From Robiginitalea sp. SC105 (GTDB taxonomy: Bacteria > Bacteroidota > Bacteroidia > Flavobacteriales > Flavobacteriaceae), in contig NZ_JACLZF010000001.1 in the NCBI RefSeq assembly GCF_014243345.1, forward strand, positions 1,364,001 through 1,428,000: a DNA stretch of 64,000 bases, read 5' to 3'. The position numbers and the translations under genes are program-made. The notes under the pieces were generated by a model. It had not been told where the DNA came from and ran no database searches. It was given only the letters and a program-made list of their open reading frames with translations. Positions 1 through 64,000 of this stretch are shown here, one piece after another (positions within the stretch are counted from its first letter, which is position 1; every line of letters starts with the position of its first letter).

Positions 1-1608
1 GCGGGCGTTTTGCTGGACGGTGGCGATGTACTCCTGCATCCAGACCACCAGCTGGGAGAACAGTTGCTGCTCCAGGTCAAGGATGCGTTCTTCGGCCCCC
101 AGTATCTTTCCTTCATATTCCTTGAGTTCCTCGGTGATGTAGCGCTCGGCGCTGACCAGGGTCTGCTTCCGGATCCATTCCGGGGGGACCTTGTCCTTGT
201 GGGTGTTGCGGACCTCGATGTAATAGCCGAACACATTGTTGGAGGCGATCTTCAGGGAAGTGATCCCGGTCCGTTCCTGCTCCCGCCGGAGCATCTGGTC
301 CAGGTAGTCCTTGCCCGATCCGGCCAGGCCCCGTAGCTCGTCCAGTTCTTCCGAATACCCAGGGGCGATGGTGCGCCCTTTGCCGATGATTGCCGGGGCC
401 TCTTCCAGCAGGACGGCCTTGATCCGCTCCCGTAGCGGGACGCACTGGTCGAGCCGGCCGGAGAGCTCCTCCAGGGCGGGCTCCCCGGAACCGGCCGTGC
501 GGCTTTTGACGGGGACCACGGCTTCCAGGGCGTTTTTTAAATGCACCGTATCCCGGGGGGTGATCTTGCCGGCGGCCACCTTGGCAATGAGCCGTTCCAA
601 ATCGCCCATCTGCCGGAGTTGTTCCCGGATCGGGGACAGCAGGTCGGGTTGGCTGCAAAAGTGGGCCACCACCCGGTGCCGCCTCCGGATGGGCTCCAGG
701 TCCTTGAGCGGGAGGGCCAGCCATTGACGCAGCAGGCGCCCCCCCATGGGCGACCGCGTGTGGTCTGTCACATCCAGCAGGGAAACCCCGCCGGGGTCCC
801 GGGTGCGGAACAGTTCCAGGTTTTGCATGGTGAAGCGGTCCATCCAGACATAGTCCTCGGAAGCGAGCCGGCGGATGCCCCCGATGTGCCCGAGCTGCCG
901 GTGCTGGGTCTCCCCCAGGTAATGCAGGATGGCACCGGCGGCCAGGATGCCGGCCGGCTGCCCTTCCACCCCGAAACCTTTCAGGCCGGTGGTCTTGAAA
1001 TGGTTGGTCAGGGTTTCCCGGGCGTAGTTTTCCTGGAATACCCAGTCCTCCAGGCAAAAGGTATGGTATCCCGGGCCGAATTGCTCCCGGAAATCCGTCC
1101 GGTGCTTTTTGGAGATCAGGATTTCCTTGGGGCCGAAATTCTGCAGCCACTTGTCCGTGGTTTCCCGGTTTCCCTCCGAGAGGAAAAATTCCCCCGTGGA
1201 CACATCCAGGAAGGAAACCCCCATCCGCGCCCCGCCAAAATGCACGGCGGCCAGGAAGTTGTTCGCCTTGGCCTGCAGCATGTCGTCCCCCAGGGCAACT
1301 CCCGGGGTCACCAGTTCAGTGACACCCCGCTTCACGATGGTCTTGGTCTGTTTCGGGTCTTCCAGCTGGTCGCAGATGGCCACCCGCTGCCCGGCTTTCA
1401 CGAGTTTGGGCAGGTAGGTGTTCAGGGCGTGGTGCGGAAACCCGGCCAGGGCTGTCTGGTCGCCCCCGTTGTTGCGCTGGGTGAGCACAATGTCCAGGAT
1501 TTCGGCCGCCTTCTCGGCATCGGCGCCGAAGGTCTCGTAAAAATCGCCCACGCGGAACAACAGCAATGCATCCGGATATCGTTTTTTGATACCGTTGTAC
1601 TGCTGCAT
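1..1608 (-). CDS. mutS: DNA mismatch repair protein MutS (N-terminal part, cut by window edge)
   Basis: MutS recognises mispaired or looped bases and starts mismatch repair. The gene runs off the left edge, so the C-terminal ATPase domain is not visible. The visible 536 codons open with the mismatch-binding domain: GDFYE at residues 21-25 carries the Phe-x-Glu pair (Phe23, Glu25) that reads the mismatch. The connector, core and clamp regions follow. The only ATG (1608) lies inside the conserved TPLMQQY block. The frame stays open upstream with a basic stretch (AAKKKKETP) but offers no ATG, GTG or TTG, so the true start may be a rare CTG at 1641. It is divergent from the SpoU-type gene. Confidence 0.93.
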   Translation of the reverse strand, partial: MQQYNGIKKRYPDALLLFRVGDFYETFGADAEKAAEILDIVLTQRNNGGDQTALAGFPHHALNTYLPKLVKAGQRVAICDQLEDPKQTKTIVKRGVTELVTPGVALGDDMLQAKANNFLAAVHFGGARMGVSFLDVSTGEFFLSEGNRETTDKWLQNFGPKEILISKKHRTDFREQFGPGYHTFCLEDWVFQENYARETLTNHFKTTGLKGFGVEGQPAGILAAGAILHYLGETQHRQLGHIGGIRRLASEDYVWMDRFTMQNLELFRTRDPGGVSLLDVTDHTRSPMGGRLLRQWLALPLKDLEPIRRRHRVVAHFCSQPDLLSPIREQLRQMGDLERLIAKVAAGKITPRDTVHLKNALEAVVPVKSRTAGSGEPALEELSGRLDQCVPLRERIKAVLLEEAPAIIGKGRTIAPGYSEELDELRGLAGSGKDYLDQMLRREQERTGITSLKIASNNVFGYYIEVRNTHKDKVPPEWIRKQTLVSAERYITEELKEYEGKILGAEERILDLEQQLFSQLVVWMQEYIATVQQNAR

Positions 1609-1757
1609 CAGCGGGGTCTCTTTTTTCTTTTTTGCTGCCAGGGTGTTGCGGTTCTGGGATGTGAGAAACGAAAATAAGGGATTCCCCCTGTGCGCCCAAT
1701 GGATGTTGATATTTAAGGATAACTTCGGCCCGGGCGGGCCCCCTGCCGGATTTGTGG

Positions 1758-1765
1758 TATTTTTG
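1758..1765 (+). promoter_or_regulatory. -7 promoter element of the SpoU methyltransferase gene
   Basis: TATTTTTG matches the Bacteroidota -7 consensus TAnnTTTG and lies 21 nt before the ATG at 1787. No clear -33 TTTG is visible at the expected distance. Confidence 0.5.
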
Positions 1766-1786
1766 GGCCGATTAGCCCCCTGACCC

Positions 1787-2338
1787 ATGCGCAAACTCAA
1801 AAATGAGGAACTCGGCCGCCTGGACGTGGCCTCGTTTAAGGAGGCCCGCAAAACGCCGGCCGTCCTGATACTCGACAATGTCCGGAGCCTGCACAACGTG
1901 GGTTCCGTATTCCGGACAGCCGACGCCTTCCGGATCGAAAAGATCTGGCTTTGCGGCATCACGGCCCGCCCGCCCCACAAGGATATCCGCAAGACGGCCC
2001 TGGGCGCCACGGAAAGCGTCAGTTGGGACTATGCGGCCGATACGCTCACGGCAATTGCCCAGGTGGAGAAGACCCACCAGTGCTGGGCACTGGAACAGGC
2101 CGAAGGGGCCGTTGCCCTGCAGGACTTCCGGCCGGAGCCGGGAGCGTCCTATGCCTTTGTCCTGGGCCATGAGGTAAAAGGGGTTTCCCAGGCGGTCATC
2201 GACCGCTGCCGGGGCGTGATCGAAATCCCCCAGCTGGGGACCAAACACTCCCTGAACATATCCGTGGCTGCCGGGGTGCTCCTCTGGGATTTTTACGCCA
2301 AGACCGCCGGGGGTCAGGCACCCGGATCCGCAGGGTAG
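1787..2338 (+). CDS. SpoU/TrmH-family RNA 2'-O-methyltransferase
   Basis: This is a small (183 aa) SPOUT-fold enzyme that should transfer a methyl group from SAM to a ribose 2'-hydroxyl in tRNA or rRNA. All three SpoU motifs are present: motif 1 around residues 30-48 (DNVRSLHNVGSVFRTADAF, with the conserved Asn31 and Arg43), motif 2 at 126-132 (LGHEVKG) and motif 3 at 145-163 (EIPQLGTKHSLNISVAAG), which forms the SAM-binding knot. There is no N-terminal RNA-binding extension, so it resembles the minimal TrmL/TrmH-like group. The exact target nucleotide cannot be read from sequence. The start ATG follows a good promoter, and the gene is divergent from mutS. Confidence 0.9.
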   Translation: MRKLKNEELGRLDVASFKEARKTPAVLILDNVRSLHNVGSVFRTADAFRIEKIWLCGITARPPHKDIRKTALGATESVSWDYAADTLTAIAQVEKTHQCWALEQAEGAVALQDFRPEPGASYAFVLGHEVKGVSQAVIDRCRGVIEIPQLGTKHSLNISVAAGVLLWDFYAKTAGGQAPGSAG

Positions 2339-2369
2339 TACCCGTCGTGGACAACCCGGTGTCCCGAAT

Positions 2370-2396
2370 AAAAAAACCCCGGCCGAAAGGCCGGGG
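2370..2396 (-). terminator. Rho-independent terminator of folK-dNK
   Basis: An 8-bp perfect stem, CCCCGGCC and GGCCGGGG around a GAAA loop, is followed on the minus strand by seven T residues. It lies about 80 nt past the stop of the minus-strand folK-dNK gene. On the plus strand the T tract is missing, so it may serve the SpoU gene only weakly. Confidence 0.8.
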
Positions 2397-2477
2397 CTGG
2401 GTATAGTTTGAGTTAGTCAGATGTCCTTCAAAAGGAGGCGCAAGAAAATAATTTCGCCCCATTCTACAAAAGGATTC

Positions 2478-3635
2478 CTAAATTTTAACATCCCCCTGCT
2501 CCAGGATGGCAGCCGACATCTGATCGAGGATCCGGTGGTAATCCCCGGGGTTCTCGACAAAGTCACAGCCGCTCACATCGATGACCAGGGAGTTGAGTTC
2601 CGGGGAATTTTTCATAAAGTCAAAATACCCCCGGTGGATCTGTTCCAGGTAATCCGCCGGGATCTCCTGTTCGTAGGGGCGCCCCCGTCTGGCTATCTGT
2701 TCCAGCAGCCGGTCCGTGTGCTGGTAGAGGTATACGTAGAGGCGGGGTTTGCGGACCTCCTTGTACATGAGGTTGAAGAGTTTCCGGTACAACAGGAATT
2801 CGTCTTGCTGCAGGGTGATCCGGGCAAAGATCAGGCTCTTGTAGATGTCGTAGTCGCTGATCATAAACCGCTTGAAAAGATCCAGCTGGCGGGTGTCTTC
2901 CGTAAACTGCCGGTAGCGTTCGGCCAGGAAGGACATCTCCAGCGGGAAGGCATAGCGGGCACGGTCTTCATAGAATTTGGGGAGGAAAGGATTGTCCGCG
3001 AACCGCTCCAGGATCAGTTTGGCGTCCATGTCCGAGGCGATCATCCCGGCGAGGGTGGTTTTCCCGGCGCCGATATTCCCTTCGATGGCGATATAGCCCC
3101 GGTCGGCAAAAAGGGAGGTGCGGTCGGGGAACAGTTTATGGGGGGTCCGTACGACGGAGGCGCGGTCCCTGCAGGACTGCAGCAGGTTCCGGGAATCCTT
3201 TTTCAGGACAGGGTGGTAGAATTGGGGGGCAATGTCCGCCAGGGGTTTCAGGACAAACGCCCGTTCGGCGATCTTGGGGTGGGGGATCTCCAACCCGTCC
3301 TCCGAGAAGACCTCCCTGCCGTAATACAGGATGTCGATGTCCACACTGCGGGAGGCATATCCGCCGCCGGTTTTCCGCTCCCGGCCGAGTTCTTTTTCGA
3401 TCCCCAGCAGGACATCCAGCAATTCCCGGGGCCCCAGCCCGGTCTGCACCGCTGCGCAGAGGTTCAGGAAATCCCCCCCTTCGAAGCCCCAGGCAGGCGA
3501 CTGGTAAACCGGGCTGATTTTAAGGAGGGAGCCCGCGCGGGCGGCAATCAGAAAGAGCGCCTGCTGGAGCAGCCAGGCGCGGTTTCCCAGGTTGCTTCCC
3601 AGGGAGAGGAGGGCTGTTTCGGATCGCTTCTGCAC
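2478..3635 (-). CDS. folK: Bifunctional HPPK (FolK) - deoxynucleoside kinase fusion
   Basis: This 385-aa protein joins two enzymes. Residues 1-150 are 6-hydroxymethyl-7,8-dihydropterin pyrophosphokinase of folate synthesis, with the SVDIDIL block at 97-103 (metal-binding aspartates) and the downstream IPHPKIAERAFVLKPL signature. Residues 180-385 are a dNK-type deoxynucleoside kinase with P-loop GNIGAGKTT (186-194), a salvage enzyme phosphorylating deoxynucleosides. The fusion is known from flavobacteria, where the kinase half prefers deoxyadenosine; that preference is inferred here. The start is GTG at 3635, with a TAATTTG promoter-like element only 5 nt upstream. A second, unfused dNK lies at 48055-48669. 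Confidence 0.92.
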   Translation of the reverse strand: MQKRSETALLSLGSNLGNRAWLLQQALFLIAARAGSLLKISPVYQSPAWGFEGGDFLNLCAAVQTGLGPRELLDVLLGIEKELGRERKTGGGYASRSVDIDILYYGREVFSEDGLEIPHPKIAERAFVLKPLADIAPQFYHPVLKKDSRNLLQSCRDRASVVRTPHKLFPDRTSLFADRGYIAIEGNIGAGKTTLAGMIASDMDAKLILERFADNPFLPKFYEDRARYAFPLEMSFLAERYRQFTEDTRQLDLFKRFMISDYDIYKSLIFARITLQQDEFLLYRKLFNLMYKEVRKPRLYVYLYQHTDRLLEQIARRGRPYEQEIPADYLEQIHRGYFDFMKNSPELNSLVIDVSGCDFVENPGDYHRILDQMSAAILEQGDVKI

Positions 3636-3752
3636 AGCGCAAATTACGGAAAAACAATCCGATTCGGACCCGATCGGGCAGGTCTTTGTGACCGATTCAA
3701 CCCGCGGGCCGGGATGGGCCTGAAGCGTAGGCGGAGATCGGAGGCGAATGGT

Positions 3753-3760
3753 TATCTTTG
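3753..3760 (+). promoter_or_regulatory. -7 promoter element of sppA
   Basis: TATCTTTG matches TAnnTTTG exactly and ends 18 nt before the sppA ATG at 3779. It overlaps an upstream in-frame TTG (3758), which argues for the ATG as the true start. Confidence 0.6.
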
Positions 3761-3778
3761 CGCCTAGATCTGTCGATT

Positions 3779-5533
3779 ATGGCGTTTTTGAGAAATTTAT
3801 TGGCGGCAATCCTCGGCACCCTGATGGCCTTAGGGATCGTGTTTTTCATGTTCCTGATTTTTATCAGCCTCGCGGGAAGTGAGGAACCCGTCAACATAAA
3901 GAAGCATTCGGTCCTGGAGCTGAGCTTTCCCTACCCGGTAAACGAGTATGCGGGCAACGACCCCAGCGACCCTCTGGCCGGGCTTTTTGATGTTTCCCAG
4001 GGACTGGACGAAATCACCAAGGCCATCCGCCTGGCGGCCGATGACGACCGGATCGATGGCATCAGCCTGAGCGGCCCGTACCTCCTGGCAGGCATCTCCC
4101 AGACCCGTGCCATCCGCCAGGCGCTTGCGGACTTCCGCGAGAGCGGCAAATTCATCTACGCCTACGGCGACTTTTTCATGCAGAAGGACTATTACCTCTC
4201 GAGCGTGGCGGACAGTATTTTCATGAACCCGGCCGGGCAGGTCGAATTCAAGGGGCTTGCAGCCGAGGTCCTCTATTTCCAGGACTTCCAGGATAAGACC
4301 GGGGTTCGTATGGAAGTAGTGCGCCACGGCAAATACAAAAGTGCGGTGGAGCCGTTCCTCAGCGATTCGATGAGCGAGGAGAACCGGCAGCAGATCTCGG
4401 AATTGCTGGGGTCGATCTGGTCGAGTATCCGGGGGGAAATTGCCGCCAGCCGGGGCCTGGAGGAGACAGAACTGGACCGGATTGCGGATGTGCTTCTGGC
4501 GCGGACCCCGGAGCGTGCCGTATCCTCCGGGCTGATTGACGGCCTGCTCTACGAGGATGAGTACAACGACCTGCTGGCAACAGCCAGCGGGGCGGACGAT
4601 GGGGACCCGATCCAGGTTAGCCTTCAGGACTACATCCGGGCAACAAAGGGCAAACGTTTGTATACGGGCGAAAGCAGGATTGCCATTATCTACGCCCAGG
4701 GGGAAATTCTCTATGGGGATGGCGGCCCGGATTTCATCGGGCAGGCCGGGATGCAAGAGGTGTTCAAAAGGGTTCGGGATGACGAGGACATCAAAGCCGT
4801 GGTACTTCGCATCAATTCCCCGGGAGGAAACGCATTGAGTTCGGAGGTGATCTGGCGGGAGATCACACAGACTCGCAAAAAGAAACCCGTGGTCGTATCC
4901 CTCAGCGATGTGGCGGCCTCTGGGGGATACTATATGGCCGTTGGCGGGGACCGGATCCTGGCGGAGCCGACCACCATCACCGGGTCCATCGGTGTCTTTG
5001 CCACCATCCCGAATATCAGCGGGCTCTCTGAAAAAATCGGCGTCAATGCCGAACAGGTGGGTACCCACGACCTGTCGGTGGACTACTCCTTTTTTGAGCC
5101 GATGAGCGATGAATTCCGGAAGGTCTTGAGGGACGGCATCGAGGATACTTACCAGACTTTCCTGCAGCGCGTGGCCGATGGCAGAGGGATAAGCCTGGCA
5201 CGTGCCGACAGCCTGGCCCAGGGCCGGGTTTGGAGCGGGACGGAGGCCGTCCGCCTGGGCCTGGTGGATTCCCTGGGGGGGATGCCCGAGGCATTGGATA
5301 CCGCAGCCGAGCTGGCCGGGATCGATTCCTACCGCACCCTTTCCCTGCCCAAATACAAATCGGGCCTGGAACGGCTGATGGAGGACCTTGGCGGAACGGG
5401 TGAGGCCGCACAGAAAGCAGTGCTCAAAAACCAACTCGGGGACGAATGGGCCCAAATCCTCGGGCAGATCAAGGCACAGATGCAGCGCAAGGGCATACAG
5501 GCGCGGCTTCCCTTTACCCTGGAAATCCGCTAG
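3779..5533 (+). CDS. sppA: Signal peptide peptidase SppA, 67K type
   Basis: This is a membrane-anchored serine protease of peptidase family S49 that degrades cleaved signal peptides. It has 584 aa with one N-terminal transmembrane helix (about residues 5-30) and two tandem S49 domains, the long 67K architecture of E. coli SppA. The catalytic dyad is split as in that family: Lys187 in GKYKSAVEPF of the first domain and Ser381 in the AASGGYY motif of the second. The ATG at 3779 is preferred over an in-frame TTG at 3758 because the TTG lies inside the promoter. The queuosine transporter gene follows after 2 nt, so the two are probably co-transcribed. Confidence 0.93.
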   Translation: MAFLRNLLAAILGTLMALGIVFFMFLIFISLAGSEEPVNIKKHSVLELSFPYPVNEYAGNDPSDPLAGLFDVSQGLDEITKAIRLAADDDRIDGISLSGPYLLAGISQTRAIRQALADFRESGKFIYAYGDFFMQKDYYLSSVADSIFMNPAGQVEFKGLAAEVLYFQDFQDKTGVRMEVVRHGKYKSAVEPFLSDSMSEENRQQISELLGSIWSSIRGEIAASRGLEETELDRIADVLLARTPERAVSSGLIDGLLYEDEYNDLLATASGADDGDPIQVSLQDYIRATKGKRLYTGESRIAIIYAQGEILYGDGGPDFIGQAGMQEVFKRVRDDEDIKAVVLRINSPGGNALSSEVIWREITQTRKKKPVVVSLSDVAASGGYYMAVGGDRILAEPTTITGSIGVFATIPNISGLSEKIGVNAEQVGTHDLSVDYSFFEPMSDEFRKVLRDGIEDTYQTFLQRVADGRGISLARADSLAQGRVWSGTEAVRLGLVDSLGGMPEALDTAAELAGIDSYRTLSLPKYKSGLERLMEDLGGTGEAAQKAVLKNQLGDEWAQILGQIKAQMQRKGIQARLPFTLEIR

Positions 5534-5535
5534 GC

Positions 5536-6246
5536 ATGAAGGGATCCGACCAACAGGTGGCCTATCGGGCATACCTCTTCCTGGGCGCGCTGTTTATTAC
5601 CTCCCTGGTAGTTTCGAACCTGATTTTCCAGAAATTCTTCTACTGGAAGCCGTTCGGGGATGCCGAGGTCTTCGGGGCCCCGCTTTTTGAATTGTCCGTG
5701 GGCATCCTGCCATACCCGATCACCTTTTTGATCACCGACCTGATTTCCGAGATTTACGGCCGGAAGAAGGCGAACCAGGTGGTAACGGCCGGGATATTTG
5801 CCTCCTTCTTTTCCATGGGGATCGTCCTGCTGGCCAACCATGCCCCGGCCATCGCCAATTCCCCGGTGGACGACGCCGTCTTCAGCCAGGTATTTGCCCT
5901 GTCGCCCGTGGCGGTACTCGCCTCCATGCTGGCCTACCTTTTTGCGCAGTACATCGATATCGCCATCTACCATTTCTGGAAACGCCTGACCAATGGCCGC
6001 TACCTCTGGCTGCGGAACAATTTTTCCACCTTTTCCTCCCAGATCGTGGATACGTTTACCGTGATTTGCCTGCTTTGCACCTTCGGGGTCCTTCCCTGGA
6101 GCGCTTTTTACGGCCTGTTTGTGTCGGGGGTGATTTTTAAGATATTTATCGCCTTCCTCGACACCCCTTTCCTCTATCTATTCGTATATATCTTCCGCAG
6201 GCGTTTTGGCCTGGCGCCCAATGAGGAGATGCCTCTGGACTTCTGA
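5536..6246 (+). CDS. Queuosine precursor transporter (YhhQ/DUF165 family)
   Basis: This integral inner-membrane protein of 236 aa has about six hydrophobic helices. It matches the VUT/DUF165 family, whose E. coli member YhhQ imports the queuosine precursors preQ0 and preQ1. Family features seen are a first helix ending in VVSNLIFQKF, the PYPITFLITDLISEIYGRK segment near residues 65-85 and a Q/D-rich VDTFTVICL helix. The start at 5536 is chosen because it is the ATG 2 nt after the sppA stop; the longer open frame would overlap sppA. The role in queuosine salvage is inferred from the family. Confidence 0.85.
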   Translation: MKGSDQQVAYRAYLFLGALFITSLVVSNLIFQKFFYWKPFGDAEVFGAPLFELSVGILPYPITFLITDLISEIYGRKKANQVVTAGIFASFFSMGIVLLANHAPAIANSPVDDAVFSQVFALSPVAVLASMLAYLFAQYIDIAIYHFWKRLTNGRYLWLRNNFSTFSSQIVDTFTVICLLCTFGVLPWSAFYGLFVSGVIFKIFIAFLDTPFLYLFVYIFRRRFGLAPNEEMPLDF

Positions 6247-6355
6247 TCGCATCCCGGACCACCATTTAACGGATCGGACATACGTATTTCAGCTGCATTG
6301 CGTTTATTATAGCGGCGGGGAACGCCCGCCTGAATCCACTTTTAGAATACCACCT

Positions 6356-9073
6356 ATGAAACGAAAAAAGCTACTGAAAATATTTGGGGGGATCCTTTTG
6401 TTCCTCCTCTTGCTGGTTATCGGCATCCCGCTTTTCCTGGAGGCCAAAATCGGCCCGATCCTGCGTTCCAACGTGAACAAGGCCATTACCGGCGAATTCG
6501 ATTTTGAGGATGCCAGCCTGAGCCTAATCCGCAACTTCCCCAATGCCCGGGTATCCCTAACCGGGATGCGCATCACCACGGCGGCCCCGTTCGAAGGGGA
6601 CACGCTGCTCACCGCGCGGGAGGCCTACCTCGTCATGGGGATCGGGGAGCTTTTCAAAGGGGCCGGGGAACCCATCGGCATCCGGGAGCTCTATATATCC
6701 GGGGCCGACCTGAGGCTTAAAATCGATTCCCTGGAGCAGCCCAATTACATGATAGCCGTAGAAGACACCGACCCGGGATCTTCGGCGGATACCGCGGAAG
6801 GGTTCACCTTTGATCTGCAGGATTACCAGCTCCGGGACTCGAGGATCTCCTATTCCGACCGGTCTTCGGGGATCGACTTTGTGCTGGAGGAAATCCAGCA
6901 CGAGGGTACCGGGGACCTCTCCCTGGCCGAGTCCAGGTTGCAGACCCGGACGCAGGCCCTGATCAGCCTGGCCATGGACAGTGTGCAATACCTTCGCCGC
7001 AACAGCCTGCAACTCGATGCCCTGATCGGGATTGACCTGGGGACCGATACCTATACCTTCCTGGAGAATTCGGGTACCATCAACCAGATGCCCCTGGTAT
7101 TCGAGGGCAGTGTCCAGCTGGTGGAAGACGGGCAGGAAATCGACCTGGCCTTCCGCACGCCCAGCTCGGACTTCAAAAATTTCCTGGCCCTGATCCCCGA
7201 GGCGTATTCGAAGGACCTGGCCAATGTGTCCACAAGCGGGAATTTCAGCCTGGAAGGAACCGTCAAAGGGAGGTCGGACGACACGCGTATCCCGGGCTTC
7301 GACATCCGCATGGAGGCCACCGATGCGTCCTTCCGCTACCCGGACCTGCCCCGGGGCATCGACGACATCAATTTCAGCGCCCGGCTGCATAATACCACTG
7401 GCGATATGGACGACACCTTCCTGGAGATCCCGAAGGCCGGTTTCCGGATCGACCAGGATGCCTTTGCCATGAACGCCAGGATCCAGTCGCTCACCACCAA
7501 CCCGAAGGTGGACGCAGCCGTGAAGGGGACCGTCAACCTGGCCAACCTGAACCAGGCCTACCCGGTGGATATGGCCCCCGGCCTGAGCGGCCTGCTCCGG
7601 GCCGATATACAAACGGCCTTTGACATGGCCTCGGTGGAGAATAAGCGCTACCAGGATACCCGAACTTCGGGGACCCTGCAGGTGAGCAACCTGAACCTGC
7701 AGACCGACAATTTCCGGGAGCCCGTCAAAATAAGTGAAGCCAGCCTGCGGTTCGACCCGGCCCTCGCCCGGGTGGAAAAATTGTCCGGAACCCTGGGCCA
7801 GAGCGATTTCAGCCTGAACGGCTCCATCCCCGGCTACCTGGGGTATATGTTCAACAACGGGCTTCTCCGGGGCGATTTCAACCTGAGTGCCAACCAGCTG
7901 GTTGTTGCCGATTTCATGAGCCCGGAACCGCCCACCGGCGCAGAAGCCGACCCGGCAGCTGATTCGGCCTTCCGCATCCCGGAAAACCTGGACCTTACCA
8001 TCCGGGGGCAGGCCGCAACCGTGAATTACGACGGCCTTCCCCTGCGCAACGTGAGCGGGGGGCTGTTGGTCCGCGACCAGCAACTGCAGATCCAGGACGT
8101 CCGCTCGGACGCCCTGGACGGCAAGCTGTCCCTCAATGGGATGTTGTCCACAAGGGAAGGGGCGCCCCGTTTCGACATGAACCTGGGCATTGACGGTTTC
8201 CGGATTCGGGAGACCCTCGAAGCCATCGAACTGTTTAAAACCCTGGCTCCCATCGCGGCCATCGTGGAGGGGAAACTGAATTCCAGGGTGAGCCTGAGCG
8301 GCCTGCTGAACGAAGATTTCACCCCGGACCTGATGTCCCTGGCCGGCAACGTGGTGGCCGAAGTGCTGGCGACCGACGTGACCGGGAACAAGGCTCGGGT
8401 GCTCGAGGCCCTGGATACCAGGCTCGATTTCTTCAAGATGGAGGACCTGGACCTGAAAGGGCTGAAGACCGTCCTGAATTTTGAAAACGGGCTGGTAACG
8501 GTCAGGCCCTTCAGTTTTTCCTACCGGGATATCGAGGTAACCGTGGCGGGGAGCCACAGTTTTGACCAGCAGCTGAATTACACGGCCACCCTGCAGGTGC
8601 CCGCCAAATACCTCGGCAGCGAGGTAAACCGCCTGGTGACCGAATTGCAGGAGCCCGGGCTGCAGGAGGCGACCATCCCGGTGGTGGCCACCATCGGGGG
8701 GCGGTACTCGGAGCCGACGGTCCAAACAGACCTGAATCAGGCCGTTACCGGCCTTACGTCCCGCCTGGTGGAGGCGCAGAAGCAGAAATTGCTGGCGACG
8801 GGCAAGGACAAGGCCAACGAGCTGATCGGCAACCTGCTGAAAGGGTCCCCGGACACCACGGCCACCGCAAACCGGAAGGATTCCGTACGCACGGGGCTCG
8901 GCAATGTGCTCAAGGACGTGGTACAGGGGAAACAAGCGGATACTGCCGCAGCCAACACCGGTACCCAGACCACGGGCGGCCAGGTGGAAAGCGCCGCACG
9001 CAATGTCCTGGGAGGTTTGCTGAAGAAAAAGAAGGATACGGCCCGTACTACGGCCCGCGATTCAGTTCAGTAG
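6356..9073 (+). CDS. AsmA-like envelope protein, 905 aa
   Basis: This is a large AsmA-family protein. A single N-terminal helix (residues 5-25, KLLKIFGGILLFLLLLV) anchors it in the inner membrane and the long remainder is predicted periplasmic, rich in beta-strand with the repeated pattern of the AsmA/TamB/YhdP superfamily. Proteins of that superfamily are linked to lipid transport between the membranes. The C-terminal third has the AsmA-2-like VRPFSFSYRDIEVTVAGSHS stretch. The tail (about 830-905) is polar, with KKKKDTARTTARDS at its end. The ATG at 6356 is chosen because it directly precedes the basic residues and the helix. The precise substrate cannot be read. Confidence 0.85.
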   Translation: MKRKKLLKIFGGILLFLLLLVIGIPLFLEAKIGPILRSNVNKAITGEFDFEDASLSLIRNFPNARVSLTGMRITTAAPFEGDTLLTAREAYLVMGIGELFKGAGEPIGIRELYISGADLRLKIDSLEQPNYMIAVEDTDPGSSADTAEGFTFDLQDYQLRDSRISYSDRSSGIDFVLEEIQHEGTGDLSLAESRLQTRTQALISLAMDSVQYLRRNSLQLDALIGIDLGTDTYTFLENSGTINQMPLVFEGSVQLVEDGQEIDLAFRTPSSDFKNFLALIPEAYSKDLANVSTSGNFSLEGTVKGRSDDTRIPGFDIRMEATDASFRYPDLPRGIDDINFSARLHNTTGDMDDTFLEIPKAGFRIDQDAFAMNARIQSLTTNPKVDAAVKGTVNLANLNQAYPVDMAPGLSGLLRADIQTAFDMASVENKRYQDTRTSGTLQVSNLNLQTDNFREPVKISEASLRFDPALARVEKLSGTLGQSDFSLNGSIPGYLGYMFNNGLLRGDFNLSANQLVVADFMSPEPPTGAEADPAADSAFRIPENLDLTIRGQAATVNYDGLPLRNVSGGLLVRDQQLQIQDVRSDALDGKLSLNGMLSTREGAPRFDMNLGIDGFRIRETLEAIELFKTLAPIAAIVEGKLNSRVSLSGLLNEDFTPDLMSLAGNVVAEVLATDVTGNKARVLEALDTRLDFFKMEDLDLKGLKTVLNFENGLVTVRPFSFSYRDIEVTVAGSHSFDQQLNYTATLQVPAKYLGSEVNRLVTELQEPGLQEATIPVVATIGGRYSEPTVQTDLNQAVTGLTSRLVEAQKQKLLATGKDKANELIGNLLKGSPDTTATANRKDSVRTGLGNVLKDVVQGKQADTAAANTGTQTTGGQVESAARNVLGGLLKKKKDTARTTARDSVQ

Positions 9074-9140
9074 CCCGGGCATCCCGGTAGCCGGATCTCA
9101 CGATTAGCCGGATCGCTCCGGTAGCCCAGAATCCCGGTGG
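9071..9140. repeat. Cluster of short direct repeats in the AsmA/DUF2797 intergenic gap
   Basis: TAGCCGGATC occurs twice (9088-9097 and 9105-9114). They are flanked by two imperfect copies of a TAGCCC...ATCCCGGT unit (9071-9087 and 9122-9138). They sit between the 3' ends of two convergent genes. They could be a degenerate transcription-end structure; I assign no function. Confidence 0.4.
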
Positions 9141-9141
9141 T

Positions 9142-9936
9142 TCACTCGATTTCCAGGGAGACGAAGTACCCCTCGCTGCCCCGGACATTGAATACGGTAT
9201 TGTCCCCGAACAGCAGGTACTGCCCCTTGATCCCCTTGAGCTGGCCACTGAACTCCGGTGTTTTTTCCAGGTTGAGGCTTCTGACCTTATCGGGGTAGCG
9301 CAGGACCGGGAACTGCAGCCGGGTTTCCTGCGTATCGCTGATGTAGTAGGGGAGGGCCTCTTCCGGGATGTACTGCTTCAGGTCGTTCCGCCAGGCAAAC
9401 AGGTCCACGTCCTCCAGGGAATCCGTCAGCATCTTCCGCCAGTTGGTCTTGTCGCTCACATGCTCCTTCAGGGCCACTTCTGTGATGCCGGCCAGGTAGC
9501 GGTTGGGGGTTTCCACAATTTCGATGGCTTCATGGGCCCCCTGGTCGATCCAGCGGGTCGGTACCTGGGATTTGCGGGTCACCCCGACCTTGACGTTACT
9601 GGAATTGGCCAGGTATACGATATGGGGCTGCAGCTGCACCTTTTTTTCGTACTCCAGGTCCCGGTCTTCCTGGTCCAGGTGGGCCCTGCTCTTTTCGGGG
9701 TGCATGATCCATTCCCCTGCCCGCGGCGTCTCAAAGAAGCAGGAACGGCAGAACCCCTGCCTGAAGATGGGCCGGTCCTCCCCGCAGTTGAGGCACTGGT
9801 ATTTCAGGAAACGGATGCCGATCCTGCGGTCCAGCAGGTCGTTCATCCGCACAAAGTCGCCCGGGAACAGCAGGTAATAGCGGATGGGCTGGTCCACTTC
9901 GGTCTCCATCTTGCGCAGAACCCCTTCGTATTGCAT
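9142..9936 (-). CDS. DUF2797 family protein with zinc-ribbon-like Cys4 motif
   Basis: This 264-aa protein matches the DUF2797 family, which has no established function. Two CxxC pairs (Cys48, Cys51, Cys63, Cys66) lie in an N-terminal zinc-ribbon-like segment. Residues about 106-135 (VYLANSSNVKVGVTRKSQ followed by RWIDQGA) resemble the start of a GIY-YIG nuclease fold of the T5orf172/Mug113 kind, with the Y-x-x-K-V-G-x-T-x-x-R pattern; this is my inference. The ATG at 9936 is preferred to a TTG two codons upstream. The gene is divergent from the GH3-like gene and shares a compact overlapping promoter region with it. Confidence 0.8.
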   Translation of the reverse strand: MQYEGVLRKMETEVDQPIRYYLLFPGDFVRMNDLLDRRIGIRFLKYQCLNCGEDRPIFRQGFCRSCFFETPRAGEWIMHPEKSRAHLDQEDRDLEYEKKVQLQPHIVYLANSSNVKVGVTRKSQVPTRWIDQGAHEAIEIVETPNRYLAGITEVALKEHVSDKTNWRKMLTDSLEDVDLFAWRNDLKQYIPEEALPYYISDTQETRLQFPVLRYPDKVRSLNLEKTPEFSGQLKGIKGQYLLFGDNTVFNVRGSEGYFVSLEIE

Positions 9937-9956
9937 GTCCAATTGTTAAAAAATAG

Positions 9957-9989
9957 TATCTTTAATTGCCTTCAGGGCGCGTAAAGATA
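9957..9989. promoter_or_regulatory. Face-to-face overlapping promoters (DUF2797 / GH3-like)
   Basis: TATCTTTA at 9957-9964 (plus, for the GH3-like gene) and the same TATCTTTA on the minus strand at 9989-9982 (for DUF2797) both approximate TAnnTTTG. They point towards each other although the genes diverge, so predicted transcription starts (about 9971 and 9975) cross. No -33 elements are clear. Confidence 0.45.
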
Positions 9990-9996
9990 CCTAAAA

Positions 9997-11526
9997 ATGC
10001 CAATCCCACTTTTCAATTCCATCGCATCGTGGTTGCTGAAAAAGCGGTATCACCAGATCGAACTTTTCCTGAAATACCCCGGGGAAGTACAACAGGAGGT
10101 GCTGACCAACCTGCTCGAGTTTGCCGAGGAAACGGAAATCGGGCAGCAATACGGTTTCGAAAGCCTGACCTCCTACGAGGCCTATGCGGCCCGCGTGCCC
10201 ATTGTCACTTACGAAGAACTCGAACCCCTGATCGAACGCACCCGCCGGGGGGAGCAGAACCTGTTCTGGCCCACCGAAATCCGCTGGTTTGCCAAGAGCA
10301 GCGGCACCACCAATGCAAAGAGCAAATTCATCCCGGTCAGTTCGGAGGCCCTGGAGGACTGCCACTTTAAGTCCGGGAAGGACATGCTGTGCCTCTACCT
10401 GAACAACAACCCGAATTCCCAGCTGTTTACCGGCAAAAGCCTCCGCCTGGGGGGCAGCAAGGAATTGTATGAGGATAACGGGACTTATTTCGGCGACCTG
10501 TCGGCCATCCTGATCGACAACCTGCCCTTCTGGGCGGAACTCAGCAGCACCCCCAGCAACAAGGTGTCCCTGATGAGCGAATGGGAGGGCAAGCTCCAGG
10601 CCATTACCCAGGAAAGCATCCGTGAAAATGTCACCAGCCTCGCCGGCGTCCCTTCCTGGATGCTGGTCCTGCTGAACCATATCCTGAAAGAAACCGGCAA
10701 GGACCACCTGCACCAGATCTGGGAAAACCTTGAGGTCTATTTCCACGGGGGGGTCAACTTCAACCCCTACCGGGAGCAATACCGGAAATTGCTGCCCCGG
10801 GAATCCTTCCAGTTCTATGAGATCTACAACGCTTCCGAAGGGTTTTTTGCCATCCAGGACCGCAACGACAGCCAGGACCTGCTGCTCATGCTGGATTACG
10901 GCATCTTCTATGAATTTATCCCCATGGACAGCTACGGGAAACCCGACCAGCGTGTCCTGCCGCTCTGGGAGGTGGAACCCGGGGTGAACTACGCCATTGT
11001 CATTACCACCAATGCCGGTTTATGGCGGTACCAGATAGGGGATACGGTGCGTTTTACCAGTACCTCCCCATACCGGATCCGGATAACGGGCCGGACCAAG
11101 CACCACATAAACGTATTTGGGGAGGAACTCGTGATCGAAAACACGGAAGAAGCCCTCCGGCGCAGTTGCCGGGAAGCCGGTTGCAGCATAGCCGAATATA
11201 CGGTGGCCCCCGTTTTTATGTCGGGGAAGGAGAAAGGCGCACACGAATGGTTGATCGAATTCCGCGATCCCCCCGCGGATTTCAAGGCCTTCTCCACCCT
11301 GTTGGACCAGCAGTTGCAGGCTGTTAACTCGGATTATGAGGCGAAGCGCTACAGGAACATGACGCTGAACCCGCCCAAAATTCACCGGGCCCGGAAGGAC
11401 CTTTTTTACGACTGGCTCAAGGCAAAGGGCAAACTCGGCGGGCAGCACAAGGTCCCCCGCCTGTCCAATACGAGGGAGTACCTCGAAGAACTCATGGGGC
11501 TGGACCAGAAGGTCGGGACCCATTAA
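9997..11526 (+). CDS. GH3-family acyl-adenylate/amido synthetase-like protein
   Basis: This 509-aa protein is of the GH3 fold, a member of the adenylate-forming superfamily known best from plant auxin- and jasmonate-conjugating enzymes. Its features are the ATP-binding loop KSSGTTNAKSKFIP near residues 103-116, the YNASEGFF segment in the middle that corresponds to the second adenylate motif, and the LWRYQIGDTVRF stretch before the C-terminal subdomain. Such genes are common in Bacteroidota but their substrates are not established. The gene is followed 15 nt later by the AraC-type regulator and may form an operon with it. Confidence 0.85.
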   Translation: MPIPLFNSIASWLLKKRYHQIELFLKYPGEVQQEVLTNLLEFAEETEIGQQYGFESLTSYEAYAARVPIVTYEELEPLIERTRRGEQNLFWPTEIRWFAKSSGTTNAKSKFIPVSSEALEDCHFKSGKDMLCLYLNNNPNSQLFTGKSLRLGGSKELYEDNGTYFGDLSAILIDNLPFWAELSSTPSNKVSLMSEWEGKLQAITQESIRENVTSLAGVPSWMLVLLNHILKETGKDHLHQIWENLEVYFHGGVNFNPYREQYRKLLPRESFQFYEIYNASEGFFAIQDRNDSQDLLLMLDYGIFYEFIPMDSYGKPDQRVLPLWEVEPGVNYAIVITTNAGLWRYQIGDTVRFTSTSPYRIRITGRTKHHINVFGEELVIENTEEALRRSCREAGCSIAEYTVAPVFMSGKEKGAHEWLIEFRDPPADFKAFSTLLDQQLQAVNSDYEAKRYRNMTLNPPKIHRARKDLFYDWLKAKGKLGGQHKVPRLSNTREYLEELMGLDQKVGTH

Positions 11527-11541
11527 AAACAAAAGCGGGGG

Positions 11542-12669
11542 ATGGATTTTACGGCCGTCTTTAATTTTTTCCTGATTGCAGGGGCCTTCCAGGGGTTTGT
11601 CTTTAACCTGGGGACCTTCCTGGTCCGCAGGCGCATTGAGGCGCCGGTGCTCTTCCTGAACCTTTTCGTCTTTATGCTTTCGATGAATAACCTGCAGTCG
11701 TGGGTCATCGATAAGGGCTTCACCCCGGACGGGTTTTTCTGGGACCACCTGCAGATTCCGTGGAACGTACTGATCGTCCCCATGTTCTATGCATTCCTGG
11801 TGCATTACCTGGGGCTGGAGAAGCAGCGGCTGCTGTTCTGGCGGCTGAGCTTTGCGATTTTTGCCGCCGAACTCCTGGCCCGGGTGGGCCTGGTGGTGGC
11901 GGCAGGCCGGGGCGCGGTATCCGAGGAGTTGCTGGAGCATTACACCAACCTGGAGGACGGGATCGCCCTGGCCTACTCGCTTTTCCTGTATTTCAAGGCC
12001 TGGCACCTGCTGAAAACCTATCCTTCCATGCAAACCCAGGTCCTCCAGCCGGAGAACCTGAAATGGCTGCATCGCTTTATGACGCTCGGGGGCCTGGTCA
12101 TCCTGCTCTGGATGTTCGCTGTTTTTCTGAATTCCTTTTCGGCCATCTTTAACCCGCCCTATACCTATTACCCATTGCGGATCAGCTCCACGCTGCTGAT
12201 CTACTGGGTGGGTTACCAGGCATTTTTCCAGTATGTCCTGCTGCAGGACCGCCTCGCCCTGAGGAAACGGTTGGGTGACAAGCCCGTGGTACCCGGGGCC
12301 GTAGCGGTTTCTTCCGAAGACCGGAGCGAGTCGGGCCATGGGGATTTTCTGGAACTCGACTCCTACATCCGTGAGCATGAGCGCTACCTGGACCCCGTCC
12401 TGAGCCAGGACCGGCTGGCTGAGGAACTGGGAATGGGCACCAGTACCATGTCGCGACTGGTCAACCGTTTTTCGGGCTACAACTTCCCCGATTACATCAA
12501 TTCCTATCGGGTGGACTACGCCCGGGAGTTGCTCGGCAACCCGGAATTCTCCCCCTACACCATCACGGCCATTGGCCTGGAATGCGGTTTCAATTCCAAA
12601 TCGACCTTCTACACCGCCTTCCGGAAATTCACCGGGCAGACCCCGACGGCATTCCGGTCGGCAACCTGA
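11542..12669 (+). CDS. Membrane-anchored AraC-family transcriptional regulator
   Basis: This 375-aa protein has an N-terminal half of roughly seven hydrophobic helices (residues 1-235) and a C-terminal AraC/XylS DNA-binding domain (about 265-375). The two helix-turn-helix units are visible: DRLAEELGMGTSTMSRLVNR and the final ITAIGLECGFNSKSTFYTAF followed by RKFTGQTPTAFR, the classical AraC signature. This 7TM-AraC layout is a known Bacteroidota type presumed to sense a signal at the membrane. The target genes are unknown; the adjacent GH3-like gene is the obvious candidate. It starts 15 nt after that gene. Confidence 0.9.
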   Translation: MDFTAVFNFFLIAGAFQGFVFNLGTFLVRRRIEAPVLFLNLFVFMLSMNNLQSWVIDKGFTPDGFFWDHLQIPWNVLIVPMFYAFLVHYLGLEKQRLLFWRLSFAIFAAELLARVGLVVAAGRGAVSEELLEHYTNLEDGIALAYSLFLYFKAWHLLKTYPSMQTQVLQPENLKWLHRFMTLGGLVILLWMFAVFLNSFSAIFNPPYTYYPLRISSTLLIYWVGYQAFFQYVLLQDRLALRKRLGDKPVVPGAVAVSSEDRSESGHGDFLELDSYIREHERYLDPVLSQDRLAEELGMGTSTMSRLVNRFSGYNFPDYINSYRVDYARELLGNPEFSPYTITAIGLECGFNSKSTFYTAFRKFTGQTPTAFRSAT

Positions 12670-12772
12670 TCCCTCCCGCCAACCGTTCCGGATTTTTACC
12701 CCCGGCATAATTCGGGACACTGCTTTTGGGTTGCGGTGTTAGATTGTGGTTCCTAATGTAAAAACGGACCTT

Positions 12773-13312
12773 ATGAAAACGCCCTGGTTACTTTTGTTTA
12801 TACCGACCTTGCTGATTATTCCCACCCTGTCCCCGGCCCAGGACGAATCCTTTTCCGATGCGCGGAATGAATTGAAAATCAACGCGCTCTCGGCGCTTCT
12901 GGAAGTGCCGGAGGTGACCTATGAGCGCATCCTGGGAGCGGATGGCGCCATTGGGCTTAGCTTCGGCCTGGGCCCGAACGAAAGTTTCGGCTATCGGTTT
13001 GCCGCCACGCCCTATTACCGGTTTTATTTTGGCAAGCCTGCAGCGAGCGGCTTCTTTCTGGAATTGAACAGCCTTGTCGGATCCTGGCCGGGTTATTTCA
13101 GCTATACTCAATCAGATAGCGGTTTCGAATCATCGCAAGGCAGTTCCAGATTGGTCTTTGGCCTTGGGATTGCCGCCGGTGCCAAATTCTTCACTTCCCG
13201 CTCCTGGATAGGAGAAATTTACCTGGGGTTCGGGCGGTACCTGAGTTCGGACCCGTACAATGACTTCGTCGGATACCCCAGGCTTGGAATTGCCATCGGC
13301 AAGCGAATCTGA
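12773..13312 (+). CDS. Secreted outer-membrane beta-barrel-like protein, function unknown
   Basis: This protein of 179 aa has a Sec signal peptide (residues 1-20, hydrophobic, ending SPAQ). The mature part has alternating hydrophobic strands and ends in an aromatic/glycine-rich pattern (YPRLGIAIGKRI), as in small outer-membrane barrels of the DUF3575-like kind. The ATG at 12773 starts right at the signal peptide; an upstream GTG nine codons earlier is less likely. The gene stands alone between the AraC gene and a 230-bp gap. I cannot give it a function. Confidence 0.7.
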   Translation: MKTPWLLLFIPTLLIIPTLSPAQDESFSDARNELKINALSALLEVPEVTYERILGADGAIGLSFGLGPNESFGYRFAATPYYRFYFGKPAASGFFLELNSLVGSWPGYFSYTQSDSGFESSQGSSRLVFGLGIAAGAKFFTSRSWIGEIYLGFGRYLSSDPYNDFVGYPRLGIAIGKRI

Positions 13313-13541
13313 AGGGGGCCAGGGGTGCTATAACGGAAGTATTCGGTACCCGATTGAAAAGGAAGAAATCTCCGGGATGTATTTTATCGTACTTATGATA
13401 GCGCTCACCGATGTGGGTTTCCGACCGCGGAGACTACGTCGAAATTTTGATCCCTGTTGACCAATAATTGCGGCGCTGACACAATAAATTAACAACTTCG
13501 GGGAACCAGACTGACCTGCGCATGTTTTAATCGTTTCAACT
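13313..13541. other. Intergenic region without a convincing gene
   Basis: This 229-bp stretch holds only short frames. It has a small inverted element (TATCGTACTTATGATA) near 13384 and no clear TAnnTTTG promoter or T-tailed hairpin. The promoter of the 13542 gene must lie at its right end but cannot be named. Confidence 0.5.
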
Positions 13542-14117
13542 ATGGCAAGAAGACTTGTTGTCCTTTCGGACTTATGGGGTTCCAAAAAAGGCCTCTGGAT
13601 TACCTCCTACCTGGGGTACCTGCAACAGTATTACGATATCGTCTATTACGACAGCCGGCAGATGGCAGCTATGGACCTGCCGCCGGTACACACACTGGAA
13701 GAGCTCTACCACACCTTTGCGGAAAGCGGGATGAAAAGGGCGGCAGCCCAGTTGCTTTCCCGGGAAAAGGAACCCTGCCACTACCTGGCCTTCGGGGGCG
13801 GGGGAAGCATCGCCTGGCAGGCAGCCCTGATGGGGCTCCCCATGAAATCCCTCTATGCCGTATCCCCCCTTTGCCTGCAGAAGATCGGGGACCATCACCC
13901 GGACTGCCCGGTAACCTTGGTTTACGGGGAGTACCACGAAAACCGCCCGGCACCCCACTGGTTCCGGGAGGTGGGCCTGGAACCGGAGGTAATCGAACGG
14001 TTTGGCCAGGAATTGTATTCGGATGAAAAGATCATCCAGAAGGTCTGCATGGACCTGCTCGATGGGGTGTTAAAGGGACGTGACGGGAAACCTAGGAAAC
14101 AGCTTTCAGCTTATTGA
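13542..14117 (+). CDS. Alpha/beta-hydrolase-like protein with degenerate nucleophile elbow
   Basis: This 191-aa protein begins like a small alpha/beta hydrolase ([14 protein letters not shown]). It has a central glycine-rich turn [12 protein letters not shown] (about residues 86-97) where the nucleophile elbow would be, but the last glycine of GxSxG is replaced by Ala. [14 protein letters not shown] strand with acidic residues follows, where the catalytic acid would sit, but no convincing catalytic His is obvious. It could be an inactive relative or a distant esterase. Its 3' end overlaps the convergent clpX gene by 26 bp, so the two transcripts must be antisense at their ends. Confidence 0.65.
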
Positions 14118-15327
14118 TCGTCTCAAAGGAGAGCTTCTCTTCCGCGTAGGGTTTGGTGACCTTGAACTCGGTCTCCTCCGTACTCGGAAGTTCGAACATG
14201 GCGTCGGTGAACACCGCTTCGCACAGGGAGCGAAGCCCGCGGGCCCCCAGTTTGTATTCAATTGCCTTATCCACGATAAAATCCAGCGCCTGCTCGGTAA
14301 TCTTGAAGGAGATGCCGTCCATGGCAAACAGTTTTTCGTACTGCTTGATGATGGCATTCTTGGGCTCGGTGAGGATGGAGCGCAGCGTTTTGCGGTCCAG
14401 CGGGTTCATGTGGGTCAACACGGGTAAGCGGCCGATGATCTCCGGGATCAGCCCGAATTCCTTCAGGTCTTTCGGGATGATGTACTGCAGGACGTTTTCA
14501 GCGTCCATGATATCCTCCCGCTTGGAGGCACTGTAACCGATGGCTTGCATATTGAGCCTGCGGGTGATGATGCGTTCGATCCCGTCAAAGGCACCCCCCG
14601 CTATAAAGAGGATGTTCTCCGTATTGACTTCGATAAATTTCTGGTCCGGGTGTTTGCGCCCGCCTTTCGGGGGGACGTTCACCACGGTGCCTTCCAGGAG
14701 TTTGAGCAGCCCCTGTTGCACCCCTTCGCCCGATACGTCCCGGGTAATGGAGGGGTTGTCGCTTTTCCGGGCAATTTTGTCCAGCTCGTCGATAAAAACG
14801 ATCCCGCGTTCTGCTTTTTCGAGGTTGTAATCCGCTGCCTGCAGCAGGCGGGTCAGGATGCTTTCAACATCCTCCCCCACATACCCGGCTTCGGTCAGTA
14901 CCGTGGCGTCCACAATGGCCAGGGGCACCTTAAGCATCCGTGCGATGGTTTTGGCCATCAGCGTCTTCCCGGTACCCGTTTGCCCGACCATGACGATATT
15001 GCTCTTCTGGATCTCGATTTCATCCTCCTTGGAGCTGGGTTGCAACAGCCGCTTGTAATGGTTGTAAACCGCGACGGACAGGACCTTTTTGGTCCGCTCC
15101 TGCCCGATGACATAGGTATCCAGGAATTGCTTGATCTCCAGGGGTTTCTTCAGCACCAGCTCGGAGGAGAGGTCGTCCGTTTTGGACTGCCTGGACTCCT
15201 CGGCCACGATGCCGTGCGCCTGTTCGATACACCGGTCGCAGATGTGCGCATCCAGCCCGGCGATAAGCAGGTTGGTCTCCGGCTTTTTACGGCCGCAAAA
15301 CGAACACTCTAAATTCTCCTTTGCCAT
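14092..15327 (-). CDS. clpX: ATP-dependent Clp protease ATP-binding subunit ClpX
   Basis: ClpX is the AAA+ unfoldase that feeds tagged substrates into ClpP. It has 411 aa, the usual length. The N-terminal C4 zinc-binding domain is intact (Cys8, Cys11, Cys30, Cys33). Walker A is GQTGTGKT at 115-122, and Walker B is in [10 protein letters not shown]. The pore loop GYVGEDVES, the [10 protein letters not shown] segment near the IGF-type ClpP-docking loop and the sensor-2 region GARGLRSL follow. clpX lies downstream of clpP with an 81-nt gap on the same strand, so they may be co-transcribed. Confidence 0.97.
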
Positions 15328-15408
15328 AATCGTACTGCTGCAGTATTAATCTAACGCTAAATTCCCTAAAAATTGTTCCCGATACGGCCAATTTGGCCCT
15401 GAAACGCC

Positions 15409-16089
15409 TTACTCCTTGTCGCGTTCGAGGATTTCGTCAATCATCCCGTATTCCCGGGCTTCTCCAGCCTTCATCCAGTAATCCCGGTCGCTGTCCTCCT
15501 GGATTTTATCAAAAGGCTGCCCGCTGTGTTTGGAGATGATCTCGTAGAGCTCGTCCTTGATCTTCAGGACCTCCTTGGCGGCAATTTCAATATCGCTCGC
15601 CTGCCCCTGGGCTCCGGAAAGCGGCTGGTGGATCATTACCCGGCTGTGCTTGAGCCCGCTCCGTTTCCCTTTTTCGCCCGCGCAGAGCAACACCGCTGCC
15701 ATGGAGGCGGCCATCCCGGTACAGATGGTGGCCACATCGGGCTTGATGAACTGCATGGTGTCGTAAATACCGAGGCCTGCGTAGACGCTGCCCCCGGGGG
15801 AATTAATGTATATCTGGATGTCCTTGGAGGAGTCTGCGCTGGCCAGGAACAGCAACTGCGCCTGGACGATGTTCGCCACCTGGTCGCTGATGCCGGTCCC
15901 CAAAAAGATGATCCGGTCCATCATCAGGCGGGAGAAGACGTCCATGGCAATGGCGTTCAACTGCCGCTCCTCGATGATGTTCGGGGTCATCCCCACGGGA
16001 TACATGCTGGTGAGCCCGCGTTCCAGTTGCAGGCTGCTGATGCCGCGGTCCTTGACGGCGTAATCCTTGAATTCTTTAACGTAGTCCAT
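15409..16089 (-). CDS. clpP: ATP-dependent Clp protease proteolytic subunit ClpP
   Basis: ClpP is the serine protease barrel that degrades polypeptides delivered by ClpX. It has 226 aa. The catalytic Ser129 lies in GMAASMAA and His154 in MIHQPLSG, and the Asp is in the SDRDYWMKAGEA region. A 30-residue N-terminal stretch is probably processed, as in the family. The gene is separated from the upstream tig gene by a strong terminator (16161-16195), so clpP probably has its own promoter in the 70 bp before its ATG, though no clean TAnnTTTG is visible there. Confidence 0.96.
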   Translation of the reverse strand: MDYVKEFKDYAVKDRGISSLQLERGLTSMYPVGMTPNIIEERQLNAIAMDVFSRLMMDRIIFLGTGISDQVANIVQAQLLFLASADSSKDIQIYINSPGGSVYAGLGIYDTMQFIKPDVATICTGMAASMAAVLLCAGEKGKRSGLKHSRVMIHQPLSGAQGQASDIEIAAKEVLKIKDELYEIISKHSGQPFDKIQEDSDRDYWMKAGEAREYGMIDEILERDKE

Positions 16090-16160
16090 ATATTCTTTCA
16101 GATACTATTAATAAGCGGCCGATCCGAAGGGGTGAATCCGTGGATCCGGGCGCATTCCTT

Positions 16161-16195
16161 AAAAAAAAGGTGCCGAAACAACTGTTGTCGGCACC
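16161..16195 (-). terminator. Rho-independent terminator of tig
   Basis: On the minus strand a GGTGCCG/CGGCACC stem extended by ACAAC/GTTGT pairing is followed by eight T residues. It lies 65-100 nt past the tig stop and before clpP, so it should separate tig transcription from clpPX. Confidence 0.85.
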
Positions 16196-16259
16196 GTAAA
16201 GATAAGAATTTCGGGCGTGCCGCCGTCGGGCAGCCATTTTTTAAAACGGGGCCGGCTGC

Positions 16260-17582
16260 CTATCCGTAGACCTCTTTAACAAACTGGTCATAATTGACCT
16301 CCTTGGTTTTGAGGTTCGCTTTTTCCTTGTACAGGTTCAGGAGTTTCTGGCTCATCAGCTGTTCGGAGAGGCGTTTCACTTCATCCCGGTTGCCCATCAC
16401 CCGCCCGGCAATGTTTTCCAGGTCTTCCTCCCGGGGGTTTGCCTGGCCGTACTGGGCCATCTGCGAACGGATAAACCCTTTGGCGAATTCCTTGAGCTCG
16501 TCGAACTGTATGTCCAGCCCGTGGTCCTTGATGAGTTTCCCTTCGATCAGCTGATAGCGCAGCCCCTTTTCGGATTTCTCAAATTCGTCGCTGGCCTCTT
16601 CGGCGCTCAGGGGTTTCTCCCCGGTGGTCTGCATCCACTTTTTCAGGAATTCCCGCGGCAGGTCAAAGTTGGTCGCCTCGATGAGTTGTTCGGTTACGTC
16701 ATTGAGCAGTTTCTGGTCGGACTGCTGCTGGAACTGCCCTTCGGAGTCCTCCTTGATCCGGTCGCGCATTTCCTTTTCAGAAGTGACGGTGTCCTTGCCG
16801 AATAACCGGTCAAAGAGTTCCTGGTTGAGTTCGGCGGGCTGCCGCTCGTTCACTTCTTCGATGTTGAAGGCCACCTCGATATTCAGGCCGTCGGCCTTTT
16901 CCCGGTCAATGCCCAGGACACTGGCCAGCAGGTAGTCTTCCGTGAGCAGCCCCTTGGTTTTCAGGGTTACCGTATCCCCGGGTTTTTTTCCTTTGAGGGC
17001 GGAGAGGGCCTTTTTACTCTTGACCTTCGCCATGTCCAGGGTGGTCTTGTGTTCGATTTCCGCCGCTTCGTTGACAAAGGTACCGGTCACTTCGTCCCCG
17101 GAGCCGATTTCCGTTTTGGAAACCAGTTTTCCGTACTGCTTGCGGATCCGCGACACCTGGTCGTCGATCATTTTTTTGTCCGCAACGATTTTGTAGTGGG
17201 GGATGGCCTTTTTGGTTTTCAGGGAAACCTCGAATTCCGGGGCCAGGCCCAGCTCGAATTCGAAGGCGAGTTCCTCGGACTCCCAGTTGAAATTATCCTG
17301 TTGCTTGGGCAGCGGGTTCCCCAGCACATCGAGTTTTTCCTCGACCAGGTACTTGTTGAGGTTGTCCTGCAGCAATTTGTTGACCTCGTCCACCAGTACG
17401 GCACGGCCGTATTGTTTCTTGATCAGGCCCATGGGTACCTGGCCCTTGCGGAAGCCCGGTATATTGGCATTTTTGCGATAATCCTTGAGGATTTTATCGA
17501 CCTTGTCCTGGTAGTCCTCCTTGGTGATGGCCACCTTCAGGACGGCGTTCAAATCATCGATCTGCTCTTTGGTGATATTCAT
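16260..17582 (-). CDS. tig: Trigger factor, ribosome-associated chaperone
   Basis: Trigger factor binds nascent chains at the ribosome exit. It has 440 aa. The N-terminal ribosome-binding domain carries the GFRKGQVP signature at about residues 42-49. A PPIase-like middle part (about 150-245) and a helical C-terminal substrate cradle follow. The ATG at 17582 is chosen because the 15 codons upstream in the open frame lie over the promoter and the protein starts in the family manner (MNITKEQ). The gene is monocistronic, with its own promoter upstream and a terminator downstream, followed by clpP and clpX on the same strand. Confidence 0.95.
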   Translation of the reverse strand: MNITKEQIDDLNAVLKVAITKEDYQDKVDKILKDYRKNANIPGFRKGQVPMGLIKKQYGRAVLVDEVNKLLQDNLNKYLVEEKLDVLGNPLPKQQDNFNWESEELAFEFELGLAPEFEVSLKTKKAIPHYKIVADKKMIDDQVSRIRKQYGKLVSKTEIGSGDEVTGTFVNEAAEIEHKTTLDMAKVKSKKALSALKGKKPGDTVTLKTKGLLTEDYLLASVLGIDREKADGLNIEVAFNIEEVNERQPAELNQELFDRLFGKDTVTSEKEMRDRIKEDSEGQFQQQSDQKLLNDVTEQLIEATNFDLPREFLKKWMQTTGEKPLSAEEASDEFEKSEKGLRYQLIEGKLIKDHGLDIQFDELKEFAKGFIRSQMAQYGQANPREEDLENIAGRVMGNRDEVKRLSEQLMSQKLLNLYKEKANLKTKEVNYDQFVKEVYG

Positions 17583-17613
17583 GTACTTCTCCTTTGCGAA
17601 TAAAAATGGGATG

Positions 17614-17621
17614 CAAAAGTA
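17614..17621 (-). promoter_or_regulatory. Promoter of tig
   Basis: TACTTTTG on the minus strand matches TAnnTTTG. A TTG lies 20 nt upstream of it, near the expected -33 spacing. The ATG is about 31 nt downstream. Confidence 0.65.
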
Positions 17622-17676
17622 GCGCATTTTACCATGCAGGACAAGTTTTCAACGCACTGTCTTTCAACAGGTGGTG

Positions 17677-18024
17677 TTACTTCTTGTCTTCCCTCAGGAA
17701 GGAGAACAGGATGGACTGCAGCACGGACAGGAGAAGGGAAAAAAGCAGGGCCCACCACAGGCCGTTTACGGCGAATCCGTCCACGATCGCATCGGCCAGC
17801 AAAATGATCACCGCGTTGATGATGAGCAGGAACAGCCCCAGGGTCAGGATGGTGACCGGCAGCGTAAAGAGGATCAGCAGCGGCTTCACGATGAAATTGA
17901 GCAGGCTTAGAACAAGGGCCACCAGGATGGCAATACCGTAAGAGGCCACGGAGACACCGGGCAGGAGTTTTGACAGGAGCACCACCGCAAGGGCGCTCAG
18001 CAACAGGCGAAGGATAAAATTCAT
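17677..18024 (-). CDS. Phage-holin-4-like small membrane protein (DUF360 type)
   Basis: This 115-aa protein consists almost wholly of four hydrophobic helices, with the SLLNFIVKPLLILFTLPVTI segment typical of the family called phage holin family 4, superfamily 2. Despite the name, these are ordinary chromosomal membrane proteins in many bacteria, and nothing phage-like is nearby. Its function is unknown. It lies between tig and the terminator of the SGNH lipoprotein gene on the same strand. Confidence 0.8.
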   Translation of the reverse strand: MNFILRLLLSALAVVLLSKLLPGVSVASYGIAILVALVLSLLNFIVKPLLILFTLPVTILTLGLFLLIINAVIILLADAIVDGFAVNGLWWALLFSLLLSVLQSILFSFLREDKK

Positions 18025-18035
18025 GGTCGAGGTTT

Positions 18036-18068
18036 TAAATAAAATGGGTACCGGCCCGGCCGGTACCC
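18036..18068 (-). terminator. Terminator of the SGNH lipoprotein gene
   Basis: An 11-bp perfect inverted repeat (GGGTACCGGCC and its complement, 18046-18068) is followed on the minus strand by ATTTTATTTAAAA. It lies 22 nt past the stop codon at 18091. Confidence 0.75.
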
Positions 18069-18090
18069 TTAAAGATACTATTTATCCCGG

Positions 18091-19674
18091 TTAGTTGATA
18101 TACAACCCGGTGTAGGCCAGCGGGTCGACTCTGGGCAAAGTGGCTCCGTATTTGGCTTCGATGGCTTTAATGAATTCATTGGCGATCAGCGCGTAACCCC
18201 GTGGCGAAGGGTGAACCCCATCCAGGGAAAACCCTCCTCCAGTGGCGTAAGTATCCGTCACCACACTGCCATCGGCCAGGGGGACCCCCTGGGATTCCAC
18301 GGTGTTATAAAACGTATTCATATCCACAAAAGCCAGGTCGTAGGCCTGGGCTGCTGCCGCGATAGCCTGGTTGTAGGCTTCCGTGGCGGTTTTGACAGCC
18401 TGCTGTTCGGATGGGAGCAGCACCCAGCGGTCTTCCATGGGGTAGGTGACCCCATTGACCGACAGCTGACCTGCCAATGCTGCAGGAACGCCCAATCCCT
18501 GAAGCATGGCAAAGGCTTCTGTATTCACCTGGCCGATCACGGTTTGGCTTGTAAAGACAACGAGGTCTTCTGCGGTGGCCTGACGCGCCTGTCCATACAG
18601 CATCCCTAAGATGGTGGCCGTAGGGACATCGAGGCCTCCTCCGGCAAGCACGGCCGTGATCTGGGCAGACAGGTCGGGCAGCGATTCATCTTTGATCACC
18701 AGGGGGCTCGCGCTGTCGGCGTTGAATGTGATGGAACGTTCCGGAACCCCCAGGAACTGAAATACCTGGTTAAGCTGAGCAAACTGTTCGTTAAGTGCTG
18801 GAATTTGCGGCCCGAATGATGGGTTGGCCGGGCTGAGGGGTGCGAAGGGCACAGTGGTGAAAAAGGGTATTTTGGTCACGTCCGGGATATTGGCAATCAC
18901 CCCGCCTGCCCCGTTGGCGGTTAGGAGCGTCAAAATCTGGTTGTAAACTCCTCCGAAATAGTTGGGGTCCGAAATATCGTTCTGACCATAGGTGGCAGGT
19001 TCGAGATTTCCGGTTTGGTCAACTCCGGCACCTCCGCTAACGGCAAAGCCCAGGACGTCGTTGTTCCCGATCCAAAGGGTGAAGAAAGAAGGGTTTTGTG
19101 CCAGGGCATCCCCCAGGACGCTGGCGGTTTCACCACTGGAAAAGCGCACAAAATAGGGATTAGCCAACCCCGCCTGGAGCCCGGCGACACTTCCGTACCC
19201 CGGGGCCAGCAAATGGTAGCTTTTCGCTCCTGGAACTCCCATGTTATTGAACGATCCTGAGAGCTTGTTGAGTGCTTCCGTGGATCCCGTTCCGGATACC
19301 GGGGTAGGTATGGGAGATCCGGAGGAGAAATCCAGGAAAAGGCGATTCGGGGCAAATGGATTACCATTGACCGTCATCCCCCCCAGATTGTCTGACATGT
19401 AGGGTATGGTGAAGATACCTCCCCCGGCTTCGGCAAAGCTGCCTGCCAACATATTCGGGTAGGAAGCATCCTGTCCATCGATAAAAAGCGCCTGATCTGA
19501 AAATCCGGCCGTCAGGGAGTTCCCCAGTGCGACGTAGGTAGTGAAGTCTGCCGAACCACTGGTGTATTCAATGGGTTCCGGTATCTCCCCCCCCGGATCA
19601 ACTACCGGGTCGTCGTCGCTGCAGGAAAGGATAAATAGGCCAAAAAAGGCCAGTAAGAGCAGGTGTTTTTTCAT
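18091..19674 (-). CDS. SGNH/GDSL-family hydrolase lipoprotein
   Basis: This is a predicted outer-membrane or surface lipoprotein (527 aa) with a lipobox LSCS (Cys18), followed by acidic DDD residues that suit a Bacteroidota lipoprotein export signal. The SGNH blocks are present: block I ALGNSLTAG with nucleophile Ser53, block III WIGNNDVL with the Asn of the oxyanion hole, and block V LDGVHPSPRG with the catalytic Asp and His. The likely activity is an esterase or lipase at the cell surface; the substrate is not known. A large insertion separates blocks III and V. Upstream lie two tandem TAnnTTTG elements and a TATGCATGCATA palindrome shared with the etfBA promoter. Confidence 0.88.
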   Translation of the reverse strand: MKKHLLLLAFFGLFILSCSDDDPVVDPGGEIPEPIEYTSGSADFTTYVALGNSLTAGFSDQALFIDGQDASYPNMLAGSFAEAGGGIFTIPYMSDNLGGMTVNGNPFAPNRLFLDFSSGSPIPTPVSGTGSTEALNKLSGSFNNMGVPGAKSYHLLAPGYGSVAGLQAGLANPYFVRFSSGETASVLGDALAQNPSFFTLWIGNNDVLGFAVSGGAGVDQTGNLEPATYGQNDISDPNYFGGVYNQILTLLTANGAGGVIANIPDVTKIPFFTTVPFAPLSPANPSFGPQIPALNEQFAQLNQVFQFLGVPERSITFNADSASPLVIKDESLPDLSAQITAVLAGGGLDVPTATILGMLYGQARQATAEDLVVFTSQTVIGQVNTEAFAMLQGLGVPAALAGQLSVNGVTYPMEDRWVLLPSEQQAVKTATEAYNQAIAAAAQAYDLAFVDMNTFYNTVESQGVPLADGSVVTDTYATGGGFSLDGVHPSPRGYALIANEFIKAIEAKYGATLPRVDPLAYTGLYIN

Positions 19675-19726
19675 TTGAGTCAGTTTGTGTTAATCTGTGC
19701 CGGAAGGCCTGATAGCCGGGCGTAAC

Positions 19727-19744
19727 CAAAATTAACCAAATTTA
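19727..19744 (-). promoter_or_regulatory. Tandem -7 elements upstream of the SGNH lipoprotein
   Basis: Minus-strand TAAATTTG (19744-19737) and TAATTTTG (19734-19727) both match TAnnTTTG and lie 53-63 nt before the ATG. Either could be the promoter. Confidence 0.5.
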
Positions 19745-19772
19745 TGACACCCGCAATAAGGGCCCCTTAAAA

Positions 19773-19788
19773 ATTATGCATGCATAAT
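19773..19788. promoter_or_regulatory. Palindromic operator candidate ATTATGCATGCATAAT
   Basis: This is a 16-bp perfect palindrome in an intergenic region about 28 nt upstream of the nearest -7 element of the SGNH lipoprotein gene. Its 12-bp core TATGCATGCATA recurs in the etfBA promoter (39382-39393); the two sites share 16 identical nt in a row. Such a palindrome suits a dimeric MarR- or TetR-type regulator; the regulator is not in the window. Confidence 0.6.
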
Positions 19789-19804
19789 AATAGGCGCCTT
19801 TGAT

Positions 19805-20575
19805 TCAGGATTTGATAAAATCCGAACTGATCCGGTAGAAGGCATCAGGCTTTTCGGCATGCAACCAGTGACCCGCCCCCGGGATGGTCTCTACCCGGGC
19901 CCCGGGGAAGTGTTTGAGGATCAGTTCCCGGTCCGCATCGGTGATGTAACCGGAGGCGCCCCCGCTTATAAAGAGGACGGGGCCGCTGAACCAGGCGTTT
20001 TCCGGGAGTGCCGCCCCGATGGCCTCCATGCTGTCCTTCAGCACCTCCAGGTTAAAGCGGAACCCGAGTTTGCGGGATTCTTTCCAATAGAGGTTTTTCA
20101 GCAGGAATTGCCGCACCCCGAAATCGGGAAGGGATTCGGCGAGCCGCTCGTCGGCCTCCCCCCGGGATTGCACCTGGTCCAGGGGCAGGCGGTCGAGGGC
20201 TTCCAGGATGTGCTGGTGGTGGGGCGGGTAGTAGCGGGGGGCAATATCGGCCACCAGCAGGCGTTCCACCCGGTCGGGGAAGGCCGCTGCAAAAGTCATG
20301 GCCGTCTTGCCGCCCATGGAGTGGCCCAGCAGGATGGCCCGGCCGAGTTTGTTTCGGTCCATGTAGCGTTCCAGGTCCTGCGCCATCAGCGCATAACTGA
20401 AGGCGGGAGACCAGAAGCTGCGGCCGTGGTTGCGCTGGTCCAGCAGGTGGACCTGGAAGCCTGCGTCGGCGTAGCGCTTCCCAAGGGTCTTCCAGTTGTC
20501 CGACATCCCGAGGAAGCCGTGGAGTATAATCAGTGGCTTGCCCTCCCCGAGTACCTTTGCGTATAATTTCTCCAT
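19805..20575 (-). CDS. Alpha/beta hydrolase (YbfF/acyl-ester hydrolase-like)
   Basis: This 256-aa alpha/beta hydrolase has the oxyanion motif HGFLG (19-23), the nucleophile Ser86 in GHSMGG, and the catalytic His in GAGHWLHAEKP near the C-terminus. The closest family pattern is the YbfF-type esterase (LDQRNHGRS after strand 4). It is probably a cytosolic carboxylesterase; the substrate is unknown. Its ATG overlaps the pdxJ stop in an ATGA (20575), so translation is coupled to pdxJ. Confidence 0.88.
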   Translation of the reverse strand: MEKLYAKVLGEGKPLIILHGFLGMSDNWKTLGKRYADAGFQVHLLDQRNHGRSFWSPAFSYALMAQDLERYMDRNKLGRAILLGHSMGGKTAMTFAAAFPDRVERLLVADIAPRYYPPHHQHILEALDRLPLDQVQSRGEADERLAESLPDFGVRQFLLKNLYWKESRKLGFRFNLEVLKDSMEAIGAALPENAWFSGPVLFISGGASGYITDADRELILKHFPGARVETIPGAGHWLHAEKPDAFYRISSDFIKS

Positions 20576-21288
20576 CAGGCCAACCGGTTTTTGTACATGC
20601 CGATCACGTTCTCCAGGCCCAGGTAAAGCGATTCGCAGATCAGGGCGTGGCCGATGGAAACCTCCATCAGGTGCGGGACTTCCCTGGCAAAAAAGGCGAT
20701 GTTGTCCAGGCTGAGGTCATGCCCCGCATTGATGCCGAGGCCCGCTGCTGCTGCCGCAAGGGCCGTTTCCCGGAAAGGTTTCACGGCCGCCTCCGGGTCC
20801 CTGCCGTATCCGGATGCATAGCTTTCGGTGTAAAGTTCTACCCGGTCCGTGCCGGTTTCTGCCGCCGCTGCCGCCATTTCGGGGTTGGGGTCCACAAAGA
20901 TGGAGGTGCGGATCCCGGCCGCGCGGAACCTCCCGATAACCTCCTTGAGGAATTCCCGGTTCCGGATGGTATCCCAGCCGGCGTTCGAAGTGATCGCATC
21001 CGGGGCGTCGGGCACCAGGGTGACCTGGTCGGGACGGACCTCGAGGACCAGGTCCACAAAGGCCGGGACGGGGTTGCCCTCTATATTCAATTCGGTACCC
21101 ACCACTGTTTTAAGGTCCCGCGCATCCTGGTACCGGATGTGCCGTTCATCCGGGCGGGGGTGGATGGTGATGCCCTGCGCCCCGAATACCTCGATGTCGC
21201 GGACCGTCTGGATCAGGTCGGGGACATTGCCGCCCCGGGCATTCCTCAGGGTGGCTATTTTATTCACGTTGACGCTTAATCGCACCAT
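20575..21288 (-). CDS. pdxJ: Pyridoxine 5'-phosphate synthase PdxJ
   Basis: PdxJ makes pyridoxine 5'-phosphate from 3-amino-2-oxopropyl phosphate and deoxyxylulose 5-phosphate, the last ring-forming step of the DXP-dependent vitamin B6 route. It has 237 aa. Family signatures are the start [19 protein letters not shown], the [12 protein letters not shown] strand, [17 protein letters not shown] and the C-terminal [20 protein letters not shown]. The ATG at 21288 precedes the conserved start; an upstream frame extension of 10 codons crosses the promoter. It is divergent from the CBS-domain gene. Confidence 0.96.
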
Positions 21289-21315
21289 GGCATCGGTTTT
21301 TCTTCGGTTACCGCC

Positions 21316-21323
21316 CAAAAATA
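21316..21323 (-). promoter_or_regulatory. -7 promoter element of pdxJ
   Basis: TATTTTTG on the minus strand matches TAnnTTTG and lies 27 nt before the pdxJ ATG. Confidence 0.55.
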
Positions 21324-21373
21324 CAAATTAGGCATGCCTTTTGCAGTTTAAAAATTAGTAATTTGCGTACCAG

Positions 21374-22030
21374 ATGCAGATACAGGAACACATCATCAGC
21401 ACGATACCCGTCTTTGAGGTTACAGACACCCTGAAGGAGGCCATCCATTTTTTTACCCATTCCACCTATTCCCATGTGGCGATTACAGAAAAAGGGGTTT
21501 TTCTCGGGTTGCTGGGGGAGGCGGACCTGGATTCCTTCGAGGAAATGAGCCCCATCGAGGATTTCCGTTACCAGCTGGAATCCTTCCATGTGAATGTCGA
21601 TGCAGGCTGGATCGATATCCTCGAGGTGTTTACCCGCAATGAGGCGAACCTGCTCCCGGTGATCGGGCCGGAGGGCAAATTGCTGGGGTACTACGACCTG
21701 AACGACGTGGTGGGGATCTTTACCCACATGCCCTTCTTTACCGAGCCCGGCGCAATCCTGGTGGTGTCCAAGCCCCTGAAGGATTACAGTTTCAGCGAAA
21801 TCGCCCAGATCGTGGAGGGGAACAACACCCGCCTGCTGGGGGCCTTTATCACCGAGATCAAAAACGACCTGGTACAGATCACCCTGAAGATGGGGGATAC
21901 CAATATCAACGAGGTGATCCAGACCTTCCGCCGCTATAAATACACCATCCTGACCGGGAGTGCCGACGATGCCTTCCTGGATGCCCTCAGGCAACGCTCC
22001 GACTACCTCGACAAATACCTTAACGTTTAA
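21374..22030 (+). CDS. CBS-domain protein
   Basis: This 218-aa protein carries a pair of CBS motifs in residues 1-125 (FEVTDTLKEAIHFF and the DLNDVVGIF end of the second motif). A C-terminal part (about 135-218) follows with an ACT-like alternation (LLGAFITEIKNDLVQITLKM). CBS pairs usually bind adenosyl nucleotides such as AMP, ATP or SAM. It stands 5 nt before nadK, so regulation linked to nucleotide or NAD status is a guess from context. A TAATTTG promoter-like element ends only 9 nt before the ATG, which would give an almost leaderless mRNA. Confidence 0.82.
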   Translation: MQIQEHIISTIPVFEVTDTLKEAIHFFTHSTYSHVAITEKGVFLGLLGEADLDSFEEMSPIEDFRYQLESFHVNVDAGWIDILEVFTRNEANLLPVIGPEGKLLGYYDLNDVVGIFTHMPFFTEPGAILVVSKPLKDYSFSEIAQIVEGNNTRLLGAFITEIKNDLVQITLKMGDTNINEVIQTFRRYKYTILTGSADDAFLDALRQRSDYLDKYLNV

Positions 22031-22035
22031 CGCCC

Positions 22036-22911
22036 ATGAAGGTCGCGCTGTACGGTCAGACCTACAATGATGAGGCCTCGGGCGCCGTACGCGAGCTTCT
22101 GGATGAACTCGGCCGCGACCGGTCTGAGGTTGCTATCGAATCGGCCTTCTGCAGCCTCCTGGGCCTGGACAAAGACGGATATGCCACCTTTGACCTGGAC
22201 CACGGCCTGGACGACTCCTTTGACCTCTTTGTAAGTTTTGGCGGGGACGGTACCATCCTGCGCGCCATCACCTATATCCGCGACCTGGGGATCCCCGTGG
22301 TTGGGGTTAATACGGGGCGCCTGGGGTTCCTCTCCACCTTCCGGAAGGAGGAGGTTCGTTCCCTGGTCCTGCAGTTCCGGGCCGGGGATTACCGGATCGT
22401 GGAGCGCAGTGTGGTCCAGGCCAGCCTGGAAGGGGAAGCCCCCGGGGGGGACCTGTTGAATTTTGCGCTCAACGAGGTGACGGTCAGCCGCAAGGATACC
22501 ACCTCCATGATCACCGTGGAGACCTACCTGAACGGGGAATACCTGACCTCATACTGGGCCGACGGCCTGATCGTCGCCACCCCCACCGGGTCCACGGGAT
22601 ATTCCCTGAGCTGCGGCGGGCCGGTCATGACCCCTACTGCCAGGTCCCTGGTCATTACGCCCATCGCCCCCCACAACCTCAATGCACGCCCCCTGGTCAT
22701 CGCGGATGATACGGAAATCAGGCTGCGGGTTTCCGGGCGGGAACAACAACACCTGCTTTCCCTGGATTCGCGGATTACCAGCGTTGACAACGGCACGGAA
22801 ATTACCATCAGGCGGGCCGGTTTCAACATCCGGATGGTGGAATATGCCACCGAGAGCTTTTTCAAAACGATCCGCAATAAACTGCTGTGGGGGGAAGACC
22901 GCCGGAATTGA
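22036..22911 (+). CDS. nadK: NAD kinase
   Basis: This enzyme phosphorylates NAD to NADP using ATP. It has 291 aa. It shows the GGDGT motif at 69-73 with the catalytic Asp71, the NE motif in LLNFALNEVTV, and the glycine-rich TPTGSTGYSLSCGGP loop that binds NAD. The gene begins 5 nt after the CBS-domain gene and is probably in its transcript. In flavobacteria this block commonly precedes DUF6089-uppS-bamA, as it does here. Confidence 0.96.
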   Translation: MKVALYGQTYNDEASGAVRELLDELGRDRSEVAIESAFCSLLGLDKDGYATFDLDHGLDDSFDLFVSFGGDGTILRAITYIRDLGIPVVGVNTGRLGFLSTFRKEEVRSLVLQFRAGDYRIVERSVVQASLEGEAPGGDLLNFALNEVTVSRKDTTSMITVETYLNGEYLTSYWADGLIVATPTGSTGYSLSCGGPVMTPTARSLVITPIAPHNLNARPLVIADDTEIRLRVSGREQQHLLSLDSRITSVDNGTEITIRRAGFNIRMVEYATESFFKTIRNKLLWGEDRRN

Positions 22912-23004
22912 GCCCCGGGCCGGGCAATAAAAGGCGGTAAATCCTGTTTATCAAAGGAAACATAAATAGGGCAAGGAAGCTGCTGGTTCAGGGCTTAAAA
23001 TTGC

Positions 23005-23012
23005 TATATTTG
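23005..23012 (+). promoter_or_regulatory. -7 promoter element of the DUF6089-uppS-bamA group
   Basis: TATATTTG matches TAnnTTTG and ends 16 nt before the ATG at 23029. Confidence 0.6.
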
Positions 23013-23028
23013 CAAACTTTTGGATTCG

Positions 23029-23724
23029 ATGAGGATTGTAATTGCCGCTGTTTGCCTGTTGCTGGCGGTTTCGCTGCAGGGGCAGACCTATGAAATAGGT
23101 TTATACGGTGGAGGAGCCAACAATATCGGGGATATCGGACGGATGAATTATATCGCACCCTCCGGACCCGCCGTCGGGGCGCTCTTTAAGTGGAACAAGA
23201 GCAAGCGCTATGCCTGGCGTGCCCACCTCATCTATGCCCGCTTCAAGGCGGACGATCTGAAATCGGACATTCCGGCGCGGCAGCAGCGGGCCCTCCAGAT
23301 GGAGAACAACCTGCTCGAAGCCTCGGCCGGGTTGGAATTTAACTTTGTGGAGTACAACCTCCACAAGCTCGGGCCGGCATTCACGCCCTACCTGTATACG
23401 GGGGTAACCTATTTCAGGTACGATTTTAATTATTTCGATGCCGGCAGGATGATCGATACGGGGCAGCGGGACGGTGCATTTGCCATCCCGATGACCGTGG
23501 GGGCAAAACTCCGCCTGAATCAGTTCCTGATTCTCGGGGCGGAAATCGGCGCCAGGTATACCTTTACGGATAACCTGGATGCCAGCAACCCGCAGGGGTC
23601 CAATTTTGAACAGCAGGCCGACGGTCCCATCGGCAACATATTCAGCGACGACTGGTATGTGTTTTCTGGGATGACGCTGACGTTCACCTTTGGAAGGAAG
23701 CCCTGCATGGATTGCTTTGAGTAG
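23029..23724 (+). CDS. DUF6089-family secreted beta-barrel-like protein
   Basis: This 231-aa protein has a Sec signal peptide (residues 1-20, ending LQGQ) and a beta-strand-rich mature part starting YEIGLYGGGANNIGDIG, as in the Bacteroidota family DUF6089. It is predicted to sit in the outer membrane. The conserved position directly before uppS and bamA suggests a part in envelope biogenesis, but no function is established. The ATG at 23029 is chosen over a TTG three codons earlier. uppS begins 11 nt after its stop. Confidence 0.82.
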   Translation: MRIVIAAVCLLLAVSLQGQTYEIGLYGGGANNIGDIGRMNYIAPSGPAVGALFKWNKSKRYAWRAHLIYARFKADDLKSDIPARQQRALQMENNLLEASAGLEFNFVEYNLHKLGPAFTPYLYTGVTYFRYDFNYFDAGRMIDTGQRDGAFAIPMTVGAKLRLNQFLILGAEIGARYTFTDNLDASNPQGSNFEQQADGPIGNIFSDDWYVFSGMTLTFTFGRKPCMDCFE

Positions 23725-23735
23725 CGAGACGCGAC

Positions 23736-24476
23736 ATGGACACTATAGCGAAAATTAAACAGGGGCGCCTGCCGCAGCACCTGGCTATTATTATGGACGG
23801 CAACGGCCGCTGGGCCAAACAGCGGGGCAAGTTGCGGGTCTTCGGCCACGAAAACGGGGTGCGTGCCGTCCGCGAAACGGTGGAAACGGCGGCAAAAATC
23901 GGCATTGAATACCTGACCCTCTATGCCTTCAGCACTGAAAACTGGAAACGCCCGAGGCTGGAAGTGGAAACCCTGATGAAACTGCTGGTCGCCTCCCTCC
24001 GGAAAGAATTGAAAACCCTCAACGACAACAACATTCGCCTCCGCGCCATCGGCCGGACCGAGGCATTGCCCAAAAAGGCCCTCAAGGAACTGGAGGAGGT
24101 GATGGCGATGACCGAAAAAAACTCCGGGATGACCCTGACGCTGGCCCTTAGCTACGGCTCCCGGGAAGAGATTACATCGGCCTTCAGGGCCTTGAGTATC
24201 AAAGTTAAAAATAACCTAATTTCACCTGATAATATTGATGATGCAATTATTAATGAGCATCTTTACACGCATGATTTGCCAGATGTTGACCTGCTGATTC
24301 GGACCAGCGGAGAGCACCGGATCAGTAATTTTTTACTCTGGCAGATTGCGTACGCGGAATTGTATTTTACGGACGTTTTTTGGCCAGATTTCAGTGAACA
24401 ACATCTGATAGAGGCACTTAAAAGTTATCAGAACAGAGAACGAAGATTTGGAAAAACAAGCGAACAACTCATTTAG
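23736..24476 (+). CDS. uppS: Isoprenyl transferase (undecaprenyl diphosphate synthase)
   Basis: This enzyme adds isopentenyl units in cis to farnesyl diphosphate to make the C55 carrier lipid for peptidoglycan and other polysaccharides. It has 246 aa. The catalytic Asp21 lies in the MDGNGRWA motif. YAFSTENWKRP and the C-terminal LIRTSGEHRISNFLLWQIAY signature complete the family. The 3' third (24190-24476) is visibly more AT-rich than its neighbours. bamA begins 4 nt after the stop. Confidence 0.96.
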   Translation: MDTIAKIKQGRLPQHLAIIMDGNGRWAKQRGKLRVFGHENGVRAVRETVETAAKIGIEYLTLYAFSTENWKRPRLEVETLMKLLVASLRKELKTLNDNNIRLRAIGRTEALPKKALKELEEVMAMTEKNSGMTLTLALSYGSREEITSAFRALSIKVKNNLISPDNIDDAIINEHLYTHDLPDVDLLIRTSGEHRISNFLLWQIAYAELYFTDVFWPDFSEQHLIEALKSYQNRERRFGKTSEQLI

Positions 24477-24480
24477 TGGT

Positions 24481-27099
24481 ATGCCGGCATTCGTATCACT
24501 AAGAGGCCTTCTCCTAACCCTGGCATTTCTACTCACCCTACCCCTCCTCGCTCAGGACACCTCCTACCAGAACAGCAGGACTTATATCCTGGGAGGCCTG
24601 AAGGTAACCGGGCTGCAGAGCTATAACGAACAGACCGTCAAGACCTATACCGGGCTGCGGGAAGGTCAGCCGATCACCGTGCCCGGGGACCAGATCAGCG
24701 ATATCATCAAAAAGCTCTGGGGACTCGACCTGTTCAGCGATGTCACCTTTTACATCGAGCGGGTCGAAGGGGAGGAAATCTTCCTGGAACTCAACATACA
24801 GGAGCGCCCCTCCCTGAACAATGTGACCTTCTACGGGATACCCAAACGGAAGGTATCCGACATTCAGGACGATACGGACCTGAAAAAGGGGAAAAAAATC
24901 ACGGAAAGCCTGATTGCCAATACCAAGAACTTCCTGGAAAACAAATACCGCAAACAGGGTTTCCTGAATGCCCGGGTAACCATCGCCACTTCCGTGGATA
25001 CCTCCGAGACCAACGCCCGGAACATGGTGATCAACATCGACCGGGGCGAGCGGGTCAAGATCAAAAACATCAATTTTGAAGGGAACGAGCAGCTCTCCGA
25101 CGGCAAATTGCGGCGGAGCCTGAAGAATACCAAGGAAAAGCGCTTTGGCCGTTTCTGGAAGAAATCCAAATACATCGAGGTCGACTACCAGGAGGACCTC
25201 AAATCCCTCATCGACAAATACGCGGAGAACGGCTACCGGGATGCCCGGGTACTCTCCGACAGTATCGAGCGCCTTTCGAAGAACAAGATCAATATCCACA
25301 TCGAAGTGGAGGAGGGCGACAAATACTATTTCGGCGAGATCGACTTTGTCGGCAACACGGTATACACGGACCGACAGTTGAACCAGGTACTGGGGATCAA
25401 GAAGGGGGACACCTACAACGGGGTGCTGCTGCGCAAGCGGATCGCTGACGATACCAAGCCGGATGGGGAAGACCTTACCAACCTCTACCAGAACAACGGG
25501 TACCTGTTTTCCCAGATCAACCCCGTGGAGGTTTCGGCCGAGAACGATACCATCGATTTTGAGATCCGGATCATCGAAGGGAAGGAAACCTTCCTGAACC
25601 GCGTTTCCGTAAGCGGGAACAACAAGACGAACGACCACGTCATCTACCGGGATATCCGGACCAAACCGGGACAGCGGTACAGCAAGGAAGATATTATCCG
25701 GACCATCCGGGAGCTTGGCCAGCTCGGCTTCTTCGACCCGGAACAGATCAAGCCGGAAATCGAAAACCCGAACCCCAACGAGGGTACTGTGGACCTGAAA
25801 TTCGACCTGGTGGAATCCGGCGCCAGCCAGATAGAGTTGCAGGGCGGTTACGGGGGTGGCGGCTTTATCGGGACCCTCGGGCTCTCCTTCAACAACTTTT
25901 CGATCCAGAACCTGTTCAACGGGAAGGCGTATTCCCCCGTGCCTATGGGTGATGGCCAGACCTTTGCCCTGCGTTTGCAGGCAAGCCGGACCTTCCGGGT
26001 CTATTCCCTGAGTTTCTCGGAACCCTGGCTCGGCGGGCGCAAACCGGTGCGCTTCAGCCTTTCCCTGTCCCGGACCCAGCAATTCCTGGCCCGCTTCAAC
26101 AACAGCGGCCGGGTTGATGTGGACAAAAACCAGCAGTTTTCCATTACCGGGATTTCAGCGGGGCTCGCCAAACGCGTGCAATGGCCGGACGACTTTTTTG
26201 TCCTGTCCCATTCCGTGAGCTACCAGATCTACGACTTCAAGAATTACCGCACCGGCTTGTTCAATTTCGGGAACGGCCGGTCCAATTCGCTGGCATATAC
26301 CATCGGGGTTACCCGGAACTCCTCGGGGCCCGGGCCGATTTTCCCGCTCTACGGCAGCAACATAGAGCTCTCCGGTAAGTTTACGCCTCCTTATTCCCTC
26401 TTCAGTGACAAGGACTTCGGGGCCCTGAAGCAGGAGAGCGAGGAAATTGTCCGGGAGCAGATAGAAAATGCCCAGCTGGGGCAGCCCTCCGACCCGGCCC
26501 TGCAGCAACGGCTGGAGGAGCTGGACCAGGAGCGCTTCCGCTGGCTGGAATACTACAAGATAAAATTCAGGGCGGACTGGTATACCCGAATCGTCGATAA
26601 GCTCGTCCTGCGGACCAATGCGGAATTCGGCTTTTTGGGCAGCTACAATGCCGATGTGGGCAAGGTGCCGTTTGAGCGCTTTTTCCTCGGGGGGGACGGC
26701 CTGGGGCGGAACTTTACCCTGGACGGGCGGGAGACCATCCAGCTTCGGGGTTACGAGAACAACTCCCTGACCCCTGTGGACCCGCTGACCCAGGACCAGG
26801 AAGGTGGGATCGTCTACAACAAGTACTCCATGGAATTGCGGTATCCGCTTACCCTGAAACCCACGGCATCCATCTATACGCTGATTTTTGCCGAGGCAGG
26901 GAACTCCTTCAACAATTTTCAGGAGTTTAATCCGTTTGAAATAAAAAGATCAGCCGGGGTGGGGCTTCGGATTTTCATGCCTGCCTTTGGCTTGTTGGGA
27001 ATCGATTTCGGTTACGGATTCGACGACGACCTAAGACCGGACAACAACCCGGGACCCAGCGGATGGCAGACGCACTTCATAATCGGGCAGCAGTTTTAG
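24481..27099 (+). CDS. bamA: Outer membrane protein assembly factor BamA
   Basis: BamA is the central channel that inserts beta-barrel proteins into the outer membrane. It has 872 aa: a signal peptide ending at LLAQ (about residue 25), five POTRA-type repeats (about 35-430, including INFEGNEQLSDGKLRRSL and IDFVGNTVYTDRQLNQVLG), then the Omp85 barrel. The barrel holds the FFLGGDGLGRNFTLDGRETI region and the lock-type LRGYENN motif. The ATG at 24481 is chosen, 4 nt after the uppS stop; an in-frame TTG at 24448 would overlap uppS. Two OmpH/Skp chaperone genes follow, the usual partners. Confidence 0.95.
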   Translation: MPAFVSLRGLLLTLAFLLTLPLLAQDTSYQNSRTYILGGLKVTGLQSYNEQTVKTYTGLREGQPITVPGDQISDIIKKLWGLDLFSDVTFYIERVEGEEIFLELNIQERPSLNNVTFYGIPKRKVSDIQDDTDLKKGKKITESLIANTKNFLENKYRKQGFLNARVTIATSVDTSETNARNMVINIDRGERVKIKNINFEGNEQLSDGKLRRSLKNTKEKRFGRFWKKSKYIEVDYQEDLKSLIDKYAENGYRDARVLSDSIERLSKNKINIHIEVEEGDKYYFGEIDFVGNTVYTDRQLNQVLGIKKGDTYNGVLLRKRIADDTKPDGEDLTNLYQNNGYLFSQINPVEVSAENDTIDFEIRIIEGKETFLNRVSVSGNNKTNDHVIYRDIRTKPGQRYSKEDIIRTIRELGQLGFFDPEQIKPEIENPNPNEGTVDLKFDLVESGASQIELQGGYGGGGFIGTLGLSFNNFSIQNLFNGKAYSPVPMGDGQTFALRLQASRTFRVYSLSFSEPWLGGRKPVRFSLSLSRTQQFLARFNNSGRVDVDKNQQFSITGISAGLAKRVQWPDDFFVLSHSVSYQIYDFKNYRTGLFNFGNGRSNSLAYTIGVTRNSSGPGPIFPLYGSNIELSGKFTPPYSLFSDKDFGALKQESEEIVREQIENAQLGQPSDPALQQRLEELDQERFRWLEYYKIKFRADWYTRIVDKLVLRTNAEFGFLGSYNADVGKVPFERFFLGGDGLGRNFTLDGRETIQLRGYENNSLTPVDPLTQDQEGGIVYNKYSMELRYPLTLKPTASIYTLIFAEAGNSFNNFQEFNPFEIKRSAGVGLRIFMPAFGLLGIDFGYGFDDDLRPDNNPGPSGWQTHFIIGQQF

Positions 27100-27151
27100 T
27101 CGGCAATCCGGGATTTCCAAATTGTTAAGTCATTCATTATAAAAGATTTAA

Positions 27152-27175
27152 TAATTTTGGCACGATATTTTCTAT
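27152..27175 (+). promoter_or_regulatory. Promoter region of the first ompH gene; also sigma-54-like
   Basis: TAATTTTG (27152-27159) matches the Bacteroidota -7 consensus. Overlapping it, TTGGCACG (27157-27164) is a perfect sigma-54 -24 block, followed after four bases by TTTCT where TTGCW is expected for -12. A sigma-54 start would fall about 13 nt before the ATG at 27195. Only one of the two readings can be the main promoter. Confidence 0.4.
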
Positions 27176-27194
27176 TAGACAAAACAGTTCTGTG

Positions 27195-28022
27195 ATGCGA
27201 TCAAGAATAATTTGGGCAACCCTGGCCATCTGCTTTTCCGGAATGGCCCTGGCACAGCGCGGTGTCCGCATCGGATATGTGGATATGGAGTACATCCTCG
27301 AAAATGTCGAGGAGTACCGCGAGGCCAGCGACCAGTTGGAAAACCGGGTGCTGCAGTGGAAATCGGAGATCGAGGCGCGGCAGCGGGCCATCGAGGAGCA
27401 GAAGAAGGACTTGCAGGCAGAGCGGGTGTTGCTCACGGACGAATTGATCTCAGAGAGGGAAGAGGAGATAGCAATCCTCGAAAAGGAACTTCTGGATTAC
27501 CAGCAGGACCGGTTTGGCCCGGGCGGGGACCTGGTGTTGCAGAAACAGCGGCTGATCCAGCCCATACAGGACCAGGTTTTCAACGAAGTACAGAAAATAG
27601 GGGCCAATAAAAGTTATGATTTTATTTTCGATAAATCTGCGGATGTTGTAATGTTGTACTCCGAAAAAAGGCACGATATCAGCGACTTGGTATTGCGCTC
27701 CATCTCCCGGACACGCAGGGTGAGCAGCCCGCCGCAGAAGCGAAATGACCGGCTCGAGGATTTTGAGCAGGAAGAAACGGAAGCTCCGGTTTCAGAGGCC
27801 CTATTGGAGCGGCAGCAGCGCGCTGCGGAAGCAGAGGCAGCCCGCACCAAGGAAGCCGAGGATTACCGGGCCCAGCAACTGAAGTTGCGGGAGGAACGCA
27901 AAAAGGCCTACGAGGCCCGGCGCCAGAAGCTCCTCGAAGAGCGTGAAGCCAAGCGCAAGGCCCGGGAAGAAGAGCGGAAAGAGGCCACGGAGCAGGCAAA
28001 GGATACGATTACAGATAATTAG
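27195..28022 (+). CDS. OmpH/Skp family periplasmic chaperone, long form
   Basis: This 275-aa protein of the Skp/OmpH family escorts unfolded outer-membrane proteins through the periplasm. A signal peptide (residues 1-21, ending ALAQ) is followed by RIGYVDMEYILENV, the family's first strand, then a long coiled coil. Unlike its 169-aa neighbour it has a highly charged C-terminal tail (about residues 180-275, mostly E, R, K, A) that looks like a continuous helix. The ATG at 27195 is used instead of a GTG just upstream. It follows bamA and precedes a second ompH gene. Confidence 0.88.
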   Translation: MRSRIIWATLAICFSGMALAQRGVRIGYVDMEYILENVEEYREASDQLENRVLQWKSEIEARQRAIEEQKKDLQAERVLLTDELISEREEEIAILEKELLDYQQDRFGPGGDLVLQKQRLIQPIQDQVFNEVQKIGANKSYDFIFDKSADVVMLYSEKRHDISDLVLRSISRTRRVSSPPQKRNDRLEDFEQEETEAPVSEALLERQQRAAEAEAARTKEAEDYRAQQLKLREERKKAYEARRQKLLEEREAKRKAREEERKEATEQAKDTITDN

Positions 28023-28084
28023 ATTACAGACAACTAACTGGCACGATTCAATAAATAGTAAACTCAAATAGCAAATTCGAAATC

Positions 28085-28594
28085 ATGAAACAAGTAGTTA
28101 AGGTAGCGGTAGCAGTAGTTATGTTTGTGGCTGCCACCGGTTTTATACAGGCACAGCACAAGACGGCGCATATCAATGTGTCCGAGCTCCTGCAGCAAAT
28201 GCCGGAAATGAAGGCCGCCCAGGCGGAGCTGAAGAAGCTCCAGGAAACCTACCAGGCCGATATCAAGAGTTCCCTGGACGAGTTACAGAACAAGTTCACC
28301 CAATACAATAACGAGGCGAGCTCGATGTCCCAGGAAGAGAACCAGAAACGCGCCCTGGAACTGCAGGGATTTGAAAGGAACATCGGCGAGGCCCAGCAGG
28401 CTGCCCAGCAGGAGCTGGCCAAGAAGCAGCAGGAACTGTTCGATCCGATCTCCAAAAAGGCCAAAGCCGCTATCGAAAAAGTAGCTGCTGCCCAGGGGTT
28501 CCAGTACGTGCTGGACTCCAGCCCCGGATCCGGTGTGATCGTGGCAACCGGCAAGGACCTGTTGGCCGACGTGAAACAGGAACTCGGTTTCTGA
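28085..28594 (+). CDS. OmpH/Skp family periplasmic chaperone, short form
   Basis: This 169-aa Skp-like protein has a signal peptide of about 23 residues, ending IQAQ, then HINVSELLQQMPEMKAAQAE and a coiled-coil tentacle rich in Q, E, A and K (about 45-120). The closing family segment is FQYVLDSSPGSGVIVATGKDL. The length is close to E. coli Skp. Two ompH copies after bamA are usual in Bacteroidota. A strong terminator follows 36 nt after the stop, ending the envelope transcription unit before murI. Confidence 0.92.
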   Translation: MKQVVKVAVAVVMFVAATGFIQAQHKTAHINVSELLQQMPEMKAAQAELKKLQETYQADIKSSLDELQNKFTQYNNEASSMSQEENQKRALELQGFERNIGEAQQAAQQELAKKQQELFDPISKKAKAAIEKVAAAQGFQYVLDSSPGSGVIVATGKDLLADVKQELGF

Positions 28595-28630
28595 CCGATA
28601 GGGACCTGACCCCAAACAAAAGGAATCATA

Positions 28631-28657
28631 AACCGCCCGTACCCGGGCGGTTTTTTT
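28631..28657 (+). terminator. Rho-independent terminator after the second ompH
   Basis: CCGCCCG and CGGGCGG form a stem with a TACC loop followed by seven T residues. It ends 14 nt before the murI ATG. Confidence 0.9.
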
Positions 28658-28670
28658 ATTTTTACACACA

Positions 28671-29471
28671 ATGGATGCGAACGCAAAGGAGTCCCCTGTT
28701 GGTATCTTTGATTCCGGGGTCGGGGGGCTGACCATCTGGGACGAGATTACCCGCCTGCTGCCCTGGGAGCACACCTGCTACCTGGCCGACAGCGCCAATG
28801 CGCCCTATGGGGAAAAACCGCCCGGGACCATCCTGGAACTGAGCCGGAAGAACACGCGTTTTTTGCTCGACCGGGGCTGCAAGCTGATCGTCGTGGCCTG
28901 CAATACGGCTACCACCAATGCGATTGCACAGCTCAGGGCAGGATTCCCGGTGCCCTTTGTCGGGATCGAACCGGCCATCAAGCCGGCTGCCCTGCATTCC
29001 CGCTCCGGCCGGATCGGGGTCCTGGCAACCCGGGGAACGCTTTCCAGTTCGCTGTTTGCCACGACCTCCAAAAATTACGGTACCGGTATTGAAATCCTCG
29101 AAAGGGAAGGGGAGGGCCTGGTGGAGCGCATCGAATCGGGTGCCCTGGACGACCCGGGCCTACGGGACGAACTCGCCCGCCTGCTCCGTCCCATGCTGGC
29201 TGAGGGGATCGACCACCTGGTACTGGGATGCACCCATTATCCGCTCCTGCTGCCCGTACTCAGGACATTTTTGCCCCCGGGGGTGCAGGTAGTGGATTGC
29301 GGCCTGCCGGTTGCCCGCCAGGTCCGGGCCGTACTGGAGCGGGAAAACCTGTTGCGGGGGCCGTATGGGGCACCGGAACACCAGCTGCTCACCAACGGGG
29401 ACCCCTCAGTCATGCGCACAGTGCTCCGGCGACTGGGTCACGCCGGGGATCCGGTCCGGGAAACCTTTTAA
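28671..29471 (+). CDS. murI: Glutamate racemase
   Basis: This enzyme makes D-glutamate for peptidoglycan. It has 266 aa. The two catalytic cysteines are Cys77 in VACNTAT and Cys187 in GCTHYPLL. The start FDSGVGGLT (Asp14, Ser15) and the SANAPYGEKP loop are family hallmarks. It lies just after a terminator, with only 14 nt left for a promoter (TATTTTTA overlaps the T tract), so part of its expression may depend on read-through. Its TAA overlaps the convergent folA stop by sharing a TTAA palindrome. Confidence 0.95.
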   Translation: MDANAKESPVGIFDSGVGGLTIWDEITRLLPWEHTCYLADSANAPYGEKPPGTILELSRKNTRFLLDRGCKLIVVACNTATTNAIAQLRAGFPVPFVGIEPAIKPAALHSRSGRIGVLATRGTLSSSLFATTSKNYGTGIEILEREGEGLVERIESGALDDPGLRDELARLLRPMLAEGIDHLVLGCTHYPLLLPVLRTFLPPGVQVVDCGLPVARQVRAVLERENLLRGPYGAPEHQLLTNGDPSVMRTVLRRLGHAGDPVRETF

Positions 29472-29965
29472 TCCTTGCGGACCAGGGTGTAGTAGGTAAA
29501 TGCGAAGTTGTGCCGCTCGTCAGCCGGGTGGTGGCGGGAAGCGATGAGCTCCCACTGTTCCGCGTCGAATTCCGGGAAATAGGTGTCCGCTTCAAAACGG
29601 CCGTGGACCCGGGTCAGTTCGATTTTAGTGGCCTTTGGAAGGGCCAGCCGATAGATTTCACCTCCGCCGATCACAAAAACCTTTCCGGCGTCCGCCGCGG
29701 CATCCAGGGCTGCTTCCAGGGAATGCACCACCGTGCAGGCGGGATGGTCCACCCGGTATTCCCGGTCCCGGGTAATGATGATGTGCCGCCTTCCCGGAAG
29801 CGGTTTGGGAAAGGTTTCAAAGGTTTTGCGCCCCATGACCATCGGGTGGCCGGTGGTGAGTTCTTTAAAGCGCTTGAAATCGTCGGGCAGGTGCCAGGGC
29901 AGGTTGGCATCGCGACCCAGTTCGTTTTTTTCTCCGGCGGCAGCTATCAGGATGACTTCCTTCAA
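29468..29965 (-). CDS. folA: Dihydrofolate reductase
   Basis: This enzyme reduces dihydrofolate to tetrahydrofolate with NADPH, restoring the cofactor spent by ThyA. It has 165 aa. Signatures are the start VILIAAAGEKNELGRDANLPWHLPDD with the substrate-binding Asp, MVMGRKTFE for NADPH, and the GGGEIYRLALP cofactor loop. No ATG exists near the conserved start. The TTG at 29965 is inferred as the start because it overlaps the TGA of the upstream 2TM gene (TTGA), which indicates translational coupling. It is convergent with murI. Confidence 0.92.
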   Translation of the reverse strand: MKEVILIAAAGEKNELGRDANLPWHLPDDFKRFKELTTGHPMVMGRKTFETFPKPLPGRRHIIITRDREYRVDHPACTVVHSLEAALDAAADAGKVFVIGGGEIYRLALPKATKIELTRVHGRFEADTYFPEFDAEQWELIASRHHPADERHNFAFTYYTLVRKD

Positions 29966-30369
29966 GGGTCTTTTTTTTTGGGGGGTTCGACTTTGCCTGT
30001 CGACTCGGGCAGCGGGCGGGAGGCCCGGATTTCGGCTTCCAGCGCTGCGATGCGCTTCTGTTGTTTGCGCACCAGCCGTTCCCGCTGGGCCCGTTCCCAA
30101 TCCCTGCCCATGAACCGGTTGGTGACAAACACATTCACCGCATGGATGGCCAGCAGGAAGGCCCATGCAAGGATCCCCCACAGGTACCAGTCGTAGGCTT
30201 CCCCGTATTTTAGGATCTTGTTGATCAGGATCAGGAACACAGAGCCAACCAGAAAAACCACAAAGTGGAGGTAGAGCCTTTTCTTCTGCCGGATACGCCT
30301 CTGCGCATATTCCATCTGTTCGTGTTGTTCGGGGTCCACAGTTGGCCGTTTTTTGTTTTTGGAGAACAT
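29962..30369 (-). CDS. 2TM-domain membrane protein
   Basis: This 135-aa protein has two hydrophobic helices (about residues 37-56 and 68-86: LHFVVFLVGSVFLILINKIL and LWGILAWAFLLAIHAVNVFV), preceded by RRIRQKKR and followed by a basic coiled-coil tail. The pattern is the 2TM domain seen in Bacteroidota, sometimes attached to histidine kinases. Its function is unknown. The ATG at 30369 is chosen because the open frame further upstream is antisense to the neighbouring PLP gene. folA is translationally coupled to its stop. Confidence 0.8.
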   Translation of the reverse strand: MFSKNKKRPTVDPEQHEQMEYAQRRIRQKKRLYLHFVVFLVGSVFLILINKILKYGEAYDWYLWGILAWAFLLAIHAVNVFVTNRFMGRDWERAQRERLVRKQQKRIAALEAEIRASRPLPESTGKVEPPKKKDP

Positions 30370-30378
30370 CCGAATCGC

Positions 30379-30397
30379 TATCTTTAATGCAAAGATA
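30379..30397. promoter_or_regulatory. Face-to-face overlapping promoters (2TM-folA / PLP enzyme)
   Basis: TATCTTTAATGCAAAGATA is a perfect 7-bp inverted repeat around 5 nt. Read rightwards it gives TATCTTTA (30379-30386) for the PLP gene; read leftwards it gives TATCTTTG (30397-30390) for the 2TM-folA unit. The genes diverge but the promoters point at each other, as at 9957-9989. Confidence 0.5.
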
Positions 30398-30417
30398 ATC
30401 CTTTTCAAAGCCTTTGC

Positions 30418-31503
30418 ATGTCTTCCTTCCAGCACTTCCGGGACCAGTTTCCCGCCCTGAAGCGATATACCTATCTGAACACGGCCGCCTGGGGCCTGAT
30501 GCACGAAGAAGTACTCAACTGGCGGCAGGAACACGACCTGGATTTCCTCATCGGCGGCAGCGTCCATAAAATGAAAAGCCTGGAAATCCTGGACCAAACC
30601 CGGGACCGGGTGGGCCATTGTTTTAATTGCCCGCCGGACAGGGTGGCGTTGACCCCGAATTTTTCAATTGGTCTGAACCTCCTGCTGGAGGGCTTGGAAG
30701 CCGGTAGCCGTATTCTGTTGCTCGAAGGCGATTACCCATCCCTGAACTGGCCGTTCCGGAGCCGGGATTTCCGGGTTCAGATGGTGGAGCCCGGGGCTTC
30801 CCCCGAAGCGCGTATTCTCGAAGCCCTGCGGACGAACCCTGCAGACGTGCTGGCCCTCAGCCTGGTGCAGTGGATCGACGGCTTGTTGATCGAGCCGACC
30901 TTCCTGGCGTCCCTGAAAACAGAATTCCCCGACCTGCTGATCGTGGCTGACGGCACCCAATATGTGGGGGCCTTCCAGCTGGACCTGCCTGGCAGCGGGA
31001 TCGATGTGCTGGGTGCCAGTGGCTACAAGTGGCTTTTGGGCGGCAACGGCAATGGTTTTCTTTGCTTCAGCGAACAGGGTATGAGGCGCTTCCGCCCGCC
31101 GTCTACCGGTTTCAACGCGTCGGGGCACGACCTTTCGGGCAGGGAGGCCGTTGGCCTGCCCCGCAGCCTGGAGCCCGGGCACCTGGACCTGGTAAATTTT
31201 GGCAGCCTCCACCGGTCGCTGGAACTGCTCGGCGAACTCGGAATGGGAGCCATCGATACCCGGAGCCGGGAGATGAGTGGGCTGGTTGCCCGTGCGCTCC
31301 GGGAGGCCGGCCTGGGGACCGAGGCCCTGGAGCGGCCCCGGCACAGCACGATTTTCAATATCCCCGGGGCCGACGACAGCCTGATGGAGCGACTGCGCGC
31401 GGCCGATGTCGTATGTTCCCGCCGGGGAGGGGGTATCCGGGTCAGTTTCCACTGCTACAACACGGAGAACGACCTGGAGAAGCTTCTCGATCTGCTCAAA
31501 TAA
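30418..31503 (+). CDS. Class V aminotransferase-fold PLP enzyme
   Basis: This 361-aa PLP-dependent enzyme has the fold of cysteine desulfurases and isopenicillin epimerase-like proteins. The PLP lysine is Lys204 in GASGYKWLLGG, and Asp178 in VADGTQYVGAF should bind the pyridine nitrogen. It has no catalytic Cys loop typical of desulfurases. The substrate cannot be read. It lies 0.7 kb from egtD-egtB on the opposite strand. EgtE, the C-S lyase of ergothioneine synthesis, belongs to the same fold class, so that role is possible but unproven. Confidence 0.8.
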   Translation: MSSFQHFRDQFPALKRYTYLNTAAWGLMHEEVLNWRQEHDLDFLIGGSVHKMKSLEILDQTRDRVGHCFNCPPDRVALTPNFSIGLNLLLEGLEAGSRILLLEGDYPSLNWPFRSRDFRVQMVEPGASPEARILEALRTNPADVLALSLVQWIDGLLIEPTFLASLKTEFPDLLIVADGTQYVGAFQLDLPGSGIDVLGASGYKWLLGGNGNGFLCFSEQGMRRFRPPSTGFNASGHDLSGREAVGLPRSLEPGHLDLVNFGSLHRSLELLGELGMGAIDTRSREMSGLVARALREAGLGTEALERPRHSTIFNIPGADDSLMERLRAADVVCSRRGGGIRVSFHCYNTENDLEKLLDLLK

Positions 31504-31680
31504 ATGCCCGGAACTTAAACGGGTGTTAATTGATCGGGACCTTTTTTGAGAAGATCGCGTGATTGTAAATCCAATTTTACGAAATTCATAAATCTGCTTT
31601 AACTAATTGTTTTATAAGGGTTTTGTCTGTTGCTTTGTCCTCTGAATACGAGTTCTAAAATTCACTGAAAAACTCACATT

Positions 31681-31977
31681 ATGGCGATTAAAAAACAATA
31701 CCTGAAAACCAAGCCCGTTTGCAAGGTTACCTTTACCGTACCTGCCGAGGAAGCAAAGAAAGTGGCAGTAGTAGGGGACTTCAATAACTGGAATCCCAAA
31801 GGGAGCCTCCTGAAGAAACTCAAGAACGGAACCTTTAAGGGGACCTTTGACCTCCCCAGCGAAAGCTCCTACGAATTCCGTTACCTCGTTGACGGGGCGT
31901 ATGTTAACGACGAAGCAGCCGACCGCTACCAGTGGAACGATTTCGCCGGTTCGGAAAATGCGGTTATCGAAGTGTAA
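31681..31977 (+). CDS. Small glycogen-binding (CBM48/AMPK1-like) domain protein
   Basis: This 98-aa protein is a single early-set/CBM48 domain: VAVVGDFNNWNPKG, then FKGTFDLPSESSYEFRYLVD and the YQWNDFAGSENAVIEV end. These match the glycogen-binding domain of AMPK beta and isoamylase-type enzymes. The tryptophan of FNNW is the usual sugar-stacking residue. It has no catalytic part, so it may target glycogen or a partner protein. It is a single-gene unit with a terminator 25 nt after its stop. Confidence 0.9.
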   Translation: MAIKKQYLKTKPVCKVTFTVPAEEAKKVAVVGDFNNWNPKGSLLKKLKNGTFKGTFDLPSESSYEFRYLVDGAYVNDEAADRYQWNDFAGSENAVIEV

Positions 31978-32001
31978 GAAAATTAGATTGCAAAGCGCAA
32001 G

Positions 32002-32035
32002 ACGGGATGCAGCCTTTGGGTTGTATCCCGTTTTT
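32002..32035 (+). terminator. Terminator of the CBM48-domain gene
   Basis: ACGGGAT and ATCCCGT pair, with an inner AGCC/GGTT pairing and a TTTG loop, followed by five T residues. Confidence 0.8.
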
Positions 32036-32158
32036 GGTTTCCGGACCCCGGGAACCGGCATGCGGTTATCCGGCCGGTACCCCTTATCATTCCCATGCGG
32101 CGCTTGCCCTACAGGACCGATCAAAACCCGGCGCTGTTCGCCTGCCGTTACGAACCGG

Positions 32159-33142
32159 TCAGTCCCGGGCGTTCTTTGCCCGCCGGAAGAGGTAGTTCTT
32201 GTAATACCCTTTCGGGTCCGCATACTGGTCCACCACCTCCAGGCCTGCCTCCCCGGCCAGCCATCGGACCACCTCGTCGTCGTATTTCTGGGATATTTCG
32301 GTGTGGATGGTCTCCCATTGTTTGAGTGCTACTTCCAGATGCAGCGCACCGATTCGCACCTGCATGTCCTCCTGGGCCACCAGGTAGCTTTTCGCGGTTC
32401 CCGACTCCGGGTCGTACACCTCCCAATGCCGGAATTTTTCGGTGTCGAACTCCCCGCCGAGCTCGCGGTTGATCCGTTCCAGGACGTTTTTGTTGAAGGC
32501 GGCTGTGATCCCGGCGGGGTCGTTGTAGGCCGCCAGGATGGTGGCCGGATCTTTTTTCTGGTCGAACCCGATGAGCAACTGGTCGCCGCCGGAGAGCGCC
32601 CTCCGCAGGCGCGTGAGGAAGTCCACTGCCTGGGGGTGCAACAAATTGCCGATGTTGGATCCCATGAACAGGATCACCTTGTGCCGGTCCTTCATCTGGT
32701 CCAGCTGCCTGAGCACCTCAAAATAGGTCCCCTGCCAGGGTTTCATTTCCAGTTCGGGCAGTTCTTCCCCGAGTTTGCCAGCCAGGGACTGCAGGGCGCT
32801 ACCGCTGATATCCACGGGCATGTACCGGAAGGAACGGTTCTCTTCCAGTAACTCCCGGAGCAGGATCCTGGTTTTCTTGCCGTCCCCCGCACCCAGTTCC
32901 ACGAGGTCAAACGGGCTGCCCCGTTCGCAGAAGCGGGCCGCAATGTCCGATTTGTGGCGGTTGAGGATAGCAGTCTCGCAGCCCGTGAGGTAGTATTCGG
33001 GCATTTCCATGATTTTCTGGAACAGGGCATCCCCCCGGGCGTCGTAGATATAACGGGAAGGAAGGCTTTTGGGAAAGCGGGTCAGTCCTTCGCGGACGTC
33101 CCTGGCAAAGGCTTCGGTGGCTTGTCGGGTTTTGGCTTGCAT
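32159..33142 (-). CDS. egtD: L-histidine N-alpha-methyltransferase EgtD
   Basis: EgtD trimethylates histidine with SAM to hercynine, the first step of ergothioneine synthesis. It has 327 aa, the usual length. The SAM-binding motif is DLVELGAGDGKKT (near residue 82). The start TRFPKSLPSRYIYDARGDAL followed by YYLTGCETAIL is characteristic. The end of the substrate-binding part (DVHT-like HTEISQKYD) is present. It lies 16 nt after egtB and the two form an operon. It draws on the SAM pool that is controlled at the far right of the window. Confidence 0.94.
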   Translation of the reverse strand: MQAKTRQATEAFARDVREGLTRFPKSLPSRYIYDARGDALFQKIMEMPEYYLTGCETAILNRHKSDIAARFCERGSPFDLVELGAGDGKKTRILLRELLEENRSFRYMPVDISGSALQSLAGKLGEELPELEMKPWQGTYFEVLRQLDQMKDRHKVILFMGSNIGNLLHPQAVDFLTRLRRALSGGDQLLIGFDQKKDPATILAAYNDPAGITAAFNKNVLERINRELGGEFDTEKFRHWEVYDPESGTAKSYLVAQEDMQVRIGALHLEVALKQWETIHTEISQKYDDEVVRWLAGEAGLEVVDQYADPKGYYKNYLFRRAKNARD

Positions 33143-33158
33143 GAGGTATCAGTCGGGA

Positions 33159-34319
33159 TTATCGGGCCAACCTTAACCCGGTGTACTGCCACCGGTGTGG
33201 CGGATGGAAAAAATTGCGGTAGGTATGCCGGGAATGCCCGTGCGGCGTGGCGATGGAAGCCCCCCGGAGGACGTGTTGCCCGACCATGAATTTGCCGTTG
33301 TACTCCCCGAGGGCCCCGGGGGCTTTCTGGTAGCCCGGATAGGGCAGGTAGGCACTTCCAGTCCATTCCCAGCGCTGTCCCCAGTCAAACCGCTGCTGGG
33401 CGGCCTCCCATTCGAATTCCGTCGGCAGGCGGCATCCCTTCCACTGGGCCAGGGCATAGGCCTCGTAATAGGAAAGGTGGGCCAGGGGAGCATCGGGTTC
33501 CACCTGTTGGAGCCCCTGCAGGGTATAATACAGCCAATGGCCATCCTGCTGGTGCCAGTAGAGGGGGGAACCGATGCCGGCGCGATTTACCCAGTCCCAG
33601 CCTTCCGCATGCCAGAGCTCAAAGCGCCCGTACCCGTCGTCGGCGATAAAATCCAGCATGTCCCCGTTGGTTACGGGCTGGCTGGAAATTTCAAAATCGC
33701 CCAGGAGGACCTGGTGCACCCCGAGTTCATTGTCGAAACAGAAGCCTTCCCCCCGGTGGCCGATCTCATGGATACCCCCGGGGACGGGGATCCAATCGGC
33801 ACGTGGCCGGGGCACGTATTCCCGGGGCCCTCCGGGGCTATAGGCAGGCAGTAGCGGGTTGTTGCCCAAAATGTACTTGATATCGGTGAGGAGCAATTCC
33901 TGGTGTTGTTGTTCGTGGTGGATGCCTACCTCTACGAGCTGCAGGGCCTCGCCGGGGACGTTGCCCTCCAGCAAGTCCATCAGCTGTTCCGTCACGTGGC
34001 GCCGGTACCTGTATACCTCCTGAACCGGGGGACGGGAAAGATTCCCCCTGTGGGCACGGACCACCCGCTTCCCCAGGCTTTCGTAATAGCTGTTGAACAC
34101 AAAGGCGAAATCCCGGTGGTAGGCCTTATAGCCCTTTGCATAGGTTTTGAGCACGAATTCCTCGAAAAACCAGGTCGTATGGCCCAGGTGCCATTTGGGG
34201 GGAGACACATCTTCAATGGGTTGTACGACGTAATCTTCGGTTTGCAGGGGCTGACAAAGGGCTTCGGAATGGGAGCGGGTACTCAGCAGGCGGTCTGCCA
34301 GGGTCGCAGTTGCGGGCAT
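33159..34319 (-). CDS. egtB: Ergothioneine biosynthesis protein EgtB (sulfoxide synthase)
   Basis: This non-heme iron enzyme joins a thiol (cysteine or gamma-glutamylcysteine) to hercynine using O2. It has 386 aa. The DinB-like N-terminal half carries the iron facial triad His47 (HLGHTTWF) with His135 and His139 (IHHEQQHQE). The C-terminal half is an FGE-sulfatase-type domain (CRLPTEFEWEAAQ, RGASIATP). No egtA or egtC lies nearby. Many bacteria lack egtA and use cysteine directly, so that is likely but not shown here. OvoA is less likely because it carries an extra methyltransferase domain. Confidence 0.92.
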   Translation of the reverse strand: MPATATLADRLLSTRSHSEALCQPLQTEDYVVQPIEDVSPPKWHLGHTTWFFEEFVLKTYAKGYKAYHRDFAFVFNSYYESLGKRVVRAHRGNLSRPPVQEVYRYRRHVTEQLMDLLEGNVPGEALQLVEVGIHHEQQHQELLLTDIKYILGNNPLLPAYSPGGPREYVPRPRADWIPVPGGIHEIGHRGEGFCFDNELGVHQVLLGDFEISSQPVTNGDMLDFIADDGYGRFELWHAEGWDWVNRAGIGSPLYWHQQDGHWLYYTLQGLQQVEPDAPLAHLSYYEAYALAQWKGCRLPTEFEWEAAQQRFDWGQRWEWTGSAYLPYPGYQKAPGALGEYNGKFMVGQHVLRGASIATPHGHSRHTYRNFFHPPHRWQYTGLRLAR

Positions 34320-34333
34320 TTCAGGCTTTTTCG

Positions 34334-34341
34334 GAAAGATA
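34334..34341 (-). promoter_or_regulatory. -7 promoter element of egtBD
   Basis: TATCTTTC on the minus strand is one base off TAnnTTTG and lies 14 nt before the egtB ATG. Confidence 0.45.
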
Positions 34342-34409
34342 CTAATTTTCCGGCCTGCTGACCAGCCCCGGAACCGATCCGGCGCAGGGTCCCTGCGGCA
34401 ACAGCCCCT

Positions 34410-35234
34410 TTAAACGGCCACGGCCCCTTTGATCAGGGGGTGGGGATCGTAATTGTGGAGGGTGAAGTCCTCATACCGGAAGGCAAAGAGGTCGGTGACC
34501 TCCGGGTTGAGCTCCATGACCGGCAGGGGCTTCGGTTCCCTGCTGAGCTGCAGCCGGATCTGTTCCCGGTGGTTGTTGTAGATATGGGCGTCCCCGAAGG
34601 TGTGGATGAATTCCCCCGGCTGCAGGTCGCAAACCTGGGCCACCATGAGGGTCAGCAGCGCATAGGAAGCAATGTTGAAGGGCACCCCCAGGAAGATATC
34701 GGCCGAACGCTGGTACAGCTGGCAGGAGAGTTTCCCGTTGGCTACATAAAACTGGAAAAATGCATGGCAGGGCGGCAGGGCAGCCTTGCCCGCTGCCACA
34801 TTGGCGGCAAACGACCGGGAAGTGTCCGGGAGGACCGATGGGTTCCAGGCAGCCACCAGCATGCGACGGCTGTCCGGGTTGTTGCGGATGGTTTCCACCA
34901 CCTGGGCAATCTGGTCCAGACCCTCGCTGTTCCAGTTCCGCCACTGGTGGCCGTATACCGGGCCCAGGTTGCCGTTTTCGTCGGCCCATTCGTTCCAGAT
35001 CCGCACCCCGTTTTCCTGCAGGTAGCCAATGTTCGTATCCCCCCTGAGGAACCAGAGCAATTCGTGGATGACCGATTTCACGTGTATTTTTTTCGTCGTT
35101 ACCAGAGGGAAACCCTCGGCGAGGTCAAATCGCATCTGGTAGCCGAAAACGCTCACCGTGCCAGTGCCGGTGCGGTCTGTTTTTTCCTGTCCTTCCTTCA
35201 GGACGTGCCTCAACAGGTCGTGGTATTGTTTCAT
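34410..35234 (-). CDS. thyA: Thymidylate synthase ThyA
   Basis: ThyA methylates dUMP to dTMP and converts methylenetetrahydrofolate to dihydrofolate. It has 274 aa. The nucleophile is Cys156 in [23 protein letters not shown] near the N-terminus and [22 protein letters not shown] are signatures. A roughly ten-residue insert ([13 protein letters not shown]) precedes the active Cys, a feature I associate with flavobacterial ThyA. The ATG at 35234 is chosen, since the frame upstream crosses the promoter. folA, which recycles its product, lies 4.4 kb away with the egt genes between. Confidence 0.95.
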
Positions 35235-35278
35235 GAAAATCTGGTGTTCCGGTTTGACCGGGAAATCCCGGTGCAAGC

Positions 35279-35286
35279 CAAAAATA
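35279..35286 (-). promoter_or_regulatory. -7 promoter element of thyA
   Basis: TATTTTTG on the minus strand matches TAnnTTTG. A 14-nt palindromic hairpin CCGGGAAATCCCGG (35258-35271) lies between it and the ATG, in the mRNA leader. Confidence 0.55.
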
Positions 35287-35372
35287 AGGAAATTGCCGGC
35301 GTTTTGACTAGCCCCGTCCGGAGCAATTATCCAACAGTTATCAACCCCCGCGAACGGCCGGCGCCGGCGGAT

Positions 35373-36839
35373 TTACCCGAGGATCATCCCGGCGATGGTG
35401 GCGGAGAGCAGGGAGGCCAGGGTGCCCCCCAGAACCGCCCGCATGCCGAATTCCGAGAGGGTTTTGCGCTGTCCCGGGGCAAGGGAGCCGATCCCCCCGA
35501 TCTGTATGCCGATGGAGGCGAAATTGGCAAAGCCGCAGAGCATATAGGTAGCCATGATGATGGATTTCTGGTACCCGAGTCCCGTACCCGAAGTGGCATC
35601 CTTGAGTTCGGCCAGCTGGATGTACCCCACAAATTCGCTTGCCGCCAGTTTGATCCCGAGCAGTTGCCCCATTTGCATGATGTCGGAGGCATTCACACCG
35701 ATCAGCCACATCAGGGGCGCAAAAAGCGCGCCGAGAAGCGCCTCGAGGGACAGGCTTTCGTAAGGGGTGCTCCCCGCAATCCAACCATTGATCCCGGTGA
35801 TGCCACCTGTCCAGTCGAGAATCCCGTTGACCATGGCGATAAAGGCCACGAACACCAGCAGCATGGCCCCGACGTTTACCGCCAGCTTGAGTCCTTCGGT
35901 GGTGCCGTTGGCGATGGCGTCCAGCAGGTTGCTGCCGATCTTCTCCCCGGAAACCCGGATGACGCTGTCCACGGGTTCCGTCTGGGGATAGAGCACCTTG
36001 GAGACCACGATGGCGCCGGGGGCGGCCATCACGGAGGCTGCGATCAGGTGGCGGGCAAATTCGAGCCGCAGCTGGGGGTCGTTCCCGCCCAGGAAACCGA
36101 TATAGGCGGCCAGCACGCCCCCGGCCACTGTAGCCATGCCGCCGACCATCACCAGGAGGATTTCGGACCGGTTCATTTTTTCGAGGTAGGCCTTGATCAG
36201 CAGGGGCGCCTCGGTCTGGCCCAGGAAGATGTTCCCGGCTACACTCAGACTTTCCGGGCCGGAAATCCCCAGGGAACGGGACAGCAGCCAGGCGAGGCCG
36301 CGGACAATTTTCTGGATGATGCCCAGGTAGTAGAGCACGGAGGTAAGGGCCGAGAAAAAGATGATGGTGGGCAGGATCTGGAAGGCAAAAACATAGCCGA
36401 TATTCGGGTTCTCCAGGTTCATCAGGTTGCCGAAGATAAATGTGCTCCCGGCCATGGTAAATTCCAGGATGCTGTTGAAAAAGCTCCCCAGCAGGTTGAA
36501 AAACCACTGGACCGCAGGCACCTTCAGGACGCCGATGGCCAGCAACAGCTGGATGCCCAGGCCGATCCCGGCCGTTTTCCAGTTGATCCGCCGCCGGTTG
36601 GAACTGAAGGCAAAGGCGATGAGCATCAGGACAGCCATGCCCAGGGCCCCACGGCCCAGGGATTCCAGGCTTAAGCCCTGGTTGGGGATGATGCCATCCC
36701 CCCCCATGTCACCCAGCAGGGTGGTCTCCGCCGCCGCGTTTGCCAGGCTGTCTGCCTGTGCGAAAAGCTGGACGGGCAGGAGCAGTGCCACGGCCGTCAG
36801 GGCAAGTGGCAGCAGGGATATTAATCGGTTGGCCCTCAA
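35373..36839 (-). CDS. Concentrative nucleoside transporter (NupC/CNT family)
   Basis: This is an ion-coupled nucleoside importer of the inner membrane with 488 aa. The core has eight or more helices with CNT motifs: GQTEAPLLIKAYLEKMNRSE, the GGMATVAGGVLAAYIGFLGG re-entrant region, and the last-helix CGFANFASIGIQIGGIG. An N-terminal signal-like helix and about 45 further residues precede the core. No ATG fits the start; TTG at 36839, 4 nt after the stop of the bifunctional nuclease gene, gives a full signal segment and is preferred. Its context with thyA and the dNK genes fits nucleoside salvage. Confidence 0.9.
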   Translation of the reverse strand: MRANRLISLLPLALTAVALLLPVQLFAQADSLANAAAETTLLGDMGGDGIIPNQGLSLESLGRGALGMAVLMLIAFAFSSNRRRINWKTAGIGLGIQLLLAIGVLKVPAVQWFFNLLGSFFNSILEFTMAGSTFIFGNLMNLENPNIGYVFAFQILPTIIFFSALTSVLYYLGIIQKIVRGLAWLLSRSLGISGPESLSVAGNIFLGQTEAPLLIKAYLEKMNRSEILLVMVGGMATVAGGVLAAYIGFLGGNDPQLRLEFARHLIAASVMAAPGAIVVSKVLYPQTEPVDSVIRVSGEKIGSNLLDAIANGTTEGLKLAVNVGAMLLVFVAFIAMVNGILDWTGGITGINGWIAGSTPYESLSLEALLGALFAPLMWLIGVNASDIMQMGQLLGIKLAASEFVGYIQLAELKDATSGTGLGYQKSIIMATYMLCGFANFASIGIQIGGIGSLAPGQRKTLSEFGMRAVLGGTLASLLSATIAGMILG

Positions 36840-36843
36840 ATTG

Positions 36844-37473
36844 TTATTTGCGTTTGGAAATCTCGTCCCGGAGTTTGGCCGCCTTTTCGTAATCTTCGCT
36901 GGCGACTGCCTTTTCCAGCTCCTGGTGCAGTTCGTCCAGGCTCATGGCCTTGTAGGCGGAGGCGGTGCCCGGATCGATTTCCACGGCCTCGCTCTCCTGC
37001 AGGATTTCATCCACCACGATACTGTCGTCCCCGGGTTCCTTGTCCTTGTCCTTGGAGGAAAATTTCAGGTAGATACCCGCCTTGTCCAGGATGGTCTTAT
37101 AGGTGAAAATGGGCGCCCCGAAGCGCAGAGCCAGCGCGATGGCGTCACTCGTGCGGGCATCGATGATCTCCTCGATCTTGTCGCGCTCGCAGATGATGCT
37201 CGAATAGAACACCCCGTCGACGAGTTTGTGGATGATGACCTGTTTGATGACGATGTCGAAGCGGTCTGCAAAATTCTTGAAAAGGTCGTGGGTCAGGGGC
37301 CGTGGCGGTTTGATCTCCTTCTCCAGGGCAATGGCGATGGACTGGGCCTCGAACGCCCCAATGACAATGGGGAGTTTCCGGTCGCCCTCCACCTCGTTCA
37401 GGATCAGGGCATAGGCCCCGTTCTGGGTCTGACTGTAGGAGATTCCTTTGATTTTTAACCGTACAAGGCTCAT
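36844..37473 (-). CDS. Bifunctional nuclease family protein (DUF151) with UVR motif
   Basis: This 209-aa protein has an N-terminal DUF151 domain (SYSQTQNGAYALILNEVEGD, LPIVIGAFEAQSIAIALE, then RTSDAIALALRFGAPIFT). Some members of this family have reported RNase and DNase activity. A C-terminal UVR motif follows (LHQELEKAVASEDYEKAAKL), the two-helix protein-binding element of UvrB and UvrC, joined by an acidic linker. The ATG at 37473 is chosen over an upstream codon because it fits the conserved MSLVRLKIKGISYSQT start. The nucleoside transporter gene follows after 4 nt. Confidence 0.88.
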   Translation of the reverse strand: MSLVRLKIKGISYSQTQNGAYALILNEVEGDRKLPIVIGAFEAQSIAIALEKEIKPPRPLTHDLFKNFADRFDIVIKQVIIHKLVDGVFYSSIICERDKIEEIIDARTSDAIALALRFGAPIFTYKTILDKAGIYLKFSSKDKDKEPGDDSIVVDEILQESEAVEIDPGTASAYKAMSLDELHQELEKAVASEDYEKAAKLRDEISKRK

Positions 37474-37490
37474 AAATAATCCGCGCAATT

Positions 37491-37532
37491 AAAAAAGGCT
37501 GTCAAATAACAGGGACGGGTTATTTAACAGCC
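37491..37532 (-). terminator. Rho-independent terminator of etfBA
   Basis: On the minus strand, GGCTGTTAAATAAC pairs with GTTATTTGACAGCC around a 7-8-nt loop and is followed by six T residues. It lies 27 nt past the etfA stop. Confidence 0.88.
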
Positions 37533-37558
37533 CTATTAAAGGGACAAATTAACAAAAA

Positions 37559-38527
37559 TTAGGCGTTTTCGGCCTTAAACTCCTTTAATTTTTCGATGAG
37601 TTCCGGCACAACTTCAAAGGCATCTCCGACCACGCCGTAATCGGCGGCCTTGAAAAAGGGCGCTTCCGGATCGTTGTTGATCACCACCTTGACCTTGGAG
37701 GCATTCACGCCTGCCAGGTGCTGGATGGCACCGGAAATCCCGATGGCGATGTAGAGGTTGCTTGCAACCGGTTTCCCGGTTTGGCCCACGTGTTCGCTGT
37801 GGGGCCGCCAGCCCATGTCGGAAACCGGCTTGGAACAGGCTGTCGCCGCTCCCAGCACCTGGGCCAGTTCTTCGATCATCCCCCAGTTTTCCGGGCCCTT
37901 GAGCCCGCGTCCGCCGGATACCACGATATCCGCGTCGGCGATGGCTATTTTGTCGGTTGCCTTGTCTACCGAAACCGAACGGGTCCCGAAGAGGGAGTCC
38001 GGCAGTTCCGGCGCGAAATCCTGTATTTCGGCATTCCCGCCTTTCTCGGTGGCGCCGAAGGCGTTGTTGGAAACGCCAATGATGCCGATGGTGCCGTCGA
38101 GCTGGGTATGGGCAAACCCCTTGTTGCTGAATACCGTCCTGCGGACCACCAGGGGGCTGGTCTGTTCGGGCAGCCCCACCACATTGGGTGCATAGCCCGC
38201 CTTGAGGACCCCGGCAAGGATGGGGGCCATAAACCGGGCATCCGCGCTGGAGCTGACCACGATGGTGGTGGCGCCGGCTTCGGTTGCGGCCTGCCGCACA
38301 ACCGCGGCGGTGGCCCGGGCGTTGAAAGCCTCCAGGCGGGGTTCCTTTACCTGGAGCACACGGGCAATCCCGTATTTGCCGAGCGCGGCCGAATCCGTGG
38401 GGTTGAAAGCCACGGCCACGGCCTCTGTCCCGAGCTTTTCGGCAAGGGCAGCGGCATAACTGGCCACTTCCCAGGTATTCTTTTTGAATTTTCCTTTTTC
38501 TGTTTCTGTATATACGAGTACTGACAT
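37559..38527 (-). CDS. etfA: Electron transfer flavoprotein subunit alpha
   Basis: EtfA carries the FAD of the ETF dimer that accepts electrons from acyl-CoA dehydrogenases in fatty-acid and amino-acid oxidation. It has 322 aa. The FAD-binding C-terminal half shows [34 protein letters not shown], then [16 protein letters not shown] and [19 protein letters not shown], all standard. It follows etfB with a 46-nt gap, and a terminator closes the operon. Confidence 0.96.
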
Positions 38528-38573
38528 TTCTGCTATTTTTTTTGGTTTGAGAGACTTGCCTGAGGGAGGTGTC

Positions 38574-39320
38574 TTAAATGACTTTCGCCTCTTTGTGCAA
38601 CAGGTCGATCAACTGGTCCAGGTTCCCCGGATCCACCAGTTTTACCTCGCCCTTCGGCGCCGGCTTTTCAAATTTCCTGTCTTCGGTGCCCTGGTTCATG
38701 TCCACCGGGGAAACCACGCTGAGTTTCTTCTGGCGTGCCATCATGATGCCCCGCATGTTCGGGATGCGCAAATCGCTTTCTTCCACCAGGCCCTTCTGCC
38801 CTCCGATAATCAGGGGGAGGCTGGTTTCCAGGGTTTCCTTCCCGCCGTCGATCTCCCGGATGGCCGTGGCCTTGGTGCCATCAATTTCCAGGCTGATGCA
38901 GTTGTTGACAAAATTCATGTCCAGCATGGCGGAGATGATTCCGGGAACCATGCCCCCGTTGTAGTCAATAGACTCCCTCCCGGCGATGATCAGGTCATAT
39001 CCGCCGTTCTTGATTACCTCGGCGAGCTGACGGGCCACGAAGAGGCCGTCGGTGGCTTCCGCATCGATGCGGATGGCCTCATCGGCCCCGATGGCCAGCG
39101 CCTTGCGCATGGTGGGCTCCACGGACGCCGGCCCCACCGTGGCCACATGCAGGGTGGCCCCTTGTTTCTCCTTGAACCACATGGCGCGGGTCAGGCCGAA
39201 TTCGTCGTTTGGGTTGATCACGAACTGAACGCCCGTGGCATCGAAGGCGGTCTGGTCTGCGGTGAAATTGATTTTGGAGGTGGTATCGGGCACATTGCTG
39301 ATACAAACTAATATCTTCAT
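38574..39320 (-). CDS. etfB: Electron transfer flavoprotein subunit beta
   Basis: EtfB is the AMP-binding partner of EtfA. It has 248 aa. It starts MKILVCISNVPDTTSKINF. INPNDEFGLTRAMWFKE and LIIAGRESIDYNGGMVPG match the family, and so does the recognition region LRIPNMRGIMMARQKKL. The ATG at 39320 is chosen because the 15 codons upstream run through the promoter. The promoter overlaps a palindrome shared with the SGNH lipoprotein gene, pointing to a common regulator. Confidence 0.96.
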   Translation of the reverse strand: MKILVCISNVPDTTSKINFTADQTAFDATGVQFVINPNDEFGLTRAMWFKEKQGATLHVATVGPASVEPTMRKALAIGADEAIRIDAEATDGLFVARQLAEVIKNGGYDLIIAGRESIDYNGGMVPGIISAMLDMNFVNNCISLEIDGTKATAIREIDGGKETLETSLPLIIGGQKGLVEESDLRIPNMRGIMMARQKKLSVVSPVDMNQGTEDRKFEKPAPKGEVKLVDPGNLDQLIDLLHKEAKVI

Positions 39321-39372
39321 ATATCCAATTGCTTTAGGTTTGAGGGTGGCCGCTAAGATAGCCAATATATTT

Positions 39373-39393
39373 CAAAAATACTATGCATGCATA
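39373..39393 (-). promoter_or_regulatory. etfBA promoter with overlapping palindromic operator candidate
   Basis: TATTTTTG (39380-39373, minus) matches TAnnTTTG, 52 nt before the etfB ATG. The 12-bp palindrome TATGCATGCATA (39382-39393) starts one base upstream of it, inside the spacer between -7 and -33, where a bound protein would block RNA polymerase. Confidence 0.6.
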
Positions 39394-39448
39394 ATAAAAT
39401 TATATGAATATTTGCGCTGTGACGTCCCGGTTTTGAGCGATATTTTTC

Positions 39449-39456
39449 TATTTTTG
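39449..39456 (+). promoter_or_regulatory. -7 promoter element of pdhB
   Basis: TATTTTTG matches TAnnTTTG and lies 47 nt before the ATG. It is divergent from the etfBA promoter. Confidence 0.5.
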
Positions 39457-39503
39457 TGGGCATTTTGTTACCGAAATCCGAACCCGCAGAATTCCAAATT
39501 TAA

Positions 39504-40481
39504 ATGAAGACACTACAATTCAGAGAAGCCATTGCAGAAGCCATGTCGGAAGAAATGCGCCGCGACGAATCCATCTACCTGATGGGGGAGGAAGTGGCGG
39601 AATACAACGGGGCCTACAAGGCTTCCAAGGGCATGCTGGATGAATTCGGGCCAAAAAGGGTGATCGACACGCCCATTTCTGAACTGGGTTTTGCCGGTAT
39701 CGGTGTGGGTTCGGCCATGAATGGCAACCGGCCTATCATCGAGTTCATGACCTTCAACTTTGCCCTGGTGGGCATTGACCAGATTATCAACAACGCGGCC
39801 AAAATGCGGCAGATGTCCGGCGGGCAGTTCAATATCCCGATCGTGTTCCGTGGCCCTACAGCTTCGGCAGGCCAGCTGGCGGCCACCCACTCCCAGGCAT
39901 TCGAGAGCTGGTATGCCAACTGCCCCGGCCTGAAGGTGGTGGTCCCCTCCAACCCCCAGGATGCAAAGGGCCTCCTGAAATCTGCCATCCGCGATGACGA
40001 CCCGGTCATTTTCATGGAGTCCGAGCAGATGTACGGGGACAAGGGCGAGGTGCCGGAAGGAGAGTATACCATCCCGATCGGGGTGGCCGAAGTGAAGCGG
40101 GAAGGTTCGGATGTAACCGTCGTCTCATTTGGCAAAATCATCAAGGAGGCCTATGCCGCGGCAGAAAAACTGGAATCCGAAGGTATTTCCTGTGAGATCA
40201 TCGACCTGCGCACGGTCCGTCCGCTGGACCATGCGACCATCCTGGAATCCGTAAAGAAGACCAACCGCCTGGTTATCCTGGAAGAAGCATGGCCCTTTGG
40301 CAACGTCGCCACGGAGATCACCTACCAGGTGCAGCAGAAGGCATTTGATTACCTGGATGCGCCCATCATCAAGCTCAATACGGCCGATACCCCGGCCCCC
40401 TATTCGCCGGTCCTTTTGCAGGAGTGGCTGCCGAACAGCGAGGATGTAGTTGCCGCTGTTAAGAAAGTGTTATATAAATAA
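39504..40481 (+). CDS. pdhB: Pyruvate dehydrogenase E1 component, beta subunit
   Basis: This is the beta chain of the alpha2-beta2 E1 enzyme that decarboxylates pyruvate with thiamine diphosphate. It has 325 aa. It begins TLQFREAIAEAMSEEMRRDE. LMGEEVAEYNGAYKASKGML carries the ThDP-activating Glu, and GFAGIGVGSAMNGNRPIIE and GQLAATHSQAFESWYANCPG are typical. The C-terminal domain ends ILEEAWPFGNVATEI and so on. A 2-oxoisovalerate E1 beta is the alternative, but the pattern is closest to PDH. The alpha chain is not adjacent. It stands as a single gene, divergent from etfBA. Confidence 0.92.
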   Translation: MKTLQFREAIAEAMSEEMRRDESIYLMGEEVAEYNGAYKASKGMLDEFGPKRVIDTPISELGFAGIGVGSAMNGNRPIIEFMTFNFALVGIDQIINNAAKMRQMSGGQFNIPIVFRGPTASAGQLAATHSQAFESWYANCPGLKVVVPSNPQDAKGLLKSAIRDDDPVIFMESEQMYGDKGEVPEGEYTIPIGVAEVKREGSDVTVVSFGKIIKEAYAAAEKLESEGISCEIIDLRTVRPLDHATILESVKKTNRLVILEEAWPFGNVATEITYQVQQKAFDYLDAPIIKLNTADTPAPYSPVLLQEWLPNSEDVVAAVKKVLYK

Positions 40482-40622
40482 ACCGGCTTCCCCCGCTGGT
40501 TTATCTTGGCTCCACCGACAGTGTCCGGAGGGGTTTTTTATTCCCGGTTCAACCGGGAAACAGGGTGCCTGGCCAACCCGGGGTGCCAGGCGGGAACAGC
40601 CCGCCAAACAGTTCTTAAAAGC

Positions 40623-43127
40623 ATGCCCATGCGCAGCTACCTGCTCACCATCCTTTTTATGATCACCGCAGGCAGCCTCTGGTCCCAGACCAAGGCGGGG
40701 GGCATCGTGGTGGACGAGAACGACGACCCGGTGGCTTTTGCCAACATCCTTTTTGCAGGATCCTCCGAGGGGACCATTACCAATGATGACGGCCGGTTCT
40801 ACCTGGAGTCCGAAAAGGGGTGGGATACCCTGGTGGTTTCCTATATCGGGTACGGCACCCGGCGCATCGGGTTGCCCGCACGGGTGAACACCGGCCTGCG
40901 GATCGTCCTGGAAGAGTCCGGGGAGCAACTGGATGAGGTAGTGGTCTATATGGGCAGGCAACCCAAGAAGAATAACCCGGCCGTGGAAATCCTCCGGAAG
41001 ATCTGGGCCAAAAAGCGGCAGAACGGCCTGAAGCTTTTTGACCAGTACGCTTACGATTCTTACGAAAAAATTGAATTTGACCTGAACACCATCGACAGCG
41101 CCCTGATGAAAAGCCGGGTCTTCCGGGGGCTGGAGTTTATGTTCGAAGACTTGGATACCTCCCGAATTACCGGGAAGACCTACCTGCCCATTTTTATCAA
41201 CGAGAAATTTTCCAAGGTCTACGGGGACAACCGGATCGGGGAGGAACGCACCGACGTGCTCGGGAACAAAAATTCCGGATTCAGCAACAACCAGGCGATC
41301 ATCGCCTTTGTGCAGGACCTCTACTCGGAGTACGACATCTACGACAACTACCTGAAATTCTTCGACAAGAGCTTTACGAGCCCGCTCTCCACCACCGGGG
41401 TGGATACCTACAATTACGTCCTGGCCGATTCGGCCTTCCTCGAAGACAAATGGTGCTACAATATCATCTATTACCCCCGGCGTAAGAACGAACTCACCTT
41501 CAAGGGGGATTTCTGGGTGAACGACACCACCTTTGCTGTCAAGAAAATCAATTTGGCGGTCACCCGGAGTGCGAACATCAACTGGGTCAAGGAAATCTAT
41601 ATCGAACAGGAGTTCGAGGTGCTGTCCGATTCCGTCTTCCTCCTGAAGCGGGATTACATGCTGAGCGATTTCTCCCTGACCAAAAAGGAGGAATCCCGTG
41701 GGATTTACGGGAAGCGCACCACGGTTTACGACAATTATGTTTTTGACCAGCCCAGGGGCAGGGCCTTCTACAGGGGGGAGACCGACCCGTTTGACCCCCG
41801 GGTCTTCAACCGGGGCGATGACTTCTGGACAGCCAACCGCCTGGAAGGCCTCAACAAGGACGAGCGGGGGATCTACTCCCTCCTGGACACCCTCCGGACG
41901 GTGCCCAAGTTCAACACCTATTACAACCTGTTCAGCATCCTGGGATCCGGATTTGTGGAGATCGACAAATGGGACCTGGACCTGGGGAATATCTACAACG
42001 TCTTCGGGTACAACGACGCGGAGGGCATCCGCCTGAGGGGCGGGGCACGGACCTATTTCGGCCAGAACGACCCCTGGCGGCTCGAAGGCTATATGGCCTA
42101 CGGGTTCCTTGACAAAAAGGTGAAATACGGGATCTCCGGCAAATTCCTGCTCGACCGCAAAACCCGCCTGATCCTCTCCGGGGGCAACCGCCGGGACATC
42201 GAACAACTCGGGCTGAGCCTTACCGCCACCAACGACGTGCTGGGCCGGAGCGTGGCCTCCTCGGCCGTATTCACGGTGGGCAACAACAACCGGCTGACCA
42301 ATATCAACCTGACCACGGCTGCCCTGGATATGGAACCCCTGGAGAATTTCAGGATCCGTTTCGGAGGGTCTTTCCGCACGCTGCGGTCTGCGCTGCCCGA
42401 GGACTTCAACCTGGATTACCTGGACCCCGATGCACCCGGGGGGGTCGCCTCAGGGGTAAAACAGTTCGACCTGACCACCACGCTGATCTACACCCCGGGG
42501 AAACGCACCATCGGCTACGGGGTGGAGCGGCGGGACATCAACGACACCTACAGTACGCTGCTCCTGCATTACACCCAGGGACTGGAGGGCTTCCTGGAAA
42601 GTGACTTCGATTACCGAAAACTGCAGTTTTCCTATACCCAGCCCTGGCAGGTGGGCGGCCTGGGGCGTTTGCTCAGCACCGTGGAGGTGGGGAAGACCTT
42701 CGGGGAGGTCCCCCTGGTGATGCTCAATGTGGTACCCGGCAACCAGACGCTGTTCTCCATCTACAATACCTTTCCCAACCTGGATTTTTACGAATTTGTG
42801 ACCGATACCTATGCGTCCCTCCATCTGGAACACAATTTCAACGGCCGCTTTTTTTCCCGTATCCCCATACTGCGCGACTGGAACCTGCGTGAAATTGTGG
42901 GCATCCGCGGGGTGTGGGGCGAATTGTCCGAGGCGAACCAACTCCTGAACAGCCCCGCCAACATCCCCCTGCAGGCGCCGGACGACAAGATCTACTGGGA
43001 GTATTCCTTCGGGGTGGGCAACATCTTCAAGATCTTTCGCATCGATTTCAACTTCCGCGGCAACTACCTGGAGAATCCGGATGCGCGCGCCTTCAGCATT
43101 ACCGGGGCCTTCGGCTTCCATTTCTGA
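40623..43127 (+). CDS. DUF5686 outer-membrane protein with carboxypeptidase-regulatory-like domain
   Basis: This 834-aa protein has a signal peptide (residues 1-20, ending LWSQ) and a CarboxypepD-reg-like beta-sandwich (about 24-105, GGIVVDENDDPVAFANILF), as at the start of SusC/TonB-dependent proteins. A DUF5686 region fills the rest and ends as a predicted barrel with terminal aromatic FGFHF. The last residue Phe suits insertion by BamA. There is no TonB box or plug, so it is not a SusC. Its function is unknown. The ATG at 40623, or an in-frame one at 40629, starts the signal peptide. Confidence 0.85.
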   Translation: MPMRSYLLTILFMITAGSLWSQTKAGGIVVDENDDPVAFANILFAGSSEGTITNDDGRFYLESEKGWDTLVVSYIGYGTRRIGLPARVNTGLRIVLEESGEQLDEVVVYMGRQPKKNNPAVEILRKIWAKKRQNGLKLFDQYAYDSYEKIEFDLNTIDSALMKSRVFRGLEFMFEDLDTSRITGKTYLPIFINEKFSKVYGDNRIGEERTDVLGNKNSGFSNNQAIIAFVQDLYSEYDIYDNYLKFFDKSFTSPLSTTGVDTYNYVLADSAFLEDKWCYNIIYYPRRKNELTFKGDFWVNDTTFAVKKINLAVTRSANINWVKEIYIEQEFEVLSDSVFLLKRDYMLSDFSLTKKEESRGIYGKRTTVYDNYVFDQPRGRAFYRGETDPFDPRVFNRGDDFWTANRLEGLNKDERGIYSLLDTLRTVPKFNTYYNLFSILGSGFVEIDKWDLDLGNIYNVFGYNDAEGIRLRGGARTYFGQNDPWRLEGYMAYGFLDKKVKYGISGKFLLDRKTRLILSGGNRRDIEQLGLSLTATNDVLGRSVASSAVFTVGNNNRLTNINLTTAALDMEPLENFRIRFGGSFRTLRSALPEDFNLDYLDPDAPGGVASGVKQFDLTTTLIYTPGKRTIGYGVERRDINDTYSTLLLHYTQGLEGFLESDFDYRKLQFSYTQPWQVGGLGRLLSTVEVGKTFGEVPLVMLNVVPGNQTLFSIYNTFPNLDFYEFVTDTYASLHLEHNFNGRFFSRIPILRDWNLREIVGIRGVWGELSEANQLLNSPANIPLQAPDDKIYWEYSFGVGNIFKIFRIDFNFRGNYLENPDARAFSITGAFGFHF

Positions 43128-43195
43128 TAGGGCCCCGGCGTATTTCGGACTGCCTTTTCCGCCAAAATATTGTTTTATTTTCTAAACCCTTTTAC

Positions 43196-43203
43196 TACTT
43201 TTG
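43196..43203 (+). promoter_or_regulatory. -7 promoter element of hppA
   Basis: TACTTTTG matches TAnnTTTG, 31 nt before the ATG. A TTG lies 23 nt upstream. Confidence 0.55.
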
Positions 43204-43234
43204 CAGCCGCTTTAAATAACTAAATAACTGACAA

Positions 43235-45625
43235 ATGGAACAAATCGTGAATTTTTTACCAGCCTTCGGTATCCTGGGGCTGCTCTTCGTTCTGGTAAAG
43301 AACGCCTGGGTATCCAAACAGGAGGAAGGGGACGCAAAAATGGCGCGGATTGCCAAGAACATCGCAGACGGCGCCATGTCCTTTTTGAAGGCGGAATACA
43401 AAATCCTTTCGATTTTTGTCGCGGCCGTAGCCATCCTGCTTTTCTTTAAAGGCCAGAACGAGGCCGGATCCAACGGCATGGTTGCCGTTTCCTTTATCGT
43501 GGGTGCCATCTGCTCCGGCCTTGCCGGTTTCATCGGCATGCGGGTTGCCACCAAAGCCAACGTGCGTACCACCCACGCTGCGCGTACCTCCCTGGGAAAA
43601 GCCCTGGAAGTAGCCTTTGCAGGCGGTTCCGTGATGGGGATGGGCGTTGTGGGCCTCGGTGTTTTGGGCCTCAGCGGTTTGTTTATGATATACAGTGCCC
43701 AGGGATGGGGGATCGATGAGATCCTCAATGTCCTGTCCGGATTCTCCCTCGGGGCCTCTTCCATTGCACTCTTTGCCCGTGTGGGCGGCGGGATCTACAC
43801 CAAGGCAGCCGATGTGGGCGCCGACCTGGTGGGGAAGGTGGAAGCCGGTATCCCGGAAGACCACCCGCTCAACCCCGCGACCATTGCGGACAACGTGGGC
43901 GACAACGTGGGGGACGTGGCCGGTATGGGCGCGGACTTGTTTGAATCTTACGTGGGTTCCATTATCGGTACCATGGTACTGGGCGCCTCCTTCGTGGTGC
44001 TGCCTGAATTCCAGGGGGCCTTCAACGGCCTGGGTGCCGTTTACCTGCCCCTGACCCTCGCCGGTGCGGGGATCGTGATGTCCATCATCGGCACCTTCTT
44101 TGTAAAGGTGAAGGACGGCGGGTCACCCCACCGTGCGCTCAACATCGGGGAGTTCGGCTCTGCCGCCCTGATGCTGGTGGCCTCTTATTTCCTGATTGGG
44201 GCCATGCTGCCCGAAACCTGGGTTGAGGCCGGGCGGGAGTTCACCTCCATGGGGGTCTTCTGGGCGACGGTCGCCGGTCTGGTGGCCGGATTGCTCGTCG
44301 GGAAAGTAACCGAATATTATACAGGCACGGGGACCGCTCCTGTGAAAGCCATCGTGCGCCAGTCCGAAACGGGCTCGGCCACGAATATCATTGCCGGCCT
44401 CGGGGTGGGGATGATGTCCACTGCCATCCCGATCCTCCTGATCGCTGCGGCCATCCTGGTTTCCCACTACTTTGCCGGGCTTTACGGGATCGCGATTGCT
44501 GCCGTGGGGATGCTTGCCAACACCGGTATCCAGCTGGCGGTAGACGCTTACGGGCCCATCTCGGATAATGCCGGGGGGATTGCCGAAATGTCCGAACTCC
44601 CCAAGGAAGTGCGGGAACGCACCGACAAACTCGACGCCGTGGGGAATACCACTGCCGCCATCGGGAAAGGCTTTGCGATCGCTTCCGCGGCCCTCACTGC
44701 CCTGGCGCTTTTTGCCGCCTTTATGAAGACGGCCCATGTGGTTGCTATCGATGTTTCCCAGCCTGAAATCATGGCGGGGCTGCTCGTGGGGGCCATGCTG
44801 CCCTTTGTGTTCTCGGCCCTGTCGATGAATGCGGTAGGCCGCGCAGCCATGTCCATGATCGAGGAAGTGCGCCGGCAGTTCCGGGACATCCCCGAGCTGA
44901 AGGCTGCCCTGGCGGTTATGCGCAAATACGATTCGGACATTTCCAAGGCCACCGAAGCCGACCGGAAGATCTTTGACGCCGCTGACGGCGTGGCCGAATA
45001 TGAAAAATGCGTGGAGATATCCACCAAGGCATCCATCAAGGAGATGGTATTGCCGGGCCTCCTGGCCATTGCCGTTCCCGTGGCTGTAGGTTTCATCGGC
45101 GGTGCCGAGATGCTCGGTGGCCTGCTGGCCGGGGTTACCTCTGCAGGCGTATTGATGGCTATCTTCCAGTCCAACGCCGGAGGCGCATGGGACAACGCCA
45201 AAAAGATGATCGAGGAGCAGGGCCGCAAAGGCTCTGATGCACATAAGGCAGCAGTTGTCGGGGATACCGTCGGGGATCCGTTCAAGGACACCTCCGGGCC
45301 TTCCCTGAACATCCTCCTGAAGCTGATCTCCGTGGTTGCACTGGTTATCGCCCCGAGTATCGCCCTGTCTTCCGACAGCATGGCGGCCTATGGGGAGGGT
45401 ATCCCGGTTGAAAAGCAGCTGGAGGTTCAGATGGACCAGAACGAAGACGGTACGGTAACGGCCTATGTAACTACCACTACCGAATCGGCTGGCGAAAAGA
45501 CCGTCGAAAAAGTCAGCTTCAGCGGTTCCGAAGAGGACGTCAAGGCCAGCCTGGACGCCATGTCCGAGGAAGGCGCCAGGATACAGGTCAAAAAAGAAGT
45601 AAGGAAAACCACCGCAGAAGAATAA
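43235..45625 (+). CDS. hppA: Membrane-bound ion-pumping pyrophosphatase
   Basis: This protein couples pyrophosphate hydrolysis to pumping of Na+ and/or H+ across the inner membrane. It has 796 aa and about 16 helices. The catalytic loop [20 protein letters not shown] and the [20 protein letters not shown] motif are intact, as is the last-loop KKMIEEQG and [33 protein letters not shown] has Ala where K+-independent enzymes have Lys, so it should be K+-dependent; in marine bacteria this group often pumps Na+. After the last helix, about 84 polar residues (713-796) form an unusual C-terminal extension. Confidence 0.95.
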
Positions 45626-45647
45626 TCTCCGGCTTTTCCATAAAAAT

Positions 45648-45674
45648 AACCCCGGCCCTGCGCCGGGGTTTTTT
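45648..45674 (+). terminator. Rho-independent terminator of hppA
   Basis: AACCCCGGC and GCCGGGGTT form a 9-bp stem with a five-base loop, continuing into TTTT. It lies 23 nt after the hppA stop. Confidence 0.9.
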
Positions 45675-45743
45675 GTGGCCCCCGGGCGCAAAATGCCGAT
45701 AGGGGGTTGCGCGGCAGGAAAGGCTGTGGTATCTTCATGGTCC

Positions 45744-47009
45744 ATGGAATACCAGGACCTGATCAATCTGGGAATCGCCTTCGGGCTTGGGCTGCTCACC
45801 GGTTTGCAACGGCAACACGCCGACAGCCAGATGGCCGGGGTGCGCACGTTTACCCTGATTTCCATGTTTGGGGTGCTGGCCGGCATCCTGAGCCGGGAAT
45901 ATGACAACCCTTTCATAATGCCCGTTTTCGGGCTTGTCCTGGGCGGGTTGCTGGTTTCCGCCAACTTCATCAAGAACAGCAAGACGCAGCAGGCCGATAT
46001 CGGGCAGACGACGGAGGTGGCTGCCCTGCTGATGTTTGCCATCGGGGCCTACCTGGTCATGGGTGACCGGATGATCGCCGTGGTGACCGGGGGGGTGGTG
46101 GCCATCCTGCTGTACCTCAAGGAAAAACTGCACTATTTTATAGAAAGGCTGGAGGCTAAGGACCTATCGGCCATCATGACCTTTGCCGGGATTTCCCTGG
46201 TGATCCTGCCCCTGTTGCCCAACAAGACCTTCGGCCCGCTGGATGTCCTGAACCTGCGGAGTATCTGGCTGATGGTAACCCTGATCGTGGGGATCAGCGT
46301 GGTGGGTTATTTTATCTACAAATACCTCGGGCCCAAGGCGGGGACCCTGTCGGGGGGCGTGCTCGGGGGCCTGATAAGCAGTACGGCCACCACGGTCAGC
46401 TATGCCCGGAAAACAGCCGAGGGGGGCGCCATTCACAAAACGGCGGCTTTTGTCATCGTCGCGGCTTCGGCCGTGGCCCTGGTGCGGGTGATGGTGGAGG
46501 TCGGTGTGGTCATCCCCCAGCATTTGCCCCGGATCATCCTGCCACTAACTGCCGAACTCCTGGTCCTGGTGGCCCTCTGTGTATGGATGTACCTGAGGAT
46601 CAGCAGGGACCAGTCCCTGGATGCCATACCGGAACCCAAAAACCCGGCCCAGTTCAAGAGCGCCCTCGTATTCGGGCTGCTCTACGGGCTCATCCTGCTG
46701 GCCGTCGCATTCATCAAGCAGGAATATGGAAACGAGGCCCTGTACGGGCTGGCAGTGGTCAGCGGGCTTACCGACGTGGACGCCATCACACTTTCCCTTT
46801 CCCAGCTCATGCGGCAGGACCGCCTGGATATTAGCACCGGCTGGAAGCTGATCCTGCTGGCCTCCCTATCCAACCTGGCCTTCAAGGGGGCGATGGCTGC
46901 CGTGCTGGGTACGCGGAAGCTGGGACGCTGGATCGGGGCCTGCTTCGGGTTGTCCCTGGTTATCGGGCTGTTCATCATCTGGCTCTGGCCGGAAAACTGG
47001 CACCTCTGA
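45744..47009 (+). CDS. MgtC/SapB-DUF4010 membrane protein
   Basis: This integral membrane protein of 421 aa has about 12 helices. The N-terminal third follows the MgtC/SapB pattern (LGIAFGLGLLTGLQRQ, then GVRTFTLISMFGVLAG). The C-terminal two thirds match DUF4010 (GGVLGGLISSTATTVSYARK and VSGLTDVDAITLSLSQLM). Members are suspected to act in ion transport or homeostasis, but no substrate is established. The ATG at 45744 precedes the first helix; the extra 23 codons upstream fall over the hppA terminator region. The App1 gene begins 1 nt after its stop. Confidence 0.85.
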   Translation: MEYQDLINLGIAFGLGLLTGLQRQHADSQMAGVRTFTLISMFGVLAGILSREYDNPFIMPVFGLVLGGLLVSANFIKNSKTQQADIGQTTEVAALLMFAIGAYLVMGDRMIAVVTGGVVAILLYLKEKLHYFIERLEAKDLSAIMTFAGISLVILPLLPNKTFGPLDVLNLRSIWLMVTLIVGISVVGYFIYKYLGPKAGTLSGGVLGGLISSTATTVSYARKTAEGGAIHKTAAFVIVAASAVALVRVMVEVGVVIPQHLPRIILPLTAELLVLVALCVWMYLRISRDQSLDAIPEPKNPAQFKSALVFGLLYGLILLAVAFIKQEYGNEALYGLAVVSGLTDVDAITLSLSQLMRQDRLDISTGWKLILLASLSNLAFKGAMAAVLGTRKLGRWIGACFGLSLVIGLFIIWLWPENWHL

Positions 47010-47010
47010 T

Positions 47011-48012
47011 ATGGGTTGGCTGGGCAGAAAGGACCCCCTGCAAATCGTGGCCTTCCTCAATTACGGGACGGAGGACCGCCTGTACATCCGGGGACGCGCC
47101 CTCGAGGATGAGACCATTGACCTGGCGCAGAAAGGGATCATCAAATTGCTGCTGAACAGCTGGAAGCGGTTCGAAACCGATGAAATCCGCAATACGCCCC
47201 TGCAGGTCCGGCTCCCCGATGACCGCTGCTTCGAGGTGGTCACGGATGACGACGGCTACTACCTGCTGGACGAGCGGGTCGAAGGCCTGGGCGACCTGGT
47301 CAACGAGGAGGGGTGGGTGAATTTCGAGATCTCCTTCCGGGAGGAAATGCTGTCGCGGCCCATCCTCCGGCAGAACCGGTTCCCGGGGGCCATCATGATC
47401 CCGAACCGATCGGCTGCTTATGGCATCATCACGGATATCGACGACACCATCCTGCACACCGGGGTGACCTCCTACCTGAAGTGGCAGGTGATCGCCAATA
47501 CGGTATTCAAGGGGGTTGAGAGGCGCATCCCCTTCCAGGGCGCCCCGGAGCTGTACCACCGGCTGCACCGGGGACGGGACGGCACCAGGGCCAACCCGGT
47601 GTTCTATGTGAGCCACAGCCCGTGGAACCTCTACCGATACCTGGAGTTCTTCCTGTCGCGCAACCGCTTTCCCAAAGGGCCCATCCTGCTGCGCAGCATG
47701 GCCAGTTTCTGGCGCAGGAAGAAGGAGGACCTGCCGCACAAGCTGCACGAAATCGAAAAGATCCTGCAAACCTATCCCTCAATGCCCTTTATCCTGATCG
47801 GCGACAGCGGGGAGCGGGATGCCGATATCTACCTGGAGGTGGCGCGGCGGTTCCCAAGTCGGGTGCTGGCCATTTACCTCCGGTCGGTGCGGCATAGCCG
47901 GAGGGTGAACCGGGTTCGGGAACTCATCGGAAAGGGGACGGACGTGCCGGTACTGCTGGTAGACCAGTCGGAGGAGGTGACCCGGCACGCGGAGTCGCTG
48001 GGGATCCTGTAG
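47011..48012 (+). CDS. App1-like phosphatase (DUF2183)
   Basis: This 333-aa protein belongs to the family of yeast phosphatidate phosphatase App1. The HAD-type motif I is DIDDTILHTG (about residues 142-151), with both catalytic aspartates. VFYVSHSPWNLYRYLEFFL is the family's motif II and LIGDSGERDADIY holds the third acidic pair. An N-terminal beta-rich domain precedes it. It is likely a phosphatase acting on phosphatidate or a related lipid; the bacterial substrate is unproven. It begins 1 nt after the MgtC-like gene, so they are probably co-transcribed. Confidence 0.88.
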   Translation: MGWLGRKDPLQIVAFLNYGTEDRLYIRGRALEDETIDLAQKGIIKLLLNSWKRFETDEIRNTPLQVRLPDDRCFEVVTDDDGYYLLDERVEGLGDLVNEEGWVNFEISFREEMLSRPILRQNRFPGAIMIPNRSAAYGIITDIDDTILHTGVTSYLKWQVIANTVFKGVERRIPFQGAPELYHRLHRGRDGTRANPVFYVSHSPWNLYRYLEFFLSRNRFPKGPILLRSMASFWRRKKEDLPHKLHEIEKILQTYPSMPFILIGDSGERDADIYLEVARRFPSRVLAIYLRSVRHSRRVNRVRELIGKGTDVPVLLVDQSEEVTRHAESLGIL

Positions 48013-48054
48013 GCGTATCAGGTGAATCGGTAGTGGCCAGAGGCTGCCGAGAGA

Positions 48055-48669
48055 TCAGAAGAGGCCGTGGATCTCCGCATCGATCCGGTTGATGACCTCC
48101 CCGAGGTGTTCGGGGTTGTCCACAAAGTTCAGGCGGTCCACGTCGATTACCAGCAACTTGCCTTTTTCATAGCTGTGCACCCAGGCCTCGTAGCGTTCAT
48201 TGAGCCGGCTCAGGTAGTCGATGGAGATGGAATTTTCATATTCGCGACCCCGGTTGTGGATCTGGTTGACCAGGTTGGGGATGGAACTCCGAAGGTAAAT
48301 CAGCAGGTCGGGGGGCATCACCAGGCTTTCCATCAATTCGAACAGGCTGGTGTAATTCTGGAAATCCCGGTTGGTCATCAGCCCCATGGCATGCAGGTTG
48401 GGCGCAAAGATATGCGCGTCCTCATAGATGGTCCGGTCCTGTATCACGTCTTTGCCGCTCTCGCGAATGCGGAGGATCTGCCGGTACCGGCTGTTGAGGA
48501 AATAGATCTGCAGGTTGAAACTCCAGCGCTCCATCTGGGTGTAAAAATCATCCAGGTACGGATTATCCACCACATCTTCGAAATGCGCATCCCACTGGTA
48601 GTGTTTGGAAAGCAACTGAGTAAGGGTGGTTTTTCCCGCGCCGATGTTGCCGGCAACCGCAATATGCAT
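48055..48669 (-). CDS. Deoxynucleoside kinase (dNK family)
   Basis: This 204-aa stand-alone deoxynucleoside kinase of the dCK/dGK/TK2 fold has P-loop GNIGAGKTT at 7-15. The DRTIYEDAHIFAPNLHAMGL segment holds the DRS-like motif and specificity residues, and NRGREYENSISIDYLSRLNE the lid arginines. It phosphorylates a deoxynucleoside in salvage; the base preference is not readable with confidence. The ATG at 48669 gives the typical MHIAVAGNIGAGKT start; the frame continues upstream without homology. It is the second dNK of the window, after the folK fusion at 2478-3635. Confidence 0.92.
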   Translation of the reverse strand: MHIAVAGNIGAGKTTLTQLLSKHYQWDAHFEDVVDNPYLDDFYTQMERWSFNLQIYFLNSRYRQILRIRESGKDVIQDRTIYEDAHIFAPNLHAMGLMTNRDFQNYTSLFELMESLVMPPDLLIYLRSSIPNLVNQIHNRGREYENSISIDYLSRLNERYEAWVHSYEKGKLLVIDVDRLNFVDNPEHLGEVINRIDAEIHGLF

Positions 48670-48807
48670 AGGTTTGATCTTTTCGGTTGGTATCGTCTGA
48701 AAAGGACCAGCAATATACAAAGTAAAAGCGGACCCTGAAAGGGAGCTTCCCGAATTAGGGGGGCTAAAAACCCCCTGCTGACCCGTTTTATTTTCCCGCC
48801 AAATGTG

Positions 48808-48815
48808 TACCTTTG
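48808..48815 (+). promoter_or_regulatory. -7 promoter element of metK
   Basis: TACCTTTG matches TAnnTTTG exactly. Transcription should start near 48822, 7 nt before the first helix of the SAM-II-like leader, giving a leader of about 157 nt. Confidence 0.65.
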
Positions 48816-48828
48816 AGCCATTATTTTC

Positions 48829-48900
48829 CAGAGGAAAGATTTGACTGATTGCAACCTCTGATCCGGGGTGTCCCGGGCCTGAAAAAAATGCTAAAGCAGT
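48829..48900 (+). promoter_or_regulatory. SAM-II-like riboswitch (enlarged-loop type) in the metK leader
   Basis: Helix P1 is CAGAGG (48829-48834) with CCTCTG (48855-48860), perfectly paired. Its 20-nt loop contains GATTTGA and ends in TTGCAA directly before the P1 3' strand, as in SAM-II. The conserved GCTAAAG follows at 48890-48896. The pseudoknot is formed by ACTG of the loop (48844-48847) and CAGT (48897-48900). Between P1 and GCTAAAG sits an extra hairpin (CCGGG/CCCGG, 48863-48876), as in the long-loop SAM-II variant of Bacteroidota. The ATG is about 80 nt further on, so how it acts on translation is not obvious. Confidence 0.75.
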
Positions 48901-48978
48901 TTGCTCCGCTCACAGGGCGATGGCCAATTTGCTGTATTGCATGGAAGGTGATCAGTCGGCTGTCTGGCATAAAAATTC

Positions 48979-50241
48979 ATGCGAATGCCCTATTTATTCA
49001 CTTCCGAATCCGTTAGCGAGGGTCACCCGGACAAGGTGGCCGACCAGATCAGCGACGCGTTGCTGGACAATTTCCTGGCCTTTGACGCCGAGAGCAAGGT
49101 AGCCTGCGAAACCCTGGTAACAACCGGGCAGGTGGTACTTGCCGGCGAGGTCAAAAGCCATACGTACGTCGACCTGCAGCAGATTACCCGGGAGGTGATC
49201 AATGCGATTGGATATACCAAAGGCGCCTACCAGTTCAGCGGGGACTCCTGCGGGGTGATCTCCCTGATCCACGAGCAATCCCAGGAAATCAACCAGGGGG
49301 TGGACCGGGGCGAGAAACAGTTGCAGGGTGCCGGGGACCAGGGGATGATGTTCGGCTATGCCACCCGGGAAACCGACAACTATATGCCCCTGGCCCTGGA
49401 TATCGCCCACCGCATCCTCCGGGAGCTCGCCAAACTCCGGAGGGAAGCCATCGACATTCCCTACCTCCGGCCCGATGCCAAGGCCCAGGTGACCATCGAG
49501 TATTCGGACGACCACCGTCCCCTGCGTATCGATACCATTGTCATTTCCACCCAGCACGACCCGTTTGACCCGGACGATGCCCGGATGCTCAAAAAGATCA
49601 AGGAAGACCTGCTGAACATCCTGATCCCGCGGGTGGTGGCCGGACTGCCGGAGCGGTTGCAATCCCTTTTTGACAAGGCGATCAAATACCATATCAACCC
49701 GACGGGGAAATTCGTCATCGGCGGCCCGCACGGGGATACCGGGCTGACGGGACGCAAGATCATCGTGGATACCTACGGGGGCAAGGGTGCCCACGGGGGA
49801 GGGGCCTTCAGCGGCAAGGACCCGAGCAAGGTGGACCGGAGCGCGGCCTATGCCGCCCGGCATGCGGCCAAAAACCTGGTGGCCGCCGGGGTGGCCGATG
49901 AAATCCTGGTACAGGTGAGCTATGCCATCGGGGTAGTGGAACCCACTTCCATCAATGTGACCACCTACGGCACCTCCCGGGTTGACCTTACGGACGGGGA
50001 AATCGGGGCCAAAGTGGCCGAACTGTTCGATATGCGGCCATTCGCCATCGAGGAGCGGCTGAAGCTCCGCAACCCGATTTACCTGGAAACCGCCGCCTAC
50101 GGGCACATGGGCAAGGAACCCCGGGTGGTTTCCAAGGTGTTTGAATCGCCCTATAACGGGCGGGTCACCAAGGAGGTGGAACTCTTCACCTGGGAAAAGC
50201 TGGATGCCGTCCAATCGGTGAAAGAGGCGTTCGGCCTGTAA
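48979..50241 (+). CDS. metK: S-adenosylmethionine synthetase
   Basis: MetK makes SAM from methionine and ATP. It has 420 aa. Signatures are SVSEGHPDKVADQISDALLD (ATP and metal binding), the GAGDQGMMFGYA hexapeptide region, GGPHGDTGLTGRKIIVDTYG and GGGAFSGKDPSKVDRSAAY (P-loop-like and methionine-binding). The in-frame TAA at 48970 rules out a start further upstream; ATG 48979 or 48985 are both possible. It has its own promoter and a SAM-II-like leader, distinct from the SAM-I leaders of the next genes. Confidence 0.97.
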   Translation: MRMPYLFTSESVSEGHPDKVADQISDALLDNFLAFDAESKVACETLVTTGQVVLAGEVKSHTYVDLQQITREVINAIGYTKGAYQFSGDSCGVISLIHEQSQEINQGVDRGEKQLQGAGDQGMMFGYATRETDNYMPLALDIAHRILRELAKLRREAIDIPYLRPDAKAQVTIEYSDDHRPLRIDTIVISTQHDPFDPDDARMLKKIKEDLLNILIPRVVAGLPERLQSLFDKAIKYHINPTGKFVIGGPHGDTGLTGRKIIVDTYGGKGAHGGGAFSGKDPSKVDRSAAYAARHAAKNLVAAGVADEILVQVSYAIGVVEPTSINVTTYGTSRVDLTDGEIGAKVAELFDMRPFAIEERLKLRNPIYLETAAYGHMGKEPRVVSKVFESPYNGRVTKEVELFTWEKLDAVQSVKEAFGL

Positions 50242-50282
50242 ATTATTCGGGCACATGTTGGGGATTTCCAGCGCGGCATCCC

Positions 50283-50290
50283 TATATTTG
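50283..50290 (+). promoter_or_regulatory. -7 promoter element of metX-thrA-metZ
   Basis: TATATTTG matches TAnnTTTG; transcription would begin about 20 nt before the SAM-I aptamer. Confidence 0.6.
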
Positions 50291-50317
50291 CCCTGACGTT
50301 CACGTACATACTGACCC

Positions 50318-50447
50318 GTTATCAAGAAAGGTGGAGGGACTAGACCCATTGAAGCCTTGGCAACCCTTCGCCCTGCCGAAGAAGGTGCTACATTCTAACC
50401 CGGACCCGTCCGGAGCCGACAGGCTGCAGCGGGACGGGGCAGATAAC
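50318..50447 (+). promoter_or_regulatory. SAM-I riboswitch (S box) before the metX-AK-HSD gene
   Basis: P1 is GTTATC (50318-50323) and GATAAC (50442-50447). The conserved core is present: AAGAAAGGTGGAGGGA, then GAAGCC and GGCAACC, and GGTGCTACATTCT (the canonical version has TAAATTC), then CAGATAAC. P4 is CCCGTC/GACGGG (50405-50410, 50433-50438). A competing CGGGGC/GCCCCG stem (50435-50440, 50459-50464), with TTCTTTTTA 8 nt later, is a candidate expression platform. High SAM should switch off the downstream operon. Confidence 0.95.
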
Positions 50448-50557
50448 AACCGGGCGATGCCCCGCTTCCACTTCTTTTTAACGCAACCTATAACCTCGGC
50501 CCGCCGCCGATCGTGTCCCCCCGGGATGCGAAAACGGCCAGGTCCTGAACTGAAACC

Positions 50558-53500
50558 ATGGAAGCATCGCAACTGCAACATATACAACTGAGCGCCTATA
50601 CCACCGAAAGCGGGGTATCACAGGCCATTGAGCTGTCCTACCAGCTGTTCGGCAGGCCGCTCCACAGCGCCCCCGTCGTCCTGGTAAACCACGCCCTCAC
50701 CGGAAATTCCAACGTGGCCGGCCCCGATGGCTGGTGGACCTCCCTGGTGGGCCCCGGGAAATGTATTGACACGGATACCTTTACCGTGCTTTGTTTCAAT
50801 GTGCCGGGCAACGGCTACGACGGGTTCCTGATCGAAAACTACAAGGATTTTATTGCCGGCGACATTGCCAGGATTTTCCTGATGGGGCTGGAATACCTGC
50901 AGATACACGAGCTTTTTGCGCTGATCGGCGGGTCCCTGGGGGGCGGGATTGCCTGGGAGATGGCTGCGCTACGGCCCGACCTGGCCAGGCACCTCATCCC
51001 GGTGGCATCCGACTGGAAATCCACGGACTGGCTGATCGCAAATTGCCAGATTCAGGAGCAATTCCTGGTGAATTCCTCCCAGCCCGTGCACGACGCACGC
51101 ATGCACGCCATGCTGTGCTACCGCACCCCGGAGTCTTTCAAGCAGCGCTTCCAAAGGAGCACGGACCAGGCCTCACGACTGTTCAACGTGGAGAGCTGGC
51201 TGCTCCACCACGGCAAGAAGCTGCAGGAGCGTTTCCAACTGGCAGCCTACAAGCTGACCAACCAGCTGCTGAAAACCATAGACATCACCCGCCGGGGGGA
51301 GGAAGCCTTCCGCCAGCTGCAGCAGAGCGGCACCCATATCCATATCATCGGCGTGGATTCCGACCTGTTTTTTACGGCAGCCGAAAACAAGGAAACCTAT
51401 AAGCAACTCGCCCAGGTAAACACGAACGTCACCTATGGGGAAATCCATTCGGTCCATGGGCATGACGCCTTCCTGATCGAATTCGGCCAGATGGAGGAAC
51501 TGCTGCGGGACGTCTTTGGCGGGAACCGGGCCAAACCCCTTAAGGTGCTTAAATTCGGGGGCAAGTCCCTGGCCAACGGGGAGGGCATCAGCCGCGTTCT
51601 CGATATCATTTCGGGCCGGTATGCCGGGGGGGAACGCCTGGCCGTGGTGCTCTCGGCCCGGGAAAAGGCCACGGACCAGCTGGAGGCGCTCCTGCAGCTC
51701 GCTTCGGATGGCAAGGACTACAAGGAGGCCTTTGACCGTTTTGAGAAATACCAGCGGCATACCTTTTCCAATGTCAGCCTGGGGGATTCCTTCGATGCGC
51801 TTGCCAGGTTGCTGGAAGGGGTGCGCCTGCTGGGGGATTACAGCCCCAAGATCAGGGACCAGGTACTGGCCTTCGGGGAGCTGATTTCGGCCCGCCTGGT
51901 TACCAAACTGCTGATCGGGCGGGGGGTGAAGGCGGAGCTGGTGGATGCCCGGGACCTGATCCGTACGGATTCCGGGTTTGGCAATGCCCAGGTGCTCGAC
52001 GAGGTTTCCCGTGAGAATACCATCCGTTACTTTTCCGCACTCCCCGCGGACACGGTGGCGGTGGTGACCGGCTTTATCGCCTCCAACGCGCTTGGGGAGA
52101 CCACCACTCTGGGCCGGAACGGCAGCAACTACACGGCTTCCCTCCTGGCCAACTACCTCAACGCAGGGGAGTTGCAGAATTACACCCATGTAAACGGGAT
52201 ATTCACCGCCAACCCGGAACTTGTCCCGGAAGCCCAGCGCATAGCGCAGCTCTCCTACGCCGAGGCCAATGAACTGGCAAATTTCGGGGCGACCATCCTG
52301 CACGCCAAGACCATCATACCGCTGCTGGAGAAAAACATCCCCCTGCGTATCCTGAATACCTTTGACAATGACGGGGAGGGGACGCTGATCAGTGCCAGTT
52401 CCAGTCGCGAGGGGATCCGTTCCCTTTCCGTCATCGAGCACGAGGCGCTGATCCACCTCGAGGGCCGTGGATTGCTCGGGAAGGTCGGGGTGGATGCCCG
52501 GATTTTCCGGGCGCTCGGGCAGAGCGGTATCAGTGTGGGGATCATTTCCCAGGGCTCCTCCGAGCGCGGCATCGGCCTGGTGGTGAAGGCGGAAGCGGCA
52601 CAGCGCGCCCGCCTTGCCCTGGAAGCGGAATTCGAGGAGGATTTCCGCCGGCAGGACATCACCCGGATCCACATTACCTCCGATGTTTCGGTCATCTCCA
52701 TCGTCGGGCAGGACCTGAGCACCTTCCACAAACCCTATAACGCCCTGATCCGCAACCAGGTAGTCCCCCTGTTGTTCAACAACACGGTTACCGGGAAAAA
52801 CGTAAGCCTGGTGGTGCGCAAGGCAGATATGCTCAAGGCGCTGAACGTCATCCACGGGCAGATCTTCGGCATCAGCAAGAAGATCAACCTGGCCATTTTC
52901 GGGATCGGTACCGTAGGCAGCACGCTGATGGACCAGCTGCTGGACTCGGCTGCCAAGATCGAGGCCCGAAAAGGCATTCACCTGAACATCTTTGCGGTGG
53001 CCAACTCCCGCCGGCTGCTGCTCGACAGGACGGGTATTTCAGATGACTGGAAATCCCGCATGGATGAAGCCGACGACGGCTATGAGCTCTCCGCCCTGTT
53101 CGATTATGCCCGGGCGCACCACCTGGAAAACCTGATTGCCGTGGACAATACGGCCAGCGAGGCATTCGTGGCCCGGTATTTCGACTTTGTCGAGAACGGT
53201 TTTGACCTGGTTTCCTCGAATAAGATTGCGAATACCCTGGGCTACAACTACTACCGCCTGCTCCGCGAGGAACTGGCGGAATACCAGAAACAATACCTTT
53301 ATGAGACCAATGTCGGGGCCGGCCTGCCGCTGATCGACACCATAGCGCTGCTGCACCTCTCGGGGGAGAACATCACCCGGATCCGAGGGGTTTTCTCCGG
53401 TTCCCTCAGCTATATCTTTAACACCTTCTCCAGGGGGGAAACCGCATTTTCCCAATGTGTGCGGGACGCCGTGCAAAAAGGGTTTACGGAGCCCGACCCC

Positions 53501-53962
53501 CGGGAAGACCTATCCGGTAATGACGTGGGGCGCAAGCTCCTCATCCTGGCCCGGGAACTCGACCTGCAGAACGAGTTCGGGGACATCGCCATCGAAAACC
53601 TGATACCGGAGGAAATGCGGGGCGTAAGCAGGGAAAACTTCCTGGGATCCCTGGGGGACCTGGACGCCCGGTTCAATGCCATCCGGGACAAGCAGCAGCC
53701 CGGCCACGTCCTCCGTTACGTGGGGGAACTGTCAGGGGATCTGCAGCAGGACAAGGGGATCCTGGAGGTCAAGCTGGTTTCCGTACCCGGGGACAGCCCG
53801 CTGGGGCAGGTGCGGGATGCGGACTCCCTGATTGAGATTTATACCGAATCCTACGGGAAGCGGCCACTGGTCATCCAGGGGGCCGGTGCCGGAGCAGCCG
53901 TTACCGCCCGGGGGGTATTCGGCGATATTTTGCGCATAGCCGAAAAAGGATATGCCGTTTAA
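50558..53962 (+). CDS. Trifunctional homoserine O-acyltransferase (MetX-like) - aspartokinase - homoserine dehydrogenase
   Basis: Three enzymes in 1134 aa. Residues 1-322 are a MetX-type alpha/beta hydrolase acyltransferase: Ser126 in GGSLGGG, Asp269 in DSDLFF and His302 in VHGHDAF form the triad. Residues 328-770 are aspartokinase, starting VLKFGGKSLAN, with GRNGSNYTASLLANYL and an ACT region. Residues 775-1134 are homoserine dehydrogenase: the NAD(P) motif FGIGTVGSTL at about 780, GVFSGSLSYIFNTF and GNDVGRK. It lacks only aspartate-semialdehyde dehydrogenase to go from aspartate to acylhomoserine. A SAM-I riboswitch controls it and metZ follows after 18 nt. Confidence 0.93.
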   Translation: MEASQLQHIQLSAYTTESGVSQAIELSYQLFGRPLHSAPVVLVNHALTGNSNVAGPDGWWTSLVGPGKCIDTDTFTVLCFNVPGNGYDGFLIENYKDFIAGDIARIFLMGLEYLQIHELFALIGGSLGGGIAWEMAALRPDLARHLIPVASDWKSTDWLIANCQIQEQFLVNSSQPVHDARMHAMLCYRTPESFKQRFQRSTDQASRLFNVESWLLHHGKKLQERFQLAAYKLTNQLLKTIDITRRGEEAFRQLQQSGTHIHIIGVDSDLFFTAAENKETYKQLAQVNTNVTYGEIHSVHGHDAFLIEFGQMEELLRDVFGGNRAKPLKVLKFGGKSLANGEGISRVLDIISGRYAGGERLAVVLSAREKATDQLEALLQLASDGKDYKEAFDRFEKYQRHTFSNVSLGDSFDALARLLEGVRLLGDYSPKIRDQVLAFGELISARLVTKLLIGRGVKAELVDARDLIRTDSGFGNAQVLDEVSRENTIRYFSALPADTVAVVTGFIASNALGETTTLGRNGSNYTASLLANYLNAGELQNYTHVNGIFTANPELVPEAQRIAQLSYAEANELANFGATILHAKTIIPLLEKNIPLRILNTFDNDGEGTLISASSSREGIRSLSVIEHEALIHLEGRGLLGKVGVDARIFRALGQSGISVGIISQGSSERGIGLVVKAEAAQRARLALEAEFEEDFRRQDITRIHITSDVSVISIVGQDLSTFHKPYNALIRNQVVPLLFNNTVTGKNVSLVVRKADMLKALNVIHGQIFGISKKINLAIFGIGTVGSTLMDQLLDSAAKIEARKGIHLNIFAVANSRRLLLDRTGISDDWKSRMDEADDGYELSALFDYARAHHLENLIAVDNTASEAFVARYFDFVENGFDLVSSNKIANTLGYNYYRLLREELAEYQKQYLYETNVGAGLPLIDTIALLHLSGENITRIRGVFSGSLSYIFNTFSRGETAFSQCVRDAVQKGFTEPDPREDLSGNDVGRKLLILARELDLQNEFGDIAIENLIPEEMRGVSRENFLGSLGDLDARFNAIRDKQQPGHVLRYVGELSGDLQQDKGILEVKLVSVPGDSPLGQVRDADSLIEIYTESYGKRPLVIQGAGAGAAVTARGVFGDILRIAEKGYAV

Positions 53963-53980
53963 CCAGAATAACTGTTTGCC

Positions 53981-55156
53981 ATGAAGAAACACAAACCGGA
54001 AACCGACGCTATCCGCACACAGATCAACCGGACGGAGTTCCTGGAGCATTCCGCACCCCTTTACCTGAGTTCGAGTTTTGTTTTCGAGGATGCGGAGGAC
54101 ATGCGGGCATCCTTTGCCGAGGAGAAGGACCGCACCATCTATTCCCGGTATGCGAACCCGAATACCTCCGAGTGGATCGAAAAGGTCTGCAAGATGGAGG
54201 GGGCGGAAGACGGCTTTGCCTTTGCCTCCGGTATGGCGGCCGTCTTTTCCACCATGGCGGCCCTGCTCGACAGCGGTGACCACGTGGTGTCTTCCCGCTC
54301 GGTCTTCGGGTCTACCCATACGCTGTTTACGCAGATCTTCCCCAAATGGGATATCAGCCACTCCTATTTCCGCTTCGACGACCTGGATGCCATCGAAGGC
54401 CTGATCCGGCCGAATACCCGGTTGCTCTACGCCGAGTCCCCGACCAACCCCGGGGTGGATGTGCTGGACCTGGAGGCCCTGGGACGGATCGCCCGCAAAC
54501 ACAACCTGCTCCTGGTCATCGACAACTGTTTTGCCACGCCCTACCTGCAGCAACCCATCCGTTTCGGGGCCGATCTGGTCATTCATTCAGGCACCAAACT
54601 GATGGACGGTCAGGGCCGCGTACTGGCCGGGATCACGGTTGGCAGCAGGGAGCTCATCGACCGGGTCTACCGGTTCTCCCGCATTACCGGCCCGGCCCTG
54701 TCGCCCTTCAACGCCTGGCTCCTCTCCAAGAGCATGGAGACCCTGGCTGTCCGGGTAGACCGGCATTGCGAGAATGCCCTGAAGGTGGCGGAATTCCTCT
54801 CCGGCCATCCCAGGGTCAACTGGGTCAAGTATCCGTTCCTGCCTTCCCACCCGCAATACGACCTGGCGCGCAAGCAGATGAAAGCCGGCGGGTGCGTGGT
54901 CGCCTTTGAAGTCCAGGGCGGGGTAGCGGGGGGGCGGAACTTCTTTGACGGGATCCGCCTGTTGTCCCTCTCGGCCAACCTGGGGGATACCCGAAGTATT
55001 GTCACCCATCCGGCGTCCACCACCCACAGCAAGCTGAGCCCGGAAGAGCGGATGGAATCGGGCATTACGGACGGCATGGTCAGGATCTCCGTGGGACTGG
55101 AACACCCGGACGATATCTGCGCGGACCTGAAACAGGCACTGGATGCCTTGAAATAG
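53981..55156 (+). CDS. metZ: O-acylhomoserine sulfhydrylase (MetZ-like PLP enzyme)
   Basis: MetZ replaces the acyl group of activated homoserine with sulfide to give homocysteine. It has 391 aa of the Cys/Met metabolism PLP family. It shows SRYANPNTSEWIEK, FASGMAAVFSTMAAL, VIDNCFATPYLQQP, and the PLP lysine in HSGTKLMDGQGRVLAG. The DGQGR after the lysine is typical of MetZ rather than MetY or MetB. Whether the donor is acetyl- or succinylhomoserine cannot be decided. It sits 18 nt after the metX-AK-HSD gene, in the same SAM-I-controlled unit, and consumes the sulfide made by the cys genes downstream. Confidence 0.92.
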   Translation: MKKHKPETDAIRTQINRTEFLEHSAPLYLSSSFVFEDAEDMRASFAEEKDRTIYSRYANPNTSEWIEKVCKMEGAEDGFAFASGMAAVFSTMAALLDSGDHVVSSRSVFGSTHTLFTQIFPKWDISHSYFRFDDLDAIEGLIRPNTRLLYAESPTNPGVDVLDLEALGRIARKHNLLLVIDNCFATPYLQQPIRFGADLVIHSGTKLMDGQGRVLAGITVGSRELIDRVYRFSRITGPALSPFNAWLLSKSMETLAVRVDRHCENALKVAEFLSGHPRVNWVKYPFLPSHPQYDLARKQMKAGGCVVAFEVQGGVAGGRNFFDGIRLLSLSANLGDTRSIVTHPASTTHSKLSPEERMESGITDGMVRISVGLEHPDDICADLKQALDALK

Positions 55157-55191
55157 GGGGGAAGTAGCCCTATTTTACCTATCTTGCTACT

Positions 55192-55599
55192 ATGCTATCC
55201 AAGAAAACAAAATACGGGTTGAAGGCACTGACCTACCTGGCAGCCCAGAAGGACCGGGAACCCGTTCAGATTGCCGAGATCGCCCGGCATGAGAATATTT
55301 CCCAGAAATTCCTGGAAAGTATCCTGCTGACCCTGCGCAAGAATGGGTTCCTGGGTTCCAAGAAGGGGAAGGGCGGCGGCTACTACCTGATCAAGGACCC
55401 CTCCGAGATACGGATGACCAGCGTCATGCGCGTACTGGAAGGCCCGATTGCGATGGTCCCCTGCGTGAGCCTCAATTTCTATGAGCCCTGCGAAGATTGC
55501 CCGGACGAGGCGGCCTGCTCCGTCCACAAACTCATGCTGATGGTCCGCGACAGTGCCCTGGCCGTATACCGCAACCACACCCTGGCGGACTTTGTCTGA
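55192..55599 (+). CDS. Rrf2-family transcriptional regulator with four cysteines
   Basis: This 135-aa winged-helix regulator of the Rrf2 family (IscR, NsrR, CymR) starts MLSKKTKYGLKALTYLA. The helix-turn-helix is IAEIARHENISQKFLESILL and the wing is GFLGSKKGKGGGYYL. The C-terminal loop holds Cys91, Cys100, Cys103 and Cys109, more than the three of IscR, so it may carry an iron-sulfur cluster. Lying between metZ and cysH, it is the likely controller of sulfur assimilation, comparable in role to CymR. A repeated 17-nt motif before cysH and before the sulfite reductase is its candidate binding site. Confidence 0.9.
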   Translation: MLSKKTKYGLKALTYLAAQKDREPVQIAEIARHENISQKFLESILLTLRKNGFLGSKKGKGGGYYLIKDPSEIRMTSVMRVLEGPIAMVPCVSLNFYEPCEDCPDEAACSVHKLMLMVRDSALAVYRNHTLADFV

Positions 55600-55694
55600 G
55601 CCGGCGCCTGCCTGACCCAAACGGGACACAACCCCGCCCGGTTATAGATACCTCATTGAAAAGTTTGCAAATTCAACGGCTTTTTTTTATTAAT

Positions 55695-55711
55695 CTATTA
55701 AAACGATAGGA
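55695..55711. promoter_or_regulatory. Candidate Rrf2 operator, copy 1 (before cysH)
   Basis: CTATTAAAACGATAGGA, containing the dyad CTAT-N7-ATAG. A copy with one mismatch precedes the sulfite reductase gene (56535-56551). It lies about 29 nt upstream of the TTG of the cysH promoter. Confidence 0.6.
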
Positions 55712-55739
55712 ATATTATACATTTTAGCGCTTTTTAACG

Positions 55740-55768
55740 TTGTGGAATAAAAAAGAAATGTAGTTTTG
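55740..55768 (+). promoter_or_regulatory. Promoter of cysH
   Basis: TTG (55740-55742), 18-nt spacer, then TAGTTTTG (55761-55768), a close match to the Bacteroidota -33/-7 pattern. The ATG lies 37 nt further on. Confidence 0.6.
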
Positions 55769-55805
55769 GAATTCATTACCCTAGTAAGTATATAGATTAA
55801 AAGAT

Positions 55806-56429
55806 ATGGTTATCTCCGAATCACAGATCAGGCATCTGAACCACCAGTTAAAAGGGATCCCCCCGGAAGAGATCATTTCCTGGGCCCTGGACCGTGCCAA
55901 ACGGCCGGTGCTTACCACGAATTTCCGACCCTATGAGGTCGCCATCCTCCATGCAGTGACAGATATCGACCGCCGGGTACCGGTGATCTGGTGCGACACG
56001 GGTTACAATACCCCCCAGACCTACCGGCATGCCGAGGAGCTTATTGTAAGGTTGCAGCTGGATATCCGGCTGTACGTGCCCAAACAGACGGCCGCCCACC
56101 GGGATGCCATCATGGGGATCCCGGATATTGAGGACCCCCGCCATGAACTCTTTACCGAACAGGTGAAACTCGAGCCCTTCCGTCGTGCCATGTCCGAGCA
56201 CAAGCCGGATGTATGGTTTACAAACCTGCGGAAGGGGCAAACCGCCCACCGCGACACGCTGGATATCCTCAGCCTCAGCCGGGATGGCGTTTTAAAGGTA
56301 AGCCCCTTTTATTACTGGGACGATACGCAACTGGACGCCTATCTGGAAAACCGGGGCCTCCCCAACGAACACACCTATTTTGACCCGACCAAGGTGCTGG
56401 AGAACCGCGAATGCGGCCTGCACACCTGA
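55806..56429 (+). CDS. cysH: Phosphoadenylylsulfate reductase CysH
   Basis: CysH reduces activated sulfate (PAPS or APS) to sulfite. It has 207 aa. The C-terminal ENRECGLHT carries the catalytic Cys. The core shows VPVIWCDTGYNTPQTYRHAE and FTNLRKGQTAHRDTL. The paired CC and CxxC cysteines that bind a [4Fe-4S] cluster in APS reductases are absent, so by family rules it should use PAPS and thioredoxin. The sulfate-activating genes cysD, cysN and cysC are not beside it, which is unusual for a cys cluster. It has its own promoter and a candidate Rrf2 operator. Confidence 0.92.
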   Translation: MVISESQIRHLNHQLKGIPPEEIISWALDRAKRPVLTTNFRPYEVAILHAVTDIDRRVPVIWCDTGYNTPQTYRHAEELIVRLQLDIRLYVPKQTAAHRDAIMGIPDIEDPRHELFTEQVKLEPFRRAMSEHKPDVWFTNLRKGQTAHRDTLDILSLSRDGVLKVSPFYYWDDTQLDAYLENRGLPNEHTYFDPTKVLENRECGLHT

Positions 56430-56534
56430 CGGGCGGGAAATGAAGGGTCAACCGGAAGGAAAAGACCGCCCCCACGGGAGCGGCCCACCCCTGCCGGAAC
56501 AGCTAAAGGCCAGCGCCCAGGCAGTTTTATAAAA

Positions 56535-56551
56535 CTATTAAATCGATAGGA
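56535..56551. promoter_or_regulatory. Candidate Rrf2 operator, copy 2 (before sulfite reductase)
   Basis: CTATTAAATCGATAGGA, 16 of 17 identical to the copy at 55695. It ends 10 nt before the ATG and overlaps a 14-bp palindrome AGTTTTATAAAACT (56523-56536). Confidence 0.6.
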
Positions 56552-56561
56552 TAAACAGAAT

Positions 56562-58655
56562 ATGAAAAGCTTTCGCACTGAAATAGAAAACCCGGTTGTT
56601 GAGAAGGACATCATCGAATTGGAAAAGAAGATTCGGGCGTTCAGGGAAGGCGAGCTGAACGAAGAAAAATTCCGCAGCCTGCGTCTGGCGCGGGGGGTTT
56701 ACGGCCAGCGGCAGCCCGGCGTGCAGATGATACGGATCAAACTGCCCTACGGGAAAGTCACCTCCCACCAATTGAGGCGGATTGCCTCGGTCTCCGATGA
56801 ATATTCCACCGGGACGCTGCACATCACCACCCGCCAGGATATTCAGATCCACTATGTGGACCTGGAGCGCACCCCGGAACTCTGGGCCGAACTCGAAAGA
56901 GACCAGGTAACCCTACGGGAGGCCTGCGGCAACACGGTCCGCAATGTGACCGCCAGTGAGACAGCAGGGATCGACCCGGAGGAGCCCTTCGATGTTTCCC
57001 CCTATGCCCAGGCGCTATTCGAATACTTCCTGCGCAACCCCATCGGTCAGGAAATGGGACGGAAATTCAAGGTGAGCTTCTCGGCAACCGAGGCAGACAC
57101 CGGCCTGTCCTATATGCACGACCTGGGGTTCATCGCCAGGGAACAAATCGGGGTGCGGGGCTTCAAGGTGCTCGTTGGCGGGGGCCTGGGGGCACAGCCG
57201 CGGCACGCGGACGTCCTGTACGAATTCCTCCCCCAGGAGCAGGTCATTCCCCTGATGGAACGCGTCATCCGCGTCTTTGACCGCTACGGGGAACGAAAGA
57301 GCCGGGCCAAGGCCCGCATGAAGTTCCTCCTGAAAGATATTGGCCTGGACCGGTTCCGGGAGCTGCTCGAGGAGGAAACCCCGGGGCTTCCCATACGGGA
57401 ATTGCCTATCGATGTATCGGATTACCCCGAGCCGGAACCTGCCAGCCAGGCACCGGCCCCCGTGGAGCTGGAAGACCAGGCGGCCTACCAGGCCTGGAAA
57501 CGGACGAATACCCTTGCCCAGAAACAGCCGGGGTATGCAGCCGTGGGCCTGAGGGTATTCCTAGGGAATTTCACCAGTGACCAGGCCCGCCAACTAGCCG
57601 GCCTCATCGAGACCTACGCAGCTTCCGAACTGCGGCTGAGCCTGCGCCAGAACATCCTGATCCCCTTTGTGAGGGAGGAATGGTTGCCTAATTTCTACCA
57701 GGAGCTCCGGAAGATTGGACTGGCGGCGCCAGGTTATAATACGGCCGCCGATATCACGGCCTGCCCCGGCACGGATACCTGTAACCTGGGGATTGCCAGC
57801 AGTACCGGGATTGCCAGCGAACTGGAACGCCTGATCTCCGTGGAATACCCGGATTTCATCCACAACCCGGATGTGGTGATCAAGATCAGCGGCTGTATGA
57901 ACGCCTGCGGCCAGCACACCATGGCCCATATTGGTTTCCAGGGCATGTCCATCCGCACCCGGGACAAGCGGGTGGCCCCGGCCCTGCAGGTATTGTTGGG
58001 CGGCGGGAACAAGGGGGGCGGAAACGGCCTGTTTGCGGACAAGGTGATCAAGATCCCTTCCAAACGGGGCCCACAGGCGCTGCGCCTGATTTTGGACGAC
58101 TACCTCCGGAATGGCGGCGGCCAGTCCTATGATGCCTATTACCAGGGGCAGGGACAGGCCTATTTCTACGAGATGCTGAAACCCCTGTCGGACATCACCG
58201 ATTTACAGCCGGAGGACTTCATCGACTGGGGGAACCAGGAGAAGTACGAAAAAGCCATTGGCATCGGGGAATGCGCAGGGGTCGTTATCGACCTGGTCGC
58301 GACGCTGTTGCTGGATGCGGAGGAAAAAATTGCAGATGCCCGGGAAGCCCTGGCATCCGGCAAATGGGCAGCATCCGTCTACTTTGCCTACAGTGCCCAG
58401 ATCCATGCGGCCAAGGCGCTGCTGACTTCGGAGGAGGTCTCCGTCAACACCCACGCGTCCATCCTGGAGGATTTTGATACCCATTATGTGGCCAGTGGCC
58501 GCGGCTTCGGGCCCGGGTCGTTCCGGGAAGCCGTCCTGCGGATGAACCAGCAGGCACCTGACGCGGATTTTGCCAGGGAGTACCTGGAGCAGGCCCGGGC
58601 CTTCATCTCACAGGCAGCCGCTTTCCGCCAAAAAGAATTGAGCCATGTATCCTGA
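56562..58655 (+). CDS. Assimilatory sulfite reductase (siroheme) with C-terminal HEPN-like domain
   Basis: This enzyme reduces sulfite to sulfide at a coupled siroheme-[4Fe-4S] centre. It has 697 aa. Two ferredoxin-like/NiR-SiR repeats are present (GVYGQRQPGVQMIRIKLPYG, STGTLHITTRQDIQIHYV). The four cluster cysteines are in ACPGTDTCNLG and SGCMNACGQH. After the core (about residue 560), a helical domain of about 130 residues (YEKAIGIGECAGVVIDLVAT, ASVYFAYSAQIHAAKALLTS) resembles HEPN. With no flavoprotein partner, ferredoxin is the probable donor, fed by the reductase gene at 60052. A candidate Rrf2 operator lies 11 nt before the ATG. Confidence 0.92.
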   Translation: MKSFRTEIENPVVEKDIIELEKKIRAFREGELNEEKFRSLRLARGVYGQRQPGVQMIRIKLPYGKVTSHQLRRIASVSDEYSTGTLHITTRQDIQIHYVDLERTPELWAELERDQVTLREACGNTVRNVTASETAGIDPEEPFDVSPYAQALFEYFLRNPIGQEMGRKFKVSFSATEADTGLSYMHDLGFIAREQIGVRGFKVLVGGGLGAQPRHADVLYEFLPQEQVIPLMERVIRVFDRYGERKSRAKARMKFLLKDIGLDRFRELLEEETPGLPIRELPIDVSDYPEPEPASQAPAPVELEDQAAYQAWKRTNTLAQKQPGYAAVGLRVFLGNFTSDQARQLAGLIETYAASELRLSLRQNILIPFVREEWLPNFYQELRKIGLAAPGYNTAADITACPGTDTCNLGIASSTGIASELERLISVEYPDFIHNPDVVIKISGCMNACGQHTMAHIGFQGMSIRTRDKRVAPALQVLLGGGNKGGGNGLFADKVIKIPSKRGPQALRLILDDYLRNGGGQSYDAYYQGQGQAYFYEMLKPLSDITDLQPEDFIDWGNQEKYEKAIGIGECAGVVIDLVATLLLDAEEKIADAREALASGKWAASVYFAYSAQIHAAKALLTSEEVSVNTHASILEDFDTHYVASGRGFGPGSFREAVLRMNQQAPDADFAREYLEQARAFISQAAAFRQKELSHVS

Positions 58656-59460
58656 AGGAAAATTAACGGTTATCGGAGCGGGCCCGGGGGACCCGGAACT
58701 CATCACCCTCAAAGCCCTCAGGGTCCTTGAGCAGGCCGATGTGGTCCTCTACGATGCCCTGGTATCCACCGAGCTGCTCGCCCATGCCCCCCGGGCCGAA
58801 TGCATCTTCGTCGGCAAGCGGAAAGGCTGCGTGTCATTCCGCCAGCCGCAGATCAACGACCTGATCGTCGCCAGGGGACAACAGGGGAAACACGTGGTCC
58901 GCCTCAAAGGCGGCGACCCTTTTGTCTTCGGGCGGGGTGCAGAGGAAATGGCCCATGCCGCCGCCCATGGCCTGGAGGTGGCCGTGGTCCCGGGTATTTC
59001 ATCGGGCCTGTCGGTCCCGGCGTCCCAGCATATCCCGGTTACCCTCCGGGGGGTTGCCGAGGGCTTCTGGGTGATCACGGGGACGACCCGGGAGCATGCA
59101 CTGAGCAAGGATGTGGCCCTGGCAGCCCAATCATCTGCCACGGTGGTGATCTTGATGGGCATGTCCAAACTGGCTGAAATTACCCGCCTTTTCCAGGCCA
59201 GCGGCAAAGGGGATACCCCCGTTGCCGTGATTCAGGAGGGCACCACCTCCCGGGAGCGGATGTGCGTGGGAACGGTGGATAGCATCGTGGACCTGGTGGC
59301 CCGGGAAGGCCTGTCGAACCCGGCGGTAATTGTCATCGGGGAAACCGTGAGGCACCGCGAACGTACCCGGCAAACGGTATCGGGGCTGGAAGGGGTTGCC
59401 ACCGCAACTGAGACCGCCGGAGCCGGAACCGTCTTTACCCACCCCACGAAAATCATATAA
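58645..59460 (+). CDS. cobA: Uroporphyrinogen-III C-methyltransferase
   Basis: This enzyme methylates uroporphyrinogen III twice with SAM to precorrin-2, the branch point to siroheme. It has 271 aa. Motifs are VIGAGPGDPELITLKAL, YDALVS, VRLKGGDPFVFGRG, VPGISSG and the final ALMGM-like VILMGMSKLAEI. About 25 extra residues (TVSGLEGVATATETAGAG) form a low-complexity tail. The start overlaps the sulfite reductase gene by 11 nt, so siroheme supply is tied to synthesis of the enzyme that needs it. Confidence 0.94.
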   Translation: MYPEGKLTVIGAGPGDPELITLKALRVLEQADVVLYDALVSTELLAHAPRAECIFVGKRKGCVSFRQPQINDLIVARGQQGKHVVRLKGGDPFVFGRGAEEMAHAAAHGLEVAVVPGISSGLSVPASQHIPVTLRGVAEGFWVITGTTREHALSKDVALAAQSSATVVILMGMSKLAEITRLFQASGKGDTPVAVIQEGTTSRERMCVGTVDSIVDLVAREGLSNPAVIVIGETVRHRERTRQTVSGLEGVATATETAGAGTVFTHPTKII

Positions 59461-59462
59461 AC

Positions 59463-60050
59463 ATGGATCGCAACAACCTCTATCCCATATTCCTGAAGTG
59501 CAGGACCCTGGATATCCTGATTGTCGGGGGCGGCAATGTGGCCGAGGAAAAACTCTTTTTCCTGACCAAATCCAGCCCGGATGCGCGGGTAACCCTGGTA
59601 GCGCCTTTCTTCCGGGAAGGCACCCTGGAACTGGCTGCCGAATTCGGGGCGACAACCATCCTGGGGGAATACCACCCGGGTTACCTGCAGGAGAAACACC
59701 TGGTGATCGCCACCACGGACAAACCCGAAGTCAATGAAAAAATATTCCATGACTGCCGCCAACGCCATATCCTGGTAAATGTGGCCGACAACCCGCCCCT
59801 GTGCGATTTCTACATGGGGGGCATCGTGACCAAGGGACATGTCAAAATTGCTATCAGCACCAATGGGCAGTCTCCCACCACCGCCAAGAGGCTGCGGCAA
59901 TTTTTCGAAGCCGTGCTCCCGGAAGATATCAGCCGGATGGTGGAATACCTGAATGCCTACCGGAAAACCCTCCGGGGCGATTTTGAGGAAAAAGTGAACG
60001 AAATGAACAAAGCCACCCGGAAACTGGTGGCCCAAAAGACAAAAATCTAA
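59463..60050 (+). CDS. Precorrin-2 dehydrogenase / sirohydrochlorin ferrochelatase
   Basis: This 195-aa protein is equivalent to the N-terminal half of E. coli CysG or to yeast Met8. It oxidises precorrin-2 with NAD and inserts iron to complete siroheme. The Rossmann motif is ILIVGGGNVAEEK (18-30). LVNVADNPPLCDFYMGGI carries the catalytic Asp region, and VKIAISTNGQSPTTAKRLRQ is the dimerisation helix. It begins 2 nt after cobA. Together they replace the fused CysG protein of enterobacteria. Confidence 0.93.
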   Translation: MDRNNLYPIFLKCRTLDILIVGGGNVAEEKLFFLTKSSPDARVTLVAPFFREGTLELAAEFGATTILGEYHPGYLQEKHLVIATTDKPEVNEKIFHDCRQRHILVNVADNPPLCDFYMGGIVTKGHVKIAISTNGQSPTTAKRLRQFFEAVLPEDISRMVEYLNAYRKTLRGDFEEKVNEMNKATRKLVAQKTKI

Positions 60051-60051
60051 G

Positions 60052-61113
60052 ATGATACAAACCGATATCCTGATAATTGGCGCCGGGCCCACCGGCCTCT
60101 TTACCGTATTTGAAGCCGGACTGCTCCAGATGAAGTGCCACCTGATCGATGCATTGCCGCAACCGGGCGGGCAATGTGCCGAGATCTACCCGAAAAAGCC
60201 CATCTACGATATCCCGGCCTATCCCGAAATACTGGCGGGCGACCTGGTGGATCGGCTCATGGAGCAGATCCGGCCGTTCAACCCGGGCTTTACCCTCGGG
60301 CAGCGGGCCGAGACCCTGGAAAAGCAGGAGGACGGGCAGTTTGTGGTCACCACCAACAAGGGCGTCCGACACAAAGCACCCGTGGTGGTCATCGCGGGGG
60401 GACTGGGGTCCTTTGAGCCCCGGAAACCCCAGATCGACAACCTGGAGGATTTCGAGGACAGGGGGGTCAATTATTTCGTGCGCGACCCGGAGGAGTTCCG
60501 CGGCAAGAAGGTGGTGATAGCCGGCGGGGGTGATTCCGCCCTGGACTGGTCCATCTACCTGGCCGATGTCGCCGCCGAGGTGAGCCTGGTACACCGGCGC
60601 AATGAATTCCGCGGTGCCCTGGATTCGGTGGAAAAGGCTTCGGCCCTGGCCGCTGCCGGCAAGATCCGCCTCTACACGGAAGCGCAGGTTTCCCGCATCT
60701 ATGGGGATGCCCACCTGGAAGCGGTGGTGGTGTCCTACAACCAGGAAGACCGCGGGGAGGTCTATGTGGAGGCCGACCATTTTATCCCCCTCTTTGGCCT
60801 GTCCCCCAAACTGGGTCCCATCGGGGACTGGGGCCTGGAAATTGAGCGCAATGCCATCCGGGTAAACAATGCCTATGACTACCAGACGAATATCCCCGGG
60901 GTATATGCCATTGGGGATGTAAACACCTATCCCGGGAAGCTCAAACTGATCCTGTCCGGGTTCCACGAAGCTGCCGTAATGTGCCAGAGCGCCTACCAGC
61001 TGATCAACCCGGGCAAACGCTATGTGATGAAGTACACTACCGTGGGAGGGGTCACCGGGTTTGACGGGAGCAAAAAGGAAGCCAAAAAAGAAGTCATCAA
61101 GGCGATAGCCTGA
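60052..61113 (+). CDS. Ferredoxin-NADP reductase (thioredoxin-reductase-like type)
   Basis: This 353-aa flavoprotein has an FAD motif (LIIGAGPTGLF, 7-17) and an NADPH motif (IAGGGDSALDWSIYL), then VYAIGDVNTYPGKLKLI. It has the thioredoxin reductase fold but no CxxC redox pair between the two domains, which places it with the Bacillus/Chlorobium-type ferredoxin-NADP reductases. At the end of the siroheme operon (1 nt after the previous gene) it probably supplies reduced ferredoxin to the sulfite reductase; that link is inferred. A strong terminator follows. Confidence 0.88.
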   Translation: MIQTDILIIGAGPTGLFTVFEAGLLQMKCHLIDALPQPGGQCAEIYPKKPIYDIPAYPEILAGDLVDRLMEQIRPFNPGFTLGQRAETLEKQEDGQFVVTTNKGVRHKAPVVVIAGGLGSFEPRKPQIDNLEDFEDRGVNYFVRDPEEFRGKKVVIAGGGDSALDWSIYLADVAAEVSLVHRRNEFRGALDSVEKASALAAAGKIRLYTEAQVSRIYGDAHLEAVVVSYNQEDRGEVYVEADHFIPLFGLSPKLGPIGDWGLEIERNAIRVNNAYDYQTNIPGVYAIGDVNTYPGKLKLILSGFHEAAVMCQSAYQLINPGKRYVMKYTTVGGVTGFDGSKKEAKKEVIKAIA

Positions 61114-61134
61114 AACGCAAGGCTTGGTTGGCCG

Positions 61135-61199
61135 GGCCCGGGATTCGCTTCTTTTTAGCGGGTTCCGGGCCTTTTTTTTGTGGGTTCCGGACCTTTTTT
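61135..61199 (+). terminator. Terminator of the cysI-siroheme operon with duplicated tail
   Basis: GGCCCGG and CCGGGCC form a stem extended by a CGCT/AGCG pairing, followed by eight T residues (61172-61179). The right arm and T tract are then repeated as GGGTTCCGGACCTTTTTTT (61181-61199), an imperfect tandem copy 21 nt later. Confidence 0.85.
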
Positions 61200-61224
61200 T
61201 GCCCGTAAAAAAGGAATGGGATTG

Positions 61225-61256
61225 TTTGCTTTTGAGGCTGCCTTGCCGTTACTTTG
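61225..61256 (+). promoter_or_regulatory. Promoter of the metH operon
   Basis: TTTG (61225-61228), 21-nt spacer, then TACTTTG (61250-61256), one base short of TAnnTTTG. Transcription would start near 61263, about 18 nt before the riboswitch. Confidence 0.5.
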
Positions 61257-61280
61257 CACCAGTTCATTGCCAGCCTGCAA

Positions 61281-61416
61281 GTTATCAAGAAAGGTGGAGG
61301 GATTAGACCCAGTGAAACCTTAGCAACCCTTTCCCTTTTAACGGGCAAAGAAGGTGCTACATTCTATCCGGCAACCGGCCCTGTATAGGGCGCGGTGCAC
61401 TGCCAGGACAGATAAC
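61281..61416 (+). promoter_or_regulatory. SAM-I riboswitch (S box) before split metH
   Basis: P1 is GTTATC (61281-61286) and GATAAC (61411-61416). The conserved core is present: AAGAAAGGTGGAGGGA, TTAGACCC, AGCAACC, GGTGCTACATTCT and CAGATAAC. It is close in sequence to the copy at 50318-50447 and shares its TACATTC variant. In the 83 nt to the ATG I see a small AGCC/GGGCT hairpin but no clear intrinsic terminator, so control may be translational. Confidence 0.95.
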
Positions 61417-61499
61417 CAACCAGCCTTCAGGGCTATTGTTACCTTTCCTTTCTCGATGCCGATTTCCCGGCCCGGTATGCCCGGGGACCGCCGACTGCC

Positions 61500-62570
61500 A
61501 TGAACCGTAAAACCAAAGCCGAAACGTTGAAACAACCTGAAATGCCTGAGCTCAAAGACTTGCTGGAAAAACGCATCCTGGTGCTGGACGGCGCCATGGG
61601 GACCATGTTGCAGCGGTACCGCTTTTCCGAAGCGGATTACCGGGGCGAGCGTTTCCGGGACTGGCCGCAGCCCCTGCAGGGGAACAACGACCTGCTTTCC
61701 CTGACGCAGCCCGCGGCCCTGGCCGAGGTGCACCGCGCCTACCTGGAAGCCGGGGCGGATATCCTGGAGACGAATACCTTTTCGGCCACTTCGGTGGGCA
61801 TGGCGGATTACGGCCTGCAGGACTATGTGCATGAAATCAACGAAGCCGCTGCTCGCATTGCGCGGGAAGAAGCGGATGCCGCCACCGCCAGGAACCCGGA
61901 AAAGCCCCGTTTTGTGGCCGGGAGCATCGGCCCCACCAACAAGACGGCAAGCATGTCCCCGGATGTGAATGACCCGGGCTACCGAGCCATCAGTTTTGAC
62001 GAGTTGCGGATCGCCTACCGGGAACAGGTAATCGGGTTGCTCGACGGGGGGGTGGACCTTTTGTTGGTGGAGACCGTTTTTGATACGCTGAATGCGAAGG
62101 CCGCCCTCTTTGCCATCGAGGAGGTCCGGGCCGAGCGGCAGCTCGATACCCCGGTGATGGTGAGTGGCACCATTACCGATGCCTCGGGGCGGACGCTTTC
62201 GGGGCAGACGGCCGAGGCCTTCCTGATTTCCGTATCCCACATCCCCATGCTGACCATCGGTCTGAACTGTGCCCTGGGCGCCTCCCAGCTGGTCCCCCAC
62301 CTGGAGGTACTGGCTGCCCGCGCAGAGGTCGGGGTGTCCGCACACCCTAATGCTGGTTTGCCCAACGCCTTCGGGGAATACGACCAGGACCCGCAGCAGA
62401 TGGCCGCACAGATCCGGGAATACCTGGAAAAGGGACTGGTCAATATCGTCGGCGGGTGTTGCGGGACCACCCCGGAACATATCCGGGCCCTGGCAGACCT
62501 TGTCAAAGACTACCCACCCAGGCCCGTCCCGGATTGGACGGCGGCGGCCCCTAAAATAGCCACCCGCTGA
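61500..62570 (+). CDS. metH: Methionine synthase, homocysteine-binding module (split MetH, part 1)
   Basis: This is the homocysteine S-methyltransferase domain of cobalamin-dependent methionine synthase as a separate 356-aa protein. The zinc ligands are Cys257 (GLNCALG) and Cys320-Cys321 ([10 protein letters not shown]). [15 protein letters not shown] and [20 protein letters not shown] are MetH-like rather than BHMT-like. The remaining domains are in the next gene, whose ATG overlaps this stop (TGATG, 62568-62572), so the two are made together. The SAM-I riboswitch upstream ties the final methionine step to the SAM level. Confidence 0.93.
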
Positions 62571-64000
62571 TGGAAAGGACCCCGCGATATCTGAAACTGG
62601 CCGGGCTGGAACCCCTGGTGGTCACCCCGGAGAGCAACTTCGTCAACGTGGGGGAGCGGACCAACGTGGCCGGTTCCCGGAAGTTCCTCCGCCTGATCAA
62701 GGAAGGCAATTTTGAGGAGGCCCTGGAGGTTGCACGCGACCAGGTGGAGGGGGGTGCCCAGATCATCGATGTAAACATGGACGACGGGTTGATCGACGGG
62801 AAGACCGCCATGGTCAGCTTCCTGAACCTGATGCTGGCAGAACCCGATATCGCCCGGGTGCCGGTGATGATCGACAGTTCGAAATGGGAGATCATCGAGG
62901 CCGGGCTGCAGGTGGTGCAGGGCAAATGCGTGGTCAATTCTATCAGCCTGAAGGAAGGGGAGGCCGTTTTCCTGGAGCAGGCCCGCAAGATCCGCCTGTA
63001 CGGCGCTGCGGTCATCGTGATGGCCTTTGATGAGACCGGGCAGGCCGACAATTACCAGCGCCGCATCGAGATTGCCGAACGCTCCTACCGCCTGCTGACC
63101 GAAAAGGCGGGCTTCCCCCCGGAGGACATCATCTTTGACCTGAATATCTTCCCGGTGGCCACGGGTATGGAAGAACACCGCCGCAATGCGCTGGATTTCA
63201 TCGAAGCCACAAGCTGGGTCCGGGAGCACCTGCCCCATTGCAGCGTCAGTGGGGGCGTGAGCAACGTATCCTTCAGTTTCCGGGGAAACACCCCGGTGCG
63301 GGAGGCCATGCACTCGGCCTTCCTCTACCACGCAATCCGCGCCGGGATGAACATGGGGATCGTCAACCCGACCCTCCTGGAAGTCTACGACGATATCCCG
63401 AAGGAATTGCTGGACCATGTGGAGGATGTGCTGCTCGACCGGCGGGACGATGCCACCGAGCGATTGCTGGAATACGCAGAAACCGTTCAGGGTACGCAGA
63501 AAGAGCGGAAAACGGATTTAAGCTGGCGGGAAGCCCCCCTGCAGGAGCGGATCACCCGGGCCCTGGTCAAGGGGATTGACCAGTTTATCGAGGAGGACGT
63601 GGAAGAGGCACGGCAGGCAGCCGGACGGCCCATCGAAGTCATCGAAGGCCATTTGATGACCGGGATGAACGTGGTCGGGGATCTCTTCGGCAGTGGCAAG
63701 ATGTTCCTGCCCCAGGTGGTCAAGTCGGCACGGGTCATGAAAAAGGCCGTGGCCTACCTGACCCCGTTTATCGAGGAGGCAAGGGCGGCCGAGCCGGGGA
63801 GCAACCGGGCTGCCGGGAAGGTGCTGATGGCCACGGTCAAGGGGGACGTACACGATATCGGCAAAAATATCGTCAGCGTGGTACTCGCCTGCAACAACTA
63901 CGAAATCATCGACCTCGGGGTGATGGTCCCGCCGGAGCGCATCATCGAAAGGGCCCGGGAGGAGCAGGTGGACATCATCGGGCTGAGCGGCCTGATCACC
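62570..64000 (+). CDS. metH: Methionine synthase, folate/cobalamin modules (split MetH, part 2, cut by window edge)
   Basis: The 477 codons visible begin with the methyltetrahydrofolate-binding domain ([17 protein letters not shown] near residue 24, then [14 protein letters not shown]). The cobalamin module follows: the helical cap ([21 protein letters not shown]) and the B12 motif [10 protein letters not shown], with His428 as the lower axial cobalt ligand. The C-terminal SAM-dependent reactivation domain would lie beyond the right edge. The start overlaps the stop of part 1. Two-gene MetH occurs in other Bacteroidota. Confidence 0.93.

Follow-up and report, generated by a model that had tools for sequence, protein, structure and literature searches.

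SAM-II riboswitches are known for hiding the Shine-Dalgarno site, and how the class works in Bacteroidota, which are reported to be without such sites (PMC6847099, in the part available), is a practical question. The metK leader of Robiginitalea sp. SC105 raises this question directly: in the 64,000-nucleotide stretch of its DNA that we analysed (the window), a SAM-II-like aptamer ends far ahead of the start codon that it would control. We consider it probable that a riboswitch of the SAM-II long-loop type in this leader represses metK at plentiful SAM, and that it would do so indirectly, through a strand-exchange platform.

A cmscan search of the entire window against Rfam gave a match to the SAM-II long-loop model RF01726 at 48825-48904 on the plus strand (65.0 bits, E 2.9e-10; the gathering score, the curated cut-off, is 44 bits) that covered all model positions from 1 to 60; a permissive scan of 48700-49100 yielded three further matches, all weak and each far under its own cut-off. 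Every upper-case consensus position of RF01726 was retained in the alignment, and the conserved core letters GATTTGACTGATTGCAACC and AAAATGCTAAAGCAG were present in the window aptamer and invariant in all nine leaders of the genus. Reading by coordinate placed each element of the fold where it had been predicted by eye. P1 consists of 6 bp between CAGAGG (48829-48834) and CCTCTG (48855-48860), the L1 segment (48834-48852) includes the 5’ strand of P2, and the L1 motifs GATTTGA and TTGCAA lie at 48838-48844 and 48849-48854. The P2 pseudoknot joins ACTG (48844-48847) to CAGT (48897-48900) by 4 bp; the conserved 3’ aptamer strand with the bases following it, which we call strand 1 (48888-48903), carries GCTAAAG (48890-48896) and this CAGT. 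The inserted hairpin (48862-48877; 6 bp with arms at 48862-48867 and 48872-48877, and a 4-nt loop) was matched in folding by 2 of 100 base shuffles. Such insertions are common, the stretch from P1 to the core being at least 22 nt in 54 of 149 leaders (median of the 149, 9 nt), and in 49 of these 54 the fold was equalled by no more than 5 of 100 base shuffles. The class assignment made by the original prediction thus withstood the covariance-model search proposed as its check. Homologous leaders likewise keep the motif: it was recovered from 187 of the 199 family genomes searched (182 over the cut-off), from 9 of 10 genomes of the genus and from 15 of 118 genomes spread across the phylum. Given its presence in 187 of the 199 family genomes, we take the window aptamer to be an ordinary and not a rare member of the described class. 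On the minus strand, a terminator-like hairpin followed by T-rich sequence (48894-48911) overlaps the 3’ end of the aptamer; one was found against 0.5 expected from shuffles, and it is probably due to chance.

Reading of the upstream sequence revealed a promoter box of the Bacteroidota type TAnnTTTG (TACCTTTG, 48808-48815, plus strand). Because this box is placed at -12 to -5 (PMC9723704, available portion), transcription would start near 48820, i.e. 9 nt 5’ of P1, a value similar to the 7 nt originally predicted. No match to a sigma-70-type promoter was found in 48700-49100. The presumed target gene was confirmed as metK, encoding SAM synthetase (methionine adenosyltransferase), by a match to NCBIfam TIGR01034 (502 bits, cut-off 309) directly 3’ of the aptamer (48985-50241, plus strand). 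The CAGT of the aptamer ends 84 nt before the metK ATG at 48985. This distance had been flagged as odd at the outset, and it is a general property, since the aptamer-to-ATG gap measured 41-112 nt in 148 metK leaders with a median of 63.5. The doubt about the distance became the best lead, as the gap is predicted to hold a conserved anti-aptamer platform.

The leaders compared were taken from the better-scoring matches, representing the best 147 of the 187 matching family genomes, the other 40 being weaker matches; L040 was left out as a duplicate fetch of the L039 site. Among the 154 loci fetched, 152 had a metK match and 150 had an aptamer detectable by pattern search within 450 nt upstream of it. 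Removal of L017 and L127 (no metK match), L098 and L139 (aptamer visible and missed by the pattern) and L005 and L011 (start not placed) left 148 leaders, and the L1 pattern was passed by 145 or 143 of these, depending on the test. Three small genomes (G004, G052 and G081) carry two SAM-II matches each. The one fetched from G004, L017 (3060 bases), has no adjoining metK match, and therefore a different gene may be controlled by a switch of this kind.

SAM-II is not the only SAM riboswitch class in the window. No more than 12.6 kb from the SAM-II aptamer are two SAM-I riboswitches (RF00162), at 50316-50449 (63.2 bits) and 61279-61418 (66.9 bits). The part of a 2007 survey available to us records no species with both classes (PMC2258182); the two were found together in 61 of 80 family genomes searched for both. 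Behind a SAM-I riboswitch, a single ORF of 1134 aa (50558-53962) fuses a part resembling homoserine O-acetyltransferase (MetX; residues 11-322, under the cut-off of the model) to aspartate kinase/homoserine dehydrogenase I (residues 329-1130, 760 bits, cut-off 726).

Folding of the window leader paired the aptamer loop GACTGATTGC with a downstream GTGATCAGTC; the overall stability of this leader is unremarkable (z -1.17). The downstream strand, which we term the anti-L1 element (48948-48968, plus strand), is predicted to form 17 pairs with 48834-48852, its L1 partner in the proposed SAM-free fold. The pairing energy of the window P1/L1 segment with the gap was -19.8 kcal/mol against -14.1 for dinucleotide shuffles (rank 3 of 100), and in 106 of the 148 leaders at most 5 of 100 such shuffles were as good (mean z -2.7). 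Leaders of relatives follow the same pattern in other letters: an aptamer GGATTTGAC is often accompanied by GTCAAATCC in the gap, and an aptamer AGATTTGAC likewise often by GTCAAATCT. Comparison of each leader's own L1 with L1 segments swapped between genomes gave z -12.1 for 143 leaders, a value reached by 0 of 1000 permutations, and the swap test on 92 dereplicated leaders gave 0 of 2000. The controls stood at z +0.27, +0.21 and -0.40 for shuffled gaps, +0.3 for the upstream region and -1.4 (78 of 1000) for coding sequence. One variable pair was counted wherever the gap contains CAAATY or CAGATY, which is so in 88 of 148 leaders; it was A-T in 37, G-C in 22, G-T in 5, A-C in 5 and another combination in 19. 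When changes were placed on a metK tree comprising 59 leaders, the base preceding GATTTG had changed 10 times, and in 7 of these cases the opposite base made a matching change on the same branch, against 1.85 expected (0 of 5000 simulations); A to G went with T to C four times and G to A with C to T three times. This tree kept leaders with GATTTG, a gap CAAATC or CAGATC, A or G before the first motif, C or T after the second and at least 240 coding bases, so that leaders with other letters at the tested pair were excluded. From these tests, we take the anti-L1 pairing to be real across the family. Between the 3’ end of the element and the ATG, the median distance is 20 nt (5-95%: 13-32).

Two further observations concern these gaps and the reach of the element. 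TCGTCAAATC occurs in 34 and CGTCAAAT in 54 of the 148 gaps (e.g. L063), and the bases 5’ of GTCAAAT are conserved in the gaps with no plain explanation in the L1 pairing. Further, 18 metK leaders, several of them from Bacteroidales (L179, L184, L185, L188, L197 and others), carry a SAM-II-like motif in which P1 starts with GTGG and the core reads GCTAAAA. In these leaders from Bacteroidales and a few others, anti-L1 reached rank 5 of 100 or better in 5 of 18 by base shuffles only, and because the complementarity is weak there, their expression platform may differ. Anti-L1 was plain in L192, the leader of a Chryseobacterium MAG (0 of 100 base shuffles).

The other half of the pseudoknot has a counterpart as well. 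In the SAM-free fold that we propose, strand 2 (48925-48942, plus strand) would pair with strand 1 at -11.2 kcal/mol. When each leader's own strands were compared with swapped ones, with no bases shared, z was -8.9 in the 133 of 143 leaders that could be used and -6.5 in 85 of 90 dereplicated leaders, with shuffled controls at -1.2 and -0.5. Taken leader by leader, the pairing of strand 1 with the gap is weaker: only 32 of 148 leaders surpass shuffles at 5% (mean z -0.98), and the window reached only rank 13 of 100. The anti-L1 and strand 2 helices exclude the SAM-bound pseudoknot because both use bases needed by P1 and P2, and therefore strand exchange appears to be the mechanism of these SAM-II riboswitches: their downstream strands are complementary to the aptamer, and the pairing is mutually exclusive with the bound fold and covaries family-wide.

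Within the genus of the window the evidence is less ample. L1 against the gap reached rank 5 of 100 or better in only 5 of the 9 genus leaders, with the window at 3 and L032, L035, L037 and L039 at 38, 10, 12 and 36, respectively. The two helices formed in 89% of cells over the nine leaders compared with 24-44% when slid, the 89% being biased upward since the structure was read from the same sequences. Covariation within the nine leaders did not go beyond shuffles (215 of 500 reached the score), and we dropped genus-only covariation as support, there being too little variation among them.

How the freed strands would lower metK expression we infer as follows. During transcription of the leader the aptamer would emerge first. 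With SAM bound, the pseudoknot would persist and strand 2 and anti-L1 would stay free; in the window, the freed strands could then pair around the start codon and lower metK translation. With SAM scarce, anti-L1 and strand 2 would pull the aptamer apart and would themselves be tied up, leaving open the short A-rich stretch before the ATG, so that metK would be translated. Such a platform would need no Shine-Dalgarno site to hide. Start regions in Flavobacterium johnsoniae are marked by reduced structure from -20 to +20 (PMC6847099, in the part available), and therefore masking of this region would matter.

In the window, two strands might mask the start: AGGGCG (48914-48919, plus strand), which could pair with 48986-48991, and TTGCATGGA (48937-48945, plus strand), which overlaps strand 2 and could pair with 48976-48984. 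Together the two predicted helices enclose the ATG at -16.7 kcal/mol, which places them at rank 0.03 against 200 base shuffles. Across leaders, covariation between the freed strands and the start region was modest, with z -4.4, and -3.4 (3 of 2000) after dereplication, with controls of -0.7 and -0.95 for a shuffled start region and -0.2 and -0.3 for coding sequence; leaving out the start codon and the first 12 coding bases gave -3.4, and -1.4 (143 of 2000) after dereplication. Predicted openness from -12 to +12 was not reduced by the freed strands relative to shuffled strands (0.550 against 0.560, p 0.30, lower in 70 of 143 leaders; 0.55 against 0.54 in the window), and from -20 to +15 the full leader and the gap alone were nearly equal (0.571 and 0.576), a comparison made with no shuffle control. 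For freed anti-L1 and the upstream gap, pairing showed no signal (rank 0.06 or better in 5 of 67; z 0.05), nor did it for the gap and the first 60 coding bases (z 0.03). Start-codon masking as the sole rule was rejected: a gap strand beat shuffles at 5% in only 20 of 148 leaders, or in 24 of 143 for a second form of the test, and openness was unchanged against shuffles. The predicted masking is plain in L003 and L057 and reaches only rank 0.065 in L069; in L057, L069 and, by eye, in L156 (Euzebyella saccharophila), an ATG-adjoining TAAAGAAGTAT faces the second element. We thus retain start masking as the presumed step for the window and for the lineages in which it is plain.

The same anti-aptamer strands could serve a different output. 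If the freed gap were a loading site for Rho, SAM would end transcription early instead of blocking translation. The weakness of start masking in the accessibility test speaks for this, as do the freed segments, in which C exceeds G over 143 leaders (0.247 and 0.141 in the strand 2 part, 0.285 and 0.125 in anti-L1), and the lack of an intrinsic terminator in all 143 gaps. However, such C-richness is also expected of the complement of a purine-rich aptamer, and in the window's own gap G exceeds C (24 and 18 of 84). We regard Rho as an unlikely explanation, if the least unlikely of the rivals. Attenuation by an intrinsic terminator, which is predicted for many proteobacterial SAM-II leaders and reported to be common for the class in α- and β-Proteobacteria (PMC2258182 and PMC1273637, each in part), is hardly credible here: a hairpin of -5 kcal/mol or better followed by T5 was present in 0 of the 143 gaps, and 48700-49100 has no terminator-like site on its plus strand.

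Classical direct occlusion would have the SAM-bound P2 itself block the ribosome and the gap be mere filler. A 2024 review groups SAM-II in this way (PMC10907184, available part), yet no ribosome site lies inside or beside P2 in the window, where P2 is 84 nt from the ATG. The gaps of 41-112 nt in the 148 leaders put P2 outside the -20 to +20 region known from F. johnsoniae (PMC6847099, in part), and a gap that covaries with the aptamer is not filler; we regard direct occlusion as very improbable. That the aptamer has degenerated and lost SAM binding, or that the match arose by chance, we find as hard to credit as attenuation. Against such a view stand the score of 65 bits with all upper-case consensus positions kept, and the recurrence of the motif in 187 of the 199 family genomes and, by pattern search no more than 450 nt ahead of a metK match, in 150 of the 154 loci. 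The boldest reading is that SAM-II riboswitches of Flavobacteriaceae work by refolding and not by direct occlusion: at low SAM, two strands that co-evolve with the aptamer would each capture one half of the pseudoknot and, once freed by SAM, would close a start region devoid of a Shine-Dalgarno site. Taken with all its parts, we judge this reading to stand at an even balance. If true, refolding would add a third expression platform to those described for SAM-II, common to much of a bacterial family.

Compared with known systems, the aptamer is familiar. SAM-II long loops were listed for Bacteroidetes and marine samples in 2010 (PMC2864571, available part), and the RF01726 model shares P1, L1, the A-rich strand, the GCTAAAG core and P2 with the window aptamer; its 60 positions end at the aptamer, whereas strand 2 and anti-L1 of the window lie beyond them and the hairpin appears as an insertion only. 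The metX-type SAM-II (PDB 2QWY) has an H-type pseudoknot aptamer as here, but its ribosome site is within P2, which in the window metK leader ends 84 nt before the ATG (PMC10907184, in part). The metA SAM-II of Sinorhizobium meliloti, which controls translation at a distance, acts on a start codon via an expression platform, as we propose for metK; there, the predicted effect is to make a Shine-Dalgarno sequence inaccessible, and two AUGs have a terminator between them, unlike the metK leaders, which have two anti-aptamer strands and in which no terminator was found (PMC9373788, available part). Terminators accompanied SAM-II most often in α- and β-Proteobacteria in the 2007 survey (PMC2258182, in part). 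We found no description of a SAM-II platform of the present kind in the literature covered, the supplementary SAM-II examples of PMC2864571 lying outside this coverage. The metK platform fits none of direct occlusion, a terminator or the S. meliloti metA type. The covarying anti-aptamer elements offer a concrete, testable answer to how SAM synthetase may be controlled in this family, and they extend the described SAM-II motif toward the start codon, naming the exact pairs. What is known here is thus the aptamer class; the platform appears to be a variant, supported by family-wide covariation, and the repression step we infer. Translational riboswitches of the anti-aptamer (strand-exchange) type have aptamer and anti-aptamer helices that are mutually exclusive, as would be the case here, and the metK leaders differ from such riboswitches in general in that two separate anti-aptamer strands would face the two halves of one pseudoknot.
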